Assembly (NCBI GenBank): GCA_010405405.1
Contig: MU004231.1
Span: 4,018,884-4,082,883 of the forward strand
Source: Microthyrium microscopicum
Taxonomy: Eukaryota > Ascomycota > Dothideomycetes > Microthyriales > Microthyriaceae
DNA length: 64,000 nt
Direction of reading: 5' to 3'
A program made the translations under genes and the position numbers. The first letter of the stretch is position 1, and the number at the start of each line of letters is the position of its first letter. A model generated the notes under the pieces. That model did not search any database, was not told the origin of the DNA, and saw only the letters and a program-made list of their open reading frames with translations. Of this stretch, positions 1-64,000 are shown piece after piece.

Positions 1-1170
1 TGATCGACGGGAATCGGAAAATATATACTAAAATCTCCAGGTGACGGTGTAACAGACGATACTAAAGCTTTCCAATCCGTTCTTGATCGGTTCTCCAATT
101 CCAACAAGGTTATATTTATCGATACTGGGAGCTACATACTGACAGATACTATCAAAATACCACCGGGGACACGAATTGTCGGTGAATTATGGCCACAAAT
201 GATTGCTTCAGGGGTAAAGTTCAATTCAGAACTGACCCCCAAGCCGTTATTTCAGGTTGGCCAACCTGGTCAGAAAGGCGTGGTGGAGTTGCAAGACCTC
301 ATTTTCTCTAGCAAAGGTCCAACAGCCGGATTGATTCATGTTGAATGGAACATCGAAGCCTCATCTCCAGGAGCCGCTGGAATGTGGGACTGTCATGTTC
401 AAGCCGGCGGAAGCGATGCTTCACAATTGACATCTAGACAGTGCCCTGAATCTATCTCTGGAAAAGCTGATCCCAGATGTAAAGCAGGATCTCTCATGTT
501 TCATCTAACACCATCTGGATCAGTCTATCTAGAAAACGTTTGGCTTTGGGTGTCGGATCATGATCTTGACGATGCAGATCTGAATGATCCAAACAACCCC
601 ATGCCCAAGACCAACGTTTTCGTAGCTCGTGGTCTGCTAGTGGAAAGCAACAAACCATCTTGGTTCTATGGCACTGCATCAGAGCATTCTGTATTCTACC
701 AGTACTCTTTTCAGAACGCCCACAACGTACATGCTGGCATGATTCAGACAGAATCACCGTATTACCAACCTTTTCCACGTGCGCCTGCCCCGTTCCAATC
801 TACAGTTGGTAACTTTCCAGGGGACCCAAACTATGCTGACTGCGTGAGGCAGCAAAACAAAGCCGGTTGCGACTCTTCATGGGCAGTGAGAATCTCGAAT
901 TCATCAGATATATCATTTGCAGGAGCTGGCCTTTACAGCTTTTTCAATGGGTATTCAGAGACGTGTATCGATAGCCGGACATGCCAGAGATCGCTTGTAT
1001 CACTGGAAAATAATGGAGCCGGAATCCAATTTCTGAATTTAATCACTATAGGAGCAAAGTCGATGATCACAACGCCTCATGGAGAAGTGTCTGCGGACGA
1101 AAATGGCTCAGCAATGCATCATCCCCTCTGGAGTCATATATCAGTTTACAGGCCAAGGCCAGACAGGTAG
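1..1170 (+). CDS. GH55 exo-beta-1,3-glucanase, C-terminal part (5' end outside window)
   Basis: The frame is open from the left edge to a TAG at 1168-1170, so this is the end of a gene starting upstream. The residues from about 41 on read GDGVTDDTKAF, the hallmark of the pectate-lyase-like beta-helix of GH55 glucanases. A parallel-helix sequence of about 375 residues follows, with the GH55-like stretch LENVWLWVSDHDLDD. GH55 enzymes are secreted and release glucose from beta-1,3-glucan; they have two such helices, and this is the second. An intron probably ends at 40: there is a TACTAA-like branch site at 26-31 and CAG at 38-40, and the exon would resume inside the Gly codon of GDGVTDD. The ending resembles family C-termini, so the 3' end is probably complete. 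The family call is from recognition only. Confidence 0.85.
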
Positions 1171-1605
1171 ACTACTGTATCATAGACATGCTCATACAAA
1201 CTGTAATTGGTATCCTATTAGGAAATCATGATTCAAGATTTCCCAATCTACTACAATTGATTCATACAAGAAAGATGGCGCTGTGGGAGTCACCAACAAC
1301 ACTGAATGCACAATGTGACTTATCCATCTACGTTATACCCCCATCTACGTATCATCTCATGATTTACGTGAGCCGCATTGCCTATACTCGGCAGTCTCGA
1401 TGTCGAAGTGAGGAGCTAGGGTCTTTATGTGTTCCATTCTTAGTGTATTAAGTTCTTCCCTATATTAAAACCTATCCGTATATGAGCTTTTAACACACAG
1501 CTATATACTGCCGTCCGGAATTTTCAAGATCAAGATTTCTAATACGCCTCAAGTTCTTTCCTCAACAGCATCGTGATCTTGTTCTACCCATCAGCACCAC
1601 TCAAT

Positions 1606-2198
1606 ATGACAGTCTCCAAAGCTCTCGTACAATGGCTCGTGAGCATCCTATTCATACCAGCCATTTTTGCCCAAGGATTCAATCTCACAGCCCTAACGGC
1701 AGTGAGCGGCGTATCGGTATTCCAGTGCTGGCAATTAAAGGATTCTCCAGGCAAACTGAATGCGAACGGAATTGTCCAATGGCCGATTGGTAACGCTGCC
1801 AACATGGACATGTCATTCATGCCAAAGAATTTGGTGATTAGCGCTAGTAAACCCAAGGTTCCGATGTAATAGTGACTTCTACCATTTGCCGAGCTCTGCT
1901 GATGAACACTTCTAGACTCTCATTTATGCTGTCTGGGCTACTGCACGTAACCATAGCAAACACAACAACGGATGTGTATATCAGAGGGGGAAAATATGGA
2001 ACTGTTTTTGTGGCAGATACTGCTGAGGTTTCCAAAACAGGACATTACTCATTTTTCCCGGAGGACTCTATCATGGTACGACTGCCGACAACTGATGGGA
2101 AGATACCAGAGCACAAGATTTTATATGACGGGCCTTGCAAGGACGAGCATATTGCAGGTATCGGCACTGACATGGCCAAAATGACAATACACGGATAG
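1606..2198 (+). CDS. Small secreted cupin-like protein (two exons, or a damaged gene)
   Basis: The ATG at 1606 opens a clear signal peptide (MTVSKALVQWLVSILFIPAIFAQG). A beta-rich stretch after 1916 (LHVTIANTTTDVYIRGG, then GTVFVADTAEVS) looks like a small cupin-like barrel of a fungal secreted family. The first frame stops at 1867 and the second half lies in another frame. A 50-nt intron at 1866-1915, with a GTAATA donor, a GCTGAT branch site near 1899 and TAG acceptor, joins them in frame to give about 180 residues. The removed segment itself resembles coding sequence, and the spliced product may lack part of the family's middle. A frameshifted pseudogene is therefore the main alternative. 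Function is unknown; it should be extracellular. Confidence 0.5.
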
Positions 2199-3582
2199 TC
2201 AAATGATAGCAGACTTTCGAGGAACTTTGGAAAGCTTCAATCCAGACCATAACTAATTAATCTGTCTTAGATACAAATTTGGACTTTGCTTTCACTACTG
2301 TGGGTTTGAACGTCAGCTAAACATGCTATGCTGTGACTCGCACAGAGATCTTGCTCATCTGATGGGATGGGCCTCCTTTCGTGAGAATACACCTTCATAT
2401 CTCAAGTCAAATCCATTGCTAGACTCATCAGAAGAACTTCCCAACGTTTAGACATGTCAAAGATACCCGGTAGTACCCAATGCAAATTTCGAGCTGCAGC
2501 ACAATCAGCTCACGACTAGAAAGTATTTGGACTTCAAACGTTTCCAGTCTAGCTTTCATGATTTGAGTATCTTGCGGTCTATATGTACGGAGACCTCTTT
2601 CTATGAGCAGCACTAAGTGATCAGACTGACCCAAGTAGAAGAGAGTTTAGTGTGGCATAAAGAATCGCTCTTTAGCAAAATGTTTCTTGTCGTCGTCGTA
2701 GAACTTGACCAGTACGAGATGGAGCAACATATAGGGTTAACACGAAGCTTCCAAGGCCCAATGTATAGTATTTTGTGGTGCTGACCAGCAAGGTAATAAT
2801 GGGAAGATTAAGAAACAAGCCTTGGATATGGCGACGAACCAGATAGGTAGAGATTTGTTTCATATGTCTACTTGCTTCATATTTCAATAGTAGGGGCATT
2901 TGTTTACCCGGTATCAGATACGGTCACACAGTTGTACGACCAGAGTAGTCGGTAAATTTGTCCATGTCGGTACATCCGAGAGCGAAGAACTGAGTTAACT
3001 TAGAGTTTGTCTATCTTAGGGCGGGTAAAAGCTCCATACTTAAGAAACCCAGATGTACCTAGAAAAAGTTCGTATTGCTAATCCCTTATGCCATTTCCTC
3101 ATGATCAATTATCTAGCAGCTGTAGCAGCTACCAACCAGCGATCCCTGTGGGATATAAACTCGGTTGGCACTTGCCATCTGTGTGGGGAAGCAGTTTTCC
3201 CCTGACGGAGGTCTTAATTGGGCGGGATAATACATTTCAGTGGCCTTCAGGCGCAGAAAAAGATCCATTTTAGTCCGATAAGCCGAAGTTCCATTGTTGG
3301 TTATCTCTTCATCTACTTCTAGCGGAGCGGAGTAGAAATACTCACAGAATTGGTATGCTTACCGTCAGCCAACTCGTATTGTTTGTTTGACAGTAAGGGG
3401 CACGTCCACGGAGCTGAATCGCTCCTATCATGAATAGATGGCCAAGGTGCTAGGGTTGCATACCTTACGCATTACATTTGACATAGTAAACAGAGCATTC
3501 AAAAGGACTCCAATTCGCTTTTCTTATCTGATGTTCGCAAAGTAGATCCCATCAACAGGAATCAACTTCCTTCGCATTCATC
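2199..3582. other. Intergenic, no gene recognised
   Basis: About 1.4 kb between the secreted-protein gene and the monooxygenase gene. Only short frames without ATG-led, family-like sequence occur on either strand. The last few hundred bases should hold the monooxygenase promoter; I see no convincing specific element. Confidence 0.6.
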
Positions 3583-6424
3583 ATGGGCTCAGTACCGGTC
3601 AATCGGGTCCAAGAGGTGGCGCAACCCTTGAGAATTCTCATTGTAGGAGCTGGAATAGGGGGATTAACAGCAGCACTGGCGCTTCGACAACAAGGCCATG
3701 AAATAACTTTATTCGAAAAAACCGAGGATGCAAAGGAGGTCGGAGCTGCGATGCATCTTGTGCCAAATTGCAACGGCCTTCTACGAAGATTAGGCATCAG
3801 ACCTGAGACCTTTGGTGCCAACCTCCAGGAAGTGATGACAGAATATTCATACACTGGAGAACTACGTTTCAGTGTGCCACTTCGTGAAGCAAACAAGAGA
3901 TGGGCGTACCCTTGGCAGCTCTGCCATCGATACGGATTACACGAGGCTTTGAAGAGCGCAGTATTGAGCAAAGAGGGCGACGGACCACCAGCCGTCCTCA
4001 AAGTATCCAGCCGAGTCGTGAGTGCTGACGCCAAATTTGCTTCAATAACACTCGAGAATGGCCAGTCATTTTCTGGAGATCTAGTGCTAGGTGCAGATGG
4101 AGTCGGGGTAAGTATAGAATGTAGCCTCAATCATGTTTTCTGACGGGCATGCAGTCTACGATGAGGAAGATGACACCAGAGTGGCAGGACTTCAAGCTAT
4201 TCGATAGTGGAAAAAGCGCATTCCGATTTCTCTTGCCACGCCAACAGCTTTTGGACAATCCACTCACCAGCAAATATGTGGAAACGGATGGTAATTTTGT
4301 TGGGTGGGCGGCAAACGACCGTCGAATTGTCTCCTATCCATGCATGAACAATACCGTTATGAACTATGTCTGCATTCATCCAAGCAATCTTTCTCAGACG
4401 TACCACGACCGTGGTAACGGTAAATTAGATTACGATATTGATCATTGGAAAGATGCTGACTTTGGTTAGAATATAACCAGAAAGGCACAAAAGAGACATT
4501 GTTAGATATCTACGATAGCTTTGAGCCTGGAGCTAAGGCAGTCCTAGAGATGGTCAACGGTGACGATCTCAGAGTTTGGCCGTTACTAGATATGGCAACG
4601 CTTCCTACTTGGGTTAGTGGTCGTTTAGCTCTGCTAGGAGACGCTGCTCATCCATTTCTACCTCGTAAGGGTCCCGTAAGCGCACAAGCCATGCTCCACT
4701 GACGAGATTACAGATCAGGGCCAGGGCGGTGCTGTGGCGATAGAAGACGCTATCTCGGTGGCAGCTCTACTGCCATCAGGAACTACGAGAGCAGATATCA
4801 CAGAGAGACTGAAGTTATATGAGACCTGCAGGCAAGACAGAGCTCACAAGATTCAGGATTACACCCGAATCATGGGAACAAATCTTGACGATCAAGCAAG
4901 AAAGAAGTTAAATAGTGAGTATTGTTTTTTGAGACGGGAGGATAGAATTAATGATCTACAGTGGAAAAGTTTTCTGGCTTCAATTTTGGGCACGATGAAT
5001 GGCATCACTCCAAGAATGAACTTAAGAAGTATCTCCAAGCAAAGAACCAAGCTCTTATCTTACGACAGCCAATTGGATTTGGCGCCATACCCAGCTATAA
5101 GCAGAATGTGTATGGACCTTCACTACCTGGGGTCGACTCAAGCTTTACGAGGTTTTCTATTCGCTTTACATCAGCTCGAACTTATCTACAGACGCTATTC
5201 CCCTCATCGTCTTTCAGCTTTGTCTCTCCAGGGACTGTAGCTGAAGCATCCTTTCAAAACACAACACTTGATGGGATGAGCTCATTTGGAGGAGGCGAGG
5301 AAGATTCATTTGGCCTCTGGATACATGGTGTACAATACACTAGGAGTGACGGCACCCAAATTAATGGAACATTTCTGGCAGCGCTTTTCGAGTCACAAGC
5401 TGACTCGATATCCATGGGTAAAGAACTTGGTATGCCAAAGCTCTTCAGCGACATTCATGTTCATCGAAGAAGGGAGAACTCACACATCAGCCTCAGTTGG
5501 AGAGGAGCCGAATTCATCCGAGCAAGCTGGAAGGAATTAGCAGTGGTTCAGGAGCTTTCTCTTGACAGGATAGGGGAATCACAATCGATATCGGGCAAGT
5601 CTTGGGAGGGCACTGAATTACCAAATGGAAACCCACAGCCTATGATACATCGAGGTCCACCATCATTTCTATCACAACTGAATGGAAACTTCCCACCGTC
5701 ACGAGATTTATTAGATCAATCTCCTCCATTCGCATCTGCAACCAGTCTGCCTACGAATGGACATACTTATCCACCACCTTCGATGCCCGACGGCTTGTCA
5801 TCTTTCCCTCCCAATGGCGTCCTACCTTTGACCCCCAACAGTACTCCCCCATTTGCGCCTAAAGGTACTTCTCCGGCCCGGCTTAATGGTCCTCCACGCT
5901 TCGCTATCAATGGACCTCCGCCATGGGTACAGAACGGTCACAACCTACCCACACCCAACGGAACTCCCCCATTTCCTTCAAACGGCTCTCCATTCCGACC
6001 ACCATTCCGACCATCATTCAACGCACCACTAAGCGGCGAAGCCCATCCACCAGGTCCCATCCGCGGCCCACCTCAATTCCAAGCAAACCCACCACCAGAA
6101 GCTGGCATATTCATGTACCACTATGTGCCTTCTGTCGGCGGACAACGCGGAGCTGTAGATGCCGAATACGCAGTCTTTGTGCCCAAGCCAAGCAAGCCGG
6201 AGATCATACTTGAGCGACGTGTAGCTAAGACCGCAGACGTCAAAGTTCAGCCGAGAGATTGGGAGACGCTACCGACACTGCACCATGTGGCGCAGGGACT
6301 GGCTGACATACCGATATTTGAAGTGCTGAAGGCGGAGATAGTCAAGGGCCGGGGAGTTGAGGACTGGGGGCGCGCGGAACGGATCGAAGGAGGTGTTGAT
6401 TCAAAAATCCAAAAACGAGTTTGA
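3583..6424 (+). CDS. FAD-dependent monooxygenase fused to an acetoacetate-decarboxylase-like domain
   Basis: Five exons: 3583-4107, 4155-4413 (or 4419), 4470-4664, 4714-4914, 4962-6424, giving about 880 residues. The N-terminal 430 or so form a salicylate-hydroxylase-type flavoprotein. They include a Rossmann GAGIGG near residue 24, the GD-type motif DLVLGADGVG near 170, and ALLGDAAHPFLPHQGQGGA, which is regenerated exactly by splicing at 4664/4714. Such enzymes hydroxylate aromatic or phenolic substrates using NAD(P)H and O2. Without a stop, exon 5 runs on into an acetoacetate-decarboxylase-like domain (about 450-600, with FGLWIHGVQY and ELGMPK). A Pro/Asn-Gly-rich low-complexity stretch follows (about 610-775), then a last conserved block. 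Introns of 47-56 nt all carry CTGAC-like branch sites except the fourth. Two in-frame donors, six bases apart (4414 and 4420), are possible for intron 2. The substrate is unknown. Confidence 0.85.
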
Positions 6425-7046
6425 TGGATTTGGGTAGTTTGGCTGGAAATAGCCTTGTGTCATGATTAGTATGTACATATTGTTAGAAAGCATCCAGTGC
6501 AGTTTTAGTATAGACTTTGAGAACTGTCAGGTAGCAGCTGGGAACCGAGACCGCAGGATAGTTTGTAGATTCATGTAATAAACAGTCTACATAAGGCAAC
6601 ACGCATACAGTATTGCCCGTATAACAATGATCCGCTCTTGTTTTTCAAACACCTTTCTTTTCAACAGTTCTTCCATTTGTCGTCAATTCTATCTTTCATT
6701 GCAAACTCAGTGTGCGGCATGCCAGCCAGATTGAGCAGCAGTCCGTATAGTTTGTGTTACTAGCGGCAAATAGCGAACACACAGGAGAGACTCGGGCGAC
6801 TGAGGCGCGTATTTATGTCTGATGGAGGAGTCTAGACCGCAGTACAGGAAGTGGCTACAGTTTGGCCATATGGAGGTATTGCAAATGAGTCTTTTTGCGC
6901 AGGCAATGGACCACGCCACCATGACAATTTGCTGTTTCGTGGAGAAGCGTTTCATTATCCTTCGAATGCGCCGGCGAAGACATACTACCAAGACTTGCAC
7001 TGTCAATTCGAAGAGAAGTCATTCCATTCTCTGAGGAAGAGAATAC
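6425..7046. other. Convergent intergenic region
   Basis: This stretch separates the 3' ends of the monooxygenase (+) and XRN1 (-) genes. It must contain both 3' untranslated regions. I recognise no gene or repeat. Confidence 0.6.
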
Positions 7047-10000
7047 TTAGTCTCGAGTAGCTCGAGTTCGGCCACCACGCCCTCTAGACACACCTCCGCG
7101 ATCGCCACGATCGCCACGATCACCGCGCGCACCACGCTGCCCTCCACGTCCTCCTCGTGCATTGAAATTCGCGGGTGGTGGCATAGCATTGTAAGACTGA
7201 GCCGGCACGAAGTTTGAATTAGGCCCGCCATTCTGGCCACTGCCATCTAAAATAGCAGGGCCGTTGCTATTTGCCGGTGTGTTGCTCATGCCTCCGCGAC
7301 CACCTCGGCCGCCTCGGGGTGAAACAAAATAGCTACGAGGCACGGAACCCCCTCGTCCTCCACGTGATTGTGTCAAGTTGTCACCGACACCATTGCCAAT
7401 AGATGGAGCGAAGCCGAGTCCACCGCGACCACGTCCACGGCCGGGTGAGAAGTTGGCGCGTCCGTTCTGGAAGTTTCCATTGTTTCCAGCGACAGCTGAA
7501 CGGAAAGAGCCAGCCAATGGACCAGGGGCCGGAGCAGGAACAGAGGATCCATATGAGCCAATCGGATTACCATATCCTCGTCCGTAGGAACCTGGTTGAT
7601 ATGTAGCGGCCTGTTGAGGAGGGCGACGAGCCTGAGCGGCTTTCGATTCTGCAATGATCTGGCGGTCCGTCAGGTTTAGCACACTGTTGCTCGGTACACT
7701 GGCTCCGAAGAAAGGTTCACAGCGATCACCCAGGTTGGTACCAGACATGAAGCTTGTGTCAAAGACGATGTCAAGCCAAGTCTGGCGTGATGACCGAGTG
7801 ATGCCAACCACCGTACCACGCTGGGCGATTGGAACCTTTCCTGCAGATAGAACGTAGATGACCCGATCACCGAGTGTGAATTGTTGACCGCTTATGCGCT
7901 TGTCAGCGTCGATAGGATTTAGTAAAGCGTTTCGAGGCACGCCTTTCATGGTTTTCAGCTCAACCTGGCCTTCTTGTTTGGCAAGATTCTGCGCTGCAGC
8001 CTTTTGAATAGCTTCAACGGCATCAGAGTCTAGTTGCTCTGCTTCGAGAGGAACAGTTTCGAAAGACTTGGTATGAATTGATTTTAGCCATGCCCCAATC
8101 TCTTTGATTTTGTCTTTGGCTTCATCCTTCGGATAAAAGTCGGTATCATGGTAAATGTCACCCTTTGGGTTCATAGCGATTCCGGCGATGAACTCCGGAA
8201 ACTTGACCATATACTGCTGAATCAGAGTGATTGCTTTATCACTGAACTCCCAGCCAGTTTGACTCTTTCGAGAGTATCCTAGGACCTTCATCTTCTTCGC
8301 TTCAAATTTCAGATTCAATCCAAGATTCAGTCTCAATCCGTTAGACTCCACCGACAGAGATGAGGTGATCTTACTAAGAGCAAGTGGGTGGAATTTAAGT
8401 TGACGAGCAACATGGTAAGAAGGTGTGTATCGAGTTTCGTTCAATGACTTTTGAGCCTGGTAGCGGCCAAACTCCGTGTCTTTGACCTTCAGCTGGAGAA
8501 CACTAATGGACAGCTTGCCATCAGTATAACCCTCCACCATGACAGGCCGTCCATAAGCATACTCGCCAAGGAAGAAAGCTCGCGATCCTGCCGGAAATTC
8601 CTCTTCTAAAGGCTTAGCCTCTGCCTCCAAAAAGCGAGGATCCGCGCTGAAGACCTCGTCAACAATAGTTTGGGTAGCATAGTCCGTCTCTTGGCCCGGA
8701 ACAAGGCCGTACTCCTTGGTAGTCGATCCATCATCTTGCTTGATCAATCCCTTGAGCATTTCCACATGGACAAGAGACTCAACATCGCCAATTACGACAC
8801 CCAGCTTTTTGCTGTAATTATTTTCAATCCGCTGGGAAGTTTTCGCAAAGTCCTCGATCTGTCGATTATCGTGAGGAATAGTCATGACATGCCCCTGGTC
8901 ATCCAAAGCGTAATCAAACATTTCATCCGACACCTTGTAAACCTTGGCTTCTTGCAAAAAAGGATATCCTACAAATATAGCTTTGCCTAAACGTGCCTGA
9001 GCCGCCGAAACCTTTGCCTCCGTTTGCGCATCAAGCAATGTGATAATCATGCTTTCGTTCTTTGAATCCTGTTGGAACACTGAAACTCCGTGGAAACCAT
9101 GCTGTGCAACGTATGGAAGAGTTTTCATGGACGGGAATCCTGCGAGTGCCTGTTTACCAAGCAATACTCCATCCACAAGGCCGACAAAAACCTCCAAGCC
9201 GTCCATGGTTGGAAGATCAAAGATATTTTCAATACAATGACAGTGATCCAAGTCCGGAAAGTAGCCTGGAAGCGAAGAAGGATAAATGAAGTCCTGATCA
9301 TCGCTGTGTGTAAATTTAAAGGTTACACCATGAGTATTGCGCGCCGCTTCATCTTCAGTAAGAAGTTGATCTTTAGTGGCCATTGCAGCCAAAAGTCGGT
9401 TTTCATCAATGAATGGAATTTTAACAATGGCCTCCCAGTCTTGTTTCTTCCCGTTCATATCCAATTCGAAGTCGCGCGGATAGAAATCGTAGATCGGTGA
9501 CTTTGGATCTGTCATCAGTTCATGATAAGCTTTGGGAACAATGCTCTTGCTTCGATCCGGGAGCACTCCCATCAGTTGCTGATAAGGAAGGAAAGGTTGC
9601 CCAAGCTTGAAATTCAAGTTGGCGCCCAAACCGTGCTTGACATCGGAGATCATCGGCGAATAGTGATAACTGTAGTACCATCCCCAAGAGGCTACGCCAT
9701 TGTAGTAGTAATAAAGCACCCATTGAAGCCCTTCCACATATTTTTCAGTTAGCTTCTTAACCTCTTCATGGTTGTTAAGGTCCCAGCCAAATTTTTCTTC
9801 GTAGTACTTGTTTTTCCATCCTTGGAACTTCTCGTCATACTTCTTTTCCATCGCCAATTGAGTTTCTTCGGGACTGACATCAACGATTTTGACATTACGA
9901 AACTGTTTCAATACTCGATGAAGTGCCATTTGAGCTTCCACATCACCTCCATCGTCCTCTTCATCGTCATCGGATGAGACAGGGAAGCTTATCTGCATGT

Positions 10001-11342
10001 GTCGATTACCCTCCTCATCTTCAACGGTCGCCCATTCAAGATGCAGTGAATCTGCCAGCTCTTCCGCGAACTTTCGGTCGCGTGCTGGCAATGATACTGG
10101 GAGATCGTAAGGTTCAAATGCTTGACCTTCAGCCTTGTTTTGAATGTATTCCTGGATGCCTCGGAAAAGGGTTTGCTGTGAGGTAGTCATGCTTGTTGGA
10201 ACTCCACGTCGTTTAGTCCGGTCTAAAACATCTTCCTTGCCTTGTTTGCCCTTGAGCCATGCAGCATCGGAATTTTCGTGCTCAAAAAACCGAAATTCAA
10301 CATGCGAAAGCTCATCTAAGAGCAGACCCAGTCGCTCAAGATTGATGACACCGCCTTCGTTGATATACCCTTTCGCTTTGGGCAGAAGAGATTTGTAGGT
10401 GTCAAACATGAGAGCCAAAGCACCCTCGTTAATGTGTAAGTGTGGTAGATTCGGCAAGAAATCATTGCCTACAAAGAAGGCCATGAGAATAAAATCGTCG
10501 ATAACGCGTTCCATGTCGAAGGGAAAATTCAATGCGCCCGGTTCTTTTAGTTCCTGAAACTCCAATTCCAAATATTCCCGAACCATGCATAGATGCATTA
10601 GATAAAAGTTCTGATGCTCTAGTTCCTTGGATTTGGTCTTGTTTTGCCGGCCAAAGGTTACTTCTTCTCGCAACAAAGAAAAATGAGGGTCGTGGCTCAA
10701 CAGGCCAAGCATGATCAAGTCTGCGTCGAGTCCGTATAAGCAGTGCCGCATATTCGGGTCGTAGTTCGCCTGTGCTTTAGCTTGGCGAATGTATTCATTG
10801 ATCTTGTGTTCTCCTTCACCAGGAACATCATGACCGGAGAGAACGATTTCAATTCCTTGCCAATCGATATCCTCGGAAACCTTTTTGTTGACAAAATATC
10901 GCAAGTGTTTTGACAACTTGGCCATGAACTCTGTACCAGGCGTGATACAATTCGAGTCGAAAGGTGGTTCCTTGGGCATTTCTACGCCGTCCTTAATGGC
11001 CTTTTCGCGCGCTTTTTCAGCGTCGAGGGCGGTTCGAAAACGACGGGAACGCTGTTGGTTCATTTTGGCACGAGGCGCAACGCCATCGACAGCCATGAAG
11101 AATAACTTTTGAGGTTTAATCTTGCTGAACAGGTGTTCTATGTAATTGAATATGGCTATGATCATCTTGTCTTCGGTCATTCGAAAGGAAGGCGAGTCAT
11201 TGTCATTGTGGGTGCAGTTATGAATGATGCTGTTCATATCCAAGTATAGGCAATCGAACTCGGGGATACGGTTGTCAGCGATCAACTGCGAGATGGAGGG
11301 ATATCGCTCCGACATCCATCGGAAGAACTTTGGGATACCCAT
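7047..11342 (-). CDS. xrn1: 5'-3' exoribonuclease 1 (XRN1/KEM1)
   Basis: A single uninterrupted exon of 1,431 codons beginning MGIPKFFRWMSERYP, the invariant XRN start. XRN1 is the cytoplasmic 5'-3' exonuclease that degrades decapped mRNA in P-bodies. The N-terminal nuclease domain shows LDMNSIIHNCTHND, the acidic active-site stretch GEGEHKINEY and GLDADLIMLGL. The central XRN1 part includes YYYNGVASWGWYYSYHYSPM. The C-terminal region carries SH3-like/D-domain sequence and ends in about 150 residues of RGG/RGD-rich, low-complexity sequence, probably RNA-binding and disordered. The length matches fungal XRN1. It is head-to-head with the mitochondrial bL27 gene across about 430 bp. Absence of introns is notable among its intron-bearing neighbours but not rare for XRN1. 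Confidence 0.97.
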   Translation of the reverse strand: MGIPKFFRWMSERYPSISQLIADNRIPEFDCLYLDMNSIIHNCTHNDNDSPSFRMTEDKMIIAIFNYIEHLFSKIKPQKLFFMAVDGVAPRAKMNQQRSRRFRTALDAEKAREKAIKDGVEMPKEPPFDSNCITPGTEFMAKLSKHLRYFVNKKVSEDIDWQGIEIVLSGHDVPGEGEHKINEYIRQAKAQANYDPNMRHCLYGLDADLIMLGLLSHDPHFSLLREEVTFGRQNKTKSKELEHQNFYLMHLCMVREYLELEFQELKEPGALNFPFDMERVIDDFILMAFFVGNDFLPNLPHLHINEGALALMFDTYKSLLPKAKGYINEGGVINLERLGLLLDELSHVEFRFFEHENSDAAWLKGKQGKEDVLDRTKRRGVPTSMTTSQQTLFRGIQEYIQNKAEGQAFEPYDLPVSLPARDRKFAEELADSLHLEWATVEDEEGNRHMQISFPVSSDDDEEDDGGDVEAQMALHRVLKQFRNVKIVDVSPEETQLAMEKKYDEKFQGWKNKYYEEKFGWDLNNHEEVKKLTEKYVEGLQWVLYYYYNGVASWGWYYSYHYSPMISDVKHGLGANLNFKLGQPFLPYQQLMGVLPDRSKSIVPKAYHELMTDPKSPIYDFYPRDFELDMNGKKQDWEAIVKIPFIDENRLLAAMATKDQLLTEDEAARNTHGVTFKFTHSDDQDFIYPSSLPGYFPDLDHCHCIENIFDLPTMDGLEVFVGLVDGVLLGKQALAGFPSMKTLPYVAQHGFHGVSVFQQDSKNESMIITLLDAQTEAKVSAAQARLGKAIFVGYPFLQEAKVYKVSDEMFDYALDDQGHVMTIPHDNRQIEDFAKTSQRIENNYSKKLGVVIGDVESLVHVEMLKGLIKQDDGSTTKEYGLVPGQETDYATQTIVDEVFSADPRFLEAEAKPLEEEFPAGSRAFFLGEYAYGRPVMVEGYTDGKLSISVLQLKVKDTEFGRYQAQKSLNETRYTPSYHVARQLKFHPLALSKITSSLSVESNGLRLNLGLNLKFEAKKMKVLGYSRKSQTGWEFSDKAITLIQQYMVKFPEFIAGIAMNPKGDIYHDTDFYPKDEAKDKIKEIGAWLKSIHTKSFETVPLEAEQLDSDAVEAIQKAAAQNLAKQEGQVELKTMKGVPRNALLNPIDADKRISGQQFTLGDRVIYVLSAGKVPIAQRGTVVGITRSSRQTWLDIVFDTSFMSGTNLGDRCEPFFGASVPSNSVLNLTDRQIIAESKAAQARRPPQQAATYQPGSYGRGYGNPIGSYGSSVPAPAPGPLAGSFRSAVAGNNGNFQNGRANFSPGRGRGRGGLGFAPSIGNGVGDNLTQSRGGRGGSVPRSYFVSPRGGRGGRGGMSNTPANSNGPAILDGSGQNGGPNSNFVPAQSYNAMPPPANFNARGGRGGQRGARGDRGDRGDRGGVSRGRGGRTRATRD

Positions 11343-11773
11343 GATTGCTGATGTGCCAATGGAAACCTCAACGCTGTTATGACTTCAATAGCTGACGTGC
11401 AAACAATGTGGGGTGGCGATGCGGGGATCGTGAAGAGAGATTTCGCTGGTTCCAACTTGAAGGAAGAAAAGAAATAGAAACAGGTCAGACGCCTTAATAG
11501 GCGTGTAGCGCCTTAAGAGGGCCGGAAAGCAAACAATGGAGATTCTGGACGCGATGGTCTTCGAAGAAAGGAAGGTGTTGAAGGCGAGGCGCGGAAGCTC
11601 GAGTGTTGGGACTGGGTGGTGTGAGGATCCGAGCTAGGGTTATTCGCCAGTAGACCTAAACATTTTTGTCTTTGAGATACCAGGTACGCCTGTCTGTCTT
11701 TGATCTTCTTTGAAGCAGCACCAGTCCTCTATTACTGCTTAACTCAACAAGTCGCAACACCTGAACGGGGAGG

Positions 11774-12635
11774 ATGGTGGTCTGTCAAAGGCTAGGAGCT
11801 CAATTGGGCGCAATTAGTCTTCCAACACGATCCAGGTGCATTGCGCAAACACCACTTCAGTCCCACGTCTTTGCCTTTCGACCAGCAATCAACATCACAT
11901 CAATACCCGTGCGACACGCCTCTCACGCGGAGCAAGGAAGGGCCAACGGTGTCAAAGATGGAGCAGGAAGACGTTTAGGTGCCAAAAAGACTGGCGGTTT
12001 GTTTGATTCAGATGCCCCTGTGCGAACGATGGTATCTAACTCTCTCAGGGGAATTTGTAGTGCCCGGAAACATCATATTTCGCCAGCGCGGCACGTTATG
12101 GCATCCCGGCGAGAATGTCGGACTTGGCAGAGACCATACAATCTTTGCTACGGAAAAGGGCTACGTCCGCTACTATCGCGATCCCGCTCGTCACAAAAAG
12201 CGACGATATATTGGTGTCGCCCTCGAACCACACGATACCCTCCCCGCAAACCCTTTCGCACCCCGAAGAAGGCGTTTGAATATGATTGCCGTTCCATTCA
12301 AAGCCGACAAGGTTCCTGAACCTCCCAAACCGCTCGAGCCCATAGGGAGAACACCAGAAGGGAAGATTTTACGAATGAGAAGCAATCTTTCATTCAGGCC
12401 AGCCAATTGGGAAATCGGAAAGCTGATGGACGCTGCCGCAGAGAAAATTACTCCTTTTAAGAAGGGAGACCGATGGACAGCATGGCGGAAGAGACGCGCC
12501 AAGCTGACCAACGTCAAGGACTTGAAGGCAGCGAAGAGAGCACAGAAGATAAAGAAAGCGGCCAACAGAATCAAGGGCAAGCAGATGGCCGCTATGAAGG
12601 GCAAAGAGATCAAGGCAAATAAAGCTGCAAGATAG
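11774..12635 (+). CDS. Mitochondrial large-subunit ribosomal protein bL27m
   Basis: Two exons, 11774-11996 and 12049-12635, encode 269 residues. The joined sequence around the intron reads [19 protein letters not shown], the conserved core of ribosomal protein L27. The 52-nt intron has a CTAAC branch site (12036-12040) and CAG acceptor. The first 50 or so residues are Arg/Ser-rich without acidic residues, as in a mitochondrial targeting sequence. The C-terminal extension is Lys/Arg/Ala-rich, as in yeast Mrp7/bL27m. bL27 sits near the peptidyl-transferase centre; here it would act in the mitochondrial ribosome. The gene shares a divergent promoter region with XRN1. Confidence 0.95.
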
Positions 12636-13058
12636 ACGTGTTTTGTAAGATAGTAGAGGGTCAATTGCATAGGAGCGAGCGATGTGGATTCTTGATATAC
12701 TACTCTTCAACTTTTCATAACCTTTGCAGCACCTTCTGCTTGACCAATTGACCAACCCGTGTCGCGAAGCCAGATATGCATCAGAAATGCGCTCGGAAAT
12801 AGCTTTCAGAAGTCTTGACACGACACTAACATTATCTACAGGAGCTTTAGTCCGCCCCACTATTACAGAATTTGAGTCGCCGAAGGCGCGAGATGCTTAT
12901 TATTCGCAATAATTGGCTTTCCAGGTCTTCTGAAGACAGCCACTTACGCTACAGAGTTATCCTCTCTCCAAAAAGTCGAACCCTTTACTCACTCGGCTCT
13001 AAAAATCTGACGAACCCCTACGTATGATAAGGAATTGAACTGATACATTGGTTCAATC
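12636..13058. other. Intergenic
   Basis: This contains the 3' end region of the bL27m gene and the upstream region of the amidase gene. No RNA gene or repeat recognised. Confidence 0.5.
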
Positions 13059-14517
13059 ATGGTATCTACCGAGCTGTACCGCTTGAGTGCCTGCGAAATC
13101 CGAGATCTCCTCAGATCCAATACCATCACAGTAGAAGAATATGCCAAATCACTACTCTCACGCGTATCAGCCCGAGATAACACTGTCAAGGCATGGGTAT
13201 ATCTCAGTCCAGAATATGTGCTGGAGCAGGCAAGAGCTTTAGATAAAACTCTTAAAGACAATCGAGGGCCTCTATTCGGGATCGCTATTGGCATTAAAGA
13301 CATCATGAACACAAAAGGTATTTTCTCCACGAGCAGGTCTGATCACCGACTGACTCAACCAGACATGCCAACCGAATATGGTTCGCCTATTTACAAAGGC
13401 AACAATCCAACCTTTGACTCGGCGGCAGTGGGCATTCTACGAGCCGCAGGAGCTTTGATATTTGGTAATTATACTCCATGACTGTTTCCTCGACATCACT
13501 GATCAAAGGCAGGCAAAACGACAACTACGGAATTCGCCGCTGTTCAGAAAGGCACCAAAACGGCAAATCCTCACAATCCAGCCCATACACCAGGAGGCTC
13601 CTCATCTGGCTCCGCTGCGGCCGTTGCCGATTTCCAAGTCACGCTCAGTGTTGGCACCCAGACTGCTGGAAGTATTGTTCGCCCGGCGTCATTCAATGGT
13701 ATCTACGGCATGAAACCGACGTGGAACTCAATATCACCCGAAGGTGAAAAGACCTTCTCAATCCACAACGACACGTTCGGCTTCTTTGCGCGAACAGTAA
13801 AGGATCTTGAACTGTTCGCTGATATCTTCTCTTTGCAAGACGATGAAATGCCACGGTCAGTGGACCTTAAAGAGTCTGTATTTGCTGTTTTGAATCCGAC
13901 GGACATCCTGGGGGAAGGGTCAAAAGCCGCACTCGGGTCTGCTGCACAACTGCTACGAGACAGTGGTGCACGCGTGGAAATGATCGATCTGCCGGACATC
14001 TTCGCTAAAATCATCGATATGCACACGGAGATCCTTGCGCATGATGGACGGATAGCTTTCTATAAGGAATATCGACTGGCGCCTGAGAAGCTGAACAGTC
14101 AACTCATCGAGTACGTCACTAATAAGCATCAGCTCTCAAGAAAGAACTACGTGATGTATCTTGAAGAGTCATCGAGTTTGAGACCTCAGATGGATAGGCT
14201 ACTCAGTGGATATACTGCTCTGATTGCGCCGAGTACACTCGATGCTGCACCCCAAGGACTAGAGTACACTGGCAATCCTGTTTGTAACTCTCTATGGACA
14301 GTAAGTCATTCAAATATACAACTCATCTGCCGATGCTGAATGTGATTATTAGGCTCTACATGTCCCTGTTATCAACATTCCTGGATTTCAAAGCTCTGAT
14401 ATGCCTGTTGGTGTTTCTCTCATAGCTCCACGGTATCATGATCGACAGCTCCTGAAAGTTTGTGAAAAGGTTGGAGAGGTATTCACAAGGAATGGGGGAT
14501 GGACATCAAAGGTATAA
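13059..14517 (+). CDS. Amidase-signature family hydrolase
   Basis: Four exons (13059-13317, 13363-13464, 13513-14300, 14353-14517) encode 437 residues. Splicing restores NTKDMPTEYGSPIYKGN and KTTTTEFAAVQKGT, standard amidase-family sequence. The Ser-cisSer-Lys triad is present: Lys80 in GIKD, Ser150 in PGGSSSGSAAAVA and Ser174 in QTAGSI. These enzymes hydrolyse amide bonds (fatty-acid amides, aryl or carbon amides); the substrate here cannot be told. No signal peptide or membrane anchor is visible, so it is probably cytosolic. The first intron is 45 nt and in frame, so retention would insert 15 residues right after the catalytic-Lys region. The protein is somewhat short for the family (usually 450-600). 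Confidence 0.93.
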
Positions 14518-14614
14518 ATAGCGTTTCGAGTCCTTTGATCGGTAATACGCAATTCTCGGAGTGAGCGGAATGGATACTGCGCATGTCTAAAGTCTTTCCA
14601 TTCAGACTACATAC

Positions 14615-15242
14615 CATAGCGTGGGAGGGGGGGTAGAGGGAATGATGTCGAGTTCTCTTATTCTAGACATTTTGGCGACATAAAGTCTAAAATACTAGTT
14701 TACGGAGCCAATGTGTCTTGAAATAAGATTATGTCTTGATAATGTCTAGTATAAGAGTATCTTAATAGCTAGGAAGGATCACGATAAGAAACTAAGAAGG
14801 AGCAAAAATGGTAGTAGGCAAGAATAAGAAAAAGAAAATCTAGGTAGTCTATATGTACCAAAACTACAAAATTGCATATTTAGTATTCATAAAACTAGTA
14901 GAAGTCTATATGCTAAATCTCGCTCATAAGTAAAATACGAGGCTAGCCTAAAACGTAAAGTAAAATACCATAATTAAAACTATCTTAAAAATCCTAAGTT
15001 CTTCTATTAAAGATACTAGTTAATAAGACCTCTAAATCTAGTAAATTGCCTATTTAGGCAATTTTTTTAGGTCTATCTAATAGCTAGGACATAAATTTTT
15101 AGATAAAATAGTCTTATTAGCTAGACATAATACCAAGATTTAATATTATTTTTATTAAGGATGCTAGAAGAAGTACCTTTTAAATAAATAGTACAGAGAT
15201 AGTAGTAAACATTATTTCCTCTACCCCCCGTCGCACGCTATA
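14615..15242. mobile_element. Decayed non-autonomous element with terminal inverted repeats
   Basis: An AT-rich block of about 630 bp is bounded by near-identical inverted repeats, 14616-14643 and 15215-15242. They match at about 25 of 28 positions and share ATAGCGTG plus a G-rich run and GTAGAGG. The interior has no open frame and is rich in TA, as after RIP. This fits a MITE or an internally deleted DNA transposon. No certain target-site duplication: both flanks carry TACC close by. The superfamily cannot be assigned by eye. Confidence 0.6.
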
Positions 15243-15749
15243 GTACCTAGGTATTTGCTTATCAATCTCATAGGAGACAGAATATAATGGAGAATCAATG
15301 CGGCTTCTATCGGTACCATATCCCCCAGGCTTCAGGTCCTGCAAGTGTACCATAGGCCTTCCTCCGCTTCCGGCGAACGCTGGCTTTGAGGGCCGCGCTG
15401 AATTACTTTGTCTTAAGCTTCATAAACTAAAGGAGCCGCCACCAGGATATCCCAAAGCCAGACCAGGGCTTGTGGAACCTGTGGGAACTAAACCTCTTGA
15501 GGCCTAGATCGTCGACAACTCAAGACCAAATGAGTGCAGCATCCGACAACAGCTCTATCTCGTTACCCATGGAAAACTTTCTACAGTATTTTACTCCTTT
15601 GAGTCTTCCAGGACGGCATATCTACATTTTCAGCAAGTCTTTGGTCGTTTGTAAGAACAAACCGGAATCACTATTCTAACGACTATTGCTTAAAAGATCG
15701 CAGACATTCGGGACCACAACTCAGCACAGTGTCAAACCGGTATTTCGAT

Positions 15750-16914
15750 ATGCCAACTCTGCGTAAAGCTTGCACAAACTGCACCACTTCGAAACGTAAA
15801 TGTGTTGTTCGGAATCCGAAATGTGTTCGTTGCTCAGAGAAGAATCTAGAGTGTGTGTATGACCTCGACCCTCTTCTAACACCGCCAACCAAAAATGAGA
15901 GACTGCTTGCTTTCGGCTTCCATCCATCTAGTCACAAAACACTAGGCAGGTGTATCTTAAGAAACATTCAACTTCGAGCACCTGGGTGTGACCCAACAAT
16001 CAGTGTGCCCGGTGGCAAGCACATTCTCGACATGGTCAGACTGGGATTCGGCACTGTGCCAGAGCTCCTCAAGCGAGTTAAGCCTGCATCGTTCGTGCAT
16101 CCGAAGCTGCAAATATCGAACAAGATCAATCCTATCGCTACCCTTGTGGAACAAGGGGCCTGGGGAGTGTGCTCGCAGAGCTTTATGCGTCTTAAACAAA
16201 CCGATATCAAAATGGTATCGGCTACTGAAGCCCTTACTGCATTGCAAGCACTTCTAGTTCACTTAGCAGAGTCTTTGTTCTCCACATGTCCGGGTGAACA
16301 AGAACAGGCGGATCAGTCACTCACCCTTTTATCTGATTGGACCCAAAATTTGTTAGCACTTGTTGACATTGGAATGCCACAGTGCCAGTCTTCATGGCAA
16401 AATTGGCTTCTAGCAGAAAGTAAGTTGAATATCAGGTTCACAATTCTTCACAAGATCCAATGGCAGATATCGCCCTCGAGGGGAGCGTGCCATTTATCTT
16501 TTTGACTCGTTCATGGCTCTATAAAGCCAAATGTCGACTTGTACAGTGAAAAGTCGCAAATGTTTCACATCCTTTCTATCAGCCCAGACTAATACATCGA
16601 CAGGTATTCGTCGAACTATCTTCATGGCTTACGTGCTCAATTTGTCGGTCATTGGCTATAAGCATGGATACTGTCCTTACTGGTTGTTCACGGAATCACT
16701 GCCATTTGATGCTCGACCAGGTCTCTGGATGGCCGAATCTCCCCAGGCATGGATTGGCGCAGCTAACGTCACAAATGGAGACGAAGTTGGGGAACAGCTC
16801 AGCTCATACCACGAATTTGCCGAGTCTTTTCGGGGTCAAACTATACCAGACTTTGGTGGGGATGCATTTCTAACTTTAGTAACTTACGCACATAATGGAC
16901 CTGGTGGGAACTAA
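15750..16914 (+). CDS. Zn2Cys6 (GAL4-type) transcription factor, short
   Basis: The ATG at 15750 opens MPTLRKACTNCTTSKRKC, a binuclear zinc cluster with Cys8, 11, 18, 25, 28 and 35. Two exons, 15750-16419 and 16604-16914, give 326 residues. The join yields LLAESSIRRTIFMAYVL, matching the conserved ending of this short fungal regulator family. It would be a nuclear DNA-binding regulator; its targets are unknown. The 184-nt intron is much longer than its neighbours but has a GTAAGT donor, a CTAAT branch site near 16590 and CAG acceptor. No leucine-rich middle-homology region is obvious. It lies directly upstream of an NmrA-like gene on the same strand. Confidence 0.75.
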
Positions 16915-17089
16915 GCCCAATACGGTGTTACCATAAACACGATTTTTTTGGATTATGTAAAGTCCAAGACGGTTTATATCATTTGGCGCTCGCGTGGCCA
17001 TGGACATGGTCTATATAAAGCCTGCATCCTCCACCGTTTCATGGTTGATCCAGCTAATACCTCTCATCATCGAATCTTGATCTTGCATC

Positions 17090-18181
17090 ATGTCCTCTGC
17101 GAAGCCCCTTCTTGTTGTACTTGGTGCTACAGGTAACCAAGGAGGCTCTGTCATTGCACACTTTCTCTCCGTTTCGCCCTCATCATATGCACTTCGTGCA
17201 GTAACTCGGGATCCCTCCTCAGCCAAAGCTACTTCACTCGCGTCACAAGGGGTTGAGGTAGTGGTCGGTGACTTTGATGATCCCAAATCACTTGATAAGG
17301 CTTTCGATGGGGCATCAATCATCTTCGCTGCAACAGATTTTGTACAATTGATGTTGAGCGCCTCGTTGCGCGAAAGGGCTGCAGCAACGGGTGAACCTCC
17401 CGGATTTTACATCAGAGACTACGAAGCCCAGCAAAACAAGAACATTATTGATGCTGCGGCTAAAGTCACTACGCTTGACAGGTTCATCTTTTCCGGCCTT
17501 CCAAACGTGAACAAGCTAAGCGAAGGAAAATACGCCCATGTCTACTATTGTGATAGTAAAGCACTTGCCGAAGAGTATGGTAAAGCCAAGTACCCACAGC
17601 TCTGGGAGAAGACAAGCGTCTTTTATGCTGGATTTTTCCTCGAGAACTTGATAGGGGAAGATGGGGCTTTTCGGCCTACTCTGGTACGTCCTCGAGATAC
17701 TTGATCCACACCTCATTTCCAATGGTCTTGAGTTATCAGACTGATGCTTCCTTAGAATAAGTCAAAAGACACTCTCATTGCGCAGAAAGGAGAGCCTCTG
17801 ACTACAGTTCTTTTCCCTTGGTACTCTGCTGTGCAAGACACTGGCCCATTTGTAGCAGCTTTGATCCATGCCGCACCTGGTCAGAAGCTCCTCGGCGTCA
17901 ATCAATGGCTGAGCCTTCAAGACATATATAAAATCATGGCTCACACTATGGGAAAGGCTATTCGGTTCGTCGATAGCACGCCTACCATAAGTATAGGTGA
18001 TCCAGAGTTTCAGCGAGCTCACAAGGGGCTCATAGGCTTTTCTGTTGAATTTGGATACGATGGATCGAAGGTTGACAAGACTGTTCTGAGACCTGAAGAG
18101 CTCAACAAATCAATTCGATTGCCATCTGTGGAGGACTGGATCAAGCAGCAGGACTGGGACAATATATTGCAGTGTGAGTGA
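17090..18181 (+). CDS. NmrA-like NAD(P)-binding protein
   Basis: Two exons, 17090-17683 and 17756-18181, joined at a 72-nt intron with a CTGATG branch site, encode 339 residues. The start reads KPLLVVLGATGNQGGSV, the Rossmann GxxGxxG of NmrA-like atypical short-chain dehydrogenases. GDFDDPKSL and FSGLPN follow, as in the family. The catalytic Tyr-Lys pair is not obvious, as in NmrA, where the fold senses NAD(P) redox state and binds a regulator. Family members also include HSCARG-like sensors and true reductases. Its place 175 bp after a Zn2Cys6 gene makes a regulator-sensor pair conceivable, but this is inference. Confidence 0.88.
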
Positions 18182-18214
18182 GGGTTTTGGGGTTAAGTTC
18201 AAGCCGTTGGCACT

Positions 18215-18429
18215 CCAACGGCATGGCAAAATAAATGGCGTACTCCCATCAACTCTGATGGCTACCACCAGCGCTGCTAACCAAGAGGCGCTTTAATTCC
18301 CATCGTATCTGATAAATACTCCCAATCCGAGCGCCCTTTATGGCAAATAAAGCACTCGATAACAGACCGTAGCCTCTGGGCGCCATCAGAGTTGATGGGA
18401 GTACGCCATTTATTTTGCCATGCCGTTGG
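18215..18429. repeat. Perfect 48-bp inverted repeat with a 119-nt spacer
   Basis: Bases 18215-18262 are exactly repeated in reverse complement at 18382-18429 (48 of 48 by eye). The left arm is preceded by a smaller palindrome, GCCGTTGG/CCAACGGC (18203-18222). The RNA or single strand could fold into a long hairpin. The spacer has no open frame. It lies just beyond the NmrA-like stop codon. Confidence 0.85.
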
Positions 18430-18960
18430 CACTTTTGGGACATCAGTACGTAAATGCCTCATAGCGCTTCCGTTGAAAATGTAGAGCCAACAGGAGAAGA
18501 ATAAAGGGATTGTGTGACAGCAAAGAGGTTCATCGAGGAACATTGTTTCTCATATCTGCTCATAAAGGGTTTGAAGCAGTGATCATCAATAGCTTTTATG
18601 TGAGACTCATGTACACAATACACACATCTATGAGGAGACCAAAGGAATAGTATCCTCAATTTCAACAATCTTTAGAGCTCCTGAACAGACTCACATCTAG
18701 ATCCTTTGTCCTCTGCTCGATAGCTTGGCCAGTCAGCGATTCGAACTTCTTTGTTGTATTTATTCGACCTAGGCAGGCCTATTGTTTCCCATCCGCAAGC
18801 AGTAGAAAAGTGGTTTTGTAGTCCTTTTTCTATTTCTCGATAACCACGAGATTCAGATATTACGTGATGGTCTACGTGTAACAAACATCGAGGTCAAAGT
18901 CGAACATAGAACTACAAACCCAAAAATAGCCGGCGCATCAGCAATAATTGACCAGTGACT
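18430..18960. other. Intergenic
   Basis: Region between the inverted repeat and the large hypothetical gene. Probably the promoter of the latter; nothing else recognised. Confidence 0.5.
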
Positions 18961-21307
18961 ATGCGCCGAGACCGGCGCGATGTTGGGCGCTATAAATCCA
19001 TCGCAAGGCTTGATATTGATGAGCAGCGCGACACATGGAGTCGCGAGGTTGCCAAACGTTCCGTCAAGCACTCTGAGCAAATGAAGCTACTTAAAGACAT
19101 CGCGAAGGCATACCCAGAAGTGACCGGAGGGATCTTACGAGCCCTAAGGGCGCGGATTAAAGTACAAGCAACAAAGGGATATCAGTATAACAGACGCCAA
19201 CCTCCACAGGAAAGGCGAAGAGGTCCGCCTCTTCTGGCTACGACTCATATTCCGGGTCGGCAATCTCGAACTAAAGATCTAGAAGATACTTTTACTAAGC
19301 TTTTCGCTTCTCTAGTACGTGACGATTCCAATCCGGCCTTAATTCAGTCTCTAGAGATCACCTTATGGCCCATCGAAACACCTTATAAGATTACTAGATA
19401 CCACACTGATATATGGAGGCGCGCTTTTGAGAAAATGCCTTCCCCCGCTCGTATTAGCTTTCAAGAATTTCTGAACATCATGCGAACTACTACTGTCTAT
19501 CACCAGCAGATATTCTATGAAATCACTCTCCTTTTATGTCTTCTTCCCAATCTGAAGGCACTTAGAATCAAGAGTCCTGGCGCTGCTTTAGAAAACAACC
19601 ATTCAGAGATTGGATTTGAAGAAACATTTAGAGATCTGAGACCAGTTCTTGACAAACTGATCATATTTCAAGTCAGTCCGCGGGTTCTAGATTGGAATAA
19701 TATTCAGCATCCCATGAGAGTTTTTGGACCATTCGTTAACAACCCCAACTTGGAACATCTAAGCTATTCTGACTATAGAGATATAAAGGAATTCAACTTT
19801 CCTGGTACCAATGACCAGATTATGAATATACCAGACAGGCCACCGCCTGCTCCTGCATCACTCCCTTTTTCTGTCCCTCCGAGGTTTCATTTCCCTGCGG
19901 ATCCTCCTGATGTACCTCCTCACCCTTATCAGGATGTAGTCACAACGGGTGACCCTCCACACATGGTACCTTGGAACAATAGATGGTGGTCTAATCCACT
20001 TGTACCGTCGGCATGGGGACAGCACGGAGGACAGAACCTACAAACTATTCGCCTGCATGGAGTACCAGAAATAAAGACTGCTCAGCTCCAGGACCTCCTT
20101 TCCAGACCAACCACTCTCAAGTCATTTTCTTGGGTCTGCTGCAACGTGACTTGTGAAGGTTCACACCAGGAAACTCATGGAGCAAAGGCCATAGTGCCGT
20201 TGCTCGCAAACTTTACCAACACTCTTCAACACTTGAATATCTCATTTTCAAACTACCAACCAAGAGAACAGCCCATGGACCGTTGCAAAAGCACTAATGC
20301 CCTATGCGGCTTCAACCATCGTCATCCTGATCCCAATCTAGGAAGATATACAGTCACACGCGCTTGTCCTCCTTTCTGTCATTATGAAATGGACTCACTA
20401 AAAGATTTTCGAGTCCTTGAGGACATCACTCTTAGTGGAAACTTGCTAAAGTGCCTGCACGGAACTTTTGAGTACCCTTTAACTGTCATGCATAGTGGGG
20501 GTTTTCCCAATGACTCCCTTGACTTGGAGGATATTCTTCCAGACTCATGCAAGTATTTGACCATTAGTAGCTGCACCAGTCACTGCTTCTATGAGCTACG
20601 AACATTTGCGAGACAGTTAGCCCGACAAAGACCAACGCGTACGTTATACGGGATTGAGGGTACACAATCGTCCACACCTCCGTCGCCTCAAGATGGACCT
20701 ATAAGCGGAGATTGTCCAAATCTGCAATGGATCGATTTGCAGGACACTGGAACCCCGTCAGACTGGAATTTAGATATACCTGCTCTGAGGCAGGAATTCC
20801 GTCGCATGTACCCTAATATTACTATATATAGTGACCAACAATCTCTACACACATCGCGAAGAAACCAACTTCTAACACAGCAACTTTTCAAGCCCGGTAA
20901 GACTATCAATCCCGCAGCCTGCTACTTTCTGATCTCAGTGCTAACAGCCAACAGGTCCACCCCTAGCCCCAACCGACCCCCGAGTAGCAAACACGATCCC
21001 CATGCGCCCAAACAATCCTAGATGGTGGCCAACCCAACCCACCATCGAAGGCCGACGCCACCCCGACGACGAGCCCAACGGACAAGACGACATTGACTTT
21101 GATCTCGAACTGAACGAAATGAACGGCGAAGGCCCAGATCTAGCAAAATTAGCCGGCTATGAGCGCCGAACTGTCAATGGAGAATATGCACGACCTTTTG
21201 GCCTCCGTCCGTGGGATAGGGAGTGTCCATTCTACTTTAATGATTTTCGGTGGAGATGGAGTTTTTTGATGGATCCTGAGAATTTGGCGCCTGGACCTGG
21301 GAATTAG
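18961..21307 (+). CDS. Large protein of unknown function, weakly leucine-rich-repeat-like
   Basis: Two exons, 18961-20896 and 20955-21307, joined over a 58-nt intron with a GTAAGA donor and CTAAC branch site, give 762 residues. The ATG at 18961 is the first in frame. I recognise no named domain. The basic N-terminus (residues 1-90) precedes stretches such as LPNLKALRIKSPG, NPNLEHLSYSDY and LQTIRLHGVPEI. These are spaced like the irregular leucine-rich repeats of fungal F-box-type proteins, although no F-box is seen. A Pro-rich segment (about 290-330) and a Cys/His-containing stretch (about 440-480) interrupt it. The second exon is acidic and then Trp-rich (WDRECPFYFNDFRWRW). No signal peptide or membrane segment. 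Role unknown. Confidence 0.75.
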
Positions 21308-22503
21308 GCAGCTTGATTGAGTGCTAGTGGTTCTAGTGATGATTGGGCTGACGCTGAATAAATTACAATCTGATGTATTTATGAATGGACCTGATATGTA
21401 GAGAGGCAAAGAGTGGTACTGTTTACTAAAGCTAAGGGGGGATGGCAGCGTATCAGCCAATCACAGCTCGTTCCAAAACATATATCAAGTTAGCAACCAC
21501 ATTTTAGTCTCCCATGAATGTGGCGGCACGCAGTATGAAAGGAGAGCCATTGGCGACGAATAGTATCAGTACGAATGCCGTGTCTGTCCTTTTTCCTGCC
21601 ATTCTTACATCTTCCCAGCTAGAAAGTAGCCATAAGCACATATATCTTGCACATTATCTATGCTAGCCTTCACCCCAAACTCAAATCTCACTCTAACCTG
21701 AAAAGTATGATTCAGATGCATTTTTATTCACCTTGTTCATCCACCACACAGCCCCATAGCAGATGGCACGTATCTATATACATAAAAATCCCTTGGGCTG
21801 CCATCATGCAGCAGGTTTCCTGCCAACCGGCCCACTAACAAATGCAGCCTGCGCAAACGAACAAAAAAAAGCTACTTGATATCGCTTAGTAGCTGGATAT
21901 ATATACATACAAGACAGGAAAGGCTAATGCTGTGCAAAGCTGGCCCAAAATAAAGAAAACCCAACCGCCATGAGGGCGCTGCGCAAAATCCGGCGCTTCC
22001 AGTCCAAAACACCGATAAAGTAGAATCGTGGTAAAAGGTGGGTAGAGTGAGAAAAGCGGGTATGTCAATGCGCCTGGAGGTTCGAAAGAGGTAAAAGTGG
22101 CGGGATCGGAGGAATCGAAAGGTTACAGTGGAAAGGGGTCTCGATTACATAGTAGATTATATTGGAGTTGTAAGGTTGCGCTGGTGTTGCTGATGCTTTT
22201 CACCCAGCGAGAAGATGGAGCAAAAGGTTTGATATGCGCGAAGGGACGGCCGCGTATGGTGAAGTTTTTTTACGAGGAGAAGAGGTAAGGGAAGCTGAAC
22301 ATGGTGTAGAGCTTCGTCGGGATATGGTTTGATAAAGCAACGGAGTTGCTTTGGGTGGCAATTAGTTTTACCAAAGCTTGGCCATCCAAAGGTATTCGAG
22401 GATGAACTTCTCGTTGAGATCCTGTCCTTTAGTTGATTTGATGCCAATGAATCAATTCGGCCCATGGCGAAAGAACTGTTGGTCTGCTAGTAGTATCACG
22501 AAG
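21308..22503. other. Convergent intergenic region
   Basis: 1.2 kb between the ends of the hypothetical (+) and GH17 (-) genes. It holds their 3' untranslated regions. I see no conserved frame, RNA gene or repeat. Confidence 0.6.
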
Positions 22504-24706
22504 TTACGATGATGTAACAGTCTGACCATTGCAGCTGGGGATCGTCAAGCCGCTCTTGAGGTTCCTGTTCACGTCGAACAGGCCCCATTTGTCTTCCCAT
22601 GCCTGACCTGGTGTATCGAATTGGACTTTCCAGGGTTCGTCATAACCTAAGTTGTAGTTAGATACCGCTAAGAAAAAAGCAGACATTGAACATACCTTCA
22701 AACCAGAAATAATCTGTTTTGTTTGTCAAAGATTGGCAAACAAATGTGCTCATGAAGGTGTTCATCTGAGAGATACCAGCGACGGATCCAGCCGTAGAAC
22801 TCGTACATGCTGGACCACCACAATCGTTTCCGCCAGCACTTGGCCAACCTACCTCACTAATTACGTTCCCTTTGGAGGTTCCCTTCGTTAAGATAACGTC
22901 GTGACTAGTCCAAAAGTCCCAGGTCCATCCGGCAGCTTGTTCAACATTTACACCGGCAAAGAAAGGATGAACGTTGGACATGACGGTGTCTACTGCAGTA
23001 GCGAGTTCTGCTGTCCAGTTGTCTCCGAGGTCAGAAGTTGCAACAGGAATGTTGATACTTTTTGATGTAAGATTAGTTTTGACATCGCTAATGTACTTGG
23101 TCAGGGCAGTGATAGTTAGGTCCTTGCGGAATAAAACTTCGTTACCGACAACGACGCCCTTAATGTTTGTGCTGGGATATTTGTCAATGATATTCCAGAA
23201 TTGGGAAATTTGGCGGTCCACGGTAGTCTGATTATTGTCGAGCCAGATTCCAAGCCAGACCTTCATGTCGGTTAGCCCGAGTTTGTCGATGGCTGTAAGA
23301 ACCAATTCTGTCTGGCCACAATCGGTACCGTACAGCCTGACAACATTGGTGAGTTGACTCAAAACCGCTAGATCGAGTGTGACGTTATTTTGGAGGGGTT
23401 TGAGATTTAGGCAATCAGGATATTGAGTGTTCATGGGCGTATATGCCATGCCAGTAAACACTTTGTGGAGGTTCTTGTTGTTCATCAACTTTTTGACGGC
23501 CGCGGAGTTCTTGTCGTACAATCCAGAGTCGTTGCCAGCATCTCCTGCTGCTGGGTTTGCAGCAGCCTGTGCATCGTCGGCCTTCTTTTTAGTGATCAAA
23601 CCGCCAGCAAGGCCGCCACCTACACCACAGAGAATGAGAATTCCGAGAAGGAAGAAGAGTACCTTTTTCCACTTTCTGCTCTTTTTCTCCTCATCCTTAA
23701 ATGGTGTGATGAATGGATCTGGAATCTTTTCGGTAGATGGAGCTCCTGAACCTGAGCCCGAGGGTACGGCGCGCGCAGCATCTGGTGTGTATACACCCCT
23801 AGACGCATCGCCAGGCCGAGCCATGGCGGCGCCAGCTCCAGCAGCAGCTCCAATCCCGGCGCCAGCAAGCGCTGTATGGCTAGCCATTGACTTTCTATTG
23901 AGACTAATCATAGATCGTCGTTTGGGGTGCGCATAGCCGAGGCCATGGTCTCCATCATCTATGATAGCGTCTGGGTCCACATATTCCATTCCATTAAGGT
24001 TGTTGCGCGATATTGAGTGACTGTCGTATATGTTTTGATTTGAGTAGGGACCTTGGTTGCCATAGCCATTATGTCGACCAGATTCTTGGCCCTGACCATA
24101 ACCAACACCATTGGCATATGGATTGCCTCTTGAACCGGACATTGGAGGAGGCGCGGCAGCGGTTGCGAGATGGTCCCCTGAACTGTAAGAATCATGCGAG
24201 GAATGGGTGGGGTTGTTTTGGTACGGACTATAAGGCGAAGATCTCCCTCCATGCTCAGCCAGGTCACCTGGCAAATCAGACGATGAAGGTGAATATCCGC
24301 CAGCAGCACCGTATTTTGCCAAGTTACCATGACCAACAAACTGCTGGTCTTCTGCAGCTCTGTTCATGCCAGCGCCGCCAGCTGCAGCACCTGGGGCGTA
24401 GGCGGAGTAGTTATTGTTGGCAGGAGGGCCGTAGGCTTGTTGTGAACGAGACGGTGATGTGTTGAACGATCGGGAATTTTGAAAGCCTGGATGCAGGTCT
24501 GGAGAGTTAGAGTTGTCGTCGCGATAAGAGGATTGTGGCATTTGAGGATGCTGCGGTTGCCGATTGTCGTAAGCATATTGGTCGTGCCCTCCTTGGTCGG
24601 GATAGTGTTGTTGTTGATTATCCCAGTTATTGGATTGCTGTTGCCGCGAACCACCATAATTACCATTCACGGGCGGTCCATACTGGTTATTGGCATACGA
24701 GGCCAT
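22504..24706 (-). CDS. btgC: Membrane-anchored GH17 endo-beta-1,3-glucanase (BtgC type)
   Basis: Two exons (24706-22696, then 22646-22504) encode 717 residues. A Gln/Asn/Ser/Gly-rich, probably cytoplasmic tail of about 345 residues is followed by one membrane anchor ([20 protein letters not shown], near 348-370) and a GH17 barrel. The barrel shows [16 protein letters not shown], the acid/base Glu in VVGNEVLFR and the nucleophile Glu in [11 protein letters not shown]. This is the type II membrane architecture of Aspergillus BtgC, which trims or remodels cell-wall beta-1,3-glucan. The 49-nt intron restores WFEGYDEPWK. The start at 24706 is the first ATG, but the same frame stays open for another 519 bases upstream with protein-like sequence. 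A longer N-terminus from an upstream exon is possible. Confidence 0.93.
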
Positions 24707-27496
24707 ATTGGCCTCGCTGTCGGAGGAATCGGGATCGTCAGGATGATATAGGTCAATGTAGCCGTCTAGAAAGGCTTCGTAGTACTCGGACTTGTGGCTC
24801 GGAGGCGGAATTATGGGGGAGCCTGGGATATGATTGAGGTCGGTGAGGATCAGAGTGTCAGAGTCGTGGAATAACCTGGAGCGAGTGTCGGAGAGGCGGT
24901 GGAACGAAGGAGTAGTGAGGTCAGAGAAGCGGGCGGAGAGATTAGAGTTGAAGGAGCGAGATGTTTGGAAACAAGGACGGTGCTGAGCCTGCTGCTGGGC
25001 GGGAGAGGGAGACTGGGGAGACGAGCTGCCAACCTCCAGCAACGACTTGTCTCGCTGCTCCTGCTCCTCCTGCACAGCCCCTGTCCCGGTCCGACCTTCT
25101 ACTGGCTGTGGTCCAGCCAGCGTCACAGTGTCGATCTTATAAAGAGGGGCGCCAGTGGCAGAATAAATCTTGAAAATGCACAACTCATGGTGTCTGTAAA
25201 AGTTTGTAGAGGAAGTGGAGGTCAAGATGCAAGTTATGGAGTTGCAATTGCCTTATCATGCAGTCAGGGGCAGTTCCTTCCAAATACCGTAGTCCCAATT
25301 GTTCCTTCCTAGAATTTCCCACGCAGAACTAAGCAGTAGCGATCGAATGAAATGGCAGGAGCACCTGGTAAGATACGGCAGGCCAGGCGCTTGCTTCATT
25401 AAGTTCATTTTTCATTTTTGGAAGCTGCTACGGAGTGCTATTTACAACACCAAGTCTATACCCATCTCTGCGTTAATTGAGTATGCTATTGCTTGTGCTC
25501 ATTCACCTTCAATTAGTATTACTGTAGTATATCTGAAAGCTTCGTCCTACCTCCAGTACCTTCCAGCCTTCGCAAGTCACATACGGATATCATCACATAT
25601 CCATAATTGATGCATGCATATCCGACCGGCACCCCGTTTTCCAATGTTTCGGAAAAGGAATAGAACGGCATCTCCTTTTAGACGTGTCTATCAAAGTTCA
25701 TCGACTGCAAATTGAGGAATGAATTGGCATCTCAACTTCCAAACAAAGCGATACATATACCGAACCCACCAATCGTCTGCAATCATACATAAAGGTACTT
25801 TCAACTCCTCTAAATTGTACTTCAATTTCTACGTAGCCCCCGTCCTGTACATGTTGCCCTCCTTGTACAGTCGTTGGGTGTCCCTAAATCCTTCCAGCTC
25901 AATTTTAATATTACCTTACATTATATATTTTATCATTTCCATCCAAATGGCTCCCGGTCCTCCCATCAAATCAACCATTGGATCCCACACAAAATCCTGC
26001 CCCTAAAGAGAACCATCTCATCTGACCAGGACGCTTAAGCCGCCCCACGGCAATGTGCCAAAAGAAGGTCCAACGCCAGGCCTCCAGAGCCGCAAAGCAA
26101 GGTAATTTAAACATCCAGCGCCTGAGCCTTGTCGCTACTCTACATTTGTGCCAGGGAACGAAGATTCACCGCAATGCGCAAGTTGAAAGTTTGCCCTTAT
26201 TCCTGCACAGAATCCTGATAATTGTCTTGAATGGCCAGTCCACCTGCCTGAACTAGGCTGCGCATGGAAGCTTGTCAATATGCGGGAGAACTCTATCCGC
26301 GGCTGTTCATAGAACTCCCAATCTCCCCCGGTATGAATCTCCAAGTACTGATAAGTACACTCTATCGGTACACTCTTGAAGACCTTTGGTAAAGTACTGG
26401 GTACTTGGTGATGTCACACGTTATCTCCCTAGATGTTCTCAAACAACCTGCTAAAGGGTGATCGAAACGAGCGACTCGCTTGTTCAGTTTCACACATCAA
26501 CCTTCCAGAAATCCAAAAGAAGTGACATTTGTCTCGGGTTTAAGTGAATCTCAACAATCGACGATTTTCTCCAGACTTTTTGATACTTTGACGCCACACG
26601 GGCCAAAAGCGCAATCAACGGCTGATGGGCCAGACAGAAACGCCTTGTTGGGATTTCTGTCAATGCCCAGACAACCAAAAGGGTGCCACCCTTTGCATAC
26701 AAGGCTGTGAATGGTCAGTTTTTGCTACAGCGAATCTGTCGTTCGCTTGCAAGGATGCAGTCGGGTGCCCTGTGATTCCGCCACAGTACGCCACTTGTGT
26801 TCTTTTTTCTTCTCCATCATCGCAACATTTGATGAAGATTTTGAAGATTGATGTCCAACATCAGCCTGATGAAGACAAGTTGGATGCGCAATTTTGTGTT
26901 CTAGATTCCCTTCCTGCGAGGCCTCGTGTTCTGCAGGAACTGCGCCTCATTATTCGCCTCCGGCCAATGGTTCAACGCATCATTCTCATGCCAATATTCG
27001 ATAATATCCTGCAACAATCACGTTTGGGTTGTTTAAGGAGGGTGCCGAATTGAAGACAGTTTGGGCGGAGATTCCCTTTTCATACAGATTCCCTTTTCAT
27101 ACAAGCCTCATCGTCCAACTCGATCAAAGGCGTTGAAGTTGGTGTAAATCGCCCCATTTGCAGAGCCAGCAGTTGGCCCACGCACTTGCTGTTACGAGGC
27201 CTCTGTACTTGCTTTTCTTGACGACACACCTTTGATGAGAAATTGGTCGTGAGGCTTTGCCCCTTTTGCAAATCATCGTGTTCTTGCACTTGGTTCGAGC
27301 GTTGGAAGTTGGGTGCTTTTTGGTTTCTACGGCGAGATTGTCGTGATCGCCTTGAATCTCGAGGTTTAGCAAGGATCAGGAGTTGTTCATCAACTCCTTC
27401 TGTCATTCATTATTATGAAGAAATAAGATTGTTTCCTGTGCTGACTTTAGTAGGTATGTTTGTTTAGCACTCTCAGTTCACATCTCATGTCGCCAT
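24707..27496. other. Long intergenic region upstream of the GH17 gene
   Basis: The first 520 bases continue the GH17 frame without an ATG. The rest, to the stop of the HET gene, holds only short unconvincing frames. A 17-base unit (ATTCCCTTTTCATACAG) is repeated in tandem at 27071-27104. Confidence 0.5.
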
Positions 27497-30478
27497 CTAG
27501 CGTAGCTCGAATTTTTCTTCCTTACTCTTCAGCCAGGAGGATTCACGGAACTCTATGATCTCTCCATCCATAATGTTATCAACATATGCCTCTCCAATCA
27601 GTTTCCAAGATATTTTTCCATCGGATGCAACTTGATCACGCAGGACTACTGGAACGCTGCAGCCGTAGAGAAGGCATACCCTGTCTCCAACTTTGGCTGC
27701 TTGAGGTGCTAGACCCACCAACGAGACATTTTCAAAGGCTGGCTCTGATGAGGCTCGAAAAGTCTTCCGATTCCAGATTACGTCTCTCACAATCTCCAGG
27801 TAAGTCCTAACGTGATCATGCAAGTCTGTATTCAAGAGCTCCTCGACATCAATACTGGAGACATTATCGAGTAAGTCGGCATGCCTACCCGAATCGCTTT
27901 CATCACCTGCTTCAGTCGATAACTGCAACAGATGTGACATAGCAGATCTATAGAACGTTGGCGCAGGGTTACCATTGTCGTCTCGGTCTGCGCACATGGT
28001 TCGCCAAATAACGTCCGGAATACTAGGTGATCTGTGGTAATCATTTTGAAGCGATGATAACAGAGGTTTCAAACAGTCTTTTGTGATCATGGAGCCAGCC
28101 ATTCTCATTGACGTTTTGGAAACCTTTCCCAAAATGATGCCTTGCACATATAGCGAACCGTTGCATTTGCGTTCCGCATCTCTTTCCATGCGAGCTATAG
28201 GTTTTGTATAGTAGTGACAATTGTACACTCTTTTGGAACTGGCGTCAACAAGCACTTTACCGTGTTGCCGATGGTTTAGTAGAAGTGCAGGGTCACCAAA
28301 AGGTTGGCGATCTCTAGTTGCTATCCATGATGGCAGAGAATGACTGCTGGCAGTCGCGATCGAGGTAATATCTGTAGGATGTCTACTGGTCGACGGTGCC
28401 CATGGTCGACAAATGATGTCCAAGGAGTCGTTTTGATGAATGCAATGCTCTACAAATTCCGTATATACGTCTAAAACGGGTTTACTGTAGTCAGGTTCTA
28501 TTGTGCGCGAGATGTGGGCCAACGATGGCTTTATCGAGGGTAAGGACGCATCGCGTGCCAAGCTCAATAGCGAATAAACGGTGTCTCGATGATCAGAGGT
28601 GTCACTAAACCGAGCCAAATCCATGAGTGTCTCTAACGGCAGGCTGGTTCTTCGCATTATTGTCTCAATGATATCGAGTAAGCGAACCGCAGGTGAGTCT
28701 CGGAAATTAGCCAACAATCCGAACGGCGAACCCTGATTCAGTTGTATAACGATTGGAGTCGCTTTACTAAGCTTCGCTCGCACCAGGTTTACCGCGTCCG
28801 AAAACAAGCTCATGTAAACTTGACGATCACCGCAGTATATGGTTGTGTTGCTTGACATAGCAGCTTCTTGGAGCACCCATCGGCGTCTAAACCAAGCCCT
28901 CTCGAGGAGTCGAGCTAAGGCGACAAAGCCGTAGTCTAGCCACCATTTGCCTTTCCAAATATATTGCGGCTTCACAATTTCCGTGATGAGGTCTATGGCC
29001 AAGTTGCTTGTGGAGTCTTTCTCACCCAGCCAGACCATGACACCTGTAGCATTCTTGTAGATCTGTGCCATTTGTCTAACCTGAGTTTTCTTCTCCATCT
29101 CGTCCTCTTGGCGAATACAAATGCTGTCAATCCAAATATGTATTGAGCCAGATCGTAGTCGAATTCTTTGTAGGGCGTGATAAAGATTGGATCGAACGTT
29201 CCTAGTCGCGCCATTAAGAGAAATCGGATGAAGATCGGGCTCGTCACCCCAAGTGTAGCTTAGAGCATAGTACGTTGGAGCGCTGGAAAAGTTATACGTT
29301 CTCACATGTCCCACAAGTCTTTCTCCATCCGTACCGCTTTCGAGCGTAATGATTCGAAGCTGCTGATTAGCAAGACGTAAGCTTGGGTGGAACGTCATAG
29401 GCGAATCATTAGGGTCGTTCCTGTCTTCATGTCCTTTATCACTATGATGTTCGTCGTCTTGATCTCTGAATTGAGAATCCGGAGTGCTTGCGACCGGCTT
29501 GTTTCTCTCCGTACTTCTTCTTACTTGGCCAGTTCCATTCATTCCAGTAGCAAGCAAAAGACTGTGGGTCGTTTCCCGGTTTTGGGTGTCCTTGATAGCC
29601 AGCTCAGCAAGTAGTCTTTGCACATAGACCAGGCCAGGCTCCAATGGAGATTTCTTCAGCTTTGAAATAACTCTGCTGGTGAAGGCTCTATAGCCGACTG
29701 AGGTCTTCGCAATCTCCAGTGCAAGTCTTCGGTAAGCATTATCCCCCTCACCGTAGATGAGCGGCATGACAATGTCGAAAATACCAAGCAAACAATACGC
29801 GCCATCTTCGATCCGTGTGGTCTGACGGTTCGCAGCCCAAGACAACCGCTCTGTAACAGCCCAGGTTGACAAAGCGCTACCATTTAAGACACTTTGAGGG
29901 ACTCCAGTTATCTCGTTAATCAGGTCCTCCAATGAGCCTTTATCGCCCAGAAGATGCTTATCATGTGAGAAAAAGGACACTGATCGTGGGGCAATCAATT
30001 CTTGTAGTGTCCAGCCGCGTGTGAACCATTTCGCCCTACAAAAGTCTTCTTTCCATTTTTGTGGCAAGGTCTCTTGTATTGAACCTATAGCTGTTGACTT
30101 CTCAGCCACCGCGACCCAATCGTCTGACGGATCAGAGGGTCCCCAAACGTCCATAAGGCGGACATAGCAGCGACTCGCATTGCGATACCAGCTAAACATC
30201 GAATTGATCGCTTCACTGAGCTCCGCGCTACTGCTTTTATCAATGCAGCAGGTGTCGACCCAGAAGTAATCCAGGCCATCTTCCTTCGCTTGTTCACCGC
30301 AGAAGCGCACCTTTTCATAGCCTTTCTTCGCCTGAATGGAACCATCCACTAAGTCTCTGTAGGTGGCTTCATCTGCGTCCCAGGTATGCGAAAGTATGGC
30401 GTAAGACGGGATATGATCTGGATTGATAAACTCGTTCCAGGCGATGTCGCCATTTGCTTTGAATGATAATAGTCGCAT
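27497..30478 (-). CDS. Tandem HET-domain protein
   Basis: A single exon of 993 codons from the ATG at 30478 (MRLLSF, the usual start of HET-D/E-type proteins). HET domain 1, about residues 26-165, shows YAILSHTW, YFWVDTCCIDK, FSWYRNASRCYV and RGWTLQELIAP, the class usually fused to NACHT-WD proteins. A polar linker rich in Asp/His/Arg (about 310-370) follows. HET domain 2, about 403-545, shows YYALSYTWGD, IHIWIDSICIRQEDEMEK and RRRWVLQEA, the HET-6-like class. The remaining 450 residues are a HET-protein C-terminal region, with a family-like end (VGDRVCLLYGCSVPVVLR). HET domains trigger incompatibility cell death in fungi. It is divergent from the STAND gene, 1.16 kb away. The frame also extends upstream to a GTG at 30526, which I did not choose. 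Confidence 0.93.
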   Translation of the reverse strand: MRLLSFKANGDIAWNEFINPDHIPSYAILSHTWDADEATYRDLVDGSIQAKKGYEKVRFCGEQAKEDGLDYFWVDTCCIDKSSSAELSEAINSMFSWYRNASRCYVRLMDVWGPSDPSDDWVAVAEKSTAIGSIQETLPQKWKEDFCRAKWFTRGWTLQELIAPRSVSFFSHDKHLLGDKGSLEDLINEITGVPQSVLNGSALSTWAVTERLSWAANRQTTRIEDGAYCLLGIFDIVMPLIYGEGDNAYRRLALEIAKTSVGYRAFTSRVISKLKKSPLEPGLVYVQRLLAELAIKDTQNRETTHSLLLATGMNGTGQVRRSTERNKPVASTPDSQFRDQDDEHHSDKGHEDRNDPNDSPMTFHPSLRLANQQLRIITLESGTDGERLVGHVRTYNFSSAPTYYALSYTWGDEPDLHPISLNGATRNVRSNLYHALQRIRLRSGSIHIWIDSICIRQEDEMEKKTQVRQMAQIYKNATGVMVWLGEKDSTSNLAIDLITEIVKPQYIWKGKWWLDYGFVALARLLERAWFRRRWVLQEAAMSSNTTIYCGDRQVYMSLFSDAVNLVRAKLSKATPIVIQLNQGSPFGLLANFRDSPAVRLLDIIETIMRRTSLPLETLMDLARFSDTSDHRDTVYSLLSLARDASLPSIKPSLAHISRTIEPDYSKPVLDVYTEFVEHCIHQNDSLDIICRPWAPSTSRHPTDITSIATASSHSLPSWIATRDRQPFGDPALLLNHRQHGKVLVDASSKRVYNCHYYTKPIARMERDAERKCNGSLYVQGIILGKVSKTSMRMAGSMITKDCLKPLLSSLQNDYHRSPSIPDVIWRTMCADRDDNGNPAPTFYRSAMSHLLQLSTEAGDESDSGRHADLLDNVSSIDVEELLNTDLHDHVRTYLEIVRDVIWNRKTFRASSEPAFENVSLVGLAPQAAKVGDRVCLLYGCSVPVVLRDQVASDGKISWKLIGEAYVDNIMDGEIIEFRESSWLKSKEEKFELR

Positions 30479-31634
30479 GTCGTTCGTAGGGACCGGAATA
30501 AGTCTCAGTCCAGGTTCAACGGACACAAAGTGCTGAAAGTTGGACTTCGATGGATATAGTCGCTAAGTCTAAGTATTGTAATATCTACAGCATCGAGGTT
30601 TCTCCTGAGGCCGCTTTTTTGTCCTAAACGCTTCGTAGCTTAATGCAACGCTGAGGCTGTGTATCTGTGCCTCACGGCTGACGTGGACGATGAGCTGCGG
30701 AGCTTTATTTCCCCTCGGCATCTTGTGGTTGGCTGCCTCAGTATCAAGATCCTCTCTGTTACATTAGAAGATCGAATAATATCGTAATTGAAGCAGTCAC
30801 CCTTTAAGAAGTGTTATGACAGCCATCGTAATTGCTGGGAGCTCCATCAAACCTACTCACTTATTTTGTTCCGCTAGAGCCAGCGTAGACTCTACCCTCT
30901 TCGGGAATCTCAACTTCTTCTCCAGAAAAACAACAGTGCCCAGACCGCTCTTGACCACCATCATCTCTCACTCCCCATTTCACCGGTCGTTGTGCTGTAT
31001 CTTCACCAAACTCCTTGTCCCTAAGATGGCACATGGCGCTCATAACCGCACTACAGCTCCCAGCAACAGGCATCGCATGACGGACCTTAAGTCTGCCCAT
31101 CGCAACCACACCTACCAGCATAATACACCCAATGATAATGACACCCAGCATTGCACGCGGTGAAATATGCTTTCGGATCCCTGATTCAGGCGGTGGGAGT
31201 GATTGTGACTATTTGGAATGGAGAGATATAGGAACCGCAGAATAGGCGAGTGGTTTTCTGAACATCATCGGAAAATAAAGCAGCTGATGATTGGAAATGA
31301 GTTTCAAGGATACCTAGCATACTCTGCTCTGTTGTATGGAGTACGGGGCATTTGATATTGTTCTGCAAGTTGTCCGATTCAAGCGACTACAAGCCAATGA
31401 GTTGGCTAGCGCGTCGCTTGAATCTTCATTATTTGCTCTTTACTACGGAGTACACATGCGCCCCGTCTGAAAATTAAAGCTGCCTCATGAGCTATGATGA
31501 GGCTGTGCTACTCTGTACTCTCATTTTCACGGCATAGCCACTGTTCCTCCCATGATGGTGGATATCGAGTTCTCGCAGCCCGATGAAACTAGTTTCAGCT
31601 TTACTTTTCCTGCATTTGGTCCAAATATATCAAG
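30479..31634. promoter_or_regulatory. Shared intergenic region between tandem-HET and STAND genes
   Basis: 1,156 bp separating two divergent starts, so it must carry both promoters. The stretch at about 30788-30885 recurs, diverged, downstream of the STAND gene. No known operator was recognised. Confidence 0.55.
30788..30885 (+). repeat. Diverged direct repeat, copy A
   Basis: Shares the order GAAG-AGTGACC..., GCAGCCATCGTA, GGGAGCTTCATC and CTCACTTATTTTGT with copy B at about 34695-34790 in the same orientation. By eye roughly three quarters of bases match. The two copies flank the STAND gene. Confidence 0.6.
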
Positions 31635-34456
31635 ATGGATCCTCTCAGCGCCCTGAGCGTCTCATCAAGCGCGATACAGATTGTTGATTTTAGCGCGAAG
31701 CTTGTCAAGCGAATCCACGAGATTTACACATCGGAGACTGGCGAGATCAAAGAATATAAGCAGCTCAGGAATGAAGCCGAAAACCTGAAGACGGTGAACC
31801 AGCATTTGATCAAAGCGCTCAATCCGGAGAAACTGAACAGGCAGCTCTCGGAGATCGAATTGGCAGCCGTATCTTTGTCTCAAGAATGTGATGCAATTGG
31901 GGGAGAACTTCTTGCTGTGCTCGAACGCGTCTCTATTGATATCAGAATTTGGCACGACAAGACCTATTATCACGCGAAATGGCAAGCTATGCAAAAAGCT
32001 ATCAAGGCACTGTGGATGCGAAAGAATATAGAACATCTGAAAACGCGATTGGACGCTGCGAATCAAAGATTATCAACCAGCATCTTGGTCAACCTCCAGT
32101 AAGCTTTTGATTCTATTCCATCACAGATCTCAACTAATCCCATGTTAGGCAAGATCTCTCCACTTTCAGCGCCCAAATTGTACGTGATTCGAATCAACAG
32201 TTCAGTTGGGGTAGTGCTCAACCAATTCGCCAGTGGCTGGAAACGAATACCAAGGACAATCAGCAATGGCAGAAAAATATACTAGAAGCAGTGAACAAGA
32301 GCAACGAGAAGCTTCTATATGCTATCGGCTCCACGCAGGATGAAACTATACCAGACTGGAAAGATACACTTGTGGCTGGTAATATCATGGATAGACTTCT
32401 TGAAGCTCTCAAATTTCCAGAAATGCCGACACGATATCAACGTGTAGCACGAGCTCATGCCAAAACGTTCGAGTGGATCTTTTCTGAGCCGGAGCCATCA
32501 GTAGAGCATGCATGGCAAAGCTTTAGACAATGGCTTCAGACCGGACAGGACATTTACTGGATAACTGGCAAGGCAGGTTCAGGAAAGTCAACTTTGATGA
32601 AACTCATATATAATGATCCGCGCACAACGGAGATGCTACAGTTGTGGCGCCCAAACAGTCATATATTGACAGCAGCGTTTTTCTCGTGGAATTCTGGAAC
32701 TGCTCTTCAAAGATCACAGATAGGCCTACTACGCACCCTTCTACATCAAGCCTTGACAGCACGACGAAAGGCAGTAAAACAGACAATGCCGAACAGATGG
32801 GATGCCGTAAGTCTCGCGAGAGACTTTAGTGCCTCATGGAGCTGGTCTGAACTCTTACAAGCCTTTCGCTTCGTCGTTGAAGATGAATCAGACGACATCA
32901 GTTACGCCTTTTTCATTGACGGCTTGGATGAATTCGAGGGAGACAAGACGGATCTTCTTGCGCTCCTGCAGAATATCGAAAGTTATCCAAACGTGAAGCT
33001 TTGTGTCTCAAGTAGGCCATGGGTTGTATTTGAGGACGCCTTCAGCCTGAGGCCAAGTTTGATGATGCAATATCGGACTTACAAAGATATACGACTCTAC
33101 GCCGAGACAAACCTGCTCAAGCATCCCGGGTTCAAGGAACTCAAACTTGCATATCCAGACAATGCTTCGCAGCTTACTGAACAGATATCGTCCAAAGCAT
33201 CTGGAGTATTTCTCTGGGTCGTCTTGGTGGTTAATTCGCTCAAGAGAGGTTTTACAGATGGCGACAGACTCTCTGACATTCACGACCGCCTGGATCATTT
33301 GCCAGAACAGCTTGAAAAGCTCTTCTCCAAGATACTGCGCAGTCAAGAACCAGAGTATTACAAACAGGCCACACGTTATCTTCGACTGGTACGTGCCGCG
33401 AAAACCCCACCGTCTCTCACCTTACTTTCGACTGCCGACAAGGAAGATGGGCAGCAAACATTTGAATACCCTCCGGACTCTTTTAGCCACGCCAAGTTAG
33501 TCTATAGAGCAAACAACATGAAAAGACGTTTGGATAGCAGATGTAAAGGTCTTCTCGAAATCCCGCTTTCTCGATTGACCTACAGCCGAAGTGATAAGAA
33601 GACGAGAAAAGAGGAGTTTGATTTGGCACATACTCCGGTGGGGTATCTGCACCGCACTGTGAAAGACTTCCTCGAGAAGCCATCAGTATGGGCCGAGATC
33701 GTATCTGCGGATCCAGAGTATGATCCAATGTCAAATCTCACTCGCGCACTCATCGTACATTTACGAGAAGAGATTGTAGGGTATGGCAACGCTGCTCGCC
33801 TGGAAGCCAACCCCCTATTGGTAATACGTGCCAACATGTCTCTATGCTTGAGCCACGCTTTGGAAGCTGGGAGTAGTGATACTACCTATCAAACGACTCT
33901 TCTTGACCAACTGGACAAAAGAGCTAGCGCTGTTTTCTCAGAGATGGATGTAAGATTGTTCCACACAGATCCGTACAACATGATGTGGTCAGACTACGAC
34001 AACAAAACGCTGCATTGGTCCTGTTATGGTGCTGGATGTGAAGTAAAGAAAGCAACGACGTTTCTGGATCTTGCAGCGAAATGTAATCTTGTCGACTATC
34101 TTAAGGTAAAAATCCTGGAGTTGAACCTTACTGAGGCAGATCGACGAGTATTGTGCACAAGACTTCTTCGTTCTTCTGTTCAGACGAGATCTTGCTGCCC
34201 AGATTTCGAGCATGTCATACCAGATAAAACGAGTGTAGAGATGGTAGATTTGCTTTTAGCCTATGGTGCAGCCCCGGATCCTGCCTTGCAGTATATCAAG
34301 GCCAGGACTTATCCACAAGAGCGTGAGGATGATCCGATCTGGAAAGGCATTATAAAATCCTTGGAAAAAGCCTCGGAAAAGTGTGGGTCGTTCAACATAC
34401 CAACTAGGAGGCGTACCTGGGTCAGTACCAGATTAAGGTCATGGTATTGTGGGTAG
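31635..34456 (+). CDS. STAND NTPase with NACHT domain and fungal N-terminal effector-like domain
   Basis: Two exons, 31635-32098 and 32149-34456 (50-nt intron, CTAAT branch site), encode 923 residues. The start MDPLSALSVSSSAIQIVDFS is typical of the helical N-terminal domains (SesA/Helo-like) of fungal STAND proteins. These are thought to drive membrane-directed cell death. The NACHT module has Walker A GKAGSGKST at 295-303 and Walker B FFIDGLDEFEGD near 410, then SSRPW. After the NTPase come helical sequence and a short C-terminal part. No clear WD40, TPR or ankyrin repeats are visible, although LLLAYGAAPDPA near the end is ankyrin-like. This is a fungal NLR-like molecule: ligand sensing, NTP-driven oligomerisation, then effector activation. 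Its ligand is unknown. It is paired divergently with the tandem-HET gene. Confidence 0.92.
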
Positions 34457-35428
34457 TACATTGAGGTATCACATAAGATCTTCAGGCTGCAGGTAAAGCT
34501 CTTCCACTCTTGGGCAAGTAGTCTAACTATGGCTAATTGATATTGCCTCTTTCAGGACCAGATAAGTGAGCCGTTTTGACGACTAGCCATCGACGACGAT
34601 GGCTGCCATAATACATCTTGCAGAGTTATTGCTTCAATTCCCATTAGTGTATAGAACTTATATCAGATTACCGACCACGATGGTTTTTGAAGAAGTGACC
34701 TTATAAGAATTGTGACGGCAGCCATCGTACCCAATGGGAGCTTCATCCAGACGGCTCACTTATTTTGTCCCTCGAGGGACTGTGTAGAAGATTGCTTTTA
34801 ACCTTGCACACAATTCCCGCCTCAGATATTGGTCTAGACTTTAACTTTGGGAACCCGGAAAGCTGAAAAGACCTCGATATGCCTCGCCGAGAGTCATATT
34901 CTATATAAACTCTACGTTGACAAATACTGCTTATGGTTCTTAAACGATCCGAACAGCCAATGTCGAGCTCATCAACGATCGCGCCAAAAAGGTTTGACAG
35001 GATTACTACCTATCAAGCCGTCTAAGCCTCCTTGGGAGAAGAGTACGCCCACGAGGAGCCAGGATAGCTTCAAGTACATGCATAGCTCAAAAAGCCTCGG
35101 AGCACTTGGTTTATAAGCGATGATGAGAATCAAAAGATGTACTGGCATTTAATTTCCTCATCTGGTTATAAAGAACACAATAGTTCAGGCAAGGACGTCA
35201 CATGTGTCAAGAAAAATTGAAATCGATGTAGACAATAATAGTGTTTATATTAAACGGCATGCATCATACAATTACATCATACGCTCATGCCCGCCAAAAC
35301 ACCAAACGCAAAATAGCAAACTGGTATCAAGTACTAGTCATCATGGACATAACCAAACCACCATCCACCCTTCCATTCCTGGACATTCAGAAGCAGTCGT
35401 TTGCTTGTCCCATTGCACATTGATCCCT
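34457..35428. other. Intergenic with repeat copy
   Basis: Contains a short inverted pair around the words CGATGGCTGCCATAAT (34597-34612) and GACGGCAGCCATCG (about 34712), and copy B of the direct repeat. No gene recognised. Confidence 0.5.
34695..34790 (+). repeat. Diverged direct repeat, copy B
   Basis: Counterpart of 30788-30885, same orientation, 3.9 kb away on the other side of the STAND gene. It may be the leftover of a duplicated HET/STAND promoter or of a mobile element. Confidence 0.6.
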
Positions 35429-35983
35429 TTAGATGAATCGGCGACGACGGCGACCACCCTCTACATCTGCAGTGGTGGTAGTAGTAGCGTGACGCTTGTT
35501 GACCTTGTGGTACACATACATGCCCTGTACAACATTAGCATATTATTCTATGATTGGGAGTCATAATGAACTTACCAACAACGCACTCGCCAACCAAAAG
35601 ATAGCTGCCAAAAACGCAAACGCCTCATCCGCCTTCCACTGGTTGCACACACCAGAGTGCTCAAGACCGCTCCACTGGAACGCGCCACCACAGTCCATCT
35701 TGTGCAGCCAGTTGACGAGGACTGCAAACGCCGCGAACCACGCAGCGCTCATCAGCAGATCGAAGGGATAGTGCATGATCGCGGACGTGAATGGGAGCAG
35801 CCACAGGAGGGCCATGAGGGTGGAGATGACGGCGATGACTTCGACGTAGATGCTGCGGCCGAGTGGGTTGACGCCATATTTGTGGTGTTGGTAGAGGAAG
35901 TTGGCTGTGATGCCGAGAACGACGGCTCCGCAGACGAATTCTGCGAAGCGGAAGATCATGGAGAGGAGGCGGGACATGATCAT
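35429..35983 (-). CDS. MARVEL-domain membrane protein
   Basis: Two exons, 35983-35576 and 35524-35429, give 167 residues. Four hydrophobic segments (about residues 5-25, 45-67, 75-92 and 120-145), with a Cys-containing extracellular loop before the fourth (MDCGGAF...HSGVCNQW), match fungal MARVEL proteins such as the Nce102/Fhn1 class. These organise plasma-membrane domains (eisosomes) or non-classical secretion. The 51-nt intron has a GTAAGT donor, and splicing adds the cytoplasmic tail ending in GGRRRRFI, a basic end after a Thr-rich stretch. Which MARVEL subfamily it belongs to cannot be settled without alignment. Confidence 0.85.
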
Positions 35984-38900
35984 CTTGGCGGTGGGTTGGA
36001 TTAGTTTTGGTGTAAGTGGTTTGGTTTGGTTTGGATGGTGTAGAGGATGAGGCGAGGTTTCAGCCTTGTGGTGGAAAGATTATTAGATGGTGGGAAGGGT
36101 GTTGGGATTGAGAGTGACTATGGGTCAGGTTAAGTACTTGTTGAGCAAGTGAGTGTTTGGCAGATTGGGTGGACCTGCCACCAAGTATTGTGCCTCTCGT
36201 CATGGGCTGTTTTATGCAAAAACTTGATTCTGGTGCGAAACAAACCGATTGGGTTTCTGAAGAACGGGAGGCTGAGGCCACTTTTCCAACGTTGTGCCCT
36301 GGCATGCCTGGTCGAGCATGGCATGTGCTGTGCCTATACAAACTTTTTCCCTTCGTTGAACAGATGGCACGGGCTACCCATGACGTACAAATGTATATAA
36401 TCTATATTATTGGCCGAATGGTCTCAGTTACTGAGCTAGTTTGCTGTTTGGCGCCTGAGATGGTCAGATGTGGTGATGGCTTTTAGGTAAGTGGTAAAAA
36501 CCTGGTATACGCCACGCAAGTTGTCTAGATGCAAGGCTCAAAAGCTACAGCAAGAATAATTCCCCGACTCGACAGTGGCCATGTTTCAACTACTCACACG
36601 ACGTCTTGAGCCGCCTTCAGCCACCAACCACGCATCTCAAGATTCAAGCTAGGGAATCTGCTCTGCCAACTTAATCTTGCTGAGGCACGGTTGGAAACGG
36701 CGAGATCAGCGAGTCACAAGGTTTGCGACGCTGGTCTTGATTCTTAAAACTCATCTCGATCAATATCATGTTTTCAAGCATGCCGAAAGTAACTGCGCAA
36801 TCTGCCACTTGATTTTTCCATAACCTTTAGCATTATTGATGCAAGAACCACGACCATGACCTTGTCGTCATGAACTAATACTTTCAATAAAAGCCTGAAA
36901 TAATAAAAGGCAGGGCATGAAGTTAGACATGTGCATTGATATCAAGATGTGTTGTCCATTGTAAGTGACGTGGGTCAAGAATGCAAGGGGTGCCCGGTTT
37001 TAAAATTGTCAAATTCTGCTGTGACCAAGTGATCCAGTCGACCAAGTATTCTTTGATTTGCTCACAGCGCTTCTAAGAGGTCGGGCGTTTTTGACGTTTT
37101 GAGATATTGCAAAATGTTGTGGCCAGTACTTTCGTTGGGTCTTCCCGGATAATTTAATCAATTTATCGCGAATTCCAGATCGGGTGTTCGCGACTGCATC
37201 GAGCCAGTGAGAGTGGTGGCGGGTTCTCGCGATTTCAACCGTGTTTGGGTTGGCTGCAATTTCAATAATTCCCGGGCAAAGAGTAGTTCTATGATGACAC
37301 AAAACAAGGATAAAAATTGAGTAGACTCCAGATTTCGATACTCATTCCAAAGCCAGCCTTGCCAGCTTGCAAGAATGAGATGTTGTGGTGCCAATAATAT
37401 CTGCCCAGTTACAAGGAAGTTAGGAAGTCAGTCGCGTCCTGGCATCGGCTGGAGAAGCTTCAAGCAGCAAGCAGCTGCCAGGTTCCGTTGCCAGAATTTT
37501 CTTCAAGACTTGCACCGCCTGATCGGACGCGGTTGCTTGCGTGCATCTCCATCTTTCTTCGACCCAAGGGAGAGCGACTGCGTGACAATTCAGAGGAGCA
37601 GTGAAGAAGGATGTTACTGATGGTAAGTTTGTAGAGTACTGAAGGCACTCGCAATGTCTTAGATCTGTGGTGAAAAATGCCAGAAAACGGAGGTTTGAGA
37701 CGCTCGATATTGACGAACTCCAAAGCACACCGACTTTTAAAATAGTTTCGAGATTGATAATGACTTGAGTAGAAGGTGGACTTGATGTGAATGAACTTTG
37801 AAGAAGCTCGTCACGACGGAATGGCTCCGTACTGTCAGACGGAACGAGATCAAGATGTCTGGATCTGATAACTCGCATCTTATCAAATCAGATTATCAGC
37901 TGAAGATAATCAACGGATCTCCGGGAAGTTTTGAAGATAGAGGCGAAGTGGGGTTTTCAATGATCTTGATGATTTCGGTGCTTCAGGATCCCAGCCAATC
38001 GACAAAACAGATACTAACCTTGCCTGCATAATCACTCGTTGACGTGATGCCAGCGATTGAAGCAATTGAGGCAATATTGAATGAGGAGACCTTGGGGCAA
38101 CACCATGAGCACAAGAGTTCGTGATTAGAGATTCACCCCACAGTCCAAACTCTAATCAGTGGTGCGGCAAGCTCGCCGTTGCTGACAAGCGGACATCGGA
38201 GAGTGGAGCGTAGCGTACCGCATTTCAAAGACGGCAATCTCCAACCGACCATTGGAAGACATGAATAATGCCTCCAAGGATTGATAAATATTTGGTCGAT
38301 ATTTCGCAATTCTGCCAGCATCTACTTGACCATCAATTGTCAGCGAAAATCGGCCTCCACAAACACTTCAAAAGACTTCACTCGCCTGATATCGGAACAC
38401 GTCCAATTTATATTGAAAGAAGAGACAAGTCAATAATTGCTAGAAAAGGAGGCAAGAGAGTCACTTGGGCCTTAGACCGACTTTTTCCGCGCCGGTGCCA
38501 TCTCAAGGAAGGAGCAAACACCGATTCTACGCGCGCCTGCCATTTCCACGGCGCTCAGCACGGCAGTAGCTACCCACAATCACTGATCGCCATCCAGAAC
38601 TCCATCATCCTCTCCAATTCTCCATCTCCATCTCTGACCACTTTACATTCACCTACGCCTCCTTCTGCTCATACTGGCATCTACAACTTTATTACACGCG
38701 CTAACTCTGTCAATTGCGTGTATTCATCCCAGGGGCACCGCTTCTTTAGCCAAAACGCGCTTTCCAACCTCGTCGCGTCTTACAAGGCGAAGGACCTGCA
38801 TCACCATCTGATTAGATCCCCAGCCGAGGATATCAAGGGTATGTCATTATTTGCCCCATTGACTCTCATATCTATGATCCCGAGGACACTGTCAAACATT

Positions 38901-39124
38901 GACTGCCCTGTCCACCACATTGTTTCCATGCCGTTTCCTTACCGATGATCGGGTTAAATGAAACTCTAAACTTTGTTTCTTTGCTAACTGCGTCCCGCAC
39001 TACAGCGCACCTCATTTTTTCACAAAGGCGACCTCGCCTCTTGCGAGCTCTCTACCATCTCCCTCTCCACCAAACGAGACCGATCCATACTCGACCCCGA
39101 TTACTTAGTCAACACTCCAAGAGT
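35984..39124. other. Long intergenic region with probable 5' UTR intron of the reductase gene
   Basis: No conserved gene between 35984 and about 38260. A clear donor (GTATGT at 38839) and acceptor (CTACAG ending at 39005, branch site GCTAAC) suggest a 167-nt intron in the leader of the downstream gene. The frame 38268-38838 is open and would splice in frame with the next gene, adding about 230 residues. The sequence is pyrimidine-rich and not family-like, so I treat it as leader. Confidence 0.5.
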
Positions 39125-41144
39125 ATGATTAGCCAACATGATATCATTCCTGGGGCAGCTTCTGCCCAGAATGAGACTGATTGCTCCGACATGATCCCTT
39201 CCGAACCCTCAAGCACAGCTCCCGAACACGCGATTATGCGTCAATATCTCTCAATTGACCCCTCCGCCAAACACCAGCCATCCCCTCGATCATCACGCGA
39301 TAGCCTCGTTCCCTCTTATCAGTCGAGCACTCTGGAATCGCCCACAACTCCCCATACCGAACCACAATCAGACGAAGAACTCGACAATGTCTCAAGCCTA
39401 GCTATTGCTACTGTCGAGCACGAGAATGGCAAGCCTCGCCGAGCTAGTACAAGTCTGGTCACTCAAAATCGCGATGATCTTACGAAGATACTAGGTGATC
39501 CTGAGGCTGGCACAACATTATTACAAAAGCTTTGCTGCGGTGGAGGCTGTTGTTTAGCAAAACCAAACATCGATCTGGCCTTGTCCACCTCGTTCAATGA
39601 TCCAATTATTCCTTGCCCGGAAAATAAAGCTTTCAAAAGCTTAAAACTCAACTTGGGTGAATTATCCCTGGATACAGAACTTACATCCATCGCTCCTCTT
39701 CCTGAACAGACTGTTTCACTGGAAGCTTTAGCATCACAGACCTCTTGGGTCAAGCCCAAGCCTTCCTCGACGTTCCTCGCGCAACCTCCATCCTTCGTTC
39801 AACCACACCCTCCTTATCAAGTATACTCTGCGCCGATCTTCAATGCTAGAGAATTGACCAAGTCGGATGCTGAAAAGAGAACATTCCACTTTGACATTGA
39901 TGTCACGGACTATCCTGTTGAGAGCGGTGTGGATTTCAAGGTTGGAGGAGCAGTTGGTGTTTGCCCCCCGAACGACGATGGAGTAGTTGACGACATTTTC
40001 GATAGACTTGGCATACCAAAGTTTCTCAGAGATAAACCTTTCACTGTGCGAACAACCGGTGGACGATGGCCAACTATCTGGGGAGAAGAACAAGCCCGGG
40101 AACTCACTGCTACACGTCGTGAACTGCTCACATGGTGCTGTGATGTTCAAGGGACACCGCCTACAAAACAACTCCTCCGCGTTCTGGCCGAGCATGCCAG
40201 CGATCCAAGCGAAAAGAAGATCCTTACATATCTTGTGTCATCTGAAGGACAAGGAGCATTTTGCGACCTTCGGACCGGCCCATATATAACCCTTCCCCAA
40301 CTTCTTCACGCATTCCCATCATCTCAGCCTCCCCTTGACATTCTTCTTACCTGTCTCAAACAACTCATGCCCCGCTTCTACTCTCTTTCCAACGATCCTC
40401 ACGTATCATCCTCCCGGGAAGGTCTCTCTGGCCGTCGTCTCATTGAAATGGCTGTAACCATCCACGAAATGGATGACTGGCGAAACGGCACGCGAACTGG
40501 AATTGGCAGTGGCTACATGGAACGCGTCGCCAAGGCTTTCATCGCCCAGCAAGCCGCAAACCCCGACGCAACACCCAATCTTCATATTCCTCTATTCCGT
40601 GGTCTTATGGCAAATCCTCTTTCACGCGAATTTATCACCGATGGCCCCATGCTTCTCATCGGTGCCGGCGTCGGCATAGCTCCTTTCCGTGGTTTCATTC
40701 TTAACCGCTTCAAGAACGCCAACTGCGCCAACAAGGTCTGGCTACTTCAAGGCATCCGCGATAGCTCCAAAGACGAGCTATACTCGGGCGAGCTTGGTAA
40801 TGAAGAATCACAAATCAAGCGCGTGGTTCAAAGCCGCAAAGCAGATCCTAACATGGGCGAAGCAAAGTACGTGCAAGAAGAAGTGGTGCATCAAGCAGAC
40901 ATTGTTTGGTTCGTGGCCAACGCTGTCGATGGACGTGTCTTTGTCTGTGGCTCCAGCGAGGGTATGGGCGAAGGCGTCCACGAGGCATTGGTGCAAGTAG
41001 CCATGCAAAAGGGTGGTCTAGACGTGGAGCAGGCCGAGGCATATTGGGCTTCGAAGAGGGAGGGTGGGCAGTATATTGCTGTAAGTTTTCTTTTACTCCA
41101 CTCCTATGCTTCAAGTACTAATTATTATTCAGGAAGTGTGGTAA
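39125..41144 (+). CDS. FAD/NADPH oxidoreductase of the cytochrome-P450-reductase type without an FMN domain
   Basis: Two exons, 39125-41080 and 41133-41144, encode 655 residues; the second codes only EVW and the stop. The C-terminal two thirds resemble diflavin reductases. MPRFYSLSND (about 417) is the RxYS FAD motif, IGAGVGIAPFRGFI (about 512) the NADPH pyrophosphate loop, VFVCGSSEGMGEG follows, and the protein ends YIAEVW with the aromatic Trp that stacks on FAD. The N-terminal 220 residues are Ser/Pro-rich with a Cys patch (LCCGGGCC) and contain no flavodoxin domain. The protein should therefore pass electrons from NADPH via FAD to a separate acceptor, not yet identifiable. The start was chosen at 39125 because the upstream sequence looks like leader. 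Confidence 0.85.
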
Positions 41145-42926
41145 TACCACGCATTGATGACTTTGCGTTTACTCAATTGATTTTCTGAGCTTGTATCGCA
41201 TTTGAACCGGAGCATTGGGGGCAGCGATCTTTTTTTCCCTTCATATACAAAGAAACGACGGTTTGAATTGGCGCGTCTTGCGCAAAAGCGAATATACATA
41301 CACGGGTTTCACAACTATACTTTGGATGTTCCTCCACAGGACTGGAAGGCGTTTTTGTCGATATACAGGATGATTGATGATTTGCTTGATACGGGCAGTA
41401 GCTAGATTATTACATTGCTGCATAGATGATGATCTGAGTTGTTTCTCGTTTATTCCGTGACGTGCTCGCCTGTTGATAGTTCGTGGTGTCGGTCCGAATG
41501 GGTTGGCCTTGACGGCCTGATGTGTTTTTAGTGTGGAAGGTTGGGCCTTGATGTGTTGGTGCTCAATGTCAATGATAATTGCTTTTTCGGATGGCTGCCA
41601 CAAGGCTGAAAATGCATAAAACATATCAAGAACTTTTGATGTCTACACATGCCTTACGACGATCAAGAATTGAAAAGAGAGGTTGTATCTCCAATCATGC
41701 TTTCTGTTATGGAACAAAATCTCGAGTCATTTCAGCTTCTCCCCAGGTACCACAGGAGTTCAGATTTTATACCCGTTCAATCCATTGGAGAATAAGAGCA
41801 TGGCAAGCAGGGGTGCCACGATATATCAAATTGGTGTAACTTTACCTTTTGACTAGTAACATAGTATCATGCACGTCTTAAGGCTTTGGTACTTGGCTGT
41901 CACTAGTATTTATGGATGGTGATAGTTGACTTGTATCAATATTACTATTGGGTAGATGAGGCAAGTCTAGACGAAAATCAATTACTCACTTTGAACTTTG
42001 GTGGGTAGCGACTGGAGTCCTAATATGTAAACCTGCAAGACATCAGCTGAGTCTTTCCTCGAATAACTACTTTTGGATATAACCAACTGCAGGATATAGG
42101 AGCCATGTTTCTCTTGGTTACTCAGACTTCCTCTTTCTCTCTGTTGTTGTCGTACTTGCTTTCCTACTTGGGATATACCAACGGTGTTTAGGCGATTGAG
42201 TCTAGCAGTAGGTCGGTACCGTACTTGTCGACATCCGCCATCTCTTTGCCGTAACCTCACACTACTCTACTCTACTCCTCCTTTTTCCTACCATGAGTTT
42301 TGCATTCAAACTTTGGAACATCTTCTCATTCTTCGCGGTTTTATCCATCTCTGCTCTTCTCCATCCCCTACTACACCTATCATCCAAGTCAAAAGTTCAC
42401 TGATCCAACATTGAACTGCACGAACCCTGTCTATCCTACGGTTCCTGCAACCTGCACGTTGTCTGCAGCATCAAAGATCAATTCGACCAAACAACGGGCC
42501 CGTTATCAGCCGCTAAACATATTCAATCCAGGTCTAATCCTTGCTCCAAGCTCCAGAGTCCAGACTCGATTGAACCTCTCCAAAGACCTCCACGATAGTT
42601 AAGAATCGCTCAGGTAATCCGCCATCCGCCCCATTGGCTCACACCCGAACAAATCATCAACATCTCAGCCTCGTAGAGCAGCACGCGACCTCGTACTCCG
42701 CCAATTCCGTCTACTCTAAACAATTTCTTCTGATCTCAAGACCACTTCACCACCCATTATCCAAAGGCGGTCAATAAACACATACATCCTGCAACCTGCA
42801 GTTCCTGCACATCTCCCATCACGCTAATCGGCGTCGTTCCCGTCGATCCGTCAACCTTGCAGCAGCCGCACACAATCTCCTATAAACCCAGTATAAAAGG
42901 GTCCTCACCCCACCACCCCACAACAG
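41145..42926. other. Intergenic
   Basis: 1.8 kb with short frames only. The last 400 bases are CA- and pyrimidine-rich, as in a leader or promoter of the next gene. Nothing else recognised. Confidence 0.55.
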
Positions 42927-44660
42927 ATGAAGGGCCTCTTCCGACGCGGCAACAAACACTCCCCCAACAACCCCTCCACACCCTCAAACACCCCAACACC
43001 ATCATCAAACAACCCATCCGATCCACGCACAGTATTCCCATCTTCTCGCTCCAATAGCGGTGGTAGCGCCAGCTCCGGCGGCGGACACTTGGGATTCGCT
43101 CATCGAGGCCGTAGCAACATGGCAGCAGTGCAGAACGTTGAAGACAACGATGATGGTCCGCTGCCAACGTGTCCAGATCCACATGTTGATCCGGCAGGCT
43201 ATTTGCGGAGTATTCAGGCGGTAAGGGAGCGGTGTGGGGTTGTGTTTGACAAGGCGAGGAGGAATGAGTTGAGGCATTTTGAGGTGGATTGGTCTAAGTT
43301 TGACGAGACCTCTAAGTGGGTGGAGAAGATTATTAGAGTGAGTTGATCTATTGGCAAGGGTTGTGGGATGGTGTGGCTAATGGGTGTGATTGTTGTAGAG
43401 AGACTTTCAGGGCGATTATTCAAAGATTCCTCCGCATGGTCGATGGCAGCACTTTGAGGTTGGTGGTAGACCGAGAGTGGGTCAGCTTATTTCGACTTGG
43501 CCGAATTCGATTGTCGATGTTCAGGAGCAGACGAGACGGCTGATTGACCTATTTATGGTTTCTGTGCTGTTGGATGCTGGTGCGGGCACGCAGTGGAGCT
43601 ATAGGAGCAAGGAGAATGGCCGGTTGTATAATCGCTCAGAGGGCCTGGCTGTTGCGAGTATCGAGATGTTCAAGGCTGGCGCATTTAGCTCTGATCCGGT
43701 GGAGAAATGCCAGGTCGATGCCGAAGGCTTGAAACAGTTGACAGTTCAGTATTTGGGCAAAGGGCTACAAGTCTCTGAACACAATCCAATTGAAGGACTC
43801 GAAGGCCGGACAGGTCTTCTTCAACGATTAGGAGACGCCCTCGCAATCAACCCCGAAATGTTTGGAGCCACAGCCCGCCCAGGAAACATGCTCGGTGGGT
43901 AATCTCAACGCTTTCTTCGCACATAGCTAACTTATACAGACTACCTCCTCGCCCATCCCACCACCGAAGCATCCGGCGGCCCCGTCATTCAAGTAACAAC
44001 TCTCTGGGACGTCCTAATGACCGGCCTCGCACCAATCTGGCCCGCCAGCCGACACACCATCAACAACATCCCCCTCGGCGACTGCTGGCCCTGCACCACC
44101 ATGCCCAGCACTCCCGATTGGGCCAACTTCGTCCCCTTCCACAAACTCACGCAATGGCTCGCCTACAGCCTAATGGGCCCCATGGAACGTCTAATGGGTG
44201 CCCGATTCCGCAATATCAAACTCATGACTGGCTTGCCCGAGTATCGCAATGGTGGCTTGCTGATTGACACGGGACTACTGACGCTCAAAGAGGCGGATCG
44301 GAAAGTGGGTGAGAGACAGTACCATGAGCATATGAAGGCACGGGGTGTAGAGAGTATGGAGGTTGTGCCGGCTTTTGAACCGAGTGATGATGTTGTTGTT
44401 GAGTGGCGGGCTGTTACGGTAGGGTTCTTGGATGAGATTGCGAAGAGTGTTAATGAGCGGTTGGGTTTGACGGGGAAGAGTGCGTTGAGTTTGGCACAGG
44501 TGCTTGAGGCGGGTACTTGGAAGGTGAGTTTTGCTGAATGTTTGGAATGTATGATGAATTGCTAATGGTCTTGTAGGGCGGTCGTGAGATTGCGGCGGTT
44601 TCGAGACCGAATACGAAAGAGCCGCCTATTATGATCATATCGGATGGAACGGTCTTCTGA
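42927..44660 (+). CDS. urc4: DUF1688 protein, uracil catabolism protein URC4/Urg3
   Basis: Four exons (42927-43337, 43399-43894, 43940-44523, 44577-44660) encode 524 residues. Splicing restores IIRRDF, IPPHGRWQHFEVGGR and GNMLGDYLLAHP, all strongly conserved in DUF1688. IPLGDCWPC and LPEYRNGGLLIDTGLL follow later, and the end is IMIISDGTVF. URC4 is one of the genes of the fungal URC pathway, which degrades uracil through a ribosylated intermediate; its chemical role is not established. The first 60 residues are a Ser/Pro/Asn-rich extension. No other URC gene (URC1, URC6) is seen nearby. All introns are 45-61 nt with clear donors. Confidence 0.93.
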
Positions 44661-44992
44661 TTCGAGATCTCGTATCCTTATGCAAAAGCCCAGAGCTGAC
44701 TCTGGCAATGTCCTCCGGAATCGACAGATTGAGCGCTCATACGCTGGGGCACTGGCTTCATCATTATACTCCTTCCAATACCTCTATCAAAAGCCGGCCC
44801 GGTACCACCAACTATACCACTTGTTCAATCTTTCCCTCTGGAGTCCGATTCCCCTCTATTATATCTTAGACCACGACAAATCACATGATTACCCCTTAAT
44901 GTATGATATCACTCATAACCAAAAATAAAAAGGTATCATCAAATCATCAAATCGCTAACATCCAAGAACCTACTTTGACTGTCCATACATTG

Positions 44993-45726
44993 CTAATACA
45001 TCCCCGGTATCAACTGCCACCTCGTACTCTGGCAATACTTCTTCCACAGCTCCCCATACTTCTCATCACAATACCCTTCCAACCCAGGCATCGCATTAGT
45101 CACGATATTACTCACATACATACCCCCCGCCAAAACCGCATACACCGGTCCCCCCAACGCCATCCCATACCCTATACCAAACAACACATTGGCCGTTTAA
45201 TTCACATGTCTCGTCATCGCCCAGAAACCACTCGTGCACAGCTTCCCCTCATTTTCCGGCTTCCTCTTGAACGTATGGCGCTGTATCTCCGCCGCAATCT
45301 CAAGCCCTACGGACGCATAGAAAATACTCGCTCCTACATAAAACAGCTTCTCATTCCAGAACGGATTCGACGCTCCTGCGCTGTGCTGGTCGCTTCGTAT
45401 AGAAAATCTGCGAGTATCGCGAATGTTGCGAAGGGGAGTGTCATGGGCTCGCGCATTAGGCTGTTGAACCAGAGGATATGTTTTGCGGATAGCACGGCGG
45501 GCAGTGGCGCGACGAGGAAGGGGAGGCGGGGGTAGGTATGTCCGAGGACGCTGAGTGTTGCTGGTGTGCCGAGGGGGATGGGCGGGACGTTGAGGTGTTG
45601 GAGTGGTGGGCGGGTGGGAGGAGGTATTGGAGGGGCTGGTGAGGAAGCGGCCGGTGTTGAAGAGGAGGGTGGGGAGGAGGGGGTGTGGGCGTAGATGCCT
45701 CGCTGGACTGAGACGTCGGCGGGCAT
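44993..45726 (-). pseudogene. Broken DUF1295 / steroid-reductase-like membrane protein gene
   Basis: On the minus strand, three colinear blocks fit one family. MREPMTLPFATFAILADFLY lies in one frame. NPFWNEKLFYVGASIFYASV through GFWAMTRHVN lies in another. TANVLFGIGYGMALGG through WQLIPGMY follows after an in-frame stop. The RHVN(Y)TAN motif and the C-terminal pattern are those of DUF1295-type multispanning membrane proteins. The breaks are one frameshift near 45375-45415, with no splice sites available to explain it, and one stop codon at 45197-45199 where the family has Tyr. The ATG at 45726 may be the original start; a Pro/Ser-rich stretch follows it. An assembly or read error is possible but would have to occur twice. 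The gene sits 650 bp from a RIP-affected element. Confidence 0.7.
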
Positions 45727-46374
45727 TTTGGCGGTTTGGATGCTGAGGGGGAGATAGGGTGGTGGTGGGTTGTAGAGTGGGAGTCGGGTTGATATATTGA
45801 TGGATGTTGTGAGGCATAAGGGACTTGAGCTGACGTGAGAGCGCAAGTGGACTAAGGGGAGATTGATTGGACTTTATGGTCTTTGCCTTATTGATTGTTT
45901 TATCTTTAATTCTCTCTGATATAGCTTTCCTACTTCTAATACTTTTAAGGTCGAGGTATTTTGGGTTGACAAGTGAGAATATCATTATCGTTGTGATAAC
46001 TGGCGTCCCAATATCGATCCGGAGCAACATTATTGCTACAATCAGAGAAAGAGTTGCGAGCATGGCAAACATGAACGACCATTTGTTCTAGTTCTTGTTT
46101 GTATATATTCACTAAGTTATCAAAGGTCTTAAGAATTTTCAATGTCGGTTCATTTCGCTCAGCTCCCAGTCAATAACGAAACAGTCGGAGTTGAAAATGC
46201 TCGGACTAATCTGAATGATGTCAACTTTTTTTGCAGAATCACATATAGTACTGAAAAGGATTGATTCAATTTCTACTTGGACCAAAATCTCTAGAAAACA
46301 AACTTGTTCGATTGGTTTCTAGTTCTTGAAAATGCTGTGACAAATCAAAACTGGCTAGGGTGGACTTGACTTTC
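45727..46374. other. Intergenic, left flank of the LTR element
   Basis: Upstream region of the broken gene, up to the target site CTTTC (46370-46374) of the LTR element. No gene recognised. Confidence 0.5.
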
Positions 46375-46530
46375 TGTTAGAAGGTGATCCAAAAGGGACA
46401 AAGCTTTTGGGTGGTAGAAGATAATATTAAAACGGACAAGTCCTTAATCTAAGGGTGTGGGAAGTATTTATTACTTATATAATTTGTACTAAGTTAGTAT
46501 TTTCTTAATATTAAATAATATTTTTTAATA
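46375..46530 (-). repeat. LTR, left copy (3' LTR of minus-strand element)
   Basis: 156 bp, colinear with 56545-56700. By eye about 23 differences, all transitions, as RIP would give. This copy is the more AT-rich one. Confidence 0.85.
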
Positions 46531-49500
46531 CTCCTTTTTAATAGTAGTACAAATTAATATTATAAATCTTATTTATATTATCTAAAATACTTATTTCTTT
46601 TAAATTATATAATACTAGTATATAACGTAAGTTAGTACTTAGCTAGAGGTTATAAGGCTACGCACTACTATATTAAGGTAAATTAATATAAATAACTTTT
46701 ATATTAACTAAAAAATTATATATTGTTTAGATATAGTTTTTTAGATCTACTAGATTAAGCTCTTTAATATAGGTTTTAAACTTTATAGAAATTAAAGACT
46801 TTATAAGACTATTTATAATATTCTTTATTATTAGAACCTAGTCTATATTAATTTTACCTTTAGTAACTTAATTATAAATAAAGTAATACTAGATATTAAT
46901 ATATTTTAACCTTTTATAAAATATTAGGTTCTTAGCTAATGCTAGTATTCTAAGGTTATTATTATATATAGTAATAGCTAAAGGGCCTTTGTATTAAAAG
47001 TTAGATATTAATTCTTTAAGCTAGATTACTTCTTTAGTAGCTTTAGATTTAGTAATATATTTAGCTTTATAGCTAAATAAGGCTATTATTACTTATTATT
47101 TAGAGCTTTAGCTAATTATTATACTACTAATCTTAAAAATATAGCTACTTATTAATTTTTTTTTCTCTTTATTTCTTTCTTAATTAAAGTTAGTTTAGTT
47201 TATTAGATTTATTTCTATATTACTATTTTTAATAATTAGTCTAAGGTTCTTAGTTTTATAAAGATATTTAAGAAGATATTAAGTAGCTATTATATATTTC
47301 TTTACTAGATTTAAGGAGAAATAGTTAAGGATTAATATTAAGTAGTAAAGATTAGGTTTTATTCTAAGTATAAGATATATAACTAAGCTAATAAGAGATT
47401 AGTACTATTTAATATCTTACTCTTTAGCTTTACTAGTATTAGTAATAAGCTTAAGATTATTAAGTATTAGAGTTTTGACCCTTTTATTAATACTATTAAA
47501 TTCAAAGTTATTAAGGATCTTTTAATAGTATATATCTTAAAATATTATAAGTTTTAACCCTCTACTAAGCTTTTTATAAGTAATTTTAATTCTTAAGTAA
47601 TAAGATTTTACTAAGGTTTATTATTTTAAAACGTTTAGTAAGTCTTTTTTTAAAAGACTTAATTACTTTAAGGTTTTTATTAAATATTAAGAAGTTATTA
47701 ATATAGATAGTAATAATGACTTTTATTTTATAATTAATAAAGATATTTTTATTATAAGAATAGGGTTTAAAGCTAAAATTTATAAGTACCTTTTAAAGTA
47801 TAAAGAACTAGATTTAGGAAGCTTGCTTAAGTTTATAAATAGCTTTATTAAGTTTAGCAACTATACCTTTATAGGTATAGTTTAGTAGTAATTCTATATA
47901 AATTATTAGAACGTTTTTTTTTAGGTTTATATTATTATAGAGAAACGTAGTCTTTATATTTATTTAATAAATATATTAGTTATAAAAGATAGCTAGTATA
48001 AAGAGTAGTCTCTAGCTTATTAATTTAACTATAAAGGTAAAGGTTTTAAAGTAATTAATTTTATATACTTACTTAAAGTTATAAACAACCTAGCGTACTT
48101 TATAGTAAATAATATTACTTTTTAAGTTCTATTTAATCTTAAGAACGTATCTACTAGATATAATATAAGTGCCTTTTAGAGAATAAGGAACTATATCTTA
48201 TATATTATTATTTAATAAAGATAAATACTTATCTTTAATAATATCTATTTAGTTATAAATAAAAGAAGATTTAAGTATTTAGATATAGTTCTTTAGTTTA
48301 AGGTTATTTTTATCCTTTTTAAGAAGGTAAAAGTTAGGTAATATTATTATAAGAAAGAGTTTAATAGTTTAATGTTTTTTAGTAATTAAGAGAATCCTAA
48401 TATACTTAGTAATTTCTTTAAGAGTATTTTCTTTAGGCTTAGATTTAATAATAGCTTATATTTCTTTTCGTTCTTTATAAATTATTAGAATTTTATTAAT
48501 ATTATCTTTCTTAGTAACTTATTCCTTAGTAAGTAGTAATAAGAGATTAGATTTTTCTTTATTAGTAAATATAGTAAGATAAGTGTCTTTATTATTATTT
48601 AGAATATAATAAATAAGTTTTTTATTAGGTTTAACTATATTATCGTAGAGTAAAGTTAAAGACTAATTTAGTTTATTATATTTTTTCTTAAAGTAGTTAG
48701 TAGCTTTATATTTATAAGAGTACTCTCTTTTAATAGAGGTAAGAGTAATATATAAATAAAGACTTATAAAGAGTATAAGATAGTTTATTTAAAGGATATT
48801 AAATATATATAGTAGAAATTCTAATTACTTAGGAAATGTACTTTCTTTAAATTAAAGATTTTTAATAATTTTAATAAAGCCTTTGCTAGTGTTTTAGACG
48901 TAATATTAGTTAGTTTTAATTTAAATATTATAGCTAGATTTGTTATAATTAAGAAGGAAATATTATTCTATTCTAGTATTAGTTTTCTTTAGGCTATCTT
49001 ATAGGATAGGTTTCTAGTAGAGAGAGTTAATAATGTAGAGATTTAAGAGATTAGATTCTTTATTATAGAATATTTTATATAAAGATTTGTTTTAGTAATT
49101 AATTAAGGTAGTTATAATATTAATAAGAATAATAGTAATACTAATTATTTTAGTATATAGTATTAGTAAGAAGTATATATAGTATAGTAGTAAATAAGCT
49201 ATATTACTTAGAGATTATATACTTTTTTTAAAAACTTTATTTTATTTAGAATTATATAGAGTTATTAGTTTAGGGTAGATTTTATTCTTTTATTATATAG
49301 TATCTATATTAATATTTTAGAATTCTAAATTATTATTATATTTTATAACTTTAACTTTATTACTATATTTATTCTTAATTTAGAGTCGCTATTCTTTAAT
49401 AAGAAATAGTACATTAATCTTTAATAATATAAAGTAGATCTAACGAAATTAAGAATAATTATTTATAATAATAAGCTAGTATAGCTTTTACCCTTTTTTA

Positions 49501-50461
49501 TTATTTATAGTAGTAGGGTTAGTAAAGAGACTACTAAGATCTATATATACTCTTTTAAGCTTTTAAGTTATTTAATTTTATATAGCTTTTAAGTAATTAA
49601 ACTAGATTTTTATTACTTTATTATAAGTAGTATAGTTAGTAATATAAAAGTAAGTAAACTTAATTTAGCTCTTTAAAGTACGTTATAGATATATCTTATT
49701 TATATATCTAAGGCGTTAATACTAGAGTTTAGTAGATATTATATATTCTTTAAACGTAAAGATAGTATTTATTAGTAGTTATATTTAGTAAGTATAGAGT
49801 TATATTTACTATTTAAATATAAGGATAGTATTTAAAGAAAGCTATTAAAGAGTATAAAGTTATTAAGTAAAATAACTTACTACGCTAATAAGGGAACTAT
49901 TATTATAAAGAATTTAAGCTTTAGAGTTCTTAAACTAGACTTTAACATTAGTTTTAAGATTATTAGAAGTTAGGAGGAGCTTCTTTAGTAAGATAATATT
50001 AAAAAATAAGCTAGGGATATAGGCTATGTTATTAAGAATAAATATTTTATAGACTTTATTATTATTTAAGTTAGTAATATAGGTAGAAATATAAGTAGTT
50101 TCTATTCCTTTAATATTTACGTTTCTACTAAGTCTTAATAGTTATTAATTATTACTATTATTAATAAAGCTTTTAGTAAAATAGCTTAGATTATTAGTAA
50201 TATAGTATAAAGTACTAGAGTTTAGAACTTAACCTTTCCTAGCTTTTATAACGAAGACTAAGTTACTTTAGAATTTTTTATTTATATTAATAGTAAAAAA
50301 GGTAATTAGGTTAATAATATTAACTATAATTTAGACTTAGTTATATTTATAGTTATTATTACTAAAGTTGTTTTTAATATAATTAACTTAATCTTAGTTA
50401 TAGAAATTATACTTATTAATATTAAGTTAATTTTATAAGGATTAATAAGAGCAGCTTTATA

Positions 50462-51333
50462 CATTGTGAAAAAATTATTATGCATCGCAAATTGGACTAC
50501 GTATCCGACGGTAAAACGGTTATTTTAGTTATTTTAAAGACATTAGATGCGCATTGGATGCATATTGGATAAAGTACTAAATAATTCTAGTTATTCTAGT
50601 TATTTTAAACTCATCGTAGTTATTTTAAATATATTGAAAATCTATCGTAGTTATTTAAAATCTATCGTAGTTATTTGAAATCCATCGTGGTTATTGGAGA
50701 CATTGGAACCTGAATAGGCAACTTTAAGGTATAATTTTTATATTACTACTTAGAGCTCGTTAAGCTCTATCTAGATATAGTTTTATTATTTTTATATCTT
50801 AAGTGTTAATTGAGTTATAATTATTTAAACATAAATATATTTTTTATTTTTCGATTTCTATTAATAACTTTTTAAATATAATTGTTATAATAATAAAAAG
50901 TACACCATTAGATAGCCCTCGTTTAGATAAGTAAGTTATAATTTAAATTAGAGTTTATTATCTAGTCGTTACTAGTTGTAGCCAAAAAACGTTTTTTGGA
51001 CTTTAATATTCCTTTTTTTATTTATTTCTAGAATCCTTGCTAACTCTTTGGTTTTTCTACCGTTTTAATTCTAGATTAAACTAAAGGTACTAAACCCTAT
51101 ATTTTAGCCTATAGTAAGGTCATTAGGCGCCTAGCTAGATTAGTTAATTAGTTATTGGACTTACGACTTTACTAAAATCCTTTTATCTATTTTATTAATC
51201 TTAAGGTTATCGTAGGTTATTGTAGTTATTTTAAAGTTATTTCTAACTCCTTAGATAAGGCACTACGTATAATAGTCATAGGTATTATTAGTACTATCAG
51301 ATAACTCAAATTAATGATAATCTTTTCACGATG
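50462..51333. mobile_element. Nested DNA element with inverted repeats flanked by TA (Tc1/mariner-like MITE)
   Basis: The ends, CATTGTGAAAAAATTATTA and (reverse complement of the right end) CATCGTGAAAAGATTATCA, match at 16 of 19 positions; the mismatches are all transitions. Each end abuts a TA dinucleotide (50460-50461 and 51334-51335), the Tc1/mariner target. At 872 bp, with no open frame and only about half of it heavily AT-rich, it fits a non-autonomous element inserted in the Copia copy. Superfamily is inference from the TA and size. Confidence 0.55.
50610..50700 (+). repeat. Short tandem repeat, unit about 20 bp
   Basis: Units TCTATCGTAGTTATTTAAAA (50641), its near-copy at 50661 and a more diverged one at 50681 are in tandem. 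A further unit at 50610 is separated by 11 bases. Lies inside the nested DNA element. Confidence 0.7.
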
Positions 51334-53539
51334 TAATTAAGAGAGATAGCTTTAGTAAGACTAACTTTATTATTATTAAGAATAGTATTATTAAGGGCGT
51401 TCTTAAGTTCTACCCTTAATTTAAATGCCTTAGTCTTTTTTAGCCTACTAGTTAATTAGGCGTTTAGTAGCTTCTTTAATATATTTATTAAGCTTCTCTT
51501 AAGACTTAAAGAAAGTTTTTTTAAGTTTAGTATTAGTTAAGTAATTAAAGTAGCTATTAGGTTTATTAAAGTTACTATATTGCGAATAGGAATAATTTAG
51601 ATATAATTAGGTTTTAATACTAGAGTTAATAGTAGTAAGAGCTATATTATTATTCTTTTTTAATTCTTCTTTAGTATAGATAATAACTACTAGCTTATTA
51701 AATTCTATAAGGGGTTTATTAGTAGCTAGATCTTAGTATTTAGCGTTTTAGTATAGAGGAGTAATAATATTATCTATAATAGCTAGGATATTCTTAAGAA
51801 ACTAGATATTTTAGAAATATTTAGGAATTTCTTAGCTTTTTTTAAGCTTATAAAACTTAGTCCTAATCTTAAGAATAGAGTTTTAAAGGGTAGTAGCGAA
51901 TCTATTTAGTCGTTATATATAGTCTTAAAGTCTATTAAAGACTTTCTCAATATAAAAGAAGCTAGCTAACTTATATTAAATTAAGAGGATAGATAAAGCT
52001 TTAGACGTATTAAACTTATTAATAATTATTACTTTTATATTTAGTTTTATAGTAGTATAGAGAATTTTATAGGCTTTAGTATTATAATAGTACTAATATA
52101 CTTAATTATTAAGAGTCTTAGTAAGAAGATATACTTTAGCTTTAGAGAAGAAGGTTTATAGTTTATTAGATTTTATTAAGTATTTAAACTATAGTCTTTA
52201 GAGTCTTTAGTTAGCTAAGCCTTAAAAACGCTTATAGTTAGTAGAGTAGATAGCTTTAAGGATATTGTTTAGTTTAGACTTTAACTTATTAGTAGATAGC
52301 TCTTTTAAGAAATTAGAGAGTATAATTAGGTTAAATAACATTTTAAATAGAGAGGTAGTAGTAGCTATAGTAGCAAGAGCTACTTTTTCTATAAAAGACT
52401 TTTTTATAATTCTATTTATTAGTAGGTTATATATTTTAGTAAGAGATTTACGAAAAGTTTCTATTTATAAGGTAATAACTTATTAAATAATTTATTAAGT
52501 AGTAGCGTCTAGTATTAAGGAGTTAGGGTTTATTAGTTATTAAGTTAGGGAAAAAAGAATAAAATACGTAAATTAACGAGTTAAACTAATAATCTAATCT
52601 AATCTAGATCTAATTTATCTAAGAGCCTATTTACTTTTCTACGTAGATTTTTGTAATCCGTATAGAATTATCTAAGCGCTTAGTACAATTATGTAATATT
52701 CTACTACAACCTAATAGATTTAAAGCTTCTAGTATAATTTACGCTAAGCCTAAATTAAGGATCCTACGCGGAAACGTTAAAAATATTATATTATAAGATC
52801 TAATTAGATCTTCTATTCTCTACTATATTCCTTCTTATCTTTAGGAATATTCTTTACCTCTACTACTATCTAATATTACGCGTCGTTATTTCCTCTCTAG
52901 ATAGTATAAATATATAAGTATTAGTAGTAGTAAGTTAGATAGAATGCTTAATATCTTCTTTACTATTTATTACTAATCTTGATCCCTTGAGGTGCACGGA
53001 CTACTTTCCGTTACAACTATAGGTGTTTATTTTTGCAGCGTAATAAAATTACGAGCAATACTACTAGAACTACCCCTAATAATCTAGCTTATAGGCTAGC
53101 TATAGTAAGCTGTTAAGTAGTCTAAGAAGGTATAGAACGGTAATAGAAAGAGCAATATCTTAATTATCTATTTAGTATTAAGTTTCGTTAGAGTTTGTAA
53201 TATTTGTACACGTAATATTCTGCAAATTCTAGTAGTTTGGAGAACTAGAAAGTTTTCTGGCGCTGGATTACCTTATTAGGTTTAGTAGGTCACGTTTTTT
53301 TGCAATAGCCGCGCTTTTTAAAAATGCGCAAGATTCTTAGCAATTAGCTAATATTCTGCGCCATAAAAACCGAACACCCTACTAGAAACCAGATATTTTA
53401 GCGCTAAACGTGATGCCAACGTGATATTCTGCCAGCACCGCAAGAAAAAGTGAACAGGCCCTAAGCCACATCACACCCGTTGACCGGCGTTCTTAACTCA
53501 GCTGCGCTGAAAATCTCGACTCATTCTTTCATACTCATT

Positions 53540-55093
53540 ATGGAAGACACCCGTTTTGAGTCGATTCTCAAGCAACTTCACTGTGCTAAGAAGACGAAGG
53601 TGCAGATATATGATAGTAGGGAACAAACGAACAAGGAAGACTGGTCTGATGATGCCGAGCTCCTGACAAGGCTGAGAGGTGTAGTGAGTTGCCTAATCGA
53701 GCCCGAATCCAACTATAGCACTCTGTAATATTTTGCGTAGTCCTCCTTGGTCAATAACGACTCAATCCATACCCAGCAAAATGCCTCCACGAGCCAAACA
53801 CCACTGTTTGTGATGTAAGTAGCTCGGTCTCCGCTTTTAGTTTCCTAGCTAAGCTCTGCCTAACTGTTCGATTACTAGCTCTACCACTGGCGTGGGAGAT
53901 CCTGATGGCATAAAAAATCCTTTGAATACATCGAGATCATCACTACAAGCTATTATAGACACTTGCAACCTGCCCCGCGAGCTTGTACAGGTTCTAGCGA
54001 TGCGATTGCCCCATGTATCGCATCACTTTCAATATGAACCGGGAAGCTTGGAAGCAAGCGCTATTAGTACGTGTCGTATCTAGAGCTCTAAATCAGTATG
54101 TTAATCATCTACATAGCTATCTTAGCTCGATTACCAAGGAACAGCATTCATATCACCGTTGCTCTTCGAGTGAGACTCCTGGACAATGCATGTGTCTGTT
54201 TGTTGATTACGAAGTCACCTCAGGATTCAGCAGAGCTAATGAAACTGTGCATCCGACGACAACATCAGCTTGCAAAATACCCGTTTCTGTTGCTGTCGTT
54301 CGTCCTAGAGTATCGATTGGCTTCGTACGAATCGTGGCTCGACCGTCTTTGGAGCCGAGTGGACAAGCTAGAGGTTAGCACTGGTATGACAGCATGGCCA
54401 AGAGCAGAAGATTTGGAGCCAAACACCCAAGATTATGGACCGATGCTCCAGGAGCTACATGCCGTCAATGTTGAGCTACTGGTTGCGGAGACAACGATGA
54501 AGTTCGGTCGAACCTTTGTCGATTTTTGTAGAAAGACATTGGAGATCACCAACGAGAGTCGAAAGCGGGTCGGCTTACCAGAAATGCCATCCTCTGAGCG
54601 GCAGAAAATTGAAGTAGCTATTGCGTTCAACGCAAGATTGGCTCAGTTCAGAGATGATAAATTTCGTGAACTGTTGAACAGAGTTCAATCTCAAATCAAC
54701 GTGGTGTGTTCCTAGAACCTGAATGATGTAGTTGGTTTGACGCTTAATACCTCCAGACCTTCAGTCTTGTCACTCAGCAAGACAGCCGAACGAACACACG
54801 AATTGCCGAGTCTGCTGCCAGGGACAATCAAACTATGAAGACAATTACCGTCATTACCTTATTATTTCTGCCCTCAACACTACTAGCAGTGAGTATTCAA
54901 CCTTGATACAAATGCATAATGTGCTCATCTAGGGTAGACCATTTGGAGTAGTGGAATTTTCAAGATGGAACCGGAAAGAAGCTGGAAGATTTTTGTTGGG
55001 ACGTCTGTTGCACTTACAGCTGTTGTATTTGTTGTTTGGATAACGTATCGAGCTTATGTAGCAGGACGACTTCGGCATTCACTAAAGTTCTAA
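53540..55093 (+). pseudogene. CorA-like (Mg2+ transporter-like) gene copy enclosed in the LTR element
   Basis: Five exons with good splice sites (53540-53814, 53879-54066, 54117-54703, 54757-54888, 54938-55093) make a colinear fungal CorA-like protein. It has the helical region LSFVLEYRLASYESWLDRLW, then LHAVNVELLVAETTM, then RVQSQINVTFSLVTQQDSRTN. Two membrane segments follow: MKTITVITLLFLPSTLLA, and FVGTSVALTAVVFVVWITYR near the C-terminus. The classical GMN loop motif of CorA is absent (TIWSSGIF instead), so ion transport is doubtful. The first exon has two in-frame stops (53726 and 53738), both where C-to-T change of a Gln codon would give them. The remaining exons are open. The N-terminus may be missing compared with family length. 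Base composition is normal, unlike the RIP-decayed DNA on both sides. Confidence 0.75.
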
Positions 55094-55490
55094 AGTTTAT
55101 GATATATGTCTAGCATCGACATAGAGTCTTTTCCTAATTTCCAGAATCGTTTTCTAATGTGTAATAATTTTAAATTAGTCATTTCGTGGCTTTCATATAA
55201 AGGATTTGACAAAGTGATTGTGCAGTTAGATGTAGCTGATCTAGAGGACGTAATTTGGTACTAGATCTCTTGGATCCCTAAGCAGGATGTGTTCACGATC
55301 TCTTGACAATAGGCGCCATCTTAGGTAGCAGTGGCAATATGATGGTGCAGGTTGTTGCAGTGAGAGGGCCCTCGATAAGGAGAGATGGGACCGCCTTTAG
55401 TTGATGGACCACGTGTTGAAAGATCGGAGGAGCAGCGGCTTTAAAACTGGTGGCTAAGACTAGCTGCAAGGGAGTCTTGCTCAAAGCTAG
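55094..55490. other. Non-AT-rich flank of the CorA-like copy
   Basis: About 400 bases of mixed composition after the CorA-like stop. They end abruptly near 55490, where AT-rich LTR-element DNA resumes. A minus-strand frame of 63 codons here is not convincing. Confidence 0.45.
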
Positions 55491-56544
55491 GATAAAAAGG
55501 CTATATAGATTAACTAATATGTATAGAGCGCCTATCTAATATACTACGTCTATACGCAAAGTTTAGTAGATATACTAAGCTTAGCTAATATAAGCTATTA
55601 TAGAAAGGAATAATAAGTAATAGTAAATACTAAATAAGAAGTATTAACTAAGATATATAATAAGAAATATTATTATTCTACTTCTTATAAATAAATTATT
55701 AATATTTATTTACTAGTTATAAACTAATCTTAAACTTAATTTATTAAAAGCGCTATAGAGTAGCCTATAATATAACTAAGTACTTATATTAAGTTTCTAA
55801 TTAAGCTAAGAGACAAGTAGTTTAGTACTTTATTGCCTAAAAATCCTTAGTCTTAAAACTATAAAAGGCTAGCTTAAAATAACTAGCTTAATCTATTAGT
55901 AAGTTATCTACTTTACTACTAGTATTTTACTAGTTTATAATTAGTATTTAAGTTATAATAAACTAATTCTTATATAGACTATACTTATTAAGCTAATTCT
56001 TATAGTAGATAACTTAATTATAATATATATAACTTAGGAACCTATTTTATACTATTTATTTATTTATCTAAATAGTTATATATATATTTATAATATAAGA
56101 GAAAAATAGTAAATTCTAAAGTTTATTATAGATAATATATATATACTATATTAATTATATATTAAAACTAATTCTAAAATAATTTTATCTTTTTACTTTA
56201 TTTAAGAAGTAAAACTAGTTAAATAGTAGTAATATAACTTTCTTATAAAGTAATTAGTTAGTATTATTTTATAATAGGACTTAGAACTTAGTAGTTTTAC
56301 TATAGCTTTAGTTGCTCTTAGTAATTAATCTTTAGTTATAACTACTTTAGTAAGTAGTTAAACTACTTTTAGAAGATAGTAGAGCATTATAGCTTACTAA
56401 GGTAAATTAATGCTTACTATTATAAGGTAAATAAATAGTAATAATGCTACTATTTATTAATAGTATTGTTATAGAGGTTTATTTAGTAGAAAGAGAATAA
56501 AGCTATAAGGAGAGTAGTAGTAAGTATACTTTAGGCTTATAATT

Positions 56545-56700
56545 TGTTAGAAGGTGATCTAAAAGGGACAAAGCTTTTGGGTAGTAGAAGATAATATTAA
56601 AATGGATAAGTTCTTAATTTAAGGGTGTAGGAAGTATCTACTACTTATACAATTTGTGCTGAGTCAGTATTCCTTTGATGTTGAATAATATCTTCCAACA
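56545..56700 (-). repeat. LTR, right copy (5' LTR of minus-strand element)
   Basis: Ends TTCCAACA at 56700, followed by CTTTC. Less decayed than the left copy. It lies only 231 bp before the start codon of the next gene and so may contribute to its promoter. Confidence 0.85.
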
Positions 56701-56930
56701 CTTTCTTGAAAACTAACACCACTAAGCTTCCGTTTACATTCAATTCCTGTCGAATCTCATCAAACACTTCTTCTCTCCGGTAACTCACGTGTTGGTAACA
56801 ATCTCCAGCTAAATCGTGCGGTTTATGGCTCACTAGGGTCCTCCTCGTGGAAGACTGCGGTAGAGGCAACATACAGGGCGTTTGCGCTTAAGCGGTCGAA
56901 GCGTTATCAACATTACTAAAGCTCGCAGAG

Positions 56931-58678
56931 ATGGCTCCAAACGGTGTTGACGCATCAGCCCAGCAACAGGAGAGCTATGCATGTGCCTTTTGTCGACGTC
57001 GGAAGCGGAGCTGTGACAAGAGAAAACCTCAGTGCTCTGCCTGCTCATCTCGCAATCTCGAATGCGACTATTCTAAGTAAAGCACTCACATCCTCAAGGA
57101 TTCGCCATGAACTCATCAAACACACAGACCCCCTGCTCCCAGTGAATCCGACTTACAGCAAGCTAGAGAATGGAGCTATACGCGGCCGCTTCTTACACCA
57201 GCGGACAGCGAGCAATCTTTTCCTGCAGCATACTTTATGGACTACCGTGTATTCAAACACAGCCACATGCAGCTACCAAAGAACAGCTGGACTGCCTCAC
57301 CGGTGCTTCTTGACTTCATTGGCGATCCGGTTTCACTGGCACTGGAATACTGGGAGAAAGTCCACTGGTGGCTACCCATCATATCCAAAAAGCGGTTCCA
57401 TGCACATGCTTTGAACCCTCTGGTCCCACGCGGTGTAGATACAGTACTGCTATTATCCGCGATGAAACTCATCTTATGGCATCCCGATCCAATTACACGC
57501 CCAGACGCCGAGTATATGGCCATCCGCCATGCCTTTGTTGAGGCTGAGAGTGCAGGAGTATTAACACTTCAGTTGCTTCAAGCGAAGATACTCATTACCG
57601 TTTACGAATTTGGACATGCCATTTATCCTGCTGCTTACTTATCGGTCGGCTCATGTGCCCGCTACGGCGCAGCTCTTGGAGTGAATCTGTGCTTGGAATC
57701 TACAGACCTAGCTATTTCTCCTGAAGCTGCTCTGGAGGTGGAAGAGAAGAAAAGGGCTTGGTGGGCTGTACTGCTGCTAGATCGGTTTGTATTTGTAACT
57801 CAATCTCTGGGTGTTGAAGGCTCACAGAAACAGCACCATGCAGCTAGGCAATCCTACGCAAATGCTCTGCACAGAGGAGCCGGCATCCGCCAGCTATCTA
57901 CCCGTGGACGACGCATCGTATGAGGCTGGGGTATGACAACACCCTCGTCTTAAATTAAGTCTACTGACTTGATGCCCAGATTATCACCAGCGAACCATTT
58001 CGAGCGTCGTCTCCGGCATCGATTGAGATGGGTATGCTTGCGAGAATGTGTCAAGCGACATATCTGCTCGGTCGTGTATTAAGATTTCAAGCAAGAAACA
58101 ATGAGCACGAAGACGATGAGATGCGGCAGTCAGAGAAAGTGCAGCTTGATAGGACACTACGCTCTCTCTTGAATTTATTATATGTGGAGGGATCAGTCAA
58201 GCGACTCCCTGTTTGTGCACAGTCGAGTATCTGCTATAGGTACGTCCCACGATCTTCTCCCTCGCGATCATGTGGCTGAGAAAATGTGCTAGTGCCCTCA
58301 TTGCTTTGCACGATCCAGATGCCAAACGAGCAGACTCAGAATATTTCGACTTGACCATGGAATTTCTCAAACCAGTCGTCAATGAGATGACCTGGGCTTC
58401 GGGCGTATGGTTCAACGATCGTCTTGTCAGTATAGCTGATGCTTCACCGTTTCTACTCTTCTGGGCCTATCAAGCTATCACGATATATCGTCGCCTAGAG
58501 GGGCAATACGGCTACGAGGCTCAGCAACATATGTTGCTGATGAATGAGAAGCTCAGAGTCATGTCATTAAGATGGAAAGCTGGAGGTAAGCATTGAAATC
58601 TGTAGCAAGGTCATTTTCTCACCACCAACAGAGGCATATTTGCAAATATTGAAAGCGCGAGAGATCACAATGATGTAA
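56931..58678 (+). CDS. Zn2Cys6 transcription factor with fungal-specific regulatory domain
   Basis: Six exons (56931-57076, 57128-57794, 57844-57930, 57980-58239, 58293-58585, 58632-58678) encode 499 residues. The zinc cluster has Cys18, 21, 28, 35, 38 and 45 with the basic run CRRRKRSC. The middle contains VEEKKRAWWAVLLLDRFVFL and, across introns 3 and 4, GNPTQMLCTEEPASASYLP. This is the conserved fungal transcription-factor domain, whose frame is recovered only by splicing. It ends QILKAREITMM. It would be nuclear and DNA-binding; its targets are unknown. Start chosen at the only ATG upstream of the cluster in frame. It follows the LTR closely and converges with the isochorismatase-like gene, only 52 bp away. 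Confidence 0.9.
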
Positions 58679-58730
58679 TGAATGAAAGTAGCACGATGAT
58701 CAAAGAAGTTTCATGCTATCTACGAATGCA

Positions 58731-59533
58731 CTACTTTTTGGGCTCTCCCAAGGTTGCAATAAATTCATCCGTAGTCATGACTCGAGATGCGAAGAGTGGC
58801 CAAATCATTTCCGTAGCAGCTTTCTTCATTTCAGTGCTGAACGCGGCTGTGGCATCGGACCTGGAAATTCTGTCAGTATCGCTATTCTTGGGCGGCGAGT
58901 TTCCCATGCTTACAACAAGGTAGTCTTGTATCCACTGGAGAAAAGTTAGCGAAATACTCCGAAGATTAGATCAGTGAAGCATTGTTGTAACTCACAGATC
59001 ATATGCATATCGGGCTGACGATTCAACGCAGTGGTTGGTAGTCAATCCAGCCAGCACTACCTTTGTGATCTCCCTCTGGCGGAGCTGATAGTTCAGATCT
59101 GTGTTCTGGAACGAGCTATTACACCCAGGTTAGCACCTCTCTAGTCACTGAACGCCTGAAAGATGTTTACGTACCTGCTTGACCAATGTTTGCTGACAAC
59201 GACATCTCCATTCTCCAGATCTGGCTCCATGCCCTTGAAGATCGTGCCTCCAAAGCCACCCTCTTCGAACACGTTGTTCTCTTTCTGGCTTGAGTGGACG
59301 GCCATCATGTGTTTCCAGCCGTCAAAGTTGCCAGCTCTGGAAGGCTGATGCAACCCATAGTATATAGGAATCTTGTGAGCGCGTGCGGCAGCGATGAGAT
59401 CGAAGATATGTGCGATTGTGTTTGAGTCTTTGATCGATTCTTCGAGTCGAGGGTACATCTTTCCTTCTTCGTGGAGAAAGTCATTGTAGGGATCGATGAG
59501 TAGTATGGCCGTTTTGGAGAGATCGGATGTCAT
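58731..59533 (-). CDS. Isochorismatase-like cysteine hydrolase
   Basis: Four exons (59533-59175, 59115-58996, 58934-58914, 58860-58731) give 209 residues. One of them is a 21-nt microexon (GYKTTL plus split codons). The catalytic triad is visible: Asp14 in LLIDPYNDF, Lys115 in VVVSKHW and the nucleophile Cys148 in GLTTNHCVES. The family hydrolyses C-N or C-O bonds (isochorismate, nicotinamide, N-carbamoyl compounds, maleamate). The substrate is not evident. No signal peptide, so probably cytosolic. All three introns have GTRNGT-like donors and fit the family exactly. It is convergent with the Zn2Cys6 gene and divergent from the exporter-like gene. Confidence 0.92.
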
Positions 59534-60334
59534 CTTGGGCTTTGAATATGGGAATGAAGATTTTCAAGTTATATTTGGAGACAATTCTCTGGTTGTATGT
59601 AGAATGTATTTGATTCAAGAAACAAACATTGCCAACTATATATATTATGGACTTTACGACGTGCTGACTTGTATATCTATAACACACATGAACTTTCGAC
59701 TTGTTTTGGGCACTTGAATCATCCATTGGCAAGTAATACATTAGCGGCGGATGCAGTGGAGCAAGGCGGGCGCAGTGGACCGAGGCGGCCGCCAAACAAC
59801 TTTCTATATTACTCGAATATAACTGATATGCTGCTAGGATGTTTCAAATCTTGAATGGGCCTGCCGCCTCAGGAATCTGAAGGCTACCATCACTCGTGTT
59901 GCAGATTATATGACCACGATGGCAAATCATAAGCAGATAGAAGGTGATGGAGTGCTTATAGCTCGTGAAATAAGCCTTACGCATAAACTGAATTTGACGC
60001 TAACAATAGGACCAAGACATGAGGTGAATGTTTATTGATGTCAGAGTCTTAGGTAGAACATTTTCTACAGATTTATGGAAAAGGGGTGGAGGAAACCGGC
60101 CGCCGCTAGTCAGGCAATCCCATGGTCACTGCAGCTTTCCATCCTTATGGCTGATATTTTCATGATTTGAAAAGACGCAGCAGATTCTAGTCGCTTTCAA
60201 GTCGGCTAGGATAGTGATAGCTTACGATTTTCAGGGCGAACTGAATATTCATCACGATCCTTTCTAGTTGACACTCTTTGCCTTGGAGCCCTCAGGAACT
60301 CCGAGTATTCATTTTCACAAAGATATCGTCAAAG
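59534..60334. promoter_or_regulatory. Divergent promoter region
   Basis: 800 bp between the starts of the isochorismatase-like and exporter-like genes. Must contain both promoters. I cannot point to a specific operator. Confidence 0.5.
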
Positions 60335-63250
60335 ATGTCGTTTAAGCTACCATTCGGGATGCAACGCCCATTACTACGAGTTGGCTTGAGTTGGCCAGTG
60401 TTTCTACTAATGATAAAGGGCGCCCTTCCACCAACAATGGCTATTGCTATGTATAGGAACCCAGCAGTCGCTACTGTCTACGGAAACTTTGGCTTCCTCA
60501 TCGCACTTGCCAGTATACTCTCACTTCATCTTCAACCAAGAGCTCGCTTTCAGCAGAATATAGTCACAGCTGTGGTAAGTGGGCATTAGTCTAGTGAGAT
60601 TAAGGCACAAAGGCTGACTTCAATGAAAAGTTCTTGACATGCCTGGCAGCAGCAGTCGCTCTGCTTTCTCATTTCGCCGGACTTCAAGCTCGGAAGCATA
60701 CGAAGCCTTCTGGAGCGGCGCCCGGAGCTTATAACTCATCAGCATCTGTTGTCAATGCCATTTTTCTTTGCCTTATCGTTTGGACTGTCAGTGCTCTGAG
60801 ATCAGCATACCCGCAGCTCACGATTCCTCTCCTGATAAGCACAATTTTTTCGATAGTTGCAATATCGAATGGCCCAGAACTGATGTTAGGGCACAACAGC
60901 CTGATCTTATGCAAACAACTGCTATACTGTTATCTTACTGGTTTCGGCATTTCGACAGTTGTGTCCCTGGCGATATTCCCAAGGACCTCTCGCTCAGTCT
61001 TCATCGAGAGCTCCCACCAATTCGCAGTTTTATGCCGAGATCTTCTCCAGAAAGAGCAAGATTTGCTTCGGTCTTCAGGTGAAAGCGCAAAATCTACAAA
61101 AGAAGACAATTCCGAGCGCAATGTTCGAGGAGGTGCTGTGAAATCATTGGCCATGAGAATGATCAGTTCAATGTCCAGCTTAAGAGACGAACTACACTTT
61201 GCAAGTCAAGAGATTGCTATTGGCAGGCATGACTATGCCGATCTGGAAAATCTACTTCATCGCCTAGAGAGCCTGATGGTCCCGATTCTTGGACTTTCCA
61301 AAATGTCTGACTTCACTCTCGTTTCTGAGCCATTCAGTGAGCGATTAACTTCCCCGGCTGGGCTTACAGATGCCACGGTGCTCGTCTTCAAGAATGCAAT
61401 AAAACATTTGGACAGCGCATTGCAGCTCGTCCGCTCCTTACCGAACGCTAATGGTCTATTCTCTCCTTCTGGCATCATCATTCCTGGAAACGATGAAAAC
61501 AAAGACTACGATGAAAAGCTAGAGCATATTCTAGTACACCTGAACGCTGAGATGGCATCGAAAATAAACAGGAAGAATGATGAGCTCCCTGAAGACAACA
61601 TCGCTACCCTGGATCCTGTGATATTGAAAGCGGTAGAAGAAAATCTTTACGTTATCCGCCTGCTAAAGTCGGCCTCAGTAGCTTCTGATGAACTTTTGCA
61701 ATTTAGCAGAGCATTACTTCTGAAAAGTACTACTGAAGGATGGCATTTCATGTATCCGCGATTTGCCCATATGCCCATTTTCAGAATTTTCCTAAGCCGT
61801 CACCAGATCTACGAAAGAGAACTATTAAACCCCGAACACCTTGCGCCGCGAAATAAACTCGAAAGATTGGGCAATAGGCTTCGCAAAGTGCTCTCTATGC
61901 TAGGCTCTGACTCCTCGAAATTTGGCCTACGAGTGCTAGCGGCTACGATGAGCATTGGCATCATGGCGTTTTTGGAATCTACACAGCACTTCTTCGTCAG
62001 GTATCGTGTGCTCTGGGCTGTGGTCATGACCCCGATTTCCATGAGTCCAACGGCGGGCACAGCTATCTACGGTTTCATTGGAAGGGCAGCAGGTGTTACT
62101 GCTGCAATGCTGTTGGCTTATGTCAATTGGTATATCGTTGATGGAAAGACTGCTGGAGTCGTAGTGATGTTTTTCTTTTCCATGATGCTGTATTACTTCT
62201 TGTTGCTGAAATATCCTCGTTTCATTGTCTTGTTCATCTTGGCTGCTGCAAATCACGTCCTGATCATTGGTAAGTAATATGTCAATTGACAGTGAACTAT
62301 GAAATACTTACATATCCCAGGCTATGAGCTTCAGCTATCGGTCAAAGTTCCAACACCAATCGTATCTCCTCAGCGATACTTTCCTGTGTATACCTTAGCT
62401 CCTTACCGTCTGCTTTGCGTCCTTGCAGGGTTGTTCGTCGCTTTTATCTTCACTATATTTCCTGTCCAAATATCAGAACACAAAATCCTGCGCAAGGACG
62501 TGGGAACTGCCCTTGCATTACTCACTACTTACTCCAGCTCCGTTTCTGCAAGTCTGGATCAACGAATTAGAGGCTTAGAAGGAGATATCAGTCAAGCATC
62601 TAGTCCCGGGAGAATACTGAAAGCGACGAGGAATGAAATCTTGTTCAAAGAGCTTGCTCTGTTGAGTAAAATGCGACAGATCTCAGCCATGATTCCTTGG
62701 GAGATTGAATTAGGAGGGCGCTTTCCCAAGAGCTCTTATGATCAACTTGTGGATGCAATTCAAAGGTGAGAATCCAAATCACCCTAAGGAAACGTATGAT
62801 TTCTGACAATGCTGCAGTTCGATAGCATCTCTCAGCGTGATTGCCTACGTCTCTCAAACATTTCCCAATTTCGAGCATCTCCCGTCCAATGAGTTCGTCC
62901 GAGATCATTATACTTCGTCACTGCTCCATCCCACTTCGAACAAAATGGCAACGACGCTTTCGCTCTTAGCTTTGTCGCTATCAACGGGCACCCAGTTGAC
63001 TCCAGGCTTTCCAAGTCCTTTCAAGACACGTCGACAGCGATTTCTTGTTCAGGGAGTCGACAAACTACGCGCACAAATATTGGCTGACCCTAACTTTGAA
63101 GCATTTCTTGTCGTTGATGTTGCTAGTGCCCAGCTACTTCATTCGTTGGAACTTTTGGTCGAAACTACGAGAGAGCTTGTCGGCACGATGAACTTCAGCG
63201 AGGAGGAAAGTTTGGGCACTACTAATCAAGCCTTGGTGGATTCAGTGTGA
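60335..63250 (+). CDS. Aromatic-acid-exporter-like (ArAE_2/FUSC-type) membrane protein
   Basis: Four exons (60335-60574, 60631-62269, 62321-62765, 62818-63250) encode 918 residues. The layout is that of fungal FUSC/ArAE proteins. An N-terminal bundle of about six membrane segments (IKGALPPTMAIAMY onward, to about 210) is followed by a cytosolic helical region. A second bundle (GLRVLAATMSIGIMAFLEST, VVMTPISMSPTAGTAIYGFIGRAAG) and a C-terminal cytosolic domain follow. Relatives are linked to efflux of aromatic acids or brefeldin-type compounds. The transport direction and substrate here are not known. Introns are 51-56 nt with CTGAC-like branch sites; the first ATG in frame near a membrane segment is 60335, although an upstream GTG frame exists. 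Neighbouring regulator and hydrolase suggest a small catabolic locus. Confidence 0.9.
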
Positions 63251-64000
63251 ACAAAGCAACTCAAGGCGATGAGAGGATCCATTCTGTTGTGTTTGAACCA
63301 AACTCAGTAGAATAAAAAATGAGGTTAGTTTCACCAGGCTGTGAGAACCCGATGGGTTTTATTGATAATATAATTCGTATATGACGCATTTCAAATGGGC
63401 CAATGGGTTAAGAATCAAACCAGCATCTTGCACACCAAAACATAGAAGTAGGTAATTCGCATTAGGAGTTGAGAAGCTATTGTCACTTATCTCACTGTAT
63501 TAAGCAATTGTATCTGTCGCATTGCTCGGATTCAGCCGATTGATTGATCTCTGTAAGATTAGTGTTGAGACTGCAGTGTTATTGGTTCATATTGCAGAGC
63601 CTCAGGGGTGTATATATTGACTTGAATCCTACTGAGTGCCATGAAACCAATGTCAGTCCTATTTAGGTTCGGAATGATAACTTTCACGTTGAATTAAATA
63701 GTAAGACCATATTTTCCCTGCTAGTTAGTATCGTAGAAGTAAGAAAGAGCAGCTTCGTCAATTAGAATCTTGAGAATCCGATCGCTTTCCTCGCATACTG
63801 AGTCTTATAGTATTGAGGCAAGTCGCTTGGAAGTTGAAGGTCAGCCTTAAGCGATAGGAATAATGTAATCGTACGTACAACTCATCGCCTCCATAAAGCC
63901 CCTGTACTGTCTGCTTGCTTAGAGATAAAGTCATATTATGGGAACAAATTTAATTAAGTTCTCGAAGATTTCAGGCTAACTCGAAAGATATGATGTGCTA
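63251..64000. other. Right-hand end, no gene recognised
   Basis: 750 bases after the exporter-like stop codon. No coherent frame, RNA gene or repeat was recognised. Confidence 0.55.

Follow-up and report, generated by a model that had tools for sequence, protein, structure and literature searches.

How does an apparently complete, intron-bearing gene of host type come to lie between the LTRs of a single fungal retrotransposon? The question arises within the window, by which we mean the whole 64,000-nucleotide stretch of Microthyrium microscopicum DNA that was analyzed, where an earlier note had described an LTR element enclosing a CorA-like gene and had proposed either capture by the element or a later insertion into it.

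A dead Ty1/copia element inserted once

A Ty1/copia insertion occupies 46375-56700 on the minus strand (Table 1), and a genome search for other copies of its LTR, which the earlier note had called for, found three sibling elements (L008, L009 and C15) of 6.75-6.92 kb, each flanked by a perfect 5-bp duplication particular to it. The two LTRs of the window element differ by 23 transitions and 0 transversions in an ungapped alignment, and the chance of a 5-bp match such as the CTTTC TSD is 0.001 at the local base composition. Both window LTRs carry a single-base insertion that is missing from 6 of 6 sibling LTRs, together with a second extra base that all four L008 and L009 LTRs lack, both LTRs of C15 having a base in that column. 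Mate LTRs with common private bases, the TSD and sibling copies of the same architecture support a single insertion, as had been supposed, and on the shared private bases and TSD we reject a composite of two different Copia copies. Its Copia identity was likewise confirmed by a minus-strand match to the copia-type reverse transcriptase family RVT_2 (PF07727) at 47598-48176, which scores 90.6 bits against a cut-off of 31.6 bits. Because this match is interrupted by 9 stops and the sibling segment L008 5398-6494 is missing, the window element is a dead member of Ty1/copia; it lacks complete gag-pol coding capacity, a property that bears on autonomy and not on membership.

Table 1. Features of the Copia insertion and its contents (positions in the window)
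Feature	Position	Strand	Remarks
TSD CTTTC, left copy	46370-46374	.	
LTR, 156 bp	46375-46530	-	3' LTR in element orientation
Copia internal region	46531-50459	-	RIP-degraded; 87-88% identity to L008 and L009; RVT_2 inside
DNA transposon, 874 bp	50460-51333	.	inverted ends CATTGTGAAAA/TTTTCACGATG, at a TA
Copia internal region	51334-52545	-	RIP-degraded; L008/L009 similarity stops abruptly at substitution
Unique segment, left edge	52546-52980	.	CpA/TpG-depleted, CpG kept, no homolog found
Unique transition zone	52981-53300	.	partly RIP-like
CorA-like gene	53540-55093	+	inferred model, 426 codons, open; antisense to element
CorA-like gene exons (inferred)	53540-53683, 53741-53814, 53879-54066, 54117-54703, 54757-54888, 54938-55093	+	
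Unique segment, right edge	55490-56182	.	RIP-mutated as heavily as element, no homolog found
Copia leader, perhaps gag start	56183-56544	-	conserved with siblings
LTR, 156 bp	56545-56700	-	5' LTR in element orientation
TSD CTTTC, right copy	56701-56705	.	

The extra length of the window copy has two sources, a DNA transposon and 3,637 bp of unique DNA. Used as a query, the transposon gave 25 genome matches including the window copy, 8 of which cover at least 99% of its length; it would have landed in the Copia element later, in a presumed order of capture, RIP and transposon. The alignment has 38 transversions that separate the window element from L008 as well as from L009, with a single one at 47540-50169; a transversion-poor span of this length arose in 0 of 20,000 random placements. 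By this alignment the element is a mosaic, with a pattern to be expected from gene conversion or from recombination in the course of reverse transcription.

A unique segment in place of sibling sequence

The unique DNA at 52546-56182 occupies the place of about 1,097 bp of element in the two closest siblings (L008 5398-6494), and since that sibling sequence is missing, the alignment makes the CorA island a substitution and not a plain insertion. The replaced segment was found nowhere in the genome except in L008 and L009, and lies on the gag side, the most divergent part of the family, where L008 and C15 are unalignable by blastn. We read it as the gag zinc-knuckle to protease part, a naming drawn from a broken translation and 3-base periodicity in L008 5398-6097 with no database match (a Pfam scan of the 467-residue sibling gag-side piece, with X at stops, returned 0 families).

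Both marks of RIP, the genome-defense mutator, are present: CpA/TpG is depleted, and the copies differ from one another mostly by transitions. Within the unique segment the left edge has 5 CpA+TpG against 36 ApC+GpT and 27.6 CpG per kb, and the right edge 4 against 55 and 5.8 CpG per kb. The normal-composition core by RIP index spans about 53.3-55.49 kb, with a sharp composition step at 55490 and a small patch free of RIP mutation (a CpA/TpG cluster) at 52980-53056; the earlier note had placed normal base composition at 53.0-55.5 kb. RIP has mutated the unique segment at its two edges and spared the gene core, whereas 8 of 8 outer flanks in the four copies are free of it, a pattern which suggests that the segment was already inside the element when RIP struck. 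Leakage of RIP into DNA between the repeated arms is also possible; a passage on Cladosporium fulvum reports leakage into single-copy DNA (PMC9453070), and one on Neurospora repeat-linker-repeat constructs reports that without DIM-2 the mutation rate of the linker drops to nearly zero (PMC11969663). Given the sharp boundary at 55490 and the unmutated patch, the edge mutations might alternatively stem from a lost repeat and not from residence in the element.

No second copy of the composite or of its unique edges was found in the genome assembly. Matches of 55450-56190 at four other loci were rejected, two of these loci because they match numerous unrelated AT-rich stretches at several different offsets, and the remaining two because their matches are all short and of low identity. 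A search of the segment ends for terminal inverted repeats, direct repeats and a TSD returned only AT-rich, chance-like matches, and therefore no second transposon type can be named. Compared with the gag regions of the three siblings L008, L009 and C15, the edges gave shuffle-level scores in a test that is weak for short pieces: the comparison of L008 with C15 gag scores 193 (shuffle 50.6±5.2), and as a power control a 447-bp stretch of true element reached no more than 65 with C15, where the shuffle maximum was 64. Nor do the edges have strong 3-base periodicity, although 55837-56182 reaches P 0.04 and the test is again weak, true element at 52111-52545 and L008 6098-6447 being without it too. 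The 6 of 12 edge frames searched gave no significant Pfam match.

An apparently intact CorA-like gene

By its predicted splice sites the gene has six exons and not the five first counted, separated by five GT..AG introns of 49-64 bp, and from this model it appears to be intact. The description of an antisense, intron-bearing CorA-like gene was upheld, the gene being on the plus strand of a minus-strand element and its protein matching CorA PF01544 at E 1e-10 over residues 307-412. Hydrophobic stretches at about 359-379 and 390-417 fit the membrane segments that CorA proteins have at the C-terminus, and there is a weaker one at 148-166. In the CorA family a GMN motif follows the first membrane helix; none occurs in the 426 residues of this protein, and so we file the gene as CorA-like by domain match only and do not claim Mg2+ transport. 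The term gene copy was not supported, as the search of the assembly found no parent or close paralog, with no DNA match elsewhere and a best other protein match of 36% over 83 residues. Viral contigs searched with the CorA protein gave no match. A host-type gene lies between the mate LTRs of one insertion, and because the donor elsewhere in the genome that would mark an LTR-captured gene was not found, its filing as an LTR-captured (transduced) host gene is provisional.

Origin of the composite

The explanation that we tentatively put first, with less than even confidence, is that a Copia element of a distinct sublineage took up 3.6 kb of host-type DNA with a complete antisense CorA-family gene before RIP, trading for it about 1.1 kb of its gag-pol side. 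The route would be a template switch by which reverse transcription passed onto a read-through antisense host RNA, and the introns would have been kept, antisense RNA not being spliced in that sense. The product would have been a gag-defective copy, moved by the proteins of intact siblings and deposited at the CTTTC site, after which RIP would have ruined the element and adjoining DNA while the gene core, being single-copy and possibly under selection, survived; today it is probably a normal host gene left within a dead element. The retention of LTRs, leader and pol part, as in a transduced element mobilized in trans, supports capture, as do the mate LTRs with their TSD, the structure of the siblings, the sharp breakpoints, the RIP-mutated edges, the mosaicism and the antisense orientation with five introns. 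Against it, the gene is in only one copy, so that co-mobilization is unsupported, no donor was found though copying routes ought to leave one, and retrotransposon-transduced genes are usually sense-oriented according to a passage of a review (PMC7264820). We regard as decidedly unlikely a fuller scenario in which a gene-carrying Copia sublineage was once multi-copy, the RIP-mutated unique edges being traces of former repeats, and in which antisense transduction let the vehicle relocate, or bring in, a complete gene with its introns before RIP erased the vehicle and selection kept the gene.

As to the choice between capture and later insertion, a clean insertion into an L008-like copy without loss is contradicted by the missing sibling sequence and the RIP-mutated edges, and capture is consistent with the data, which do not distinguish it from two other routes. 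Replacement after integration is in our view only slightly less probable, an account under which the element sat at CTTTC first, a double-strand break within it cost about 1.1 kb, and repair before RIP brought in 3.6 kb of host DNA with the gene. It makes trans-mobilization unnecessary and fits the presence of the gene in one copy only, the abrupt breakpoints and the ends without clear repeats. Beside the left breakpoint, moreover, there is an excess of transversions such as error-prone repair could leave (12 of 447 sites, binomial P 9e-5; 10 of 437, P 0.001, when the doubtfully aligned final 10 bp are dropped), although this may be plain mosaicism since other clusters lie far from that breakpoint at 46.56-47.54 and 50.17-50.36 kb, and for replacement too no donor locus was found. 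Nesting in two steps, in which 52546-52980 and 55490-56182 would be an unrelated or very divergent element stretch into which a CorA island of about 2.5 kb was inserted after RIP, seems to us unlikely. The sharp step at 55490 and the CpA/TpG cluster at 52980-53056 speak for it, as do the combined length of the RIP-mutated edges, about 1.1 kb (435 + 693) and near the siblings' 1,097 bp, and the divergence of the gag side, which prevents blastn alignment of L008 with C15; yet the edges resemble no sibling gag above shuffle level and lack strong periodicity (both weak tests), the edge frames searched have no significant Pfam match, and the island has neither a clear TSD nor clear inverted ends. 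Misassembly is a known hazard of RIP-degraded repeats, and two Copia copies might have been joined around an unrelated gene; we consider such an artifact highly improbable, as private bases and a TSD common to both LTRs are unexpected if different copies were joined, and the segment sits within a 4.5-Mb contig.

If capture preceded integration, transport in antisense allows a fungal LTR retrotransposon to carry an entire host gene, introns included, and RIP can strip the vehicle yet leave the cargo. Unique, RIP-spared gene islands in RIP-degraded elements with mate LTRs would then be a testable footprint for more cases.

Comparison with known systems

In retroviral oncogene transduction a host gene replaces gag-pol sequence and the cis-acting ends are kept, much as in the window element; such genes are usually sense and spliced, unlike the gene described here, which is known from one copy. 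Fungal Copia copies that are chimeric or bear insertions have been described with microsatellites, other transposable elements and mixed element domains, the passages concerned mentioning no intact host gene. A literature search covering titles, abstract starts and a few passages returned no gene capture by a fungal Copia, and we do not claim its absence from print. Similar to Bs1 and other LTR-captured genes of maize, rice and sorghum, as described in passages of PMC13317346, PMC3726574 and PMC7264820, the locus has host gene sequence between the LTRs of one element, present in one or few copies. It differs from Bs1 and the plant captures in that the gene is complete by the inferred model, intron-bearing and antisense, in a fungal Copia and with no donor found. 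An extra antisense gene in a fungal LTR element recalls brtn of Boty in Botrytis cinerea (cited in PMC7264820). The same review locates antisense ORFs of this type after pol and before the 3' LTR, and in the majority of a family's copies; the window gene, by contrast, has a 5'-side position, takes the place of element sequence and occurs in one copy only. In Pyrenophora tritici-repentis, host gene sequence (histone H3) was likewise captured, by transduplication (PMC3538342), but the fungal transposable elements responsible are DNA transposons with terminal inverted repeats and not an LTR element. Taken together, LTR-captured genes are known, mainly from plants, and this one, apparently intact, with its introns and in antisense within a fungal Copia, is an unusual variant of them.

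The insertion and its sibling elements

A search of the genome (36.9 Mb, 20 contigs, with the window at C2:4018884-4082883) returned seven matches to the LTR of the window copy, including the window's own two, and together with the C15 copy's other LTR, identified through comparison, we count four paired-LTR elements, all with perfect 5-bp target-site duplications (CTTTC, CTATT, TGTTG and CACAC). The two window LTRs differ by 23 transitions and no transversions, a pattern typical of RIP (genome-defence mutation, read from loss of CpA+TpG relative to ApC+GpT), and share a single-base insertion missing in 6/6 sibling LTRs, as well as a second extra base missing in 4/4 LTRs of L008 and L009 and present in those of the C15 copy. 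Because of these jointly held extra bases, the LTRs are mates of one insertion, and with the duplication they bear out the earlier note's claim of one LTR insertion between CTTTC flanks. An RVT_2 match on the minus strand (47598-48176) contains 4 TAG and 5 TAA stops and RVT_2 is also matched in the siblings in corresponding orientation, which identifies the window copy as a minus-strand Ty1/copia element that is no longer functional. The window LTRs are far less RIP-mutated (CpA+TpG vs ApC+GpT 10 vs 16 and 16 vs 17) than the interior at 46531-50459 (25 vs 311). G+C in 500-bp windows is 17-28% over 46.5-53.0 and 55.5-56.5 kb vs 35-57% outside the element. Mutation of the RIP type, together with short introns and the size of the genome, suggests a fungal host.

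Features of the window copy and its sibling elements
Feature	Location	Strand	Description
LTR pair, window copy	46375-46530, 56545-56700		156 bp each; CTTTC on either side
DNA transposon	50460-51333		874 bp; inverted ends of CATTGTGAAAA type, at TA
CorA-like gene	53540-55093	+	six inferred exons, 426 open codons
L008 (sibling)	contig C14
L009 (sibling)	contig C1
C15 copy (sibling)	contig C15, about 449555-456307

The DNA transposon query gave 25 genome matches, 8 of them (window copy counted) covering at least 99% of its length. RIP depth varies strongly within this family (CpA+TpG/ApC+GpT 50/80 in copy L023 and 14/79 in copy L027), and three copies or pieces lie within 5 kb at C3:2838186-2842928.

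The unique segment and its gene

The siblings are 6.75-6.92 kb long vs 10.3 kb for the window copy. Window positions 46375-50461 and 51334-52546 align with contiguous L008 and L009 sequence at 86-88% identity, as does about 56183-56702 with the same two elements. Between them lie 3,637 bp (52546-56182) for which we found no homologs in a genome search that skips very common words; four weak hits to the right part look like AT-rich noise. Since in L008 this place is occupied by 1,097 bp (5398-6494), the extra DNA substitutes for element sequence. That L008 sequence matches only L008 and L009 as a genome query (2/2), the more distant C15 copy not being picked up. Within it, 3-base periodicity is strong over 5398-6097, and the broken translation there resembles the stretch from gag zinc knuckle to protease, a name that is our own reading because the gag-side segment has no Pfam match and 6098-6447 lacks periodicity. 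It is on the gag side that the family diverges fastest: L008 5398-6494 and C15:454210-455782 give no blastn alignment, and only a weak one with transition-tolerant comparison.

The earlier note had placed an exon-bearing CorA-like gene copy opposite the element; the plus strand is confirmed, although our model, inferred from splice signals, gives six exons instead of five. All five introns are GT..AG (49-64 bp), and the first is predicted from these signals and because it would remove two in-frame stops (TAA inside, TAG at its end); unspliced, it would leave the gene broken. The protein matches PF01544 (CorA; E 1e-10, residues 307-412) and has two C-terminal hydrophobic stretches, and the GMN motif is absent from its 426 residues. 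The word 'copy' is not supported, as DNA and protein searches of the genome made no parent evident: of 8 protein matches 6 are the gene itself, the best other is C8:866027-866284 (36% across 83 residues and, in a second comparison, 29% across 103), and the last is C8:255262-255453 (31% over 61 residues, E 0.008). A CorA family search gave 16 matches, 14 above cut-off, a list that is incomplete in that the window gene, split by introns, is itself missing.

Origin of the segment

The gene-bearing core (53481-55490) has normal dinucleotides (CpA+TpG 281 vs ApC+GpT 232), whereas the left edge (52546-52980; 5 vs 36) is depleted with CpG retained at 27.6 per kb, and the right edge (55490-56182; 4 vs 55) has an element-like 5.8 per kb. 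Just outside the four copies, 8/8 flanks are free of such mutation in their nearest 100- or 300-bp windows, some of which also take in LTR. We read this as unique DNA already inside the element when RIP acted. The edges may instead be remnants of a lost repeat or of very divergent gag; the sharp boundary at 55490 and an unmutated patch at 52980-53056 are somewhat more in line with such remnants than with a smooth leak. In neither edge is 3-base periodicity strong (P 0.56 on the left and 0.08 on the right, with 0.04 in the half 55837-56182), and both score no better than shuffled sequence against the gag regions of the siblings, tests that are limited because true element stretches also perform poorly (52111-52545 lacks periodicity, P 0.14; a 447-bp stretch scores only 65 against the C15 copy, shuffle maximum 64). 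A Pfam scan of six of the twelve edge frames gave no significant match (best E 0.22, below its cut-off).

Taken together, a single insertion carrying the gene-bearing substitution or island is very probable. How the segment arrived is less clear: we tentatively and only narrowly favor capture before integration, itself less likely than not, in which the element would have switched template onto antisense RNA; replacement after integration is nearly as likely. The missing donor weighs against every copying route; segregation loss, or RIP of the duplicate, are our guesses for its absence. A nested later insertion seems unlikely and an assembly artefact highly improbable. With the element removed in silico, a 96-residue open frame on the minus strand spans the joined flanks (to 46374, from 56706), and as it has no convincing Pfam match it could either have arisen by chance or belong to a disrupted gene.

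Mosaic ancestry

Over 5,485 ungapped sites compared with L008 and L009, 38 transversions set the window copy apart from both and 12 more from one only. Just 1/38 falls within 47540-50169, an equally long poor span arising in 0/20,000 random placements, and 12/38 fall within 52099-52545. Such strong clustering over 46531-52545 indicates that the window copy is a recombinant element, a mosaic of the kind expected from template switching by retrotransposons or from gene conversion.
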